43,176 bases of DNA, from positions 1 through 43,176 of IMG/VR virus record IMGVR_UViG_3300048064_000076, one strand, 5' to 3'. The translations under genes and the position numbers were made by a program. Origin of the DNA: a virus. Position 1 is the stretch's first letter, and each line of letters opens with the position of its first letter. This document shows, one piece after another, positions 1-43,176 of the stretch. The notes under the pieces were generated by a model. The model saw nothing but the letters and a program-made list of their open reading frames with translations. It had not been told where the DNA came from and did no database searches.

Positions 1-142
1 TGGCGTGAGTATTAACTACGATGCAGCATCACTTAATCAAGGCGCAATCTTAGGCACTGACTACAACTATGATTTTCCCGACAGCACAACAGTCAGAGTT
101 ACATCTAGCGCAGCACAGAACCTTAAAATACGAGTAGTCTAA
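1..142 (+). CDS. C-terminal end of a fibre/adhesin protein (partial)
   Basis: An open frame starts before the window and ends in TAA at 140-142. It has no start codon here. Its 46 visible residues, read from position 2 (GVSINYDAAS... to ...NLKIRVV), are of the kind that end virion fibre proteins of marine phages. The other end of the same gene is probably the beta-propeller protein at 39679-43176, which runs off the right edge at ...[11 protein letters not shown]. The two frames are out of register if the ends are simply abutted, so some bases must be missing between them. The repeat protein at 144 starts one base after this stop. The identity with the propeller gene is inferred from gene order and sequence style. 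Confidence 0.6.
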   Translation, partial: GVSINYDAASLNQGAILGTDYNYDFPDSTTVRVTSSAAQNLKIRVV

Positions 143-143
143 T

Positions 144-1940
144 ATGCTTGGATTTAGCCCATTAGCATCAGCACCATTAGCAGATGATGGGGGAGGCCCA
201 CAAGAATTTATCATTGCGGCTGACGCTGGTTCTTTTGCCCTTACTGGTCAAGCAATTGGGCTTCCCTTAGATGATGAACTAGCTGCACTAGAAGGTGTTT
301 TTGCCTTAACGGGCCAAAATGCTGGGCTAAAAAGAAACTTCAACCTAGCAGCGGCGTCTGGGTCATTTGCCGTAACGGGTATTGAAGCTGAAATAACAAG
401 AGTTTTAATCGCAGATGCGGGTTCATTTTCCGCTACTGGTCAAGCCTGTAACTTTGACATTAACTTTGATGCTACGGTTGATCTTGTACAGTACGATGTT
501 TCGGTCGCTACTGGTACAAATCAATACGGCACTGGTAATAAATATTACATCTCTGGATCACCAGAGGCTTCCCCAACCGTAATATTACAAGCTGGCATTA
601 CTTACCGCTTTGACCAATCTGATAGTTCCAATAGTGGTCATCCATTTAGATTTTCTACTACTCCAAATGGCACACACGCGAGCGGAACAGAATACACCAC
701 GGGCGTAACAGTTGTAGGTTCAGCGGGTAGTGCTGGTGCTTATGTAGAGATTGAAGTTACTGGAAGCACACCCACTTTATACTATTACTGTACTGCCCAC
801 AGTGGCATGGGCGGCAAGGTCGAAACTGATGGTCGGCTTTTCAATATAGTTGCACAAGATGCAAGTATTTCAGCACAGTTTAATATTACCGCCGATGCAG
901 GGTCATTTGCTGCTACTGGTCAAGACATTGGATTTAGGTTTGATGGCAAGGTAATTGCTCAACAGGGTACATATATTGTATCCCCACAACAGATTACAGA
1001 TACCACCCGCAAAGTTGCTGGCACAGGTCAGTTTACGCTAACGGGTCAGTCTTTTGGCCTTGAGTACCCACTACCTGTTTCTGAGGGAACCTTTACCCTC
1101 TCAGGTCAAGCTAACGTCTTTGGCGTAACTCTATCCGCTGGCACTGCTTCTCTTAGCCTTACAGGTCAAGCAGCAAATACCAACACCCGTATTCAGAACG
1201 GTTCTGGTAGTTTTGCTTTAACTGGTCAAGACGCCGCTATACTTCCAACTACTATCGTAGATGCGGAAACTGGCATATTTACTCTGACGGGTCAGACCTC
1301 TGATCTACTTCGTAACTATGCTTTGTTTGCAGAAGCTGGTAGCTACAGCCTAACTGGTCAGGTTGTTAATACTGCAACAAGTATTACAAGTGTCGTTGGC
1401 TCCTTTGCTTTAACTGGTCAAGACGCTGTTCTTAATATTAGTGAGATACTTGAGGCTGAGTCGGGTAGCTTCACCTCTACGGGCCAAGACATTAACTTCG
1501 ATGTCAACGATAATTTTGTTGCTGAAACTGGCTCTTTTGTCTTTGGCGCTGAAGATGCAGCACTAGATGTAAACTACTACATGCTTGGGGCGCAAGGCTC
1601 CTTCACTCTGACGGGGCAAGATGTTACCCTAATCCGTGGTAAAGTCCTTGATGCACAGACTGGTAACTTTGTTCTTACCGCTGATGATGCAAGACTAGAG
1701 CCAGAGCTAACCCTACCTGCTGCCGCTGGTGTATTCAGTATTACTGGTCAATCTAATGGGTTTGGTCATGTACTTGAGGCAGACAAAGGTACATTCGTAG
1801 TGACATACTACGATGCAGACATTTATAGGGCATCGACTAGACGGGCTGTGTTTATTACAGCTAATTCAACTAATCAGGCTCTTATACAAAGCACGGCAAA
1901 CTCTGCTGTCCTTGATGGAAATTATAATAAGGCGGCATAA
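144..1940 (+). CDS. TGQ-repeat virion protein with inserted cupredoxin-like domain
   Basis: This 598-residue protein has about 18-19 degenerate repeats of roughly 20-28 residues, each centred on a core like GSFALTGQDA. This suggests an elongated beta-structured fibre or surface protein. Between the fourth and fifth repeats, at about residues 112-230, sits a different domain with the signature of a type 1 copper protein: His166 (in GHPFRF), then YYYCTAHSGMGG giving Cys216, His219 and Met222. The C-x2-H-x2-M spacing is the one found in amicyanin. The gene starts one base after the preceding stop and its stop overlaps the next ATG (TAATG). It lies between the portal and the protease, so it is probably a virion protein. 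Copper binding is inferred from the ligand set only; whether the domain binds metal or is a structural relic cannot be told here. Confidence 0.75.
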   Translation: MLGFSPLASAPLADDGGGPQEFIIAADAGSFALTGQAIGLPLDDELAALEGVFALTGQNAGLKRNFNLAAASGSFAVTGIEAEITRVLIADAGSFSATGQACNFDINFDATVDLVQYDVSVATGTNQYGTGNKYYISGSPEASPTVILQAGITYRFDQSDSSNSGHPFRFSTTPNGTHASGTEYTTGVTVVGSAGSAGAYVEIEVTGSTPTLYYYCTAHSGMGGKVETDGRLFNIVAQDASISAQFNITADAGSFAATGQDIGFRFDGKVIAQQGTYIVSPQQITDTTRKVAGTGQFTLTGQSFGLEYPLPVSEGTFTLSGQANVFGVTLSAGTASLSLTGQAANTNTRIQNGSGSFALTGQDAAILPTTIVDAETGIFTLTGQTSDLLRNYALFAEAGSYSLTGQVVNTATSITSVVGSFALTGQDAVLNISEILEAESGSFTSTGQDINFDVNDNFVAETGSFVFGAEDAALDVNYYMLGAQGSFTLTGQDVTLIRGKVLDAQTGNFVLTADDARLEPELTLPAAAGVFSITGQSNGFGHVLEADKGTFVVTYYDADIYRASTRRAVFITANSTNQALIQSTANSAVLDGNYNKAA

Positions 1941-2260
1941 TGGCTTTCCACATTAAACAAAATGATACCAGTCCCTCTATCTTAGCAGAGCTTAAAGACG
2001 CTAATAATACTCCAGTCAACATAACTGCTGCTACGGCTAAGATCTTTGTTAAAGCTATTGATGGCACACTTAAGATTGATCAGAGTGTACAGATTATCAA
2101 TGCTGCTCTTGGTACGGTTAGGTATGACTGGCAGACAGGTGATACAGATACTGTCGGTACATACTCAGTAGAGTTTCAAGTTACATATACAGATGGTTCC
2201 ATTGAAACCTTCCCTAACACAGGTAGCCTTGCATTAGTTGTAACCAAGGAACTCAACTAA
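1940..2260 (+). CDS. BppU N-terminal-like immunoglobulin-fold virion protein
   Basis: The 106 residues open with FHIKQNDTSPSI and continue with a pattern of short beta strands ending TVRYDWQTGDTDTVGTYSVEF. This resembles the N-terminal domain of baseplate upper protein BppU, which lets receptor-binding parts dock onto the virion. The whole protein is that one domain. Its start overlaps the stop of the repeat protein and its stop overlaps the next start, so the three genes are probably translated together. A role as an adaptor for the neighbouring adhesins is inference. The family call comes from remembered sequence pattern. Confidence 0.55.
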   Translation: MAFHIKQNDTSPSILAELKDANNTPVNITAATAKIFVKAIDGTLKIDQSVQIINAALGTVRYDWQTGDTDTVGTYSVEFQVTYTDGSIETFPNTGSLALVVTKELN

Positions 2261-2994
2261 TGTCAACATGGACTAGACACCTTTATGAGAATGACCCCTT
2301 GGCAATTTCTAAGGGAGAGTCTAAAGGTTTATCAGTCCGTAATATCTTTGGTTACCATGACGCAGTAAGCACTTCCTTTGTACCCTTATGGGAAAATAAC
2401 ACAGCTTATACTTTTCCTACTTCAGCTTTAACTATGACAGTAAATTCCAATGTAGCTGATGATGGTGTTGTTATTAGAGTTATAGGGTTAGATGCTGACT
2501 ACAATATTATCTCAGGCGACTACACGTTAAATAGTAGCACACCCCCGACTACCATAGCATTCCTTCGTATTAACGATGTACTAACCATAGATGGTAATGG
2601 AACAGGTAATGCAGCTAATGATATTACACTTACAAATGGTGGTGTAACTTACGCTAAGATAAGGGGTGGTGAAGGTAGAAACCAAGCTAGTATTTTTACT
2701 GTACCAGCCAATCACAGCTTTTATCTTTATCGTATTGATGCATTCTCAGCTACTACTAATGGAGCTAGTAAATACGTCCTCTTTAGAAACCAAGTGACAC
2801 TTTCCACTGGTGTAGTTCTTAGGGTAGCTGAAACAACATTCCTTAACCAGATGCAAATTCTAAGACAGTTACCATTTAAGTATACAGAGAAGACTGACAT
2901 TGAGTTTCAGGGTAGATCTTCTTCAGGTAACAATGAGATCAGTGTCTTTGGAGAAGGCACCCTAATAGACGAAAGGTTCCCATCTAATGCCTAA
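2260..2994 (+). CDS. virion structural protein, unknown function
   Basis: A 244-residue protein with no motif I can name. It is rich in Thr, Asn and Val with regular hydrophobic alternation, as expected for a beta-sandwich virion protein. The N-terminal part (HLYENDPLAISKGES) and the C-terminal DIEFQGRSSSGNNEISVFGEG stretch look like well-folded globular ends. It overlaps the BppU-like gene at one base and the protease gene by 8 bases. Co-linear position between adhesin genes and the prohead protease suggests a head or neck decoration or fibre-anchoring protein. That is inference from context. Confidence 0.5.
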   Translation: MSTWTRHLYENDPLAISKGESKGLSVRNIFGYHDAVSTSFVPLWENNTAYTFPTSALTMTVNSNVADDGVVIRVIGLDADYNIISGDYTLNSSTPPTTIAFLRINDVLTIDGNGTGNAANDITLTNGGVTYAKIRGGEGRNQASIFTVPANHSFYLYRIDAFSATTNGASKYVLFRNQVTLSTGVVLRVAETTFLNQMQILRQLPFKYTEKTDIEFQGRSSSGNNEISVFGEGTLIDERFPSNA

Positions 2995-4168
2995 AACAGC
3001 CCTCAAGAATAAGATGGAAGAGCATAACAAGAAGTCTAAGCACAAAGTGACTATGCGTATGCTTGAGGCAGTATATGATAGGGGTGTAGGTGCCTACCGT
3101 ACAAACCCTCAGTCAGTACGTCCTAATGTGACTGGCCCTGAGCAATGGGCAATGGCTCGTGTCAATAGCTTCCTTAAGATTGTCAGAGGTTCCAAGAAGG
3201 CTAATCACGACAAAGACCTACTACCATCAGGACACCCATCTAGTTCCAAGAAGTCAGTATCTAAAGCTAAACTAGCTAATGATGTATTTTCTACTGAGAT
3301 GGAAGCTAGAGCTAGAAGTATGGACATGGGTTGTGAAGGTAAGATCCACGTACATCAAGATGGTACAGGACAGGCCGTATACATGCCCTGTAGTAGCCAT
3401 GAAGAGTATTTAGCATACTACTCACCTGATGAGGTAGCAGAAGAGTCAGTGAGCCGCTTAGACGCTCTCAGGGCTATCGTACAGGAAGTGATGAAAGAAG
3501 AGTTTGCTAAGGCTGAATACCAAGGCGAGAAAGTCACTTTAAACAAGCCTCGCCGTATTCAAGGTGGAAACAAGAAGTTTGAAGTGTTCGTGCAAGATGG
3601 TGGCAAAGTAAAGAGAGTTGCCTTTGGAGATCCTAACATGGAGATCCGTCGAGATGACCCTAAAGCCAGAGCTAATTTCCGCTCCCGCCATTCTTGCGAT
3701 ACCAAGAAAGATAAGACTACAGCAGGTTACTGGTCTTGTCGTATGTGGGAAGGTGGAACATCAGTGTCCGAACTTACTAAAAGTGTTGAAGGTCAAATCC
3801 TCAAGGCAGATGACGAACAGCGTCTAGTCTATGGATGGGCCTCAGTCGTTACTGAGAAAGGTGAGCCAGTGGTTGACCGTCAAGGTGACGTAATCGAACC
3901 TGACACACTCGTTAAGGCTGTCAATGGCTTTATGGAGCATATTCGTGTCGGTAAACAGATGCATACAGGGGATCAGATTGGGGCGGTTATACACTCCATG
4001 CCTATAACCAAAGAAATAGGTGAATCCCTTGGCATACAGAGTGACCGTGAAGGCTGGATAGTGGCTTTCAAAGTCTATGACGATAATGTCTGGGCTAAGG
4101 TTAAGTCTGGTGAACTTGCGGCCTTCTCTATTGGGGGTCGTGCAATCAAGGAGGACTATAGTGCCTAA
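2987..4168 (+). CDS. XkdF-like prohead protease with N-terminal extensions
   Basis: Three parts can be seen in 393 residues. Residues 1-90 carry a VYDRGVGAYRTNPQSVRP block often fused to marine phage proteases. Residues about 185-255 form a small basic, Cys-containing domain (VAFGDPNMEIRRDDPKARA, then SRHSCDTKK and YWSCRMW). Residues about 270-393 match the phage XkdF-type putative serine protease (LVYGWASVV, VDRQGDVIEPDTL, FSIGGRA). Such proteins mature the capsid by cleaving scaffold and coat. The frame stops at IKEDYSA, just before the LSLVDRPANA segment that normally closes this protease domain. That segment is instead at the start of the next gene. I cannot assign catalytic residues with confidence. 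Confidence 0.75.
   Translation: MPKTALKNKMEEHNKKSKHKVTMRMLEAVYDRGVGAYRTNPQSVRPNVTGPEQWAMARVNSFLKIVRGSKKANHDKDLLPSGHPSSSKKSVSKAKLANDVFSTEMEARARSMDMGCEGKIHVHQDGTGQAVYMPCSSHEEYLAYYSPDEVAEESVSRLDALRAIVQEVMKEEFAKAEYQGEKVTLNKPRRIQGGNKKFEVFVQDGGKVKRVAFGDPNMEIRRDDPKARANFRSRHSCDTKKDKTTAGYWSCRMWEGGTSVSELTKSVEGQILKADDEQRLVYGWASVVTEKGEPVVDRQGDVIEPDTLVKAVNGFMEHIRVGKQMHTGDQIGAVIHSMPITKEIGESLGIQSDREGWIVAFKVYDDNVWAKVKSGELAAFSIGGRAIKEDYSA
4148..4155 (+). promoter_or_regulatory. Shine-Dalgarno deciding the GTG start at 4161
   Basis: AAGGAGGA lies five bases before GTG at 4161, inside the end of the protease frame. It is the strongest ribosome binding site in this stretch and it places the start of the scaffold-like gene at the GTG rather than at an upstream or internal ATG. 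Confidence 0.75.
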
Positions 4169-4967
4169 CCTTTTAAAACAGCTTGAACTGGAGGAATTGT
4201 CTTTGGTGGATCGTCCAGCAAACGCACAGGCAATGGTTTCCTTGTACAAGCGTGATAATTCCAATGGAGAACCTATGGAACATGAAGTAACAGAAAAAAT
4301 GTCTGATGATCTTAAAGCTAAACTGAAGCCATACATGGACAAAGGTATGTCTGAAGAAGAAGCCATGAAAATGTATCAACAGGACATGAAGAAAGCTGAT
4401 GATGCAACTGCTGAAGAGCTAGAGATCGAAACCCTTAAAGCCGTTGAAGCCTCTTTGAAAGAAGAGAACGAACGTCTTCGTAAATCCCTTATCGACAATG
4501 GTTATGTCATCAAAGCTGATGTAATCGAAAAGAAAGTCGAGCCTGAGTATGTAGAGTATGAAGGTGAACAAATCAACAAAGCTGACATCCCTGCGCCTAT
4601 CCTTAAGGCTCTGGAAGCAGCAGAAGTTGCTAAGGCAGATGCTGAACTGACTAAACGTGCAGAAGAAGCTCTACCTAACTTCAACATCGACGTAGCTAAA
4701 TCACTTGTTGCTAAGTTTGATGAAGATGAAAGTGTCATGGAAGCCTTGAAGGGTGCAGATGCAGTCTTTGCGGAATCTATGGAAGAATTTGGTAAGTCCG
4801 ATGCTGATGGCAACTTCGCTACTGCACAAGACAAGCTAGATGCCCTCGTTAAGTCTTATATGGACGAGAATAAACTTAAGAAGAGCCAATACGCTGTAGC
4901 TTATGCCGCAGTTGCTAAGACCGATGAAGGTAAAGCTCTTATCAACAAATCCTATAAAGGAGAATAA
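4161..4967 (+). CDS. scaffold-like capsid assembly protein carrying the protease tail motif
   Basis: A 268-residue product starting at GTG 4161, chosen because of the AAGGAGGA just upstream. It begins with ELEELSLVDRPANA, the segment that ends the XkdF-type protease domain in related phages. The remainder is strongly charged, rich in Glu, Lys and Ala, with long predicted helices (VEASLKEENERLRKS and similar). This is typical of scaffolding proteins that fill the prohead. It overlaps the protease by 8 bases in a different frame and is followed two bases later by the decoration protein. In relatives these may be one polyprotein; here they are two coupled genes. Scaffold function is inferred from composition and place. 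Confidence 0.65.
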   Translation: MPNLLKQLELEELSLVDRPANAQAMVSLYKRDNSNGEPMEHEVTEKMSDDLKAKLKPYMDKGMSEEEAMKMYQQDMKKADDATAEELEIETLKAVEASLKEENERLRKSLIDNGYVIKADVIEKKVEPEYVEYEGEQINKADIPAPILKALEAAEVAKADAELTKRAEEALPNFNIDVAKSLVAKFDEDESVMEALKGADAVFAESMEEFGKSDADGNFATAQDKLDALVKSYMDENKLKKSQYAVAYAAVAKTDEGKALINKSYKGE

Positions 4968-4969
4968 AC

Positions 4970-5341
4970 ATGGCTGTAATGCAGTCCCGTGATACACGGT
5001 CTTTTGTTGCTGGGGAAGACCTTTCAGCAAAACAATTTAAGTTCGTTACTCTTGAGAGTGATGGGCAAGTAGACGTTGCAGACTCTGCTGGTGAAAACTG
5101 TATTGGTATTCTGTTGAATGCCCCTACTGCTGGAGCCGCTGCTACTGTAGCAATCTCAGGTAAAGTAATGGTAGAAGCTGGTGGAACTATTGCCGCTGGT
5201 GCAGCCGTTCAAGCCGATGCAGACGGTAATGCACTTACCGCAGCTTCTGGCGATGTTGTTATGGGTTATGCTTTGGAAGCAGCAGTTGATGGTCAGATCA
5301 TGGCTATTGAACTCATCCAAGGCGGTAACGTCGTAGCTTAA
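4970..5341 (+). CDS. head decoration / capsid cement protein (DUF2190-like)
   Basis: 123 residues, Ala/Gly/Val rich, opening with MQSRDTRSFVAGEDLSAKQFKFVTL and containing CIGILLNAPTAGAAATVAISG. This matches the DUF2190 pattern, small beta-tulip proteins that bind the capsid exterior and stabilise it. The gene has a clear AAGGAG ribosome binding site and lies directly before the major capsid gene, the usual place for a decoration protein. Confidence 0.75.
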   Translation: MAVMQSRDTRSFVAGEDLSAKQFKFVTLESDGQVDVADSAGENCIGILLNAPTAGAAATVAISGKVMVEAGGTIAAGAAVQADADGNALTAASGDVVMGYALEAAVDGQIMAIELIQGGNVVA

Positions 5342-5364
5342 TCCAGCATAGAAAGGAATAAATA

Positions 5365-6366
5365 ATGCCCTTGCTGACTCCATCCGCAGTGCATGTAGAT
5401 CAGCCGCTGACTAACCTCACGCTGGCTTATGCACAATCACAAGAAAACTTTATCGCTGATAAGGTATTCCCAACAGTAGGCGTTCAGAAACAATCTGACA
5501 AATACTACATCTATGACCGTGCGAACATGAACCGTACTGGTGACGTAGAGAAACTAGCTCCACGTACAGAAGTAAACCGTATTGGTATGACCATCTCAAA
5601 CAGCAGCTACTTCGCTGACGTTTATGGTCTTGGTATGGACTTTGATGAACAGACTTTGGCTAACGAAGATGCTGCATTAGAGATCCGTTCTGCTGGTGCT
5701 GAAACTCTGGCGATGCGTCTGATGATCCATCGTGAAGAGCAGTTTGCTACAAACTTCTTCTCAGACAACATCTGGGGAACCAACTATGACGGTGCGTCTT
5801 CAACATCAGGAACTAACTTCCTGTATTGGGATGATGCTGCTGCTAAACCAATCCAAAACGTAACTGACCTACGCCGTGTAATGCAGCTTAAGTCAGGTGG
5901 CTTCAAGCCAAACACAATGGTTGTTGGTAAAGAAGTACGTGATGCTCTGGTAAACAACGCAGACATCTTGGCTCGCTTGAACGGTGGCGCAACTGTAACC
6001 AACACAGCTTTGGTAACTGATGCTAAACTGGCTGAGATCTTTGAAGTAGAGAACTTCTACGTCATGGAAGCTGTCAAGAACTCATCTGTTGAAGGTGTTG
6101 CAGAAAGCAATGCGTTTATCGGTGGTAAACATGCTATGTTGTGCTACACACCAAACAATGCTGGTCTTATGTCACCAGCCGCTGGTTTGACCTTTGCTTG
6201 GAATAACCTTGAAGGTGTAAACAACTTAGGTATCACTGTTGAGTCATTCTCAGACGATGCTCTTAAGCGTCAACAGATTGCTGAGATGATCCAAGTTAAG
6301 ATGTCTTACGATATGCAAATCGTAGGTGCTGACTTGGGTGCCTTCGTAAACGGCATCGTACAGTAA
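5365..6366 (+). CDS. major capsid protein
   Basis: 333 residues following decoration and scaffold genes. It starts PLLTPSAVHVDQPLTN and has the features of phage coat proteins: VFPTVGVQKQSDKYYIYD near the N-terminus, a long central helix-containing region (LAMRLMIHREEQFATNFF), and a C-terminal part with IQVKMSYDMQIVGADLGAF. A strong AAAGGAA site precedes the ATG. It is followed by a hairpin at 6379-6401, so its message may be more abundant than that of the genes downstream. The HK97 fold is inferred; the family name is not certain. Confidence 0.85.
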   Translation: MPLLTPSAVHVDQPLTNLTLAYAQSQENFIADKVFPTVGVQKQSDKYYIYDRANMNRTGDVEKLAPRTEVNRIGMTISNSSYFADVYGLGMDFDEQTLANEDAALEIRSAGAETLAMRLMIHREEQFATNFFSDNIWGTNYDGASSTSGTNFLYWDDAAAKPIQNVTDLRRVMQLKSGGFKPNTMVVGKEVRDALVNNADILARLNGGATVTNTALVTDAKLAEIFEVENFYVMEAVKNSSVEGVAESNAFIGGKHAMLCYTPNNAGLMSPAAGLTFAWNNLEGVNNLGITVESFSDDALKRQQIAEMIQVKMSYDMQIVGADLGAFVNGIVQ

Positions 6367-6378
6367 GTATTTACTATG

Positions 6379-6401
6379 GTGGGGGCTGTAGTGGCCCTCA
6401 C
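6379..6401 (+). terminator. hairpin after the major capsid gene (weak or partial terminator)
   Basis: GTGGGGGC at 6379-6386 pairs with GCCCTCAC at 6394-6401 (one G-U pair) around a 7-base loop. No clean T-run follows, only TTCCCCTTAA. It could be an attenuator or an mRNA end protecting the capsid message. Confidence 0.4.
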
Positions 6402-6426
6402 TTCCCCTTAATCAAAGGATTACCCG

Positions 6427-6816
6427 ATGTTCCTTAATGAGCCGATGCAGTACGACAGACCACTTTTTGTCACCCTGACCATGAAAGCACAAGGCCGCAC
6501 ATTTAATGCTGGTGATGAGCTTAAATGGAAAGAGATAGGTTTAGATAAAGAATTAGTAAAGATACTCTACAGAGAAGGTAGACTAAGACACAGTTCAACC
6601 CTTGAAGCTGAAACCAAAGTGGGTGACGGACTAGAGGTGCTTGATGTCGGTGGGTTACATAACTTAGTGGATGGTATCAATGAGAAAGTAAAGTCTAAGA
6701 CAAAATCTGACGCTGAGTTCCAAAAGAAGAAGTGTAAGAAGTCTAAGATAGCTGATAAACAACGTGGGCTTATTCGTAGCTGGCGTAGAAATTATGGTCA
6801 CATGGAGACTGATTGA
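6427..6816 (+). CDS. unknown protein between capsid and connector genes
   Basis: 129 residues. The N-terminal 60 (NEPMQYDRPLFVTLTMKA, then NAGDELKWKEIGLDKELV) look like a small folded domain. The C-terminal third is very basic (KKKCKKSKIADKQRG), suggesting contact with DNA or nucleic-acid-filled heads. It ends two bases before the ATG of the connector gene. Place suggests a minor head or head-completion protein. I do not recognise a family. Confidence 0.45.
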   Translation: MFLNEPMQYDRPLFVTLTMKAQGRTFNAGDELKWKEIGLDKELVKILYREGRLRHSSTLEAETKVGDGLEVLDVGGLHNLVDGINEKVKSKTKSDAEFQKKKCKKSKIADKQRGLIRSWRRNYGHMETD

Positions 6817-6818
6817 TT

Positions 6819-7280
6819 ATGGCTTGGTCGTATGATGCAACAAACTTAGGTACAAGTACTGTAGCAGAGAGATTAAACTCTGTTAGATTGCTTGTAGGTG
6901 ATACTGACACTAACGACCAACAAGTACAGAATGAAGAGATTATCTTCGCTCTCAATCAAACAAGTGACAACGTGTATTATGCTGCTGCATGGTCTGCTAG
7001 AACGATAGCTGCACAATACTCTCGTAGGGTTACACAGAACTTGTCAGGCGCACTCAGTGCTGACTACAGCGACTTACAAGAGCATTACACTAGCCTAGCT
7101 GAGACACTAGAGCATCAAGGTAAAAAGACTGGTGCTGTACTGGGTATTAAAGCTGGTGGTATTAGTATAGCTAGGGTAGATGCTGTAAGGCAAGATACAG
7201 ACCGTGTTCCAGCATCCTTCCGTAGGGATAGATTTAAGAACCCACCAAGTTACAGTGGTGATGACTACGACTATAGTTAA
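6819..7280 (+). CDS. head-tail connector (adaptor) protein
   Basis: 153 residues from ATG 6819; a TTG six bases earlier is less likely. The pattern RLLVGDTDTNDQQVQNEEI near the N-terminus, followed by helices (YYAAAWSARTIAAQYSRRV, DLQEHYTSLAETLEHQ), is typical of gp6-like adaptor proteins that sit under the portal. The next three genes are the usual partners in a siphovirus neck: stopper, tail completion and tail terminator. Confidence 0.6.
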   Translation: MAWSYDATNLGTSTVAERLNSVRLLVGDTDTNDQQVQNEEIIFALNQTSDNVYYAAAWSARTIAAQYSRRVTQNLSGALSADYSDLQEHYTSLAETLEHQGKKTGAVLGIKAGGISIARVDAVRQDTDRVPASFRRDRFKNPPSYSGDDYDYS

Positions 7281-7290
7281 GGGGTAGGTG

Positions 7291-7653
7291 ATGGCATTCT
7301 CAAGAGGTTATAACCTACTTAAGATGGTTGATGAGTTTGGGGAACCCCTTACTTTAAAGAAGAAGACTACAGCAGGAACCTACGATCCTACTACAGGAAC
7401 AGTAACAGGCTCCGCTACAACCGACTACAGCTTTACTGGATACTTCTACAACTACGATCAGGGCATCATAGCTAACGTAGATGAGATCCGTAGAGGCACC
7501 CGTAAATGTGTAGTCCCAGCATTAGGATTAGAAGTAGAACCCGATGACGAAGATCAGATTATTGGTAACGGTGACACAGTTAATGTCATTTCTGTTGTTA
7601 CTATATTTTCTAATGGGGTCAAGATTTGTTTCTTGTGTGATGTGAGAGAATAA
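7291..7653 (+). CDS. head closure (stopper-like) protein
   Basis: 120 residues from ATG 7291, with AAGGGGTAGG upstream; a GTG directly before is also possible. It is a short beta-rich protein (LKKKTTAGTYDPTTGTVTG) with a pattern common in phage head closure proteins. It lies between the adaptor and the HK97 gp10-like gene, the normal order. The function call rests mainly on order. Confidence 0.5.
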   Translation: MAFSRGYNLLKMVDEFGEPLTLKKKTTAGTYDPTTGTVTGSATTDYSFTGYFYNYDQGIIANVDEIRRGTRKCVVPALGLEVEPDDEDQIIGNGDTVNVISVVTIFSNGVKICFLCDVRE

Positions 7654-8072
7654 TGGCTGTACAAGCAACACTCAAGGTTAATCCTTCTCTTAAACAGAAA
7701 CTAGCTCTACTTGAGCAAACTGCTGAAGACAAGGTTAGAGATGTCCTAGTAGATATAGCACAAACTGCTGTTAGATTGTCTCCTGTAGATACTGGTGCTT
7801 ATGTTACCTCACACTCCTTCAAGACCAATACAAGTTCTAGGGGTCGTGGTAAATCTTCTCGCAATAAACCTAAGAAACAAAACCAACAGTCTATGCGTCA
7901 AGAAGGTTTAGATAATCTAGTACAAGACATTAATGCTTTAGATTTATCTGATACCACAAAGATTACTCTTCGTAATGATAGTCCTCACGCTCAGGCAGTA
8001 GAGTACGGTGGGCCTAACTGGAAGAGACAGGGTTATTACGTTTATACTCAAGTGAGAAACATTCATGGCTAG
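7653..8072 (+). CDS. HK97 gp10-like tail completion protein
   Basis: 139 residues starting at a TAATG overlap. The segment RLSPVDTGAYVTSHSF is the hallmark of the HK97 gp10 family, which joins head and tail. The C-terminal HAQAVEYGGPNWKRQGYYVY also fits that family. A basic low-complexity insert (SSRGRGKSSRNKPKKQNQQ) lies in the middle. It overlaps the tail terminator gene by 8 bases. Confidence 0.7.
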   Translation: MAVQATLKVNPSLKQKLALLEQTAEDKVRDVLVDIAQTAVRLSPVDTGAYVTSHSFKTNTSSRGRGKSSRNKPKKQNQQSMRQEGLDNLVQDINALDLSDTTKITLRNDSPHAQAVEYGGPNWKRQGYYVYTQVRNIHG

Positions 8073-8487
8073 TATTTATAATGACATACGTGCAGCACTT
8101 GAGAACAAGTTAGCTAATACCTCTAATTTACCTAGTGGGATAGCTTATGAGAATGTCTCATTTAGCCCAACTACAGGTACAAGTTACCTACAGACTAATT
8201 TTCTCCCGACACTCCGTAGACCCGCTGTAAGAGGTTTAAACCCACAACAGAGATACGATGGTGTGTTTGTTGTAACTGCCTACACCCCAGAAGGTAATGG
8301 CCCCGCCGCTGCTGATGCCTTAGCTAACACTATCCTAGAGGCTTTTGAAGCAACCACTAAAATCTCCTACTCTGGGGATGAAACAATAACTGTATCTATA
8401 GACTACGCTGAAAGACAGCAAGGTTTCTTAGATGCGCCTTGGTACTACGTTCCGATTAATATCGGATGGTACGTGTATAACAATTAG
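8065..8487 (+). CDS. tail terminator protein (DUF4128-like)
   Basis: 140 residues. LPSGIAYENVSFSP, then LRRPAVRGLNPQQRYDGVFVV and GPAAADALANTILEAF follow the DUF4128 pattern. This family forms the ring that caps the tail tube. It sits immediately before the tail tube gene, as in other siphoviruses. Family call is from remembered pattern. Confidence 0.65.
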   Translation: MASIYNDIRAALENKLANTSNLPSGIAYENVSFSPTTGTSYLQTNFLPTLRRPAVRGLNPQQRYDGVFVVTAYTPEGNGPAAADALANTILEAFEATTKISYSGDETITVSIDYAERQQGFLDAPWYYVPINIGWYVYNN

Positions 8488-8498
8488 GAGAATACAAC

Positions 8499-9407
8499 AT
8501 GGCCTTCGCACAAGGTTCTCGTTCCAGCCTATCGTTCATTGTGGAAAGCACATTTGGTACGACTCCCGCTGGTAACTTTACAAACTTACCCTTTAGCACA
8601 CACTCTTTGAACTTAACCAAGGATCGTGTAGCTGGTACTGATATTCAAGCTGACCGTATGCCCCGTGTTGACCGTCATGGTAACCGTCAAGCTGCTGGTG
8701 ACATTGTTGCTGACTTACGTGATGCTGACTACGATGCGTTTTTAGAATCAGCTATGCTTAACACTTGGTCAACTAACGTCCTTAAGGTTGGTACTACACC
8801 TAAATTCTTCTCTATCGAAGACTACGCTGCTGACATCGACCAAGCTCGTTTGTTCACAGGTATGACAGTTTCTACTATGGGTATCTCTCTAGCTCCTAAT
8901 CAGATGGTAACAGCTACCTACGGTATGGTTGGTAAAGACATGTCCATAAGTGCTACTCAGAAGACACAGGACGCTGCATCAGGTGCTGCTCCATTCGATG
9001 CCTACTCAGGTACACTAGAGATTGGTAACGTCAACGGTTCACCCTCTACATCAGCTATCGTAACTGGTATGGACTTTACCTTGACTAACTCCTTCGCACC
9101 TACCTTTGTAATTGGTAGTGATAGTGCGCCACAATTAGAAGTCGGTCGTGCAGAAATCGAAGGTACTCTTTCAGCTTACTTTGAGGATGCCTCACTAATC
9201 AACCGCTTCTTAAACGAAACAGAAACTGAGCTTGAAGTAACTGTGGGTGATGGTAGCAACACCCTTAAGTTCGCATTCCCACGGGCTAAGATTAACAGTG
9301 CAGACGTAGGTGTAGATGGCCCAACTAGCCGTGTCATCTCTATGTCATTTGTAGCACTCTACAACACGACAGATGCAAGTAACTTAGTTATTACTCGCTC
9401 TTCATAA
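8499..9407 (+). CDS. major tail tube protein
   Basis: 302 residues with a TTAGGAG ribosome binding site. It starts AFAQGSRSSLSFIVESTFGTTP and has SLNLTKDRVAGTDIQADR, a pattern of phage tail tube proteins. The C-terminal half (DFTLTNSFAPTFVIGS, LEVGRAEIEGTLSAYFED) is the second strand-rich part that stacks into the tube. A hairpin terminator follows at 9424, and the tail chaperone and tape measure genes follow that, as expected. Confidence 0.8.
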   Translation: MAFAQGSRSSLSFIVESTFGTTPAGNFTNLPFSTHSLNLTKDRVAGTDIQADRMPRVDRHGNRQAAGDIVADLRDADYDAFLESAMLNTWSTNVLKVGTTPKFFSIEDYAADIDQARLFTGMTVSTMGISLAPNQMVTATYGMVGKDMSISATQKTQDAASGAAPFDAYSGTLEIGNVNGSPSTSAIVTGMDFTLTNSFAPTFVIGSDSAPQLEVGRAEIEGTLSAYFEDASLINRFLNETETELEVTVGDGSNTLKFAFPRAKINSADVGVDGPTSRVISMSFVALYNTTDASNLVITRSS

Positions 9408-9423
9408 GTTCCCTAGCTAGGGT

Positions 9424-9460
9424 GGGGAGGCATTGGTGTCGGGTCTGATGCTTCCCCTTT
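9424..9460 (+). terminator. hairpin terminator after the tail tube gene
   Basis: GGGGAGGCAT (9424-9433) pairs with ATGCTTCCCC (9448-9457), ten base pairs with one G-U, loop of 14 bases, followed by TTTAATT. It probably lowers expression of the tail chaperone and tape measure genes compared with the tube gene. Confidence 0.65.
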
Positions 9461-9507
9461 AATTACTAACCCGACAACTTTTCACCCCGACGATAAGGAA
9501 ACTCGAC

Positions 9508-9906
9508 ATGGATTTACTAGATTTAACCCCGACCAGCGATACTGTAGATGTCACTATTGTACATCCTACTAGCTTTGATGTCTTGACTAATGATGACGAT
9601 ACACCAATGGTTATCACTGTGTATGCACCCCACTCTAAAGAGTATAAGGCTGCTGTACATGAACAAACCAACAAACGTCTGAAGCAAGCACAGAACAAGA
9701 AGAAAGTAGAGATTACAGCAGAAGACTTAGAGGACGCTACCTTAGACTTACTTGCTAAAACTACTAAAGGCTGGAAGATTACTTATGGTGGTTCTAAACC
9801 TAAGTTCTCTATCGCTAAGGCCAAAGAGATTTACGCTGAAGTATTCTGGATAAGAGATCAGATTGAGGAAGCAGTAGCTAACTCTCTGGATTTTACGAAA
9901 GCCTGA
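9508..9906 (+). CDS. tail assembly chaperone, short (G-like) product
   Basis: 132 residues. Small acidic start (DLLDLTPTSDTVDVTIVHP) and a helical C-terminal half ending in VANSLDFTKA. It lies between tail tube and tape measure, the place of lambda G. In this class the short form is made by normal termination and a minor long form by frameshift. The downstream frame (9891-10244) is open, lacks its own start, and is in the -1 register, so it is the T-like extension. The chaperones hold the tape measure protein during tail assembly and are not part of the finished virion. Confidence 0.8.
   Translation: MDLLDLTPTSDTVDVTIVHPTSFDVLTNDDDTPMVITVYAPHSKEYKAAVHEQTNKRLKQAQNKKKVEITAEDLEDATLDLLAKTTKGWKITYGGSKPKFSIAKAKEIYAEVFWIRDQIEEAVANSLDFTKA
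9888..9894 (+). other. likely -1 frameshift site GGATTTT
   Basis: The -1 frame is open from just after TAA at 9879-9881, and the zero frame ends at TGA 9904-9906, so slippage must occur between 9882 and 9903. Within that window the only good candidate is the T4 run in GGATTTT: Phe on TTT (9892-9894) can slip to TTT (9891-9893) and re-pair fully. The P-site GAT to GGA pairing is imperfect, so this is not a canonical X XXY YYZ heptamer. Confidence 0.55.
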
Positions 9907-10244
9907 TTGAAGAACTGGTTGACTATGCAGAGCATGAGTTCTCTATAAGTAGACCAGACAAGTCAGGCACATCAGAACGTGAACACTTAGAACAAGTAGA
10001 AAGGCAGACTGGACACAGACCAAAAGCATTAGATGGCCCCGACTTCCCATTGCTTATGTCTCATGTTTGGTCTGCCTTTATTGTATTAAACGCAAGTAGA
10101 ACGATGGGTTTCTCAGGACCAAACCCTATAAGTTATCAAGAAATAAAAACATGGAAGGAGCTTACAGATACACCATTGTCTTCTTGGGAGATAGAAGCAA
10201 TAAAACGTGTTGATGTAGTCTTTATGGGTACAATGAATGGCTGA
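9891..10244 (+). CDS. tail assembly chaperone, frameshift (T-like) extension
   Basis: An open frame with no plausible start, read by -1 slippage from the preceding gene. It adds about 116 residues beginning YESLIEELVDYAEHEFSIS and ending DVVFMGTMNG. The fused product would be about 245 residues. The internal ATG at 10050 has no ribosome binding site and would drop the conserved-looking N-terminal part. The frame ends overlapping the ATG of the tape measure gene (10237). This arrangement is the standard G/GT set-up of long-tailed phages. Confidence 0.75.
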   Translation, partial: FYESLIEELVDYAEHEFSISRPDKSGTSEREHLEQVERQTGHRPKALDGPDFPLLMSHVWSAFIVLNASRTMGFSGPNPISYQEIKTWKELTDTPLSSWEIEAIKRVDVVFMGTMNG

Positions 10245-12192
10245 TCTTTCTGATATTAACATTGGTATAAACGTAGAGGCGGGGGATGTTACTAAGGCTA
10301 TCTCTAAGTTTGAGTCATTTAAACGTAAAACTGCCCAATTAAAACTAGAGTTAGATAAGGGTAACATTAGCACAAAAGCATATAACCGTGGTGTAGATCA
10401 GATGGCACGGGAGCTTGGTAAAGTAACTGGAAATATAAACCAAGCTAAAAGTGCAATGTATAAATATCAGTTTGCCATAAAAGATGCCACTGAGGAACAG
10501 TTAAGATTTACTACTGTATCAGGAAAAGGCATGAGAAGGATGGAAGTCCTTGCGCAACAGGCTGGTTATCAAATCGGTGACCTTGCAGTACAGATACAAT
10601 CAGGTACAAATGCTGCTGTAGCTCTAGGGCAACAAGGTTCTCAGTTATTAGGTTTCTTTGGCCCTTACGGGGCGCTCGCTGGTGCCGCTTTAGCTATTGG
10701 TACAGGTCTTATTGCCCCATTTATTCGGGCGGGTAAAGAGGTTGAGACTTTTGCAGAGGAGGCTGAACAAGCCCTGCAAGCTGTAAAGGATAAAATTGAT
10801 GAGCTTGAAACGGGTAGAAATAGTATATTAAGGGGTTATGACGAAGAGACAGCTAGACTAAGGATTCTCGGTAGAGAGCAAGCTGACGCACTACAGGCTA
10901 AAATAGATACAGTTAATGCGCAAGGTTTGGCTGCTGGTGACGCTGAACTCTATTCAAGGCGTGAAAGAGAAGCCTTACGAAACACTTTTGACGCTATAAA
11001 TGAAAACCTTGCAAAAAGAAAAGAGTACTCAGATGAACTTGAAAAACTAAGAAAGAGTGAAGAAGGGAAAAAAGCTGAGGGTAAGGTTTCACCAGAAGAA
11101 AAAGCTCAAAATAGATTAAACAAATCAAGATGGGCAGCTTTCCAAGCTCAAATGGCGGCAGCTAAAAAGCGTCAAGAAGAAGAGAATAAAATAAAAGCTA
11201 TCTTTGAGGAGCAGTCTCGTGTTTTAGGTGATCAGATCGCTTTAGAAGCTATGCGTAAACAATTCGGCTCAGAATCTTTTGTTATACAAAGACTACAAAA
11301 CGACATTGCACTAGATAACTATGAGGTTGAATTACGCAGACAAGGCTTGAATGAGAAGATGATAGCTAGTCTTGTAGAGCAAAAATCAGTTGCATTAGGT
11401 TTAAAGCAAGAAATGATTGAGATGGCAGCTTTAGCTCAAACTACCCTTAACTTTGCTCCGACACAGGAACTTGCCAGCAGATTAAGAAAGTACGCTGGTA
11501 GAGGTACAGTTTCTGACAAAGATCCAATCTTCGGTACTGGATCAAGGGCAGGTAAGTCTATATATTCTAAAGCAGGTAATAAAGCAATAAAAGAAACTAT
11601 AGATCTCACCAGAGAACTAACTGACGCACAGAAACAACAAGTAGAAATAGCTGATAGTGTCTCTGGAGCCTTTGGTGGTTTCTTTATGGATCTAGTAGAT
11701 GGAACTACATCAGCTAAAGACGCCTTCAGATCTATGGCTACTGACATCATACAACAGCTTTACAGAATACTTGTTGTTGAACAGCTAGTAAACTCTATTG
11801 CTGGTGCCATTACAGGTAGCTTTGCTCCTGCCTCTGCTGCTGGTACGAGGGGTTCTGTAGCTCCACCTAGAAGGCCAACAGGAGTATTTAATCGTTACGA
11901 AGGTGGTGGATACACAGGCTCAGGCCCAAGGTCAGGTGGCTTAGATGGTAAGGGTGGATTTATGGCTATGCTACACCCTAGAGAGACTGTCGTAGACCAC
12001 ACTAAAGGTCAGGGTGCTGGGGGTACTACTGTCAATCAAGTCTTCAACATCTCAGCCAATACCTCAGACGATACTAAGAGACTTATCACTCAAACAATAG
12101 CGCAAGCATCACCAGCTATCATCAATCAGTCCGTAGGTGCAGTTATGAACCAAAGACGTAGAGGTGGCTCAATGAAATCAGCATTTGGATAA
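10237..12192 (+). CDS. tape measure protein
   Basis: 651 residues, mostly helical, with a hydrophobic Gly/Ala stretch at about 145-170 (FGPYGALAGAALAIGTGLIA). The C-terminal third contains QVEIADSVSGAFGGFFMDL and TTSAKDAFRSMATDIIQQLY, the lambda-type tape measure C-terminal pattern. A Gly-rich end with MLHPRETVVDH follows. The protein sets tail length and passes into the cell envelope during DNA entry. At the usual 1.5 angstrom per residue the tail would be about 100 nm. The start overlaps the frameshift extension by 8 bases. Confidence 0.85.
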   Translation: MADLSDINIGINVEAGDVTKAISKFESFKRKTAQLKLELDKGNISTKAYNRGVDQMARELGKVTGNINQAKSAMYKYQFAIKDATEEQLRFTTVSGKGMRRMEVLAQQAGYQIGDLAVQIQSGTNAAVALGQQGSQLLGFFGPYGALAGAALAIGTGLIAPFIRAGKEVETFAEEAEQALQAVKDKIDELETGRNSILRGYDEETARLRILGREQADALQAKIDTVNAQGLAAGDAELYSRREREALRNTFDAINENLAKRKEYSDELEKLRKSEEGKKAEGKVSPEEKAQNRLNKSRWAAFQAQMAAAKKRQEEENKIKAIFEEQSRVLGDQIALEAMRKQFGSESFVIQRLQNDIALDNYEVELRRQGLNEKMIASLVEQKSVALGLKQEMIEMAALAQTTLNFAPTQELASRLRKYAGRGTVSDKDPIFGTGSRAGKSIYSKAGNKAIKETIDLTRELTDAQKQQVEIADSVSGAFGGFFMDLVDGTTSAKDAFRSMATDIIQQLYRILVVEQLVNSIAGAITGSFAPASAAGTRGSVAPPRRPTGVFNRYEGGGYTGSGPRSGGLDGKGGFMAMLHPRETVVDHTKGQGAGGTTVNQVFNISANTSDDTKRLITQTIAQASPAIINQSVGAVMNQRRRGGSMKSAFG

Positions 12193-12195
12193 ACT

Positions 12196-12792
12196 ATGGC
12201 TATAACTTACCCTCTTAATACCCCCACTACTATAGGAATAGAGAGTATTGAGCTACGAGCTATGAATGCTGTAGCTGTCTCTCAGTCTCCCTTTACATAT
12301 AAGCAACAAGTAATAGCACATCAGGGTCAAATCTGGAGTGCCTCAGTCAGTATTCCCTCAGTGCGTAGGGATCTAGCTGCTGACTGGAAAGCTATGCTAG
12401 TAGCTCTAAAGGGATCTGTAGGCACATTTCTACTGGGTGATCCCGACTATGCTACACCTAGAGGAACTATAAGTGGTAGTCCTACTTTATCAGGATCTGC
12501 TGGTAATGACACAGTATCTATTACCCTTACGGGAACCCTGTTAGCTGGAGACTATATTCAGTTGGGTTCAGGCTCCGCTGCTAGATTACATCAAGTTTTA
12601 GTTGATAGGACTGCTGGTACTGATGTTGACCTAGAGATCTGGCCTAAACTAAGAAGTACATATTCAGGTGAAACTGTTATCTACAATAACCCAAAAGGTG
12701 TCTTTAGGCTTGGTCAGAGTACAACAGCTTGGTCGATAGATAATGCAAGTTTCTACGGTATCTCCTTTGACGCTATAGAGGCTCTACAGTAA
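12196..12792 (+). CDS. distal tail-type protein
   Basis: 198 residues directly after the tape measure, the position of distal tail (Dit-like) proteins. WSASVSIPSVRRDLAADWKA and GTFLLGDPDYATPRG are recognisable in marine siphovirus proteins at this position; the second half (LTGTLLAGDYIQLGSG) reads as a small beta-barrel. Its stop overlaps the next start (TAATG). Role at the tail tip is inferred from order. Confidence 0.6.
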   Translation: MAITYPLNTPTTIGIESIELRAMNAVAVSQSPFTYKQQVIAHQGQIWSASVSIPSVRRDLAADWKAMLVALKGSVGTFLLGDPDYATPRGTISGSPTLSGSAGNDTVSITLTGTLLAGDYIQLGSGSAARLHQVLVDRTAGTDVDLEIWPKLRSTYSGETVIYNNPKGVFRLGQSTTAWSIDNASFYGISFDAIEALQ

Positions 12793-13358
12793 TGTCCCGT
12801 TCCCTACCCTCAGTTATTACTAATGCCTTAGATGATGATGTCGTTAATCCCTTCTTTGCTGTTGAGTTAGACTTTGATGACACAGATGTCCTGCGCCTGT
12901 GGACTGGTGTGGGTATTCTTACATTCGGTGGACATGACTGGACTGGTGCTGGTACACTCTTAGGTATCTCAGCTATTGAAGAGACTACAGAGACTGCTGC
13001 TAGAGGGGCTGATATTACTATCACAGGTCTACCCTCTGAAGTAATATCTTTAGCTCTCAGTACCCCCTATCAAGGTAGAACCTGTAAGATATACTTTGGT
13101 GTTTCTTCTACATCTATGACTGAAATATTTTCTGGTTATATGGATGGGATGAATATTGCTGAAGGTGCTGACACAGGCACTATCCAAGTTAAGGTTGAGA
13201 ATAAATTGATTGACTTAGAGAGAGCTAGGGTTTCTAGGTATACTGCTGAATATCAGAGGTCTAGAAATATAGCTGGTGCAAGTACAGATGCGGGATTTGA
13301 TTTTGTAGCTACAATGCAAGATCAGAAACTGGCTTGGGGTAGGAGTTCTGGAAGCTAA
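12792..13358 (+). CDS. DUF2163-like tail hub protein
   Basis: 188 residues with the DUF2163 pattern also seen in gene transfer agent tails: FFAVELDFDDTDVLRLWTG, then ISAIEETTETAARGADIT and LIDLERARVSRYTAEYQRS near the C-terminus. Such proteins sit between distal tail and the J-like tip protein. Both ends overlap the neighbouring genes by TAATG. Confidence 0.65.
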   Translation: MSRSLPSVITNALDDDVVNPFFAVELDFDDTDVLRLWTGVGILTFGGHDWTGAGTLLGISAIEETTETAARGADITITGLPSEVISLALSTPYQGRTCKIYFGVSSTSMTEIFSGYMDGMNIAEGADTGTIQVKVENKLIDLERARVSRYTAEYQRSRNIAGASTDAGFDFVATMQDQKLAWGRSSGS

Positions 13359-16030
13359 TGGCTTTAGATATTGATTTATTAGATAAAGATTCTGCTCTTG
13401 GGGCAGCTATAACAGCAGCGGTTATAATTGCCTTGCACTATGTGACAGGGGGAGCTAGTACAGCTTATCTTGGTGGACAAGGTGCAAGTGTTTATGCTGT
13501 CGCTGCTACTTATGGTGGATTGCAGTACGGAACATCCGTATTAACAAAAGCCTTAATGCCTCAACCAGAACTTAGAGGTGGTGACCAAGGTTATCAAATA
13601 ACTCAAAGAGGCTCAACTATGCCTCATCAGATTATCTATGGTAAAACTAGGATAGCTGGTGGTATAGTATTCCAAGGCACAACTCAGGATAATAAATATC
13701 TACACACTGTACTAGCTTTCGCTGGACATGAAGTAGAAGAGTTTGAGACTATTTATTTTAATGATGAAGTTCTTACATTAAGTGGAAATAATGTTACGGC
13801 CCCAGCTAAGTATGCTGGTAAAGTTAAGATTGTTAAGAAGCTAGGTACAACTACACAAACTGCTGTTACATCTTCAGATTTAGGTGTAGCTCCACCCTCA
13901 CAGTGGACAACGGATTGTAAACTTTTAGCTACAGCTTACCTATATGTTATGTTAGAATATGACGCCGATGCCTTTCCCAATGGCGTACCTGAAATTACAG
14001 CTATAGTTAAGGGTAAGAAGGTATATGATCCTCGTACAGGTAGTACAGCTTGGTCTGATAACCCTGCACTATGCTTAAGGGACTACATTACGTCAGGCAA
14101 AGGTAATAGCAATACAACGATTTACAACTACGGTATTAGTGAAGATATTGAGAATGTAGATGACACACTTGTAAGTACTGCCGCTAATGTTTGTGACCAT
14201 TTAAATTACCCTACTCTGTCAGGGGGAACTAGGTTCTCAACAAACGGGGCCTTTACGACTAACACTACTCCCTACGACGCTATACAGAACTTGTCTACAG
14301 CTATGGGCGGTTTACTTTGGTATGCTCAAGGTAAGTGGAGAATGAAGCCAGCTTACTACACAAGTCCAGTACTAGATCTTAATGAAGACGACTTAAGGTC
14401 AGGTATATCTGTAAATACAAGGCACTCACGAAGAGACAACTTTAACGTAGTCAAAGGTACATTTAGGGGTCCAGAGAGTGACTACCAGCCATCTGACTTC
14501 CCTCAAGTGCCTATCCTTAATTCAACTACATACAATACTTTCCTAGCTGCTGATGGTGGTCAAGAGAGTGTGATAGACATACAGTTACCTTTTACAGACA
14601 ATGTTACTGAGTCCAGAAGACTAGCTCTCATTACCCTAGAACGTAATAGACAACAGTTGACAGTACAAGCTACGTTTGGTCTTAGGGCTTTTCAAGTTCA
14701 AGTAGGCGATATTGTAAGGCTTAACAACACTAGGTTTGGCTGGATTGATAAAGAGTTTGAGGTTGTAACTTGGGACTTTGGTGTACAACCTGACTATGAT
14801 CTGCTTGTCAATATGACACTGAGAGAGATCAGTGAGTCTGTGTTTGATGACCTTTCTGATGGTGCAGTATATGAGAGTGATAATACAACATTACCTTCAG
14901 TTTTTGATGTTCCAGCAGTATCTATAAACACCGCACAAGATTACCGTATTATTAATGAACACGTAACTAACGTGCTTGTTATTGATATTGGATCAGGTTC
15001 TCCTGAACGTGTAGATTATGTAGAAATAGAATATAAGAAGTCTACAGATACTACTTATGCTATATTAGGAACAGGAGACTTAGGTAGGTTTGAGATACTA
15101 GATATTGAAACCCCCTTAGCTACAGACACCACAGAAATATTCTACGATATACGAGCAAGAGCTATCAATTCATTTGGGGTAAAAGGTGATTTTACTACAA
15201 AACAAATAGAGGTAGAGGCTGATACGGTTGGCCCATCTGCACCAGCAACCTTTGAGTCTCAGTTATCGGGCGGCACTTTATTCTTCAACTGGACAGCTTC
15301 TACTGATCTTGATTTGTCGTATTATAAGATATTGCACAACTCTTCTACTACGGCAGTTTTTGAGGATGTAGGGGAACTTCCTATAATTCAGAAGGTTGCT
15401 AGGCCAGCTACATCAGTTACTTATCCAGCTATCTCAGGAACCTTCTTTATCGAACCCTATGATAAGTCAGGTAATGCTGGCACTACAGCTTCTCTGGTTA
15501 TTCAACCTTCTGAACTGCCTGAATTAGGTACATCACAGACTGACACTGAGAACCCAAATTTCGCTGGTACAAAGACTAACATAGCTATAGCGACTGGGCC
15601 AAACCCTGACGAATTAAGGCTGGCTAGTTTTGCTACTGCACCCTCTACAGGTACATATGAGTTCACAGGATACTTAGACACAGGTTCATTTAGAACTGTA
15701 AGAGTATCAACTAATTTAACATCAACAAGACATCACGCTAATGCTTCTGGGGGATTAGTAAATTGGGATGACATCCCTAACAACTGGGATACTTGGCCTA
15801 ATAATTGGGATGACTGGTCAGATGAAAACCAACCCTATGGGGATTTTAATGTAGCAATTTACGTTGCGGCAACAAGTGATGATCCATCTGGAACACCTAC
15901 TTGGGGTGCTTGGCAGATAGCTGCTGGTGAAATAACAGCCAGAGCAGTTAAGTTTAAAATAGAGTTTGAAAGCTCAACTGATGGTGTATCACCAAGCGTG
16001 AGCGTCTTAGAAGGAATAATAGAGTATTAA
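13358..16030 (+). CDS. J-like tip attachment / host specificity protein
   Basis: 890 residues. The N-terminal 80 include a hydrophobic segment (AAITAAVIIALHYVTGGA). The central part (QIIYGKTRIAGGIVFQGT, GLLWYAQGKWRMKPAYYTS, LNEDDLRSGISVNTRHSR, VGDIVRLNNTRFGWIDKEF) follows the tip attachment protein pattern. From about residue 500 come fibronectin-III-like modules (RVDYVEIEYKKSTDTTYA, LFFNWTASTDLDLSYYKI). Near residue 805-825 is a small NNWD/W repeat. It forms the tail tip and probably chooses the receptor together with the fibre that follows. Function known for the family; assignment by pattern and place. Confidence 0.75.
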   Translation: MALDIDLLDKDSALGAAITAAVIIALHYVTGGASTAYLGGQGASVYAVAATYGGLQYGTSVLTKALMPQPELRGGDQGYQITQRGSTMPHQIIYGKTRIAGGIVFQGTTQDNKYLHTVLAFAGHEVEEFETIYFNDEVLTLSGNNVTAPAKYAGKVKIVKKLGTTTQTAVTSSDLGVAPPSQWTTDCKLLATAYLYVMLEYDADAFPNGVPEITAIVKGKKVYDPRTGSTAWSDNPALCLRDYITSGKGNSNTTIYNYGISEDIENVDDTLVSTAANVCDHLNYPTLSGGTRFSTNGAFTTNTTPYDAIQNLSTAMGGLLWYAQGKWRMKPAYYTSPVLDLNEDDLRSGISVNTRHSRRDNFNVVKGTFRGPESDYQPSDFPQVPILNSTTYNTFLAADGGQESVIDIQLPFTDNVTESRRLALITLERNRQQLTVQATFGLRAFQVQVGDIVRLNNTRFGWIDKEFEVVTWDFGVQPDYDLLVNMTLREISESVFDDLSDGAVYESDNTTLPSVFDVPAVSINTAQDYRIINEHVTNVLVIDIGSGSPERVDYVEIEYKKSTDTTYAILGTGDLGRFEILDIETPLATDTTEIFYDIRARAINSFGVKGDFTTKQIEVEADTVGPSAPATFESQLSGGTLFFNWTASTDLDLSYYKILHNSSTTAVFEDVGELPIIQKVARPATSVTYPAISGTFFIEPYDKSGNAGTTASLVIQPSELPELGTSQTDTENPNFAGTKTNIAIATGPNPDELRLASFATAPSTGTYEFTGYLDTGSFRTVRVSTNLTSTRHHANASGGLVNWDDIPNNWDTWPNNWDDWSDENQPYGDFNVAIYVAATSDDPSGTPTWGAWQIAAGEITARAVKFKIEFESSTDGVSPSVSVLEGIIEY

Positions 16031-16031
16031 T

Positions 16032-16745
16032 ATGGCACAACATGACTATAACATAGCTAACCAAACAGCACCTAATGCTAGAACCGACATTAACAATGCG
16101 TTAAGTGCAATTGCAACCAATAACTCAGGGGGTTCAGCACCTAGTACGACCTATGCTAATCAGTGGTGGTATGATACGGGTTCTAATCTTTTAAGGATAA
16201 GGAACGAGGCTAATACAGACTGGATTACAGCAGCTTACTTAGATAGTAGTACTTGGAAAATAATAGATAACACACCTGTTGTTAATACGTCTGGTACACA
16301 AACTGGATTACTGGGGGATCAAGCTACATCAACATGGACCTCTGGGACGGGAACTGTTGAAAGCCTTATATCACCAGCTAAATTAAAAGCTGCAATCGTA
16401 GCTCAACCTACTGTTACTATCGTGCGAGGAGCTACATCGACTGCCACTACTTCTCTAACTCACGTAGCTAGTCATGGTCAGTCATCTAGGCCAGATTTTG
16501 TTTGGGGTGAAGTAATTATCACCTCTGCACAGCATGGGTATGCGGTTGGTGACTGTATTAAAGTCGGCAATGTCTATGAGAGAGATCAAGACGATAGACA
16601 TTTAACTGTTTGGGGTAATTCTACGCAAATGGGTTTATCTACAAACCTATACTACACTTATATGTATGTATCCCACAAAACTACAGGTGCAGATGCGCTA
16701 TTAACAGGCCAGTCTATTAGAATTTGTGGAGTGTGGTACGACTAA
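16032..16745 (+). CDS. tail fibre protein
   Basis: 237 residues. The first 60 (HDYNIANQTAPNARTDINNA, then YANQWWYDTGSNLLRIRN) form a fibre N-terminal domain seen repeatedly in marine phage fibres, which fixes the fibre to the tip. The rest is a short, unrecognised C-terminal part ending SIRICGVWYD, the likely tip or receptor-facing end. It begins two bases after the J-like gene and ends the tail module. Confidence 0.65.
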   Translation: MAQHDYNIANQTAPNARTDINNALSAIATNNSGGSAPSTTYANQWWYDTGSNLLRIRNEANTDWITAAYLDSSTWKIIDNTPVVNTSGTQTGLLGDQATSTWTSGTGTVESLISPAKLKAAIVAQPTVTIVRGATSTATTSLTHVASHGQSSRPDFVWGEVIITSAQHGYAVGDCIKVGNVYERDQDDRHLTVWGNSTQMGLSTNLYYTYMYVSHKTTGADALLTGQSIRICGVWYD

Positions 16746-16789
16746 ATGTTAAGTTTTTTTTATCGTAGGCTATTAAGGGAAATAAAAAA

Positions 16790-17191
16790 ATGGTTGGTCA
16801 AAAAACATCAAAGGTATACAAACTAGGAACACGTAGCTTACAGAACTTGTCAGGTGTAAACCCTGATATGCAAGCTGTAGTTAAGAAAGCAATAGAGATC
16901 ACTGAGGTAGACTTCACAGTTATCGAAGGCATACGTCATATTGATCGTCAAAGACAACTGCTCAAAGAAGGTAAGTCAACTACTCTTAACTCAAGACACA
17001 TCACAGGTCATGCTGTAGACATGGTTCCTTGGCCTGTAGATTGGGAAGACTTAGATAGGTTTGAAACTATGGCTAAAGCCATGAAGGATGCAGCAGAAGA
17101 GCTTGACATTTCCATCGTATGGGGTGGTGACTGGAAGAGCTTCTATGATGCCCCTCACTTTGAACTTGATCGTAAGAAGTACCCATCATGA
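16790..17191 (+). CDS. M15-family endolysin (zinc D,L-endopeptidase type)
   Basis: 133 residues. The motif SRHITGHAVD gives Zn ligands His70 and Asp77, and DAPHFEL gives catalytic Asp120 and ligand His123. The spacing (seven and three residues) equals that of the T5-type L-alanyl-D-glutamate peptidase. It cuts peptidoglycan cross-link peptides at lysis. No signal peptide is visible, so release needs a holin. The gene has AGGGA upstream and overlaps the next gene by 4 bases (ATGA). Confidence 0.85.
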   Translation: MVGQKTSKVYKLGTRSLQNLSGVNPDMQAVVKKAIEITEVDFTVIEGIRHIDRQRQLLKEGKSTTLNSRHITGHAVDMVPWPVDWEDLDRFETMAKAMKDAAEELDISIVWGGDWKSFYDAPHFELDRKKYPS

Positions 17192-17457
17192 GTAGAGAAG
17201 AAGATAATTGGCACCTCTCTAGGAGTGTACCTATAACCCTTATCTTCGGTCTTATAGCTCAAGCAGCAGCTATAGTTTGGACTGTCTCTATGATGATGTC
17301 AGATATTGAACGTAATGGTGAAGAGATCATGCGTCTACAATCCAGACTATCTATCGTAGAAGATGCTACACAAAGACAAGCAATATCTATGGCCCGCATA
17401 GACGAAAACATTAAAGCAATCCGACAATCAGTAGAGAAAATGGCTAATGACCAGTAA
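17188..17457 (+). CDS. small membrane protein of the lysis block (N-terminal TM plus coiled coil)
   Basis: 89 residues: a hydrophobic segment at about 13-37 (PITLIFGLIAQAAAIVWTVSMMM) followed by a helical, coiled-coil-like tail (RNGEEIMRLQSRLSIVEDA). One-TM proteins of this shape next to endolysins act as spanin-like or holin-associated proteins, but I cannot say which. It overlaps the endolysin stop. Confidence 0.55.
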   Translation: MSREEDNWHLSRSVPITLIFGLIAQAAAIVWTVSMMMSDIERNGEEIMRLQSRLSIVEDATQRQAISMARIDENIKAIRQSVEKMANDQ

Positions 17458-17465
17458 GGATTGTT

Positions 17466-17909
17466 ATGATAGACCCATTCACTGCCCTAGCCGCGGTAAA
17501 GAGTGCTGTCAGTGCAGGTAAAGAGCTTGTCTCAGTTACTAAACAAATTGGTGAGTTCTTTGATGGTGTCGATGAACTAAGGAACAACCACAATAAGAAA
17601 AAGAATAGTCTCTTCTCAGGTGATGATGAGAACAGTATGGAGACTTTCGTGAAGCTACAGAAGGCAAAGGATGCTGAAGAAGAGCTAAGAGCCATTGTGA
17701 TAGCTACCAGAGGTTACTCCGCTTGGGGTGAGTTACAAGAAATAAGAGCTAGAACACGTAGGGAACGTAAAGAGAGAGAGGCTGCTGAGAAGCTCCGTAA
17801 GCAAGAGATAGTAGAGAAGGTAATTATTATTGGGGGTACTCTGATTGTGTTGTCTATTATAACTGGTATCGGAGTGCTTCTGATAATGTCCTCAAAGGGG
17901 ATGTTATAA
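17466..17909 (+). CDS. lysis-block protein with C-terminal TM segment
   Basis: 147 residues. N-terminal helix (FTALAAVKSAVSAGKELV), a charged middle (RARTRRERKEREAAEKLRK) and one C-terminal membrane segment (IIGGTLIVLSIITGIGVLLI). It is a common but unnamed protein in marine phages at this position. Tail-anchored topology with a basic coiled coil suggests a membrane-associated role at lysis or assembly. Its stop overlaps the next ATG. Confidence 0.5.
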   Translation: MIDPFTALAAVKSAVSAGKELVSVTKQIGEFFDGVDELRNNHNKKKNSLFSGDDENSMETFVKLQKAKDAEEELRAIVIATRGYSAWGELQEIRARTRRERKEREAAEKLRKQEIVEKVIIIGGTLIVLSIITGIGVLLIMSSKGML

Positions 17910-18202
17910 TGGGTTTAGAAGCTAAGGGTACTTTCCCCTTTCAGATGTATCAGATCCCTGAGTTTACAGCTACTACAGTGACTACAGCACCTACTCCCCC
18001 AGCTAAGGTTAGTTCTGATAAGCCAAAGGTTGTAGAGCCAGCTACACGTAGTGAGGTTACCATAAGGCTAGATAAGTACTGGCAAGAGAAGGCTGAAGAA
18101 CTCTTAAACAGACAGAGAAGCATGGCTGAGATAGCCTACAGCCCAAATGGTAGGGTCGTAGCACCTATAGAGGTAGGTAAAATACTAGACGTAGAGGTTT
18201 GA
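17909..18202 (+). CDS. unknown small protein in the lysis block
   Basis: 97 residues with a Pro/Thr-rich N-terminal half (TTVTTAPTPPAKVSS) and a C-terminal helix (RLDKYWQEKAEELLNRQRS). No membrane segment or known motif. Its start overlaps the previous stop at one base and it ends two bases before the next start. Confidence 0.45.
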   Translation: MGLEAKGTFPFQMYQIPEFTATTVTTAPTPPAKVSSDKPKVVEPATRSEVTIRLDKYWQEKAEELLNRQRSMAEIAYSPNGRVVAPIEVGKILDVEV

Positions 18203-18203
18203 T

Positions 18204-18395
18204 ATGGAAACTATACTAGCTTGGAAACTACTACCACGACTTATGATGGTAGTGATGACACTTATGTATATACGTGTAATAGAGTGGGGCATTAGTTTAG
18301 ATGACTTAAGTACTCAACAGAGTGCTATGATTAGTGTCGTAAGTGGTGCTATGACTGGTACGATAGCCGTTTGGCTGGGGAGTGAAAAGAAATGA
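18204..18395 (+). CDS. small two-TM protein, holin-like
   Basis: 63 residues with two hydrophobic segments (LPRLMMVVMTLMYIRVIEW and MISVVSGAMTGTIAVWLG) and a charged C-terminus (SEKK). The size and topology suit a holin or antiholin. It overlaps the larger holin gene by 4 bases, which is compatible with a holin pair. Confidence 0.5.
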   Translation: METILAWKLLPRLMMVVMTLMYIRVIEWGISLDDLSTQQSAMISVVSGAMTGTIAVWLGSEKK

Positions 18396-18742
18396 TTGGT
18401 CAGATAATAGGTAGTGTAGTTGGTCTAGCAACAAGTGTGATCGACAGTAAGACACAGATTAAACTCACTGAGGCTGAGATAAAGAAGAAACAGCTTACAG
18501 GTGAGATAGACTGGGATCTAGCTGCTATAGAGGCTACAAAAAACTCATGGAAAGACGAATGGATAACCCTACTGTTCAGTATTCCCCTGATACTAGCCTT
18601 TTGTGGTGATTGGGGTAATGCTATAGTACAGGCTGGTTTTGCTGCACTTGAGACTATGCCAATATGGTATCAGTATTCCCTTGGAGGGATCGTATCAGCA
18701 TCCATAGGAATCAGATCAGTATCTAAATTCTTCGGTAAGTAA
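18392..18742 (+). CDS. holin of the GTA three-TM type
   Basis: 116 residues. The block SWKDEWITLLFSIPLILAF followed by a second hydrophobic helix (MPIWYQYSLGGIVSASIGI) is the pattern of the gene-transfer-agent holin family (GTA_holin_3TM). The N-terminal segment IGQIIGSVVGLATSVID is the third membrane segment. Holins form the holes that let the endolysin reach the wall. The family is commonest in alphaproteobacterial phages and GTAs. It closes the rightward lysis block before the terminator. Confidence 0.75.
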   Translation: MIGQIIGSVVGLATSVIDSKTQIKLTEAEIKKKQLTGEIDWDLAAIEATKNSWKDEWITLLFSIPLILAFCGDWGNAIVQAGFAALETMPIWYQYSLGGIVSASIGIRSVSKFFGK

Positions 18743-18773
18743 TAACAACAAAAAGACTACCCCAGACAAACTT

Positions 18774-18811
18774 AAGCCCCTGTATCCTTAGTTGGACGCA
18801 GGGGCTTTTTT
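18774..18811 (+). terminator. rho-independent terminator between convergent gene blocks
   Basis: AAGCCCCTG (18774-18782) pairs perfectly with CAGGGGCTT (18799-18807) around a 16-base loop, followed by six T (18806-18811). It ends the rightward structural and lysis transcription. The stop codon of the leftward microprotein gene begins in the same T-run. Confidence 0.9.
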
Positions 18812-18972
18812 CATTGTGTCATTGCTCTAAACGTACTGGTTAAAGACTTTAGTAGATTACTCAGTGTAAAGTAAGCATAGTCTACTTCTTGTTGTAGTTT
18901 ATGTACCTTCCAGACCAAGTAGAGTGTAATACCTAAGTGTACTAAGTCTACTGACTGATCTAGGCTTATCAT
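18811..18972 (-). CDS. 53-residue protein at the end of the leftward operon
   Basis: A short frame running ATG 18972 to TGA 18811. It starts by an ATGA overlap with the stop of the DUF3310 gene, which supports translation by coupling. Sequence begins MISLDQSVDLVHLGITLYLV, with a weakly hydrophobic first third and a helical, polar rest (HKLQQEVDYAYFTLSNLLKS). No family recognised. Confidence 0.55.
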   Translation of the reverse strand: MISLDQSVDLVHLGITLYLVWKVHKLQQEVDYAYFTLSNLLKSLTSTFRAMTQ

Positions 18973-19214
18973 TTCTTACTCTCCACCTGTATGAGTTTAG
19001 CTAAATACCAGTCAGCCTTCTTAAGATCCTCTAAGCCATTCTTGTAGCGCCACCTATGAAGGTACTTAGCTATATTCCCTCGTAGGTAGCCTACAAACTC
19101 ATCCTTGCTTAGGAAGTCCTCGATGTATTTAATACACTCAATAGTGCCTTGTCCGTAGTGTGGTGGACTATTTACATTATCAGGTTCCATCTTACCTAAA
19201 TCCCACTTAGCCAT
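18969..19214 (-). CDS. DUF3310 protein
   Basis: 81 residues: VNSPPHYGQGTIECIKYIED, then GYLRGNIAKYLHRWRYKNGLE and DLKKADWYLAKLI. This is the DUF3310 pattern, frequent in phages and sometimes called a putative nucleotide kinase, without proven function. It follows the RNR gene by 9 bases and ends in an ATGA overlap with the last leftward gene. Confidence 0.75.
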   Translation of the reverse strand: MAKWDLGKMEPDNVNSPPHYGQGTIECIKYIEDFLSKDEFVGYLRGNIAKYLHRWRYKNGLEDLKKADWYLAKLIQVESKK

Positions 19215-19223
19215 TATAGTCTC

Positions 19224-21125
19224 CTATGTTAAGTCTACGAGTTCACAAGTATCACCACTGCAAGCCATTGTTTGACTACCAGCAGTATTATCTTCATTCT
19301 CATACTCTGAAAGTTCAGACCAGTCAATAGCCTTTGGCATAATAGATAACAATTCTTCGTAGTCCTCTTTAGTGCAGTCCTGATAGGGTGCTTGCTGGTA
19401 AGTATGATCTGAGTGAGGTAAGAACGATACCCCTGACATCTCATCAAAGTGCTTGTAGACAAATGCACCCACTTCCATCCACTCCTCATCACGTACTGAG
19501 ATCGTCACTGAGGGCTTATGCTCACACCATGAGCGTTGATACGTCAACCACATTTCTAGTTGCTCTACGGCTGTCATATCGTTTCTAGTGACTGCTCCTG
19601 GTGGAGACTTGATAGGGAAGCTAAAGACTGTAGTTGTGTCGCCCTTCATCACACATGGTTCGTTAGGTACACCCTTATCAATCATAAACTTCGTCAGCGG
19701 GTCCTTGTTATCTCCACGCACAGTACGAACATAGTAAGGGCTATGACGAGCATGGATGCCACTAGCAGAATCAACAAGTTGGGAGACAGTACCACTTGGT
19801 TTAACGCAACTGATAGCAGCAGAAGCAGGGATGTTAAGGCGTTCAGCCCACTCAGCATTCGTAGATATTGCAACATCTTTTAACCTTTCTAATGTTTTAT
19901 CAAGACCAGCATTTTGACTGGTAGTTAATCTGTTGTCCATAATGCCCGTTAGGGATACACCTAGTAATCTCTCCTCTTCTGTATTCTTGTTCCAGATCTT
20001 ACGCAAGTAAGGGAACTTAGTCATAGATGATTGGATAGTACCTAGTATCGTAGCTAGGCGTACCTTACGCTCTAAATCATCAAGGGTGTCTGTAGCCCGT
20101 ACCACAACCTCTGTCAAGTTACAAAATTGATTTGGCCTAAGTATGATTTCGCTACAGGGGTTAGTACCGAACTCGTAGTTAGGATCTCTACGTCCATTCT
20201 TAGCTGCTTGTACCTTGCTTGCTTGACGGTTAAAGACACCACGTTCCCCTGACTTACTTTCCACTAGGGCTTGCCACTCCCGCATGAATGTCTCCATGTC
20301 AGGCTTCTCTGTGTAGCTCACACTATTGTTAGCCAATGCACGATGGGCTGCTGTTTCCCACCACTGTCCTGACTTAGCGTGACGCATACGATCATCAGAT
20401 AAGTTAGACAAGCTAATCATAGCACTACGACGAACACCACCAACTACAACAATCTGACCGATAAAACACATAAGGTCATGGCACTCAATACTTGACAACT
20501 TACGACCTTGTGCGTTCTTAAATGTCTGAATGGTAAAGTTAAACAGTTCAACTAAAGGTGCAGGTCCAGATGCTCTACCACCAAATGTCTTTAGTCGTGA
20601 GCCAGCAGGACGTACAAGACCAATGTCCCATTGAGGAATCTCACCAGACCACAACAAAGCCAACAGTTGACGATAAGCCTTTGCCCAACCTTCTTTACTA
20701 TCTTTAACTACGATTGTGGTTTCTGATGGAAACAATAGCTCTGGAACTTCTGGTAACTTCTGAATGTATTGACGCTCTACTGAGAAACCTACACCTGTAC
20801 CACACAACAAGATAAACATAGCCTCATCAAACGCTTTAGGGTCATCTACAGCCAAGTAGCTACAGTTGTACCCAGCGGTGTTGTCACGGGCCAGTGCTGG
20901 ACCAGCAGTCATCATAGCTCGCATAGAGGGCATAACTTCTAGGTTTAAGATAGCATCCCGTAGTTGGTTGACATAAGAATCATTACCAGCTTTAGGGCGT
21001 ACCACATTATCCATGTAGCGTTCTACTGTATCTCCCCAATCCTCACGGCCCTCACCGTCGATATACTTAGCGTAGCGAGACTTAGCAATAAAAGTCTGGT
21101 AGTCAGTTGGTAGGTAATTATTCAT
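19224..21125 (-). CDS. nrdJ: class II (adenosylcobalamin-dependent) ribonucleotide reductase, monomeric type
   Basis: 633 residues, close to the Lactobacillus RTPR-type enzyme though about 100 residues shorter. Cys88 (GYNCSYL) matches the first redox cysteine. NPCSEI supplies Asn322, Cys324 (radical site) and Glu326, and Cys335 follows eleven residues later, the same spacing as in RTPR. The C-terminal pair Cys622/Cys627 (ACSGDTC) is the re-reducing shuttle. It makes deoxynucleotides without oxygen or a small subunit, but needs vitamin B12 from the host. It starts in an 8-base overlap with the DUF1127 gene, with a GAGAGGAA site upstream. Confidence 0.9.
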   Translation of the reverse strand: MNNYLPTDYQTFIAKSRYAKYIDGEGREDWGDTVERYMDNVVRPKAGNDSYVNQLRDAILNLEVMPSMRAMMTAGPALARDNTAGYNCSYLAVDDPKAFDEAMFILLCGTGVGFSVERQYIQKLPEVPELLFPSETTIVVKDSKEGWAKAYRQLLALLWSGEIPQWDIGLVRPAGSRLKTFGGRASGPAPLVELFNFTIQTFKNAQGRKLSSIECHDLMCFIGQIVVVGGVRRSAMISLSNLSDDRMRHAKSGQWWETAAHRALANNSVSYTEKPDMETFMREWQALVESKSGERGVFNRQASKVQAAKNGRRDPNYEFGTNPCSEIILRPNQFCNLTEVVVRATDTLDDLERKVRLATILGTIQSSMTKFPYLRKIWNKNTEEERLLGVSLTGIMDNRLTTSQNAGLDKTLERLKDVAISTNAEWAERLNIPASAAISCVKPSGTVSQLVDSASGIHARHSPYYVRTVRGDNKDPLTKFMIDKGVPNEPCVMKGDTTTVFSFPIKSPPGAVTRNDMTAVEQLEMWLTYQRSWCEHKPSVTISVRDEEWMEVGAFVYKHFDEMSGVSFLPHSDHTYQQAPYQDCTKEDYEELLSIMPKAIDWSELSEYENEDNTAGSQTMACSGDTCELVDLT

Positions 21126-21330
21126 CGTTAGTCTTTCCTCTCGCTCTCATAGTCTTATCTTCTTTTAGCCAAACCATACGGTCGATATCTGATCTAGCTA
21201 TGCCAATGTCTAGTAGCTCTTTATCTGTTAGTTGGTTAAGCTGTTTGATTGCTATCCTATGGGTTCGCCATGTCGCAAGATAGTTCATGTAACGCCAGAA
21301 CCATGACATACCTGTCCTCTTCTTACTCAT
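21118..21330 (-). CDS. DUF1127-domain small protein
   Basis: 70 residues, basic. The core WRTHRIAIKQLNQLTDKELL followed by DIGIARSDIDRMVW is a clear DUF1127 match. These small proteins are abundant in alphaproteobacteria and have been connected with RNA turnover and small-RNA control there. A phage copy between MazG and RNR is unusual. It may act on host RNA metabolism or nutrient responses (inference). It overlaps MazG by 4 bases and RNR by 8. Confidence 0.75.
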   Translation of the reverse strand: MSKKRTGMSWFWRYMNYLATWRTHRIAIKQLNQLTDKELLDIGIARSDIDRMVWLKEDKTMRARGKTNDE

Positions 21331-21662
21331 CGATTATCACCTGACCCTTGTAGTGTACCGTTCTTTACACGGGCATTTAACTTCTCCATATTCAACTCAA
21401 TAATCTTAACTAAGCTACCACCAAAGATATTAGACAGAGCTACAGTATAAAATAATACGTCACCTAACTCTTTCAAGACTGCATCATCATCAATCCTGTT
21501 GTCACGAAATAGCTTCTTAATCTTCTCCGATACCTCACCAGCTTCACCAGTCAACCCTAGAGCATTCTCAATCAGTCGCTCCCGACCTTTAGTAATCATT
21601 TTGTCCTCTACAAACTGGGAATACATATCAATCATATCTTTCATATCTCTCGCTGTAATCAT
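21327..21662 (-). CDS. MazG-like nucleotide pyrophosphohydrolase
   Basis: 111 residues with the MazG signature GLTGEAGEVSEKIKKLF and, about 25 residues later, LKELGDVLFYTVAL. The acidic residues bind Mg for cleavage of NTPs or dNTPs. Length fits the single-domain phage form. In phages it may adjust nucleotide pools or alarmone levels; next to RNR a role in dNTP supply is likely. AAGGA lies upstream of the ATG, which overlaps the previous stop. Confidence 0.85.
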   Translation of the reverse strand: MITARDMKDMIDMYSQFVEDKMITKGRERLIENALGLTGEAGEVSEKIKKLFRDNRIDDDAVLKELGDVLFYTVALSNIFGGSLVKIIELNMEKLNARVKNGTLQGSGDNR

Positions 21663-22435
21663 CCGTATAATCCTTTCAATCTTTCTAGTGATACAAATTC
21701 GGGTTCATAGACCCCTTGCCTTATTTCTCTCTTAACTACACAACCTTTCCACCAATCTCTATTTGCCTGTCCAGCCCACGTTTCTTCTGAGCCTTTGTAG
21801 CAACCCGCAACCAAACCGATAATCCCATTAGGGTGTGCGCCATCTTTAAACTTAAGATCACGTTTATGACTATGCCCACAAGTAGAACTGTGATTACGAT
21901 TGGCGAGTAAGCTATTAGCGTGATGTAAACCAGACATAGCTGAACCAAAATTACCACTACTAAAGAAGTGAGCGTAAGAAACGCCATCGTAGTCAGCGAT
22001 AGCGGGGGCGCTATTAGTGTATTCGTGGTATTCGTCGAACCAGTGGTCTGTTTGAAGATGGCTGAAGGAAATCCCGTACTTGTCTCCCTGTAGTCTTGGG
22101 TCGTGTGCGATAGCCTTTTTGATTCTATTCTCATGGTTCCCCTCAAAGCCAATCCAATATGGTCGCTTATACTTTCTTTCGCTAGGTTTCTTCCGTAGAC
22201 GATCCATTGCCTCATTGTAGCAGTTGATGTCCTGTTCGTAGTTCTGACTAACTATAGCCTCTGGGTAACGTGTATCAAAGGTGTTAAGGGAGCGCATATC
22301 AGCACCATCACCTAAGTCAATTATGTAGGTAGGGTTTACCTCATAGATTAATTCCCCTAGCCAGTCGAAACGCTCATTTCCCGTCGAGGGGTCTGAGTGA
22401 GCGCATGAGAATACTACTGCTGTCTTAGCTGTCAT
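21659..22435 (-). CDS. calcineurin-like metallophosphoesterase
   Basis: 258 residues from ATG 22435; a TTG at 22453 would add six residues. Metal motifs are seen in order: FSCAHSDP (H), IDLGDGAD (GD), GFEGNHENR (GNHE) and TCGHSHKRD (GHSH). They bind two metal ions that hydrolyse phosphoesters. The substrate could be DNA ends, a nucleotide or a protein. Its start overlaps the small gene upstream by 11 bases. Placement among nuclease and nucleotide genes suggests a nucleic acid or nucleotide substrate (inference). Confidence 0.8.
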   Translation of the reverse strand: MTAKTAVVFSCAHSDPSTGNERFDWLGELIYEVNPTYIIDLGDGADMRSLNTFDTRYPEAIVSQNYEQDINCYNEAMDRLRKKPSERKYKRPYWIGFEGNHENRIKKAIAHDPRLQGDKYGISFSHLQTDHWFDEYHEYTNSAPAIADYDGVSYAHFFSSGNFGSAMSGLHHANSLLANRNHSSTCGHSHKRDLKFKDGAHPNGIIGLVAGCYKGSEETWAGQANRDWWKGCVVKREIRQGVYEPEFVSLERLKGLYG

Positions 22436-22670
22436 ATCGGGTATCCATTTCAAATTCTATTAGTATGGGTTCGATTGATCTGTAGAAGTGTTTCTGAAAC
22501 TCATAAGCTGCATCAAAGGAGACAAACGGGATCTCTTCATCAAACATAACCTTACTTGGGTTTCTTTCTTGGGGATCTTCTACTCTACAGTTTAACCAGT
22601 AATTACCATCTTCGTCTTCATAGGGGCCATCAAGAACACGATGGACTTTAATCAGGATTGTAGTAGCCAT
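22425..22670 (-). CDS. unknown acidic small protein
   Basis: 81 residues: TILIKVHRVLDGPYEDEDGN at the start, an acidic C-terminal end (IEPILIEFEMDTRYD). No family recognised. It overlaps the endonuclease gene before it by 19 bases and the phosphoesterase after it by 11, so it is coupled within the replication block. Confidence 0.5.
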   Translation of the reverse strand: MATTILIKVHRVLDGPYEDEDGNYWLNCRVEDPQERNPSKVMFDEEIPFVSFDAAYEFQKHFYRSIEPILIEFEMDTRYDS

Positions 22671-23053
22671 TCGTCGGGTATCCTTTTATCTGCGTACAAG
22701 AACCCATGCTTATTGCACCAATCCCCATATGTACTCTTCGCACCTTTGTATAACTTAGACCTAGAGTTAGAGAAGACAAACCTTATGTCGAGGAAGGGGT
22801 GTTGTCTCTTGATTACTAGATGCTTCTTTCTATCTGCTGCTACAAACCTACCCTTGGATTCTATGATGATACCATTAGGTAATTTAAAGTCAGGAGTGTA
22901 AGTCTTGTTCTCGATAAGTTGCCACTGAACTTTTAGCTTCTCATATTCAAACTCTACACCTCTATCTTTAAGATCCTTAGCTATGTCATCCTCTAAACCA
23001 GATCTGTAGCCATTCTTTATTGCGTGTCTTCTACGTTCACTGGTGGTTCCCAT
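22652..23053 (-). CDS. T7 endonuclease I-like Holliday junction resolvase
   Basis: 133 residues. RSGLEDDIAKDL gives Glu21, YTPDF gives Asp55, and IIIESKGR gives Glu65 and Lys67; these match the catalytic set Glu20, Asp55, Glu65, Lys67 of T7 endonuclease I almost number for number. It resolves branched DNA and helps degrade host DNA. It overlaps the exonuclease gene by 37 bases, a long but consistent overlap, since both frames keep their motifs. Confidence 0.9.
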   Translation of the reverse strand: MGTTSERRRHAIKNGYRSGLEDDIAKDLKDRGVEFEYEKLKVQWQLIENKTYTPDFKLPNGIIIESKGRFVAADRKKHLVIKRQHPFLDIRFVFSNSRSKLYKGAKSTYGDWCNKHGFLYADKRIPDEWLLQS

Positions 23054-23730
23054 AGCTCCCCTTCCTTACGTCTTAACCAGAGTAACCTTCCACACTCTAT
23101 GGCATGGTCTCTATCCCCTTTGTAAGCTTCAAGAGCTGCTTTCCAGAAGTCTTCCTCTGTCTTACAGTCCTTGTATATCTGAACGGCTTTCTTAGGGCCA
23201 ATTCCAGGAGCGCCACCTATGTTATCTACCTTATCGCCTGTCAATAACTGAGTGTAGAAAGATCTTACAGCTTCTTCCTTACTGACCTTTGTGAAGGTTT
23301 CCTTAGTTAGGTTGTAGTGATGACAAGGTATTTGCATAAAATCCTTATCTGTGGAGGCTATAATAGTACTAGGTCCAAGCCTAGTTGCCTCTATAGCTAT
23401 AAGATCATCTGCTTCTTCTCCTTCGCTAGTGATAGCATTATAGTTTATAGTTAAGTAATCCCTTAGTAGAGGCAGGTATCTGGGCTTTACTGCTGCTACT
23501 CTATTGCCCTTATAGACCTTCTTGGTAGCTATGGAATACCTGAAGTTACCTTTGCCTGTAAGGTAGACGGTGTACTCATCAGGGAGACTGAATAATGTAG
23601 TTTTATCCAGTATATCCCCCATAAGCTCATCTACCTTACTCTTGGCATCCTCAGGAAAGTCTTTCTCAGTAACATGTGCTGCACGATAAGCTACAATGTC
23701 ACCGTCAATTAAAACCTTCCCATCTATCAT
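23017..23730 (-). CDS. 5'-3' exonuclease (FEN / T7 gp6-like)
   Basis: 237 residues. Acidic metal sites appear in LIDGDIVAYRA, EGEEADDLIAIEA and STDKDFMQI. LTGDKVDNIGGAPGIGPKKA is the helix-three-turn-helix DNA-binding segment. This nuclease removes RNA primers and takes part in recombination and host DNA breakdown. It stands with polymerase, SSB and endonuclease I as in T7-like replication modules. Confidence 0.88.
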   Translation of the reverse strand: MIDGKVLIDGDIVAYRAAHVTEKDFPEDAKSKVDELMGDILDKTTLFSLPDEYTVYLTGKGNFRYSIATKKVYKGNRVAAVKPRYLPLLRDYLTINYNAITSEGEEADDLIAIEATRLGPSTIIASTDKDFMQIPCHHYNLTKETFTKVSKEEAVRSFYTQLLTGDKVDNIGGAPGIGPKKAVQIYKDCKTEEDFWKAALEAYKGDRDHAIECGRLLWLRRKEGELWEPPVNVEDTQ

Positions 23731-23930
23731 CAGAAGCTCCCAAAGACCATCTTACCATCGTCCTTCTCAAAGGCTACATCTGTAACATAACAAAACCCAG
23801 CTGACTTAGTTGCGTCAGTATATGCGTTAGATAAGCCCCAGAGATCATCTATGTTGTGACGCTCAATAACATTCTTACCCTCAAACCCATCGTCTTCACT
23901 GTCGCTCTCAAAGATGATTGTTACCTTCAT
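23730..23930 (-). CDS. 66-residue acidic protein between SSB and exonuclease
   Basis: Starts at ATG 23930 (MKVTIIFESDSEDDGFEG), four bases after the SSB stop, and ends in the ATG of the exonuclease. A longer reading of this frame back to 24050 would lie inside SSB and is not credible. Acidic, with DLWGLSNAYTDATKSAGF in the middle. No family recognised. Confidence 0.5.
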   Translation of the reverse strand: MKVTIIFESDSEDDGFEGKNVIERHNIDDLWGLSNAYTDATKSAGFCYVTDVAFEKDDGKMVFGSF

Positions 23931-23934
23931 TTGA

Positions 23935-24483
23935 CTACCCCACCATAAACATTTTATCGTCTTCAGTTGGCTCTCCTGAAGTATAGGGTACATGCTCAGT
24001 AATACCCACATTAAGAAGACGTACACCAGCACCATTAGAGTAAGTCTCAAATTGAACCTTAGCTTTAGTACCGTTACCTAGAGGTCCATCTTCCTCAAAG
24101 CTCCATAGTGTCTTCTTGTCCATACCGTTTGTAAGGTTGACAATGTTTGGTGCGCCACCGTAGTCCTTCTCAAAGGGCTTACCATAGCGGTCAGTAAAGT
24201 TCTTAACGTCTTTAACCATACGCTTGAGCTTCATGTACTTACCAATACCATACTGAGCATCTCCGTCGATAATACGGGGACTGTTCATTGGCTCTGGATC
24301 TAACCCATCCTCCAAGAGTTGGCTGATCTGATCTGGGTCTGTGAAGTAACCTTGTACAATATACTGACCACCTTTATCAGCAATACTCTTAGCCACACGA
24401 TTACCTTTAGGGTCTCCGTAATCAGCATTCTCAGGGAAGACTTTAGCGTATTGTAGTACCATATCCATTGTGTATTTAGCCAT
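23935..24483 (-). CDS. single-stranded DNA-binding protein, T7 gp2.5-like (probable)
   Basis: 182 residues in the replication block, downstream of DNA polymerase and upstream of exonuclease and endonuclease, the SSB position. The C-terminal half (LGNGTKAKVQFETYSNGAG, VRLLNVGITEH) fits the OB-fold pattern of gp2.5-type SSBs, and the C-terminus is acidic then hydrophobic (GEPTEDDKMFMVG). A promoter-like element lies at 24511-24530 just upstream, suggesting extra transcription of this gene, as suits a protein needed in large amounts. Confidence 0.65.
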   Translation of the reverse strand: MAKYTMDMVLQYAKVFPENADYGDPKGNRVAKSIADKGGQYIVQGYFTDPDQISQLLEDGLDPEPMNSPRIIDGDAQYGIGKYMKLKRMVKDVKNFTDRYGKPFEKDYGGAPNIVNLTNGMDKKTLWSFEEDGPLGNGTKAKVQFETYSNGAGVRLLNVGITEHVPYTSGEPTEDDKMFMVG

Positions 24484-24510
24484 GTGTCGAGTTCCTTTTC
24501 GTTAGGGCTG

Positions 24511-24530
24511 TATTATATATTAGGCACCTA
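24511..24530 (-). promoter_or_regulatory. phage promoter-like element upstream of SSB (copy A)
   Basis: On the minus strand: TAGGTGCCTAATATATAATA. TAGGTGCC is followed by five bases and then TATAAT (24517-24512). It sits in the 88-base gap between polymerase and SSB. The same layout is found at 28821-28840 and 35916-35935. A half-copy GGCAC lies 19 bases farther upstream in inverted orientation. Confidence 0.6.
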
Positions 24531-24571
24531 AAAGAATAAAATATAAGTGCCTTTGGGTATTTTTTTACACT

Positions 24572-26407
24572 TTAGTGTATCTCTGCATAAGTGTTGCCAA
24601 ATTGCACATCTGTGCCTAATGGTACGTTCAAACTTAGCTCTTTATTAAGTTGAGATACTGCCTTTTCCATCTTATCTTTTACAACTGTTTCTCCTCCTTC
24701 TTCTACCAAGGCGATAACCTCATCGTGAAATTGTCCAATAGTCTTAATACCTTGCTTCCTACAGGCAGCTACCCAACTATCAAAGCAGAAAACACCAGTG
24801 CCTTGGTTTAGAGTAGAGAACCTGTCCTTTTCATTACGGAGGCTATACCAGAAGTTAGATACTGGGTTCCATAGCCAGAAACCATCTAGGCATTCCTTGA
24901 CCTTAGCACTCTCTGCAACCTTCTGTACTGACCAGTTACGTGACCAGAAGGCATCTTTGAGTGACCTAGCCTCACGTAAACTCATACCCGTCTCACGGGC
25001 CAGCTTATCGGCCCCTATGCCATATGTAGCACTGTAGTTCACTACCTTGTAGTTCTTACGCAGGGCTTTTAGACTACGCTCGCCTGAGTTATGTTTGTCG
25101 ATGTCATCTTGTGTGATAACACCAGCGTGTTTAGCTAAGTCTAAGTGTGGATCAAAGCCATCTCTACTCATTTCAGCTACATAGTCGGGGTCTAGTGGTT
25201 TCATGTAGTGACGCTTGGTTGTATCCTCTAGGCTAGTCATGTCAGCCCCGCATAAAGTGTACCCATCAGGTGCAGTCAGACACCCACGGATCTCAGCACC
25301 ATACGGCTTTTCCACTGAGGGTAGATTGACTAACGGTCTTGCATGACGGAAGCGCAGTGTGTTGGTAAATCCTGCGATTGTTGCTTGCACGTATCCATCA
25401 CGCTCTGCATCAACCATGCCTTTAAGAACAGAAATACGATGGCTGAGAACAGAAAGCCCGTCAAGAAGGTGTATAGCTTTGTCATAAGGTGCCAATCGTA
25501 AGACTGAGGGGCATAGTTCTGCATCCTTGCGGATTTGCGGAATACTTCTTTCATTCTTGCCATCCTTGTCCTTAACATATTTGTGAGTAGCTGGCTCCCA
25601 CCCTAATTTATACAGCCAGGATTTTACCTGATCAGGAGAGTTGGGGTTAGCTCTCTCAACCTTATGCAGCACTTGCATCTTTGTTGTAGTTACTGGAACT
25701 TTATATTGCCTACAAAGAGTCACCCAATTCTCACCAGCTACAGATAGCTCCCCATTCTTCTTTTCCATTGCTAGGGGTCTGTTTGCCATCTTGTACCTTT
25801 TTACTTCTGGCATAGCATCAGCTAACTGCTCAATCTTCTCAGCCTTCAGAGTCTCCCATACCTCTAAGTGTGTACGAGCTTTAGTCACGTCCAATTTCCA
25901 CTGAAGGGCCTCTTGCTCCGCTGCACACTCCATCTTAAAGGTTAAGTAGTCTATAAGACGAGCCTTGTTGTACTCATCATCATACAGCTTGTTTAGTTTC
26001 TTATCTAAAGTCTTCCACAACCTTGAGTTGATCTTAACATCCTCTTCACAACGGTGAGCGTACTGTTGTGGTGTTAGGCTTTGCCAGTCAGTAATCTTAG
26101 GCTTAGGTATCCCGTAGTCTTCGCCATAGCTCTCTAGTCCGTGCTTGCCACGGTTGTGATCTACATACCAAGCTACAGCTAGGGTATCTATGAGACGAGC
26201 CTTAACTTTTATATCTAACACTTTTTCCACTGCGGGGATGTCAAACCTGACAATACTATGTCCTATAAGTGTATCAACCTTAAAGACCTCACGCATCTCA
26301 TCATAGTCGTGTGTTGAGTTTACTGTCTTACCTAAGTCATCTGACCAAGACACTACGTGGATCTTTGTGCTGTTGAAGCCATCTGTTTCTATATCAAATA
26401 TTCTCAT
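24572..26407 (-). CDS. family A DNA polymerase with 3'-5' exonuclease domain
   Basis: 611 residues. The N-terminal exonuclease shows FDIETDG (Asp5, Glu7), IGHSIVRFDIPAVE and CEEDVKINSRL. The polymerase part has motif A at CGADMTSLED (Asp389), the O-helix at RKNYKVVNYSATYGIG (Tyr458 where E. coli Pol I has Phe762), and motif C at QFHDEVIA (His561-Asp562-Glu563). It is T7-like and somewhat shorter than the 704-residue T7 enzyme. It copies the genome with the primase-helicase. It overlaps the PP-loop gene through TAATG. Tyr at the O-helix is the T7-like state. Confidence 0.93.
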   Translation of the reverse strand: MRIFDIETDGFNSTKIHVVSWSDDLGKTVNSTHDYDEMREVFKVDTLIGHSIVRFDIPAVEKVLDIKVKARLIDTLAVAWYVDHNRGKHGLESYGEDYGIPKPKITDWQSLTPQQYAHRCEEDVKINSRLWKTLDKKLNKLYDDEYNKARLIDYLTFKMECAAEQEALQWKLDVTKARTHLEVWETLKAEKIEQLADAMPEVKRYKMANRPLAMEKKNGELSVAGENWVTLCRQYKVPVTTTKMQVLHKVERANPNSPDQVKSWLYKLGWEPATHKYVKDKDGKNERSIPQIRKDAELCPSVLRLAPYDKAIHLLDGLSVLSHRISVLKGMVDAERDGYVQATIAGFTNTLRFRHARPLVNLPSVEKPYGAEIRGCLTAPDGYTLCGADMTSLEDTTKRHYMKPLDPDYVAEMSRDGFDPHLDLAKHAGVITQDDIDKHNSGERSLKALRKNYKVVNYSATYGIGADKLARETGMSLREARSLKDAFWSRNWSVQKVAESAKVKECLDGFWLWNPVSNFWYSLRNEKDRFSTLNQGTGVFCFDSWVAACRKQGIKTIGQFHDEVIALVEEGGETVVKDKMEKAVSQLNKELSLNVPLGTDVQFGNTYAEIH

Positions 26408-27189
26408 TATATTCCTCTCATTAATTCTGGTGTCTCAAGCATCATATCTAGCTGCGGATGATCTAACTCCTCAAACTCTATATCACAGAAGTTACCACAG
26501 TCAGGCATGACTATTTTTTGTTTGTGTCCCTTTTGAGGGTCAAGCTCATCTAAGAAAATCCCTCTTAAACAAGAGTTGCCTACCTCCCTTTCAACCTTTG
26601 CCATCCTATCGAAGTGTTCGGGAAAGTCCACTCTGATCTTATTCCAGTATCCTGCGCCACCTTTAACACAACCAATGCAGTTATTATTCTTGTAGCCTAA
26701 CTTATACATGGTTGGAACTTCTATATTAGCCTCCTGTAAGAAGTACAGACACTCAGGTTTAGTCATCCTCTTTTCTATCAGGGGGAAGAAAGGTTTAGCA
26801 TCTGGATACTGTTCCTTGAAGCGTATGGCTCTGTTGACCTCCTTCTTGCTGTACTCAAAGCCAAAGATTTGACCTCTGTAGTCAAGCTCCTTCTCTAACC
26901 TCTGACGAACACGCTTCTTTAGTACAAGAGTACACCTAGCCCCAGCTGGACCATTAACATACTTATCTTTACTTATGACATCAAACTGATCTTTGTACTT
27001 TTCTGGCGCACGTTCAGTAACTATTTCACAACCATACCACTCTTCACATTGCTCTTTAAACCTAGCGTTGTCACTATGCGCAGAATCAATGCCAAAATAG
27101 ATAGGCTTAACCTCATCACCAAATTCTTGGATAGCAAGCTTAGTTGCGACTGCACTTGTAACACCTGCACTCCACCAAGATATTATCAT
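26407..27189 (-). CDS. PP-loop ATP pyrophosphatase / PAPS-reductase-like protein
   Basis: 260 residues. ISWWSAGVTSAVATKLAI near the N-terminus is a variant PP-loop (SGGxxS type) that adenylates a substrate. GPAGARCTLVLKKRVRQRL, NNNCIGCVKGGAGYWNKI and a C-terminal CGNFC supply conserved-looking cysteines that could hold zinc or an iron-sulfur cluster. It resembles phage proteins called phosphoadenosine phosphosulfate reductase-like, but real PAPS reduction is not implied. It lies between primase-helicase and polymerase, joined to both by TAATG overlaps, so base, nucleotide or tRNA modification is possible (inference). Confidence 0.65.
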   Translation of the reverse strand: MIISWWSAGVTSAVATKLAIQEFGDEVKPIYFGIDSAHSDNARFKEQCEEWYGCEIVTERAPEKYKDQFDVISKDKYVNGPAGARCTLVLKKRVRQRLEKELDYRGQIFGFEYSKKEVNRAIRFKEQYPDAKPFFPLIEKRMTKPECLYFLQEANIEVPTMYKLGYKNNNCIGCVKGGAGYWNKIRVDFPEHFDRMAKVEREVGNSCLRGIFLDELDPQKGHKQKIVMPDCGNFCDIEFEELDHPQLDMMLETPELMRGI

Positions 27190-28763
27190 TAAAGTACCTC
27201 TCTTAACATAAACGTATCAGTGCTGAATCTCAGCTTACCGGCCTTGCCTTCGATGGAACAGGGTCGGTTTTTTTGTACCGTAATTGTTGTAGTGTTCCTC
27301 TCTTCTAGTGTGTCAGCTTCCTTGTCCCGCTCTAAGTCCAAAACTACAGAAGCCCTCTGACCAATCATCTTGCAATACTTAGGATCTCCGTACTCATTGG
27401 TGTGAGCAATAGTTACAATACCTACGTTAAGGTCTGCTGCAAGTTTAGATAATCTAACCGATAAGTCAGCAAGCTGTTGTTCCTTACTCTCCTCTGAATG
27501 TCCAGTAACTACATCCTGTATCGGCTCAAAGAATATGAACTTACACCCGCAAGCCTGACTAAAGAAACGTATCTGGTCACATAAGTCATCAGCGCCTTGG
27601 TTCTCCTCAAGGTAGAACTGATATAGTAACTCATCCTTAGTTAGGGTCTCAATAGCTTTGATAACCTCTTCCTCTGAGTCAGCTTCTTCAATAAGATCCC
27701 TACGTGTAAGGTTGTCCTTGGCTTCATAAGACACAAGCCCAAGCAAAGAACGTAACTTAGTTTCTTCTAGGTGCCACGTAGCAATAGGAACCTTACGCTT
27801 AAGCATGTTGTACTCTAAGTATCGCATCACCTCTGTCTTACCTATACCTGTAGGTGCCTTGATAACTGTGAAGTGACCTTGCATAAGACCTAAGATCTTC
27901 TCATCTAGGGCCTCAATACCTGTAGGCACGTACTGGTGTTCTGGCGTATCCCGATACAAGTTAAGGAACTGCTCAGTAGTATTGAAGATATTGTCAGGTA
28001 CATACTTAGAAGAGTTGAACCAAGCGTTCTTAAACTCAGATGCTGCACCAGCAGTCAAGAAGTCATTGGCGTCCTTATATTTATTGTGAGAAACACGGTA
28101 CACTTTGTTAGGAAACATCTTAGAGATTTTTGCAGCAATACCGTTGCCAGCCTCATCATTGTCTACAGATAAGATAATCTTCTGAAAGCTATCTAGGTAA
28201 GGCTTACACTTCTCCCAAAGTGCCTTGGAAGGGGTAGCTGATGGTAGTGAGACTACAGGATTAAGATAGGTGTCCCTAGAGCTTAACATCTGGTAAGCAG
28301 ACATAGCATCTACCTCACCCTCTGTTATCGTTAAGATGTTAGAACAACCAGCAGTGAAGAAGTTCATACCGAATAACTCATCAGTCTTGAACCCCTTGCT
28401 TGCATAGAAATCCTTCTCCTTAAGATTCCTGGTTTTTATTCCCCCGCTGGGGTACACATAGTTCTGAGTACCGTTAGGGTATGTGAGGACATCGTACTGC
28501 TCCATAGTACGTTCTGATATACCTCGCATAGCTGTATAACTACCACCATCCTGAGCCTCTCTTAAGCTCTCTGAAGTCGTATTTCCACTGACGGGGTACT
28601 TGTCTTTAACCCAATCAAAGGTTGCCTTCCTAGAAGGATAACTACTCCCACAAGAGAAGCATTTACCAAAGCCTCTAGTGTTATAGTTAAAAGCATCTGA
28701 TGAACCACAGTCCACATAGGGACACGGTTGATCTCTCACATTATCATGTACATCTGTATTCAT
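27189..28763 (-). CDS. T7 gp4-like primase-helicase
   Basis: 524 residues. Zinc site Cys14, Cys19, Cys35, Cys38 (PCPYVDCGSS, GKCFSCG) recognises the priming sequence. TOPRIM residues are in ITEGEVDAMSAY and ILSVDNDEAGNG. The helicase half has Walker A APTGIGKTEV and Walker-B-like KFIFFEPIQD. It unwinds the fork and makes primers for the polymerase. It is the first gene of the replication block and is preceded by the promoter-like element at 28821-28840. Confidence 0.92.
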   Translation of the reverse strand: MNTDVHDNVRDQPCPYVDCGSSDAFNYNTRGFGKCFSCGSSYPSRKATFDWVKDKYPVSGNTTSESLREAQDGGSYTAMRGISERTMEQYDVLTYPNGTQNYVYPSGGIKTRNLKEKDFYASKGFKTDELFGMNFFTAGCSNILTITEGEVDAMSAYQMLSSRDTYLNPVVSLPSATPSKALWEKCKPYLDSFQKIILSVDNDEAGNGIAAKISKMFPNKVYRVSHNKYKDANDFLTAGAASEFKNAWFNSSKYVPDNIFNTTEQFLNLYRDTPEHQYVPTGIEALDEKILGLMQGHFTVIKAPTGIGKTEVMRYLEYNMLKRKVPIATWHLEETKLRSLLGLVSYEAKDNLTRRDLIEEADSEEEVIKAIETLTKDELLYQFYLEENQGADDLCDQIRFFSQACGCKFIFFEPIQDVVTGHSEESKEQQLADLSVRLSKLAADLNVGIVTIAHTNEYGDPKYCKMIGQRASVVLDLERDKEADTLEERNTTTITVQKNRPCSIEGKAGKLRFSTDTFMLREVL

Positions 28764-28820
28764 ACTAACTCCTTATTATTACTACCATACCTACAACAAT
28801 CGGCCTTAACGAAAGGGGGA

Positions 28821-28840
28821 CATAATACTATAGGCACCTA
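28821..28840 (-). promoter_or_regulatory. phage promoter-like element upstream of primase-helicase (copy B)
   Basis: Minus strand TAGGTGCCTATAGTATTATG: TAGGTGCC, five bases, then TATTAT (28827-28822). It lies in the 108-base gap between the sigma-like gene and the primase-helicase, about 60 bases before the start codon. The layout is the same as copies at 24511-24530 and 35916-35935. Confidence 0.6.
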
Positions 28841-28871
28841 CATTTCCTTTTTATCAGTTGTAGAATTACAT

Positions 28872-29465
28872 TTAGGTTACCTGTTGCAATTTAGTCACAA
28901 TGGACCTTAGCTTAGAGAAGATCTTAGTTTCTCTGAGTACAATAGCTGGCTGACTAATACCAAAGAAGTCTCCCATATCTACTTGGGTCATACTCTCAAC
29001 AAACTTCATATGTAACAACAACCTCTCATCTTCATCTAGCTGCAACTCTATCTGCGTATTCAGCTTATTATAGAAGTCCGTTTCCTCGTAGTTTTCCTCG
29101 ACTGTCTCGTTAAATAAAGACGCTGTATCAAAGGGTATAATCTCAGAGCTAAGGATGTTTCTTAGGTAATTAATACCGTCCTCGCTCCAAGTGTGATCTC
29201 CAAACTCCTCTGTGTCTATATCCCTACTGAGCCTACGTGACACATCAGAGGCAGGGATAGCGACTGGAAAAACATCTAGGTTAAGGTAGTCGTGCATCCT
29301 ACGATTAGCCTCACGATATAATTTCGCTGGATGGGGTTTGGGGTCTTCAGCTAGGATCTCGTAGCATTGTAATACACCCTCACCTACAAGGTCGTCATAG
29401 TGGTTAGGGTTTTTATATCTACGGGCTAGGCCCTCACACATCATCATAATTGTTTCTGGTTTCAT
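28872..29465 (-). CDS. sigma-70-family RNA polymerase sigma-like factor
   Basis: 197 residues. The N-terminal part (GLARRYKNPNHYDDLVGEG, then VLQCYEIL) resembles sigma region 2.1-2.2, the part binding the RNA polymerase clamp; ANRRMHDYLNLDVFPVAIPA follows. The C-terminal part (LDEDERLLLHMKFVESMTQ, VDMGDFFGISQPAIVLRE) reads as region 4 with its helix-turn-helix for the -35 or upstream element. The phage has no RNA polymerase gene, so the factor would redirect the host enzyme. It stands just before promoter-like copy B. An activator built from sigma parts is the alternative. Confidence 0.7.
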   Translation of the reverse strand: MKPETIMMMCEGLARRYKNPNHYDDLVGEGVLQCYEILAEDPKPHPAKLYREANRRMHDYLNLDVFPVAIPASDVSRRLSRDIDTEEFGDHTWSEDGINYLRNILSSEIIPFDTASLFNETVEENYEETDFYNKLNTQIELQLDEDERLLLHMKFVESMTQVDMGDFFGISQPAIVLRETKIFSKLRSIVTKLQQVT

Positions 29466-29671
29466 TCTGGTTTCTTTCTTGGTTTTATAGAAGTTGATAT
29501 AACCTCAGTCTTTAGGCATTGACCTATAGCATCCCTATCAATGGCATATACAGGCTCGTAATAGGCTGGTAGAGCGTCTCCACAGGCCTTATAACTAGGG
29601 AAGATGACCTTAGCTTGTAGGTAGTCACCATTTAGTGTGTAACTCAACACAAGGACAGTATAGAACAACAT
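29462..29671 (-). CDS. small protein with hydrophobic N-terminus
   Basis: 69 residues from ATG 29671, chosen because AGAGGA lies five bases upstream; an ATG at 29695 falls inside the previous gene and lacks a site. The N-terminus LFYTVLVLSYTLNGDYLQAK may be a signal or anchor. Two cysteines (YKACGDALP and IGQCLKTEV) could form a disulfide if exported. Basic end KPRKKPE. It overlaps the microprotein before it (TAATG) and sigma after it (ATGA). Confidence 0.55.
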   Translation of the reverse strand: MLFYTVLVLSYTLNGDYLQAKVIFPSYKACGDALPAYYEPVYAIDRDAIGQCLKTEVISTSIKPRKKPE

Positions 29672-29826
29672 TATTCCTCTTTCACTCCTATGCATGGTAG
29701 TAAGATAGACAGCTTACAATACTTTGGATAGTCATCATACGTCATAGCTATCAGTATTGGTGGTGCAGCAATTAGTAATGCTACAATAGCTGATGCCTTT
29801 ATTGCACCGTTAATGTTACCTCTCAT
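29671..29826 (-). CDS. 51-residue single-TM microprotein
   Basis: A short frame ATG 29826 to TAA 29671, starting in a TGATG overlap with the thyX stop and ending in a TAATG overlap with the next gene. It starts MRGNINGAIKASAIVALLIA and has one clear membrane segment (IVALLIAAPPILIAM). A Cys-containing tail follows (YCKLSILLPCIGVKEE). Being coupled at both ends supports it as real. Confidence 0.6.
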   Translation of the reverse strand: MRGNINGAIKASAIVALLIAAPPILIAMTYDDYPKYCKLSILLPCIGVKEE

Positions 29827-30491
29827 CAGTCACTCTCCCTTAATGCTTTCCACGACACAGGAAACAGGTCAATCATGCTACGATCAATTTCCCACGCTAC
29901 CTCTGCTGTCTCAGCTTGTGTGTCAGGCTTACAGCGCAGCTTACACATGTCAGCAAAGGCATCCAAGCTACCTGACCAATACCATTCAGTCATCATAGAC
30001 TGTGGCAGTACCATACGTGCTTGCTCTGGGCATACACCCGCTTTAAGTAAACCGTAGTATGCATCCCTACAAGCATACATAGCTCTACCTACGGGCACAC
30101 TGCCTCTGACTTCTACAATACCCTCACTACCTTGTTTTTTATCTTTACTACGTCCACGCCATTCATCAGGCACATAGAACTCAGGCTCACTATCCACATA
30201 CCTACGACTAATCTCATTCCAACGTAGGAACTTATGCTTGACTAGCTGTCTAGCTACAAAGACTGGAGCCTTGATATGGAAACTAGCAAAGCAATGACCG
30301 AATGGGCTGATGTGCTTGTGCTTGGCTAAGTAACGTATAAGCTTTGAATCCTTGTCTTTCAACTTAGGTGGACCCCACACGTCACTTGTATCCATCTCAC
30401 TCTTCTTACCAAAGCTTACCCGTGCTGCATTAGCTACAGATAAGTCAGATCCCATATGATCTACATATGTTACTTTAATCAAGTTTGACAT
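29826..30491 (-). CDS. thyX: flavin-dependent thymidylate synthase ThyX
   Basis: 221 residues from ATG 30491, with AGAGGAG upstream; a longer reading to 30560 is not needed. It methylates dUMP with FAD, NADPH and methylenetetrahydrofolate. The ThyX motif is present as KHKFLRWNEISRR (85-97), where the usual form is RHRxxSxNExSxR, so two Arg are Lys and the first Ser is Arg. ISPFGHCFASFHIKAPVFVA and PQSMMTEWYWSGS also match the family. Together with RNR and MazG it supplies DNA precursors. Confidence 0.9.
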   Translation of the reverse strand: MSNLIKVTYVDHMGSDLSVANAARVSFGKKSEMDTSDVWGPPKLKDKDSKLIRYLAKHKHISPFGHCFASFHIKAPVFVARQLVKHKFLRWNEISRRYVDSEPEFYVPDEWRGRSKDKKQGSEGIVEVRGSVPVGRAMYACRDAYYGLLKAGVCPEQARMVLPQSMMTEWYWSGSLDAFADMCKLRCKPDTQAETAEVAWEIDRSMIDLFPVSWKALRESD

Positions 30492-30630
30492 ATAAATACT
30501 CCTCTTTATATTCCACTTTATAGTCTTTTCTACTGTAGGGGTTACGACAACAATACACAAAATCTTGAGCGTCTGACTCCAACAAGAACAGAGCTATGAT
30601 AATGTTGTCACTGTTAATTACACAATACAT
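30475..30630 (-). CDS. 51-residue microprotein overlapping the thyX start
   Basis: ATG 30630 to TAA 30475. AAGGAGG lies five bases before the ATG, the best ribosome binding site in this block, which is strong support for translation. It starts MYCVINSDNIIIALFLLESD, contains CC at about residue 27, and ends with an acidic/basic tail overlapping thyX by 17 bases. The thyX ribosome binding site lies inside it, so translation of the two is probably coupled. Function unknown. Confidence 0.65.
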   Translation of the reverse strand: MYCVINSDNIIIALFLLESDAQDFVYCCRNPYSRKDYKVEYKEEYLYVKLD

Positions 30631-30732
30631 TTAAACCTCCTTCTTATGTTTACGCTTCCTGCTTAATATAGGCTTCTTTTTATCTGGGACAACCCTTGTT
30701 TTATATTTAGGTTGCCTAAGATCCTTAGCCAT
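30631..30732 (-). CDS. 33-residue strongly basic microprotein
   Basis: ATG 30732 to TAA 30631. Sequence starts MAKDLRQPKYKTRVVPDKKK and ends KRKHKKEV; about 40 percent Lys or Arg. The stop is directly followed by the next ATG, whose ribosome binding site lies in its last codons. A nucleic-acid-binding role would fit the charge (inference). Very short, so confidence is limited. Confidence 0.5.
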   Translation of the reverse strand: MAKDLRQPKYKTRVVPDKKKPILSRKRKHKKEV

Positions 30733-30749
30733 AGGGTTAGGCTTTCGAT

Positions 30750-30896
30750 TTACCACGGTGGCTCCCCATACTCATCTAGCTCAGGCATCTTGTAGCTTAG
30801 GTCGTAGCGTACAAGCTCATTCTCCTGCTCACACTGATCCTCAGTAGGCAAAAGAATGCCCAGTTCACGTAGCTCCATTTCCATCTCAGGGGTCAT
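30750..30896 (-). CDS. 48-residue acidic microprotein
   Basis: ATG 30896 to TAA 30750, starting five bases after the methyltransferase-like gene. Begins MTPEMEMELRELGILLPTED, ends with LDEYGEPPW; acidic. The dispersed element copy at 30877-30894 covers its first codons. No family recognised. Confidence 0.5.
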   Translation of the reverse strand: MTPEMEMELRELGILLPTEDQCEQENELVRYDLSYKMPELDEYGEPPW

Positions 30897-30901
30897 TGTT
30901 T

Positions 30902-31621
30902 TTATTCTCCGTTGGCTAAGAATACTGCTCTTGCAAAGCCACGGGGTGTAGCACTGCGTATGTTCTTAGTCTTCATAGACCTACCACCTAGCTTGAGGTG
31001 CTGCCTACTATGGCCCTGCTCTGGCTCTACTGGATCAGTCCACGGCATGTTAAAGCCATTGCCTGTCCAGAGGCAAGTCTTCTTGGGGTAAGCATCCTTA
31101 GATGCAATATAGTCAGGCCACAAGGGGTGCTCTGCCTGATCGTCAGGTATGTAATTGCCATACTCATAGGGGTGGAATGAGTGGTCAGGCTTACGCCACT
31201 TGGTAGCTAAGACAGAGACAGGGTTCTCTATCAAATAAGGACAACCTAGATCCTCAAACAATTCACTACACATCACAGCGTAGCTTACTGCTTTGTCTTG
31301 GAACAGTGGATCTTTCTCAGCCTTAGCTTTGAAGTGTGCTGCACCTGACACAGCCATATCTGTGCAAACAGGCCAAGCCATACCAAAGATAACATTCTTA
31401 CCGTTATACTCCATGAATATATCTTGATGCGTCTTAGGATCGTGAAGGTCAGCCTTTACATACTTGATGCTTCCACCACTACCAAACACATCTGTCACTG
31501 TATCATCGTGCTGAATATCATAGGCAATGCAGGAATACCCTGCTTCTGCCCACGGCACTAATGCTTCACCTGTGTAGTCATACAGGCTTATCACATACTT
31601 GTCTACGTTAGTGTTCGGCAT
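30902..31621 (-). CDS. C5-cytosine-methyltransferase-like protein
   Basis: 239 residues from ATG 31621, with GAGGA eight bases upstream. VISLYDYTGEALVPWAEAGY has the SAM-binding motif I layout, WPVCTDMAVSGAAHF stands where the catalytic Pro-Cys motif IV lies, and LIENPVS resembles motif VI (ENV). The C-terminus ATPRGFARAVFLAN matches the closing motifs. It is shorter than usual and shows no clear target-recognition domain. It may protect phage DNA from restriction or act on free nucleotides. It starts within the preceding Zn-ribbon gene. Confidence 0.65.
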   Translation of the reverse strand: MPNTNVDKYVISLYDYTGEALVPWAEAGYSCIAYDIQHDDTVTDVFGSGGSIKYVKADLHDPKTHQDIFMEYNGKNVIFGMAWPVCTDMAVSGAAHFKAKAEKDPLFQDKAVSYAVMCSELFEDLGCPYLIENPVSVLATKWRKPDHSFHPYEYGNYIPDDQAEHPLWPDYIASKDAYPKKTCLWTGNGFNMPWTDPVEPEQGHSRQHLKLGGRSMKTKNIRSATPRGFARAVFLANGE

Positions 31622-31757
31622 GATCAATTTCCTCTTCAATATTTTCATCGGAGGGGGTCTCTAGCTTACAACTAGGGCAACCCCATTCGTCTATGTCGTG
31701 CATGTCATGGATGCTCTCACACTCATGACACGCTTCTTTATTGAGCCTATGTAACAT
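31608..31757 (-). CDS. 49-residue zinc-ribbon microprotein
   Basis: ATG 31757 to TAA 31608, starting in a TGATG overlap with the gene before. Two CxxC knuckles, ACHEC near residue 10 and GCPSC near residue 27, separated by 14 residues with several His and Asp, then an acidic tail. This is a classic small zinc ribbon. It overlaps the methyltransferase-like gene by 14 bases and holds that gene's ribosome binding site. Confidence 0.6.
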   Translation of the reverse strand: MLHRLNKEACHECESIHDMHDIDEWGCPSCKLETPSDENIEEEIDHAEH

Positions 31758-31999
31758 CAGTACATATAATCCTGATGCCACTCCCAATAGTAATCTTCTA
31801 TTAGATCTTGGGCTTTCTTAACTACATGATCAGGTAGGTCAACTAACTCACCATCATCATCATAAGAACTGAAGCTGAATATTGGTTGTTCTTCAATGTT
31901 AAAGTATTTTCCCATCTCGTCTCCTTCTACGGTTGCAACGCCATACTCTAGTGTATCAACGTCAATGTCATAATTATCTACTTCAATAAACATCTGCAT
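31757..31999 (-). CDS. acidic 80-residue protein
   Basis: Very acidic (YDDDGELVDLPDHVVKKAQD near the middle), with a C-terminal aromatic end (YYWEWHQDYMY). GAAGGA lies eight bases upstream of the ATG. Acidic small early phage proteins often mimic DNA or bind host enzymes, but nothing here proves that. It follows the metallopeptidase directly. Confidence 0.5.
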   Translation of the reverse strand: MQMFIEVDNYDIDVDTLEYGVATVEGDEMGKYFNIEEQPIFSFSSYDDDGELVDLPDHVVKKAQDLIEDYYWEWHQDYMY

Positions 32000-32000
32000 A

Positions 32001-32924
32001 TTAGTATCCTTCTCTGATGCGACCTAAGTCTGTGAGTAAACCTTTAGCATCGTAGCCATAGGATTGCAATAGCAAAGCTACACTTTTTGGGTGATCTGCA
32101 ATAACTTTTTCTAAGCTGACATCTACAGCAATGTCATCAGCATAGGGATAGTAGCGGTCATCTTGAGACCAGAATGCATCTGACCAGAAGTCATCCTTGT
32201 CAGCTGGGTCACGAACTATGACAAGCTTAGACCAATCGGCATTGATACAAGCATCTGATAAAGTCTCCATGAACTCTAGGTCTTGATGCTCTGACTTGGA
32301 ATGCTGATTGAAGTAACCTACAGATAAGTTGGTACACTCAGGGATGATACCTCTGTACTCGTTACTGTCTGTGTATGAGCCGCCACTGTCTTGGCTGTAG
32401 CCTAGATCTAGGATGCTTGCGATGCTGTCTGCGAACTCTTCTGAACATGTACGAACTCCTGACTGGTGAGTAATGATTGAGTTGTAACCATAGCGGTCAA
32501 AGCTGATAGCGGCTTGGATACCGTCAACTACCTCTGGGGTGTGCTGCACAATGTAACCTGAGCCACGACAGCCAACCTCTTCTGCGGCATGTACGATGTA
32601 TAAGCCTTCTACACCAGCCTCTATCATACGCATCATAATGTAGATGCCTGTGGTACAGTCAGCGCCTAAGCAGTTCTGTGTGGTAGTGACAAAGTTATCT
32701 GAGCCGACAACTACTTTCTGTCTGCCGCCATGAGTGTGAACTGTGTCGTGATGTGACATGAAGGCAATGGTAGGGTTGTTACCTACACGTAAGATGTAAT
32801 TGCCACGGTTGTCAGGATTGCCAAAGATAGGTCGTAGGAATCTGTTACAGAACTTGCGTTGAGCTTTGGCACCCTCTGGTCGCATGTAAGATAACATCTC
32901 GATATAAGTTTGTGTTGTTGTCAT
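32001..32924 (-). CDS. zinc aminopeptidase-like protein (M20/M28/M42 type)
   Basis: 307 residues from ATG 32924, with GGAG seven bases upstream. An ATG at 32957 overlaps the likely -10 hexamer and would not be transcribed. Metal residues in order: FMSHHDTVHTHGG (His, Asp), CLGADCTTG (bridging Asp), HAAEEVGCRGSGY (Glu pair), AISFDRYGY (Asp) and QHSKSEHQDLEF (His). This is the two-zinc exopeptidase layout. It is the first gene of the leftward operon, so it is made early. Its substrate is not clear; phages seldom carry such an enzyme. Confidence 0.75.
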   Translation of the reverse strand: MTTTQTYIEMLSYMRPEGAKAQRKFCNRFLRPIFGNPDNRGNYILRVGNNPTIAFMSHHDTVHTHGGRQKVVVGSDNFVTTTQNCLGADCTTGIYIMMRMIEAGVEGLYIVHAAEEVGCRGSGYIVQHTPEVVDGIQAAISFDRYGYNSIITHQSGVRTCSEEFADSIASILDLGYSQDSGGSYTDSNEYRGIIPECTNLSVGYFNQHSKSEHQDLEFMETLSDACINADWSKLVIVRDPADKDDFWSDAFWSQDDRYYPYADDIAVDVSLEKVIADHPKSVALLLQSYGYDAKGLLTDLGRIREGY

Positions 32925-32954
32925 ATAATCTCCATAGTTGTTGCTGTTAGTACT

Positions 32955-32982
32955 CATATAGGTATTTCCATCGGTGGGTCAA
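32955..32982 (-). promoter_or_regulatory. sigma-70-like early promoter of the leftward operon
   Basis: Minus strand TTGACC (32982-32977), 16-base spacer, TATATG (32960-32955). It stands just upstream of the first leftward gene. A copy of the dispersed element fills the spacer, so a protein bound there would block or alter this promoter. Confidence 0.55.
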
Positions 32983-33104
32983 GGGGTGACTACAAGATAA
33001 TTTCGAGTCTGTATTTCCACTGTGGGGGTATGGCTCTTAATTTCCACTGCGGGGGGTCTACGGTCATTTTCCACTGGTGGGGTCATTTTCCACTGGTGGG
33101 GGTC
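32964..33104 (+). repeat. five-copy cluster of the dispersed element
   Basis: Plus-strand copies at 32964-32980, 33013-33029, 33040-33058, 33066-33084 and 33085-33104. Typical form ATTTTCCACTGGTGGGGTC. The last two are a 19-base tandem repeat. The inner part CCACTGGTGG is nearly a dyad, flanked by T on one side and G on the other, which gives it a direction. All copies have the same orientation. With 32958-33502 otherwise without a gene, this is the upstream control region of the leftward operon. Confidence 0.8.
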
Positions 33105-33244
33105 GTGTGACTTTTTTGCAACTGACTCGCTTTTAGGTTGTGTATACAATGGCATATTCCCCTCGCCTATAGGTTGTGGTTACAAAAATCACTCGCCACA
33201 ACCTAAGGTTGTAACGTGTATGCTGCAACGCAGAAACATTTTTA

Positions 33245-33309
33245 GGTTGTATCGTTCAACCCCTAAACTATCTATACCCTCCGGTTGTATAGTTCAACCC
33301 CTAAACTAT
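33245..33309 (+). repeat. 27-base direct repeat, two copies
   Basis: Copies at 33245-33271 and 33283-33309 agree in 26 of 27 positions (period 38). Each starts GGTTGTAT, continues GTTCAACCCCTAAACTAT after one variable base, and contains the inverted pair GGTTG / CAACC. Confidence 0.85.
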
Positions 33310-33320
33310 ATTTTTGTTAC

Positions 33321-33397
33321 TCGCCTTAAAAGTGTATAAATCCAGGCGTACAACTTATAGGCGAGTTAATTTCCAGTTCGCCTTAAACGTGCATAAA
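33321..33397 (+). promoter_or_regulatory. two promoter-like repeats before the rightward module
   Basis: TCGCCTTAAAAGTGTATAAA (33321-33340) and TCGCCTTAAACGTGCATAAA (33378-33397) agree in 18 of 20 positions, 57 bases apart. TATAAA / CATAAA could serve as -10 hexamers for rightward transcription into the membrane protein at 33503. No clear -35 is visible. Confidence 0.45.
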
Positions 33398-33502
33398 ATA
33401 AAGTCTACAACCTTGAATAGCAAAATGGCTCTCAACTATTGAAAAGAGAATAGGCAAGGTTTAGGTTAGTTTTACACGCAACATATTATAAGGAATAAAA
33501 AA

Positions 33503-33670
33503 ATGACTAACCTCTTCGCTTTTATCGCTTGGATCTGCGCAATGCTAACTATCGCAATTTGTATTTTTGCAGCGCCGGTTTTATTTGTTTCACCTTTGGG
33601 CGCTTTGGCAACTGCAACATTGATTGCGGCAACTATTGCTTTCGCAATTTGTTTAACTATCGAAAACTAA
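33503..33670 (+). CDS. 55-residue two-TM membrane protein
   Basis: ATG 33503 to TAA 33668-33670, with ATAAGGAATAAAAAA upstream (AAGGAA, spacing 7). Two hydrophobic segments: FIAWICAMLTIAICIFA and LATATLIAATIAFAICLT. It is almost wholly apolar and ends TIEN. It precedes the Cys/His-rich gene by 23 bases and probably shares its transcript. Codon choice (GCG, GGC, GCC) is unlike most of the window, as for that gene. Membrane location is clear; function unknown. Confidence 0.65.
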   Translation: MTNLFAFIAWICAMLTIAICIFAAPVLFVSPLGALATATLIAATIAFAICLTIEN

Positions 33671-33693
33671 ACCTAACATAAAGGATAAAAACA

Positions 33694-35178
33694 ATGTGTT
33701 TCTTTGAAGACAAAACAGCAGAATTTAAATCATCCATAGCAACTAACGACACAAGCTTGGATAGGGTTCTACTCAGAAAATTGGAGGACATAACAGCACC
33801 GTTGGCGGATGATAAATCACAAGTCTTTACATATTTGATTTGGCTATCGCCTAAACCTGACGATAAAGATAACCGCTTAATGTCAGTTTACTTGTCAGCA
33901 GATGACTTAGAAAAGGGCAAAAGGACATCAGGAAAACCCGCTAAGATATTGCGTAAAATTTTACCTGAAAACCCAAACATAAATTTTGAAGCTTTTGCGG
34001 TATGGTTTAAAGAGACCTATTTTCTAGCGACTCAGGGTTTAGTTTTTAAATCATCAAAGAACCGCAAAGACTTTGCGAAAGTCTACACAATGAAACAAGC
34101 AAGCGCATCAGATCCAAGGTTAGGTTGTTCTCGCAAGTCATTAGCGGCAAGTTGTATGCGCTATAGTTTTGACCATTTAATTTGTCACCCTGCTGAAATA
34201 TACGGTTCAGGTGACTTTGAAATTGTATGGATCGAAAACAGTCAACAGCAACTACTAGCAAGGGCGGTTATTTGTACTCGCAACGGGCGATATGCTAATG
34301 CGCCTATCTATACAAATAGCAACCTCGCAGCCGATATGCTTGAAGCTGAAATAGCCAAGCGAAAGCAAGCTTGCGAGCAACCCGACAAGGTGAGTTGGAT
34401 AAATGCTGAACTACTCAGAATAGAAAACCATGATTGCGATGAACTGATAGCGCCGTATTTTGACAACTATTCAAGCGCCAAAGACTTAGGAGACAAGCTT
34501 AAAATATCTAGGCATGGTGACTTAGAACTCACTACAACTAGCGGCGTAATTAGTGAGCACGAATACCATTGCGAAAGTTGCAACACGGGTTTAGGCGAGT
34601 ATGATATGCACCATGCCCATGATGGCACCTATTGCGAAGACTGTTTTCACGATCAATTCTTTTATTGTGAAGGTTGTGATGAATATGAACCAAACCATGC
34701 GGGCAATGAGGTGATAGGCTTTGAAGGTTTAATATGTGACCATTGCGTAAATAATACCGGCGATATTGTCCACACAACTTGCAACAACTACGCCCATATA
34801 GATGAAACGGTATACTCAGAATATTCTGACGAATGGTTTTTGGTGAGTGATGAAAACGATACTTGGTTTACATCTGACATAGACGGTGAAGTCTATTCTA
34901 TAGATGAAAAGGCAGAACTACCAACAACGGCGCATATGACGCACGATCAGGCTATTGATAGTGGGCATTGGCTAGTAGTGGCTAAACGATCAACAGTATG
35001 GAAAACCCGCCATAGGTTCTACAACCCGTTAAGCTTCAACGGTATAGAGGGTGAAGGCAGACACGTTGAAAACATTGAGCGTGTATATGTTTTGAAGCCT
35101 TGGCTAGAATTGCACGATTGCCCATTAGAGGGCACGATAGTTGTAGACAATCAATTAGAGTTGTTTGCCGCAGCATGA
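33694..35178 (+). CDS. Cys/His-rich 494-residue protein with paired zinc knuckles
   Basis: The start has AAAGGATAAAAACA upstream. The N-terminal 260 residues are mixed alpha/beta without a named family (VFTYLIWLSPKPDDKDNRL, FEIVWIENSQQQLLARAV). Residues about 290-365 hold a chain of knuckles: YHCESCNTGLG, YCEDCF, YCEGCDEYE, LICDHCVNN and a following TTCNNYAH, enough for two to three zinc sites. The C-terminal part is unremarkable. It is rightward while all adjacent genes to the left are leftward, with own repeats upstream and a terminator downstream. Codon use is richer in GCG, AGC and GGC than neighbours, so recent acquisition is possible. Probably early and regulatory or host-directed (inference). 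Confidence 0.6.
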   Translation: MCFFEDKTAEFKSSIATNDTSLDRVLLRKLEDITAPLADDKSQVFTYLIWLSPKPDDKDNRLMSVYLSADDLEKGKRTSGKPAKILRKILPENPNINFEAFAVWFKETYFLATQGLVFKSSKNRKDFAKVYTMKQASASDPRLGCSRKSLAASCMRYSFDHLICHPAEIYGSGDFEIVWIENSQQQLLARAVICTRNGRYANAPIYTNSNLAADMLEAEIAKRKQACEQPDKVSWINAELLRIENHDCDELIAPYFDNYSSAKDLGDKLKISRHGDLELTTTSGVISEHEYHCESCNTGLGEYDMHHAHDGTYCEDCFHDQFFYCEGCDEYEPNHAGNEVIGFEGLICDHCVNNTGDIVHTTCNNYAHIDETVYSEYSDEWFLVSDENDTWFTSDIDGEVYSIDEKAELPTTAHMTHDQAIDSGHWLVVAKRSTVWKTRHRFYNPLSFNGIEGEGRHVENIERVYVLKPWLELHDCPLEGTIVVDNQLELFAAA

Positions 35179-35208
35179 TCTAAACAACCCCATAAGCTAA
35201 AACATTAG

Positions 35209-35231
35209 ACCCGCCTCAGTGCGGGTTTTTT
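35209..35231 (+). terminator. rho-independent terminator after the Cys/His-rich gene
   Basis: ACCCGC (35209-35214) pairs with GCGGGT (35221-35226) around a six-base loop, then a T-run to 35231. It separates this module from the terminase operon. Confidence 0.85.
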
Positions 35232-35234
35232 GTA

Positions 35235-35265
35235 TAGTAGCACTTCGCTACGCCGTGAAACGTTG
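35235..35265 (+). repeat. hairpin-bearing direct repeat, left copy
   Basis: TAGTAGCACTTCGCTACGCC followed by GTGAAACGTTG. GTAGC / GCTAC form a 5-base stem. The related right copy is at 35799-35825 (TAGTAGCTCTGCTACGCAGC, then GAAACAT), same orientation, 564 bases away. Confidence 0.55.
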
Positions 35266-35798
35266 CCCATAGGTTGACTGGAAAAACACCGCATAGGTTG
35301 TATTACAATAGCGAGCCTACAACCTATAAGTTAGTCGCTCAGGAATGCGCTAATGATGCTGCGATAGGTCCAACTATGGGAATGTTTTTGCCCTATTGTA
35401 TGGCGCTTATATCGGCTCTAATGATGCATTGCTTTTATGTAGTGATATTATGGGGTTGCGATGTCATCAGTTCACAGAATGTTACAGCTTTGAAATGTTA
35501 TGTTATAACGGTGGTGGTGTAGGGGTGCAGCCATCTCGCTCGCCGATTGTCAAGATTTATTTTTGTTTATCGTTGTTTTTATTGAGTAAATCACAAAAGT
35601 GTTGCATAAATGTCACAACCAGGGCTATCCTTTCGTATTGTCAACCTATCCTTAAGTATATTTCCACTATCCCTACGTATAGTCAAGGGACCCTCCAGAA
35701 TATACGGCTATACTTTCGGATGGGGGTGTTACCCACTATATCTACAACATAAGAAATTTACTTTTGCCCCTATACTTAATTTCCATTGTAGGGGTACA

Positions 35799-35825
35799 TA
35801 GTAGCTCTGCTACGCAGCGAAACAT
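35799..35825 (+). repeat. hairpin-bearing direct repeat, right copy
   Basis: Partner of 35235-35265; shares TAGTAGC, GCTACGC and GAAAC with the same spacing within two to three bases. The stem GTAGC / GCTAC here has a three-base loop. Confidence 0.55.
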
Positions 35826-35915
35826 AAAAAAAGATTTGTGGGAAAACAAAGACTTAATAAGATCTCACGAATTGTTTCAATATATTTCACAAATGTTACT
35901 TATATTATTTCATTT

Positions 35916-35935
35916 TAGGTGCCTATATATATATG
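35916..35935 (+). promoter_or_regulatory. phage promoter-like element facing the terminase operon (copy C)
   Basis: TAGGTGCCTATATATATATG: TAGGTGCC, five bases, then ATATAT. It matches copies A and B and, like them, lies in a gap upstream of a gene block, here 215 bases before the terminase small subunit. Its orientation is rightward, opposite to A and B, as suits the late genes. Confidence 0.6.
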
Positions 35936-36106
35936 AAAGGGTATTTCGCCAGGTCTATAGTTGTAGGTATGGTAGTAATATAGAGATATAGTATATACTA
36001 ATGTATAGCATGTGTACTCTTTAGTACCCTCCCCTGTTCTTCCTCTGTCAACCATAGTGAACCTAGGCCCCTATACTTAGGGATGTAGTTATGTACTGGA
36101 TGTGAC

Positions 36107-36136
36107 TTGCCGATGATAGAGGTAGATTATTTATAG
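36107..36136 (+). promoter_or_regulatory. possible sigma-70-like promoter before terminase
   Basis: TTGCCG (36107-36112), 18-base spacer, TTATAG (36131-36136), ending 13 bases before the terminase start. Moderate match only; the short leader would leave a weak ribosome binding site. Confidence 0.3.
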
Positions 36137-36149
36137 TAGAGATACACTT

Positions 36150-36554
36150 ATGCCAGCTGGTAAAGATAAACTCCCATATAGTAATATTATAGCCAAGAAG
36201 GTTAGAGAAGGTATTCGTAGTGGAGTATCTGTTAAAGATATTTTGTCGTCTATCCAGAAGTATCAGAATGCCCCCTCAAGTACAGCTACCTTCTATAAAC
36301 TATATGGTGAGGACATAGCTGAGGAGAAGGCTTCTATTGTAGGTGCTGTAGGTTCTGTCGTTGTACAGCAAGCATTAGAGGGTGACTTCAAGTCCCAGGA
36401 ACTCTTTCTTCGTAGTAAGGGAGGATGGAGTCCAACATCTACAGTTAATGAAGTAGATCAGGTAGAAGATCCCGATGTAGATGAGTCAGCTATAGACTCC
36501 CTGATGACCTTATTAGGTAAGACCCGTACAGATGATAACAGCGCAAGTACTTAG
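36150..36554 (+). CDS. terminase small subunit
   Basis: 134 residues directly before the large subunit. VREGIRSGVSVKDILSSIQK, then SSTATFYKLYG, is a helix-turn-helix-like DNA-binding part; a central helical segment (GSVVVQQALEGDFKSQELF) is followed by KGGWSP, a pattern common to small terminases, and an acidic tail. It recognises phage DNA for packaging. It overlaps the large subunit by 23 bases. Confidence 0.75.
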   Translation: MPAGKDKLPYSNIIAKKVREGIRSGVSVKDILSSIQKYQNAPSSTATFYKLYGEDIAEEKASIVGAVGSVVVQQALEGDFKSQELFLRSKGGWSPTSTVNEVDQVEDPDVDESAIDSLMTLLGKTRTDDNSAST

Positions 36555-37875
36555 AGACTTACCAGATTCTGATGTAGCTGCACTATTACAAGAACTAGGC
36601 CCCAAGAAGACAGAAGAGTTACAACACAACTGGGAATTTTGGGCTAGACCTGAACAGTTAGAGCCAGAGGGTATATGGAATGTTTGGGTTGCACTTGCTG
36701 GTCGTGGCTGGGGTAAAACCCGTGCAGGTTCAGAGTGGGTCAGACACAGGATCAAGAAGGGCGATAAGATTGTCCACTGTGTTGCGCCTACTAAAGGTGA
36801 TGTTCGCAGGGTTATGGTTGAGGGTGACTCAGGTTTACTCAATGTCTGTTGGAAGGGTGACAAGACATACCGTGGCAAACACATTGGTTTCCCTGTATGG
36901 TCACCCACGAACAATACTCTTACATGGGAGAATGGCTCAAAAGCAGTCTTCTTCTCAGCGGAAGACCCAGAACGACTAAGGGGGCCGCAAGCATATAGTG
37001 CATGGACTGATGAGTTATGTGCATGGAGGAATGCCCAAGAAACTTGGGATATGCTACAGTTTGGTTTACGTTTAGGTAAGCGTCCTCAAGTATTTGTAAC
37101 GACGACACCTAAGACAACCAAACTGATACGCACAATACTAGACGATGATAAGACTACTATTAGCAAAGGGAGTACCTATGATAATGCAGCCAATCTAGCA
37201 GATACCTTCTTAGACGCAGTAAAGAAGACGTATGAGGGAACAAGGTTAGGTAGACAAGAACTATATGCAGAAATACTTGATGAAGCATCTGGCGCATTAT
37301 GGAATAGACAACAACTTGCTAAGTGTGAGATAGACAAGGATGACGTACCATCTCTTAATAGGGTGGTTATTTCTATTGATCCGGCTATCACATCCAATGC
37401 AGAAAGTGACATGACTGGTATTGTAGTTGCTGGTGTAGATGTCAACGGCATAGCTTATGTAATAGAAGACCACACAGGTAGATATACTCCTCAACAGTGG
37501 GCATCCAAAGCTGTAGAACTCTATAGAGAACATATGGCTGATAGGATTGTAGCTGAAAGAAACCAAGGTGGCGATATGGTTCGTCACACATTACACACAG
37601 AAGATGAAACAGTTCCAGTAAAGCTCGTACATGCATCCAGAGGGAAGATGGCACGGGCTGAACCTGTCTCTGCATTATATGAGCAAGATAAGGTTAGACA
37701 CGTAAGAGGACTTAATGACTTAGAAGATCAGATGGTACAGTGGGAACCTCTAGGGTCCATAGGCTCACCAGACCGTCTTGATGCTTTAGTTTGGGCTATA
37801 ACGGACCTATCACTCAATGGCTACGCAAAACCTACGCTGAAGCTAGCGTATAGTAGCGCCAAGGGACTAAGATAA
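36532..37875 (+). CDS. terL: terminase large subunit
   Basis: 447 residues. Walker A is AGRGWGKT (residues 56-63), Walker B is in YSAWTDELCAW, and the coupling region in VFVTTTPKTTKLIR. The nuclease domain has ISIDPAITS and, near the end, IGSPDRLDALVWAITDL as metal-binding positions. It cuts concatemers and pumps DNA into proheads. The size is that of the shorter siphovirus large terminases. The start lies inside the small subunit gene and the stop overlaps the portal ATG. Confidence 0.93.
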   Translation: MITAQVLRDLPDSDVAALLQELGPKKTEELQHNWEFWARPEQLEPEGIWNVWVALAGRGWGKTRAGSEWVRHRIKKGDKIVHCVAPTKGDVRRVMVEGDSGLLNVCWKGDKTYRGKHIGFPVWSPTNNTLTWENGSKAVFFSAEDPERLRGPQAYSAWTDELCAWRNAQETWDMLQFGLRLGKRPQVFVTTTPKTTKLIRTILDDDKTTISKGSTYDNAANLADTFLDAVKKTYEGTRLGRQELYAEILDEASGALWNRQQLAKCEIDKDDVPSLNRVVISIDPAITSNAESDMTGIVVAGVDVNGIAYVIEDHTGRYTPQQWASKAVELYREHMADRIVAERNQGGDMVRHTLHTEDETVPVKLVHASRGKMARAEPVSALYEQDKVRHVRGLNDLEDQMVQWEPLGSIGSPDRLDALVWAITDLSLNGYAKPTLKLAYSSAKGLR

Positions 37876-39230
37876 TGGTTAAGAAGCTCTCAGAGACAGA
37901 GGCCAAGAAGATATTAGGTGTAGCGGGTGACAACACCTCTAATGGTCAGATACGGGCTGATGAGTTTCTACCTGAGTTGCGTGGCAAGAAAGCTATACGC
38001 AAGTACCGTGAGATGAGAGATAACGACAGTACTATTGGTGCTGTCATGTATGCTACTGAACAAGTCCTTCGTGATGTTGATTTAAAGGTGATGCCAGCTA
38101 ATGATAGTGCAGAAGCTAAGAAAGAAGCTGAGTTCGTTGAGTCTGTACTTGATGATATGGACCATACCCTTGATGACCATATTGCTGAGTCCTTATCGAA
38201 TTTGTCGTATGGCTTTGCTTGGTTTGAAGTCATATATAAAAGACGTAATGGCCCTACTGAAAGAAGTGATAAGAAGCGTTCTAAGTATTCTGATGGACGT
38301 ATGGGTGTACGCAAGATTGCTATTCGTGCGCCTTGGACAATCTCTAGGTTTGATGTAGATCAAAAGACTGGCGATGTACTTGGTATTTATCAGGATGGGT
38401 CGGGCTATAACAACTCTAATTATATACCTACTCGTAAAAGTCTGTACTACCGCACGACAACGATTAATGGTGACCCTGCTGGGCGCTCTATACTTCGCAA
38501 TGCTTATACTTCTTATGAATATGTCAATAACCTACAGTCTATTGAGGCCATAGCCGTTGAAAGGGAACTTGCTGGTATCCCTGTTGCTCGTATTCCTGCT
38601 GAGTACTTGTCAGGGGATGCAACAGCCACACAATCTGGATTTGTCAATAACCTGCAATCTATTCTCAGGGATGTCAAGTTCAATGAGCAAGGATACATTA
38701 TTCTGCCTTCCGACACCTATCCCGATAAAGACGGAGCGCCTACCAACCAGAAGCTGGTAGATGTTGAGCTTATGTCTTCTAGTGGTAGCCGTAATATTGA
38801 CATTGACCCTATTGTAAGACGTTACCAGCATGATATTGCTCGTAGTGTCCTTTCTGAGTTTCTTATGCTTGGTGGTGGCAACACTGGCTCTTACGCCCTC
38901 TCCAAGTCTAAGACAGACCTGTTCCTTCGTGCATTAGAGAGTTATATCCAAGCTATTGTTGATGTCCTCAATAAACAGCTTGTTGAGCGCCTCTGGGAGT
39001 TGAACGGTCTGAACTATGACCTGATGCCGACGATAACCGCTGGCGATGTAGCTCCACATGACCTTCGTGAAGTTGCAGCCTTCTTGCGTAACCTTAATGG
39101 CGCAAACATTGACGTTAGCAGTCACCCAGAGGTTGTTAAAGACCTTATGGACATTGCTGAATTAAACTATGATCCTGAAGCTGGTGTTTCAACCGCGCAG
39201 GAACCCCAACAAAAACAGGAAAATGAATAA
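37875..39230 (+). CDS. portal protein (DUF935 / Mu gp29 type)
   Basis: 451 residues. The N-terminal half (YREMRDNDSTIGAVMYATEQ, then LRDVDLKVMPAND) and the stretch SLSNLSYGFAWFEVIYKRR fit DUF935 portals, with RSILRNAYTSYEYVNNLQSI, a typical portal helix region. The C-terminal third has LALSKSK-like SYALSKSKTDLFLRALESYI and the NGLNYDLMPTI segment. It forms the dodecamer through which DNA passes. It overlaps both neighbours by TAATG-type junctions. Confidence 0.82.
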   Translation: MVKKLSETEAKKILGVAGDNTSNGQIRADEFLPELRGKKAIRKYREMRDNDSTIGAVMYATEQVLRDVDLKVMPANDSAEAKKEAEFVESVLDDMDHTLDDHIAESLSNLSYGFAWFEVIYKRRNGPTERSDKKRSKYSDGRMGVRKIAIRAPWTISRFDVDQKTGDVLGIYQDGSGYNNSNYIPTRKSLYYRTTTINGDPAGRSILRNAYTSYEYVNNLQSIEAIAVERELAGIPVARIPAEYLSGDATATQSGFVNNLQSILRDVKFNEQGYIILPSDTYPDKDGAPTNQKLVDVELMSSSGSRNIDIDPIVRRYQHDIARSVLSEFLMLGGGNTGSYALSKSKTDLFLRALESYIQAIVDVLNKQLVERLWELNGLNYDLMPTITAGDVAPHDLREVAAFLRNLNGANIDVSSHPEVVKDLMDIAELNYDPEAGVSTAQEPQQKQENE

Positions 39231-39667
39231 TGGCTACTTTTAATAAAGTTAATGACTTCGTTGCAAACGCAGTTCACAACATGGATTTAGAAAGCGACCA
39301 AGTTATTGTTGCTCTCTCTAACACAGCACCATCATCAGAAAGCCCAAATCCGTCTACGGATGGTAATGGTATTCTAGCTAACGTGACACAGGTATCTTAT
39401 ACGAACCTCTCGTCCCGTAATGTAACAACAACCTCATCTTCGCAAACTGGTGGTACATACAAGCTAGTATTAGCTGACGTAACATTAACATCAAGCGGTG
39501 GTGCAACTGGACCATTCCGTTATGTGTATATCTACAATGACACAGTGACCTCGCCTGCTGACCCTCTGATCGGTTATTATGATTACGGTTCATCACTAAC
39601 GCTTAACGATGGCGACAGTCTTACAGTGGACTTCTCCGCTGCAAATGGTGTTCTGCAAATCGCATAA
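39230..39667 (+). CDS. virion structural protein after the portal
   Basis: 145 residues. Starts ATFNKVNDFVANAVHNMDLE and contains DQVIVALSNTAPSSESPNP and GPFRYVYIYNDTVTSPADPL. This is a beta-rich protein seen in other marine phages near fibre genes, without a name. It joins the portal gene by TAATG and precedes the propeller protein by 11 bases. A base or adaptor for that adhesin is possible (inference). Confidence 0.55.
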   Translation: MATFNKVNDFVANAVHNMDLESDQVIVALSNTAPSSESPNPSTDGNGILANVTQVSYTNLSSRNVTTTSSSQTGGTYKLVLADVTLTSSGGATGPFRYVYIYNDTVTSPADPLIGYYDYGSSLTLNDGDSLTVDFSAANGVLQIA

Positions 39668-39678
39668 GGTGACTTGAC

Positions 39679-42600
39679 ATGGTGACGCTCGCAAATCGAG
39701 TAAAAGTTGCAACTGCGACTACTGGTACAGGTATTATTACGCTGGGGTCAGCGGAGGACGGTTATCAAACCTTCGCTGGCGGCGGTGTGTCTAATGGTGA
39801 CACTGTAAGGTACGTCATAGAAGACGGTAGTAACTTTGAGATTGGAAGCGGCACATATACGGCTTCTGGCACTACTCTATCTCGCACGGTTAGCGAAAGC
39901 AGCAATTCAAATAATGCGATTAACCTTAGCGGCTCTGCTGTAGTATTTATTAGCGCCACTGCTGAGGATTTACCGTCTGTCACTGCTGGCACATTAACTA
40001 AATCCTTTGCCAGCGGTGAGACTGCCAGCATCACACTATCTTCGGCTGTAAGCCCAACGCCTGTTGTTTCTGCAACTAAAGAGGTGCCGCAAACGGGTAT
40101 AAGCAGCAAAGGCTCATGGGACGTTGCGTCTAATGGGGCAAACTATGACCGCCTCAATTCTGCTTATAATACTACACTGACGCCTAGCTTAAATATTGAT
40201 ATACAAACACCAGCAACTTCATACAGCGGAGACAGCCTTAGTATCTCAGGTGATGACAGTTCTGCGAGAGGTTTAGCCTTTAAACCAGATGGCACAAAAG
40301 TTTTCTATTGTGGTTTTCAATATGACAGGGTTTACCAGCGTACTTTATCAACCGCTTGGGATATCACAACAGCAGGGTCTGCAACCTACAGTTCAGTTTC
40401 TGGTCAAGATGGCTTTCCAACAGGCATTGCCTTCAAGTCTGATGGCACAAAAATGTTCATGTGCGGTGCGGGTGATGGACAAATAAGTGAGTACAACCTT
40501 ACGACAGCTTGGGATGTTACAACACTATCCCATGTGCGTGATGTTACTCCTTCGGGCATAAACGAGAACCTTGATGATATTAGACTAAACGATGATGGAA
40601 CTAAGCTATTCATATATGGAAACGTACAGGATAGAATTTACGAATTTACGATGTCAACGGCATACGATCTTAGTACATTATCCAACAGCGGAAACTACCT
40701 AGACTTTTCTAACGAAGAAGGTAACCAAGGTGGAATGGATTTTTCTAACGATGGAAAAACCTTGTTTATTTGTGGCATTGGGGTGTCTAGGGTAAATGAA
40801 TATACTCTAACCACTGCTTATGACATTTCGACAGCAAGTTATGCGTCTAAGTATTTTTATATTAGTAGTCAGGGTTCGCCCCATTCAGTTATAATGGTTC
40901 CAAGCCAACAGAAAATGTTCACCATTAGTGATTCTGCTGATAGAATTTATGATTATACGTTAGGTGTTACAGACTTTTTGTCTTTAGGCACAGGCTCCTT
41001 TGCATCTGGAGACATAGGTAAAACCATCGAGGGCAATGGCGGCGTTGCGTTACTGACTGCTGCCGATGGGTCTTACATTACAACGACATCATTTACTGAC
41101 AGTAGCACTATTGCCGCTGGTAGTTGGTCTATGCACAGTGTTGTAGTCAATGCAACTGATGGCCTTGAGATGAGTAACGGAATTACAGACGCTTTTAACA
41201 TAGCCGGTATTCCAACAGATATTGTGCCAGAAAGCAAAGATTTAACTAGTTATCTTAGTGGATATACTGGTGCTGAAAGTTCTCTGATATTCAAACCAGA
41301 TGGCTTGAAATTGTTTTTTCTTAGTTCAAGCGGTAGCGCAGGTCGTATTCAATCTTTTACGCTCACAACACCTTTTGATGCCTCTACTATACAAACAGGC
41401 TCTAACGCATATGTTTCAGTTTCGGGTCAATATCCGCAAGGATTGTCAGTTAAATCAGACGGAACCCGTTTTTACTGGTTCAGCAGTCAGTATAATAAAT
41501 TTTATCAGGCCACTCTCACCACTCCTTGGGATTTAAGTACCGCTGGTAATGAGCAAGATGTAAGCATAAACGACAACTTTGAATACGGCTTGGTAGTAAC
41601 AAGCGATGGAACAAAGGTATATGCCGCAGACGGAAACGCAGACATTGTTTCGTATGATTTAGGGACTGCTTGGGACATTACAACTGTTACAAACAAAGTA
41701 ATAAACACAACAGTTCTTGCATCCATACCATCCTATAGCCTTACTTTAAATACCGACGATACAAAGTTATACTTTGTCGATATAAATAGGTATATGCGTG
41801 AATATACTTTTGGGACTAAGGGCGATATTTCTACTCTTACTTTAACACAATCAAGCCCTAGATTTTACTATGAATTAACAAACTTTAGTTCCTCAATACA
41901 GGCAGGAGTAGCATTTAACAGCACAGGGAATAGATTTGCCGTATTTAACAATGGGGGTATTGTTTATACTTTTAACGTAGGCTCTATTGTATCAGGCACC
42001 GGATATATCCCATCCATCACAAACTCTGGCGGTCAGATTGACACCGAATTTTGGACTGACATTAACAGCATGACTACCGACGATATTGCTGGTGCTGGTG
42101 CAGCTTATTACGCTGTTTCTACGGATGATCGAACTACTTGGTCGGTTATTAAAAATGGCAGCGGTGTACGTCCGATTGTACGGGATAACAGCGGCACATG
42201 GCAGTACAATAGCGCAATTGCTATTACTAACGCTTGGAGTGTAAGTGACGCAGTATATAGTACGAACTACGCTATAACTCAAGATGCTGCCGTAAGGAGT
42301 ATGTTTTTTAAGCCAGATGGTACTAAGATGTATGTAGGTGGCGTTTCTAACCAAACCATATACGAGTACAATTTAGGTGCGCCTTGGGATGTAAGCACTT
42401 CTGTATATAGTAACAACAGCAAAGATATAAGCGGTCAAGATACCGCTGTGACAGGTATTTTCTTCAAGCCTGATGGTACTAAGATGTATATTCTTGGTAG
42501 TACTGGGGATGACGTCAACGAATACAATTTAAGCACAGCTTGGGATGTTTCTACCGCAGTCTACAGCCAAAACGAATCTATCAGTGGTCAAGACACAAGT

Positions 42601-43176
42601 CCTAGCGGCCTATTTTTTAGGGCTGACGGCCTTAAAATGTATCTTACAGGCAACGCTGGGAATGACATAAACGAATATACGTTAAGCACTGCTTGGGACA
42701 TATCAACACTTACATACGTTCAAAACAAAAGTGTTGGCGGGTCAGGCGCAGGTCAAGACAACACCCCTGTCGGTCTTTTCTTTAAGGACGATGGCCTCAA
42801 AATGTACTTTGCTGGGGAAAACCAGAGGTTTATAAACGAATATACGTTAAGCACTGCTTGGGATATCTCAACAGCCTCTTATACGCAACGCTTTGATTTT
42901 TCTTCCCAAGAACTTTATCCAAAAGCCCTTTCTTTTAAACCTGATGGAAGTAAAATGGTTCTTCTTGGGGAACAGGGCAACGATGTAAGCGAATACAACA
43001 TAGGCACACAATCGTTCACAACATCAACAACGTGGACTTCAGCTACAACCAATACTGAACTAGCTGCACTGCAACAGGCACTGACCAATGTTTCTTTTAA
43101 CCGCATGGACAAGGCCCAGCTAGAGGCTGTTACAGACCCAAATCATTATACGTTAGGTGATAGCTTAGATTTGATG
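39679..43176 (+). CDS. beta-propeller-repeat virion adhesin (5' part, runs off the window)
   Basis: 1166 residues to the right edge, no stop. The N-terminal 100 residues ([20 protein letters not shown] and [20 protein letters not shown]) are a capsule- or fibre-attachment domain common in marine phages. Then follow about 15 blades of roughly 45-55 residues of the type [12 protein letters not shown] ... [18 protein letters not shown]. They fall in three groups, near residues 180-430, 510-770 and 850-1110, with spacer domains between. Each group may form one propeller. A terminal module ([20 protein letters not shown]) precedes the edge. The rest of the gene is probably 1-142. Receptor or glycan binding is inferred from the fold. 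Confidence 0.75.

Follow-up and report, generated by a model that had tools for sequence, protein, structure and literature searches.

Sigma factors encoded by phages are a known kind of regulator, since phiEco32 gp36 and phage 7-11 gp47 have been shown to direct the host core polymerase (PMC8948821, PMC4331800); the promoters of these two phages occupy similar genome positions and have different consensus sequences (PMC8948821). In bacterial sigma-70, the -35 element is known to be read by R584, E585 and R588, and the extended -10 by H455 and E458 of region 3.0 (PMC2613000). Roseobacter phage CRP-6 is the type phage of a podovirus group that is abundant in coastal waters, the paper on which makes no mention of a sigma factor or of promoters (PMC6918029).

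The window analysed here (the whole of a stand-alone virus record, 43,176 bases in length) has CRP-6 as its isolated relative, with a DNA polymerase that is 67% and a large terminase that is 85% identical. It encodes a protein, P0001, which is very probably a phage sigma factor that redirects the host core polymerase to three promoters (A, B and C; Table 1), the letters of which have been rewritten together with those of the sigma. An interpretation along these lines, that a phage sigma reads the promoter-like motifs, had been offered in an earlier sequence-only reading; it is supported by the fold of the protein, the matching of sites A, B and C within genomes, the tracking of promoter letters by individual residues, and the promoter found in a sister group.

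A sigma-70-family protein

P0001 belongs to the sigma-70 family and comprises region 2, a region 3.0-like part and region 4. The NCBIfam sigma70-ECF model (TIGR02937) matches residues 13–188, covering regions 2–4 jointly, above its cut-off (E 6e-12), and also matches all 45 aligned relatives. Region 4 exceeds the cut-off of Pfam Sigma70_r4 (PF04545, E 3.4e-6), a model which additionally matches 43 of the 45 relatives at E ≤ 0.01 and identifies the region 4 helix-turn-helix. Pfam Sigma70_r2 gave no significant match for P0001 alone, and matched 13 of the 45 relatives. The relatives' profile matches the structures of SigB, FliA and SigF at 2e-11 to 3e-8, with the region 2.1/2.2 DDLVxEG stretch of the family aligning to sigma-B region 2 in the profile comparison. 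Region 2 is further marked by the core-binding DL(V/I)xEG stretch, in which D25 and G30 are invariant and E29 is near-invariant.

An AlphaFold2 model of P0001 (mean pLDDT 86.8) displays the helices of region 2 and the helix-turn-helix of region 4, together with a region 3.0-like helix (H74-80) and a further helix (H95-106). ECF (group 4) sigmas consist of regions 2 and 4 and have no region 3; P0001 exceeds the cut-off of the ECF model TIGR02937 but contains these two additional helices. The best 50 Foldseek matches to this model are all sigma factors or sigma domains, the best 50 VIA-align rows are sigma-factor chains (Z 9.1–11.5), and most of these matches span nearly the entire protein. By eye, the segment IPASDVSRRL, with its invariant P71, appears to resemble IPVHMIETI of sigma-70 region 3.0. 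The region 2-like and region 4-like parts that had been noticed from the letters are recovered by the family models and by the structure matches. In bacterial genomes, a search for relatives returned 12 pattern matches, none of which was confirmed.

The sigma gene and its surroundings

The sigma gene reads from 29465 to 28872, inside a leftward replication operon, flanked upstream by thyX and a small gene and downstream by the primase-helicase. Its coordinates had been given exactly in the sequence-only reading, and only the minus strand is a correction. The gene had also been placed directly upstream of promoter copy B, which does follow on the same strand, 14 nt past the stop codon. The reported absence of an RNA polymerase gene likewise holds: a search of the record for a T7-type RNA polymerase (PF00940) was empty, the same search detecting that of Roseobacter phage CRP-7, as positive control, at 2.5e-58, and the record gives no sign of T7-type transcription by a single-subunit RNA polymerase of its own.

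Other features of the window were also observed. A PAPS-reductase-like gene (26407–27189) stands between the helicase and polymerase genes; many relatives lack it or have something else in its place. An open reading frame with repeated units (39679–43176) extends for 1166 aa or more before it runs off the contig end, and probably encodes a large virion protein. The interval between the two divergent operons (32959–33420) is repeat-rich, containing copies of ATTTCCAC-GGGG, two of GGTTGTAT-GTTCAACCCCTAAACTAT and two of CTCGC-TAGGTTGT; blocks resembling these repeats are present in CRP-6 and in a contig of the sister group described below (G008), and the interval is a candidate origin or early control region.

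Table 1. Coordinates of the sigma gene, the predicted promoters and neighbouring genes in the window
Feature	Coordinates	Strand	Description
Phage sigma factor gene (P0001)	28872–29465	-	Single open reading frame; 197 aa
Primase-helicase	27189–28763	-	PHROG 239, 1.1e-94; first gene after promoter B
Family A DNA polymerase	24572–26407	-	PHROG 17, 2.5e-101; upstream of promoter A
SSB-like gene	23935–24483	-	First gene after promoter A; putative function, from position and synteny
Small terminase subunit-like gene	36150–36554	+	First gene after promoter C; putative function, from position and synteny; no significant family in the family search
Large terminase subunit	36532–37875	+	PHROG 979, 7.9e-38; 84.5% identical to that of CRP-6
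Promoter A	24521–24548	-	ACTTATA, 11 nt, TAGGTGCC, TA
Promoter B	28831–28858	-	ACTGATA (28858–28852), 11 nt, TAGGTGCC (28840–28833), TA
Promoter C	35898–35925	+	ACTTATA, 11 nt, TAGGTGCC, TA

A predicted two-box promoter at three sites

The motif TAGGTGCC, earlier proposed as a promoter element, is real but constitutes only half of the promoter, which is completed by ACT[T/G]ATA 11 nt upstream to give ACT[T/G]ATA-N11-TAGGTGCCTA. Three perfect copies of this full form are present in the window, all of them intergenic. The bare 8-mer TAGGTGCC occurs seven times (1.4 expected; none of 100 shuffles reached seven), and was ruled out as a marker since four of the seven copies are intragenic and without a -35 box.

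Promoter B is situated 69 nt ahead of the primase-helicase start, a position that is conserved among relatives, with letters that are rewritten with each sigma lineage. Promoter A lies between the DNA polymerase and SSB-like genes, 39 nt before the start of the latter, and promoter C precedes the small terminase gene and the structural operon by 226 nt. Beyond the promoter, in the downstream direction, sites B and C (28770–28840 and 35916–35990, respectively) also share a second block, GTTGTAGGTATGGTAGTAATA, which site A does not carry.

Promoters match the sigma of the same genome

Scans of a viral collection yielded 58 close loci and then more than 200 relatives, together with relatives of the DNA polymerase having the same gene order. 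Sites A and B are found in the same places in all clades, with different letters. When compared in a fixed register (7-mer, 11 nt, 8-mer, 3 nt), the A and B sites of one contig agree at 16.5 of 18 positions over the 59 contigs in which both are present, versus 13.0 ± 0.16 for shuffled pairings, the highest of 10,000 of which reached 13.8. The agreement extends to single letters: all three sites have TAGGTGCC in the window and TGGGTGCC in the L063/L213 contig. Site C matches A or B of the same genome at 16–18 of 18 positions in each of the eight genomes that could be checked, one case being a phage in which a 99% identical terminase is combined with a sigma of only 44% identity.

One clade (Ib) has a -10 box in common with the clade of the window, while TTGTTA is its -35 box at B and C and, in all but one case, at A; the sequence of the region 4 helix is SQQG[I/V]DQRE in clade Ib, as opposed to SQPAIVLRE in the window clade. 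An exact scan of the viral collection with the clade Ib promoter identified 27 contigs, 26 of which are recognised family members, with every family match located 64–69 nt ahead of the helicase, 38 nt ahead of the SSB-like gene or 217–243 nt ahead of the small terminase; the 27th is a stretch of only 654 bases, too short to judge. Some contigs with the clade Ib pattern, being short, do not reach the sigma end or do not include the sigma gene. A looser window-type pattern (14 specified bases) also matched 22 contigs not recognised as family members, once each, which is the number that chance would give in a collection of that size.

The version of the promoter carried by each lineage accompanies its own version of the sigma, so the proposed correlation of gene and motif is borne out among these relatives. 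In three contigs (L015, L096 and L139) site A is out of step with the sigma and site B agrees with it, which could be due to recombination between a linked sigma–B unit and site A, or to assembly chimeras. For L135 no B site was obtained, and L137 fits more poorly than the others.

Two further sequence features were seen near these sites. In five contigs belonging to several sigma clades (L051, L055, L059, G001 and G005), the leaders after B and C contain many ACTTAAGT, ACGTAAGT and ACATAAGT octamers. In L050, L052, L055, L057 and L058, which are of one clade only, the interval from promoter A to the SSB-like gene contains a short inverted repeat, GCTGTAAACCCTACAGC.

Residues that follow the promoter letters

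Covariation was analysed across 49 distinct lineages, which are related and so are not independent samples; for nine contigs the register was chosen manually. Differences in the -35 box follow those in the region 4 helix (partial Mantel r = 0.52, p = 0.0002, with region 3.0 and the remaining protein removed), and differences in the -10 box follow region 3.0 (partial Mantel r = 0.29, p = 0.0008), the latter association being weaker and more mixed with phylogeny. Partial Mantel cross terms (-35 with region 3.0, -10 with region 4) are absent. An unbiased column scan for the -35 box (99% permutation limit 0.198) ranked positions 172 (r 0.54), 177 (0.41), 173 (0.38) and 176 (0.34) highest. In an alignment with the C-terminal sequence of sigma-70, residues 172, 173, 176 and 177 of P0001 correspond to R584, E585, R588 and Q589, respectively. 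That the -35 changes track residues aligned to the -35 readers of sigma-70 is consistent with the earlier proposal that the sigma may read these promoters.

The two associations are also apparent in individual combinations, with NKMWVSR accompanying TGTTAC beside six different -10 boxes, and IPKHNVARRL accompanying TATCCCT beside three different -35 boxes. Proteins less than 50% identical that share at least three of the four residues have -35 boxes differing at 1.9 of 7 letters, versus 4.3 for all pairs of such identity. By our count, the family has at least 15 distinct -35 boxes and at least 15 distinct -10 boxes. As judged from covariation, this would be a two-box promoter of sigma-like spacing in which the region 4.2 helix reads the -35 box and region 2.4/3.0 the -10 box.

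These patterns bear on two other roles for P0001. It is unlikely that the protein is a helix-turn-helix regulator for which only region 4 matters, with the boxes serving as an operator and host sigma-70 initiating. Such a role would account for region 4 being the only part that Pfam finds in P0001, and for TAGGTGCCTA being nearly an inverted repeat, but the inverted repeat is not retained in other lineages (e.g. AAGCACTT and AGGTACAT), and the two boxes, which have a sigma-like spacing, covary with different parts of the protein, one with region 4 and the other with region 3.0; the extent of the sigma70-ECF match, the alignment of the DDLVxEG stretch to sigma-B and the nearly full-length structural matches to sigma factors also argue against it. 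We regard as more improbable still a sigma appropriation like that by T4 AsiA/MotA, whereby the host sigma-70 holoenzyme is remodelled and only its -35 contact replaced: although a generic TATA is kept at the -10 end in most lineages, the upstream half of the -10 box varies by lineage and tracks region 3.0 of the phage protein, which moreover has its own region 2.

Module exchange and relatives without a detectable sigma gene

The large terminase can be up to 100% identical between phages with sigmas that are only 44% identical. This gene (36532–37875 in the window; also L198 and L199) is 99–100% identical among phages with distant replication and sigma modules, reflecting strong module exchange. 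On contigs that include both sigma and terminase, the box at site C is the one that goes with the resident sigma. In G005, for example, the terminase is 99% identical to that of the window and site C is GTTGACA-N11-GTATCCCT, like A and B of the same contig.

Sister contigs, among them G008 and G012, carry the same set of structural genes (large terminase 92% identical) along with an unchanged replication gene order, and neither profile nor Pfam searches of these fragmentary contigs identified a sigma gene. As the contigs are fragments, the absence of the gene from this group is likely rather than proven. Site A in 13 contigs of the sister group is TTGACA-N18-TATACT or TATAAT, matching the sigma-70 consensus at 11–12 of 12 positions; in sigma-bearing contigs the best sigma-70 consensus score at site A is mostly 8–9, and at most 10. 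By eye, site C of G008 has TTGACA and TATATA at 16 nt.

The location of the blocks at the borders of gene modules that are exchanged might suggest landmarks for recombination or packaging and not promoters, but this is the least probable of the alternatives, given that the block letters follow the DNA-reading residues of the sigma, that exchange landmarks should stay alike between partners whereas these differ between phages with 99% identical terminases, and that the SSB site is occupied by sigma-70 promoters in relatives without a detectable sigma.

A proposed transcription switch

In the mechanism we propose, host promoters would drive the early genes, including that of the sigma. The window scan found no copy of the two-box promoter ahead of the sigma gene itself, which is therefore probably transcribed at an early stage by way of a host promoter. 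Nothing clearly recognisable as a host promoter was seen ahead of the early operon, and a sigma-70-like scan of the early region gave sites no more numerous than in shuffles. As its fold suggests, the phage sigma would then bind the host core RNA polymerase, and may turn on together the replication genes (B), the SSB–exonuclease–nucleotide genes (A) and the structural operon (C). The middle/late timing that the sequence-only reading had envisaged for such a switch is suggested by gene order. Over evolutionary change, drift in sigma specificity, or entry of a sigma by recombination, would be followed by rewriting of all three promoters to match, and absence of the sigma gene by a host sigma-70 promoter at the SSB site at least.

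More tentatively, and leaning slightly against the proposal taken as a whole, we suggest that the family might comprise fast-diversifying, mutually orthogonal sigma–promoter pairs (with the 15 or more boxes of each kind counted above), in which -35 and -10 reading are separable modules of one protein and the three promoters are converted together, with orthogonality itself selected for; competing phages and host anti-sigma defence are examples of what it might counter.

How sigma specificity and promoters change together without breaking the genome is an old question. Here dozens of natural intermediates document the co-change down to -35-contacting residues, including swapped modules and lineages in which no sigma was detected, and provide a natural catalogue of matched protein–promoter pairs across dozens of related marine phages. 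The new part is this matched series of at least 15 specificities; in the limited library of literature searched, no many-membered matched series with reading residues, natural swaps and losses was found. The switch probably explains transcription switching in CRP-6-type phages, which have been described as common in coastal waters (PMC6918029). If confirmed, these phages would offer many ready-made sigma–promoter pairs, and the promoter of an uncultured phage would be predictable from its sigma sequence.

Comparison with known systems

CRP-6 gp14 (MK613348), annotated as a hypothetical protein, is a true relative of P0001, being 36% identical over residues 1–88; its gene likewise precedes the primase, and CRP-6 has promoters at all three of the corresponding sites, with boxes (GTTGACT and CAGACGTC) unlike those of the window. 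Zobellviridae (PQ867839 and PQ867840) have a related replication module with a sigma-annotated gene next to the primase and DNA polymerase. Their sigma-like proteins show weak helix-turn-helix similarity only, and profile comparison (probabilities of 24% and 3%) does not support them as close homologues.

With sigma-70 groups 3 and 4 (FliA/SigB/SigF and ECF, respectively) P0001 has region 2, region 4 and the overall fold in common, its nearest neighbours by sequence being SigB/SigF/FliA region 4 and the ECF superfamily model. Unlike those groups, the present family is phage-borne, approximately 170–206 aa in length, and has a 3.0-like IPxS/IPxH segment with no clear full region 3.

The arrangement most resembles that of phiEco32 gp36 and 7-11 gp47, in which a small phage sigma serves a handful of phage promoters before middle/late genes, as is predicted here. 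Comparison of the family profile with a single gp36 sequence detected no homology (probability 0.2%, E 0.34), and gp36 as a close homologue is unsupported. The promoters of phiEco32 are single-element and those of 7-11 are GTAAtg-16-aCTA, whereas those described here are two-box; and where only two specificities are documented for phiEco32 and 7-11, the present family has at least 15, with a residue-level pattern.
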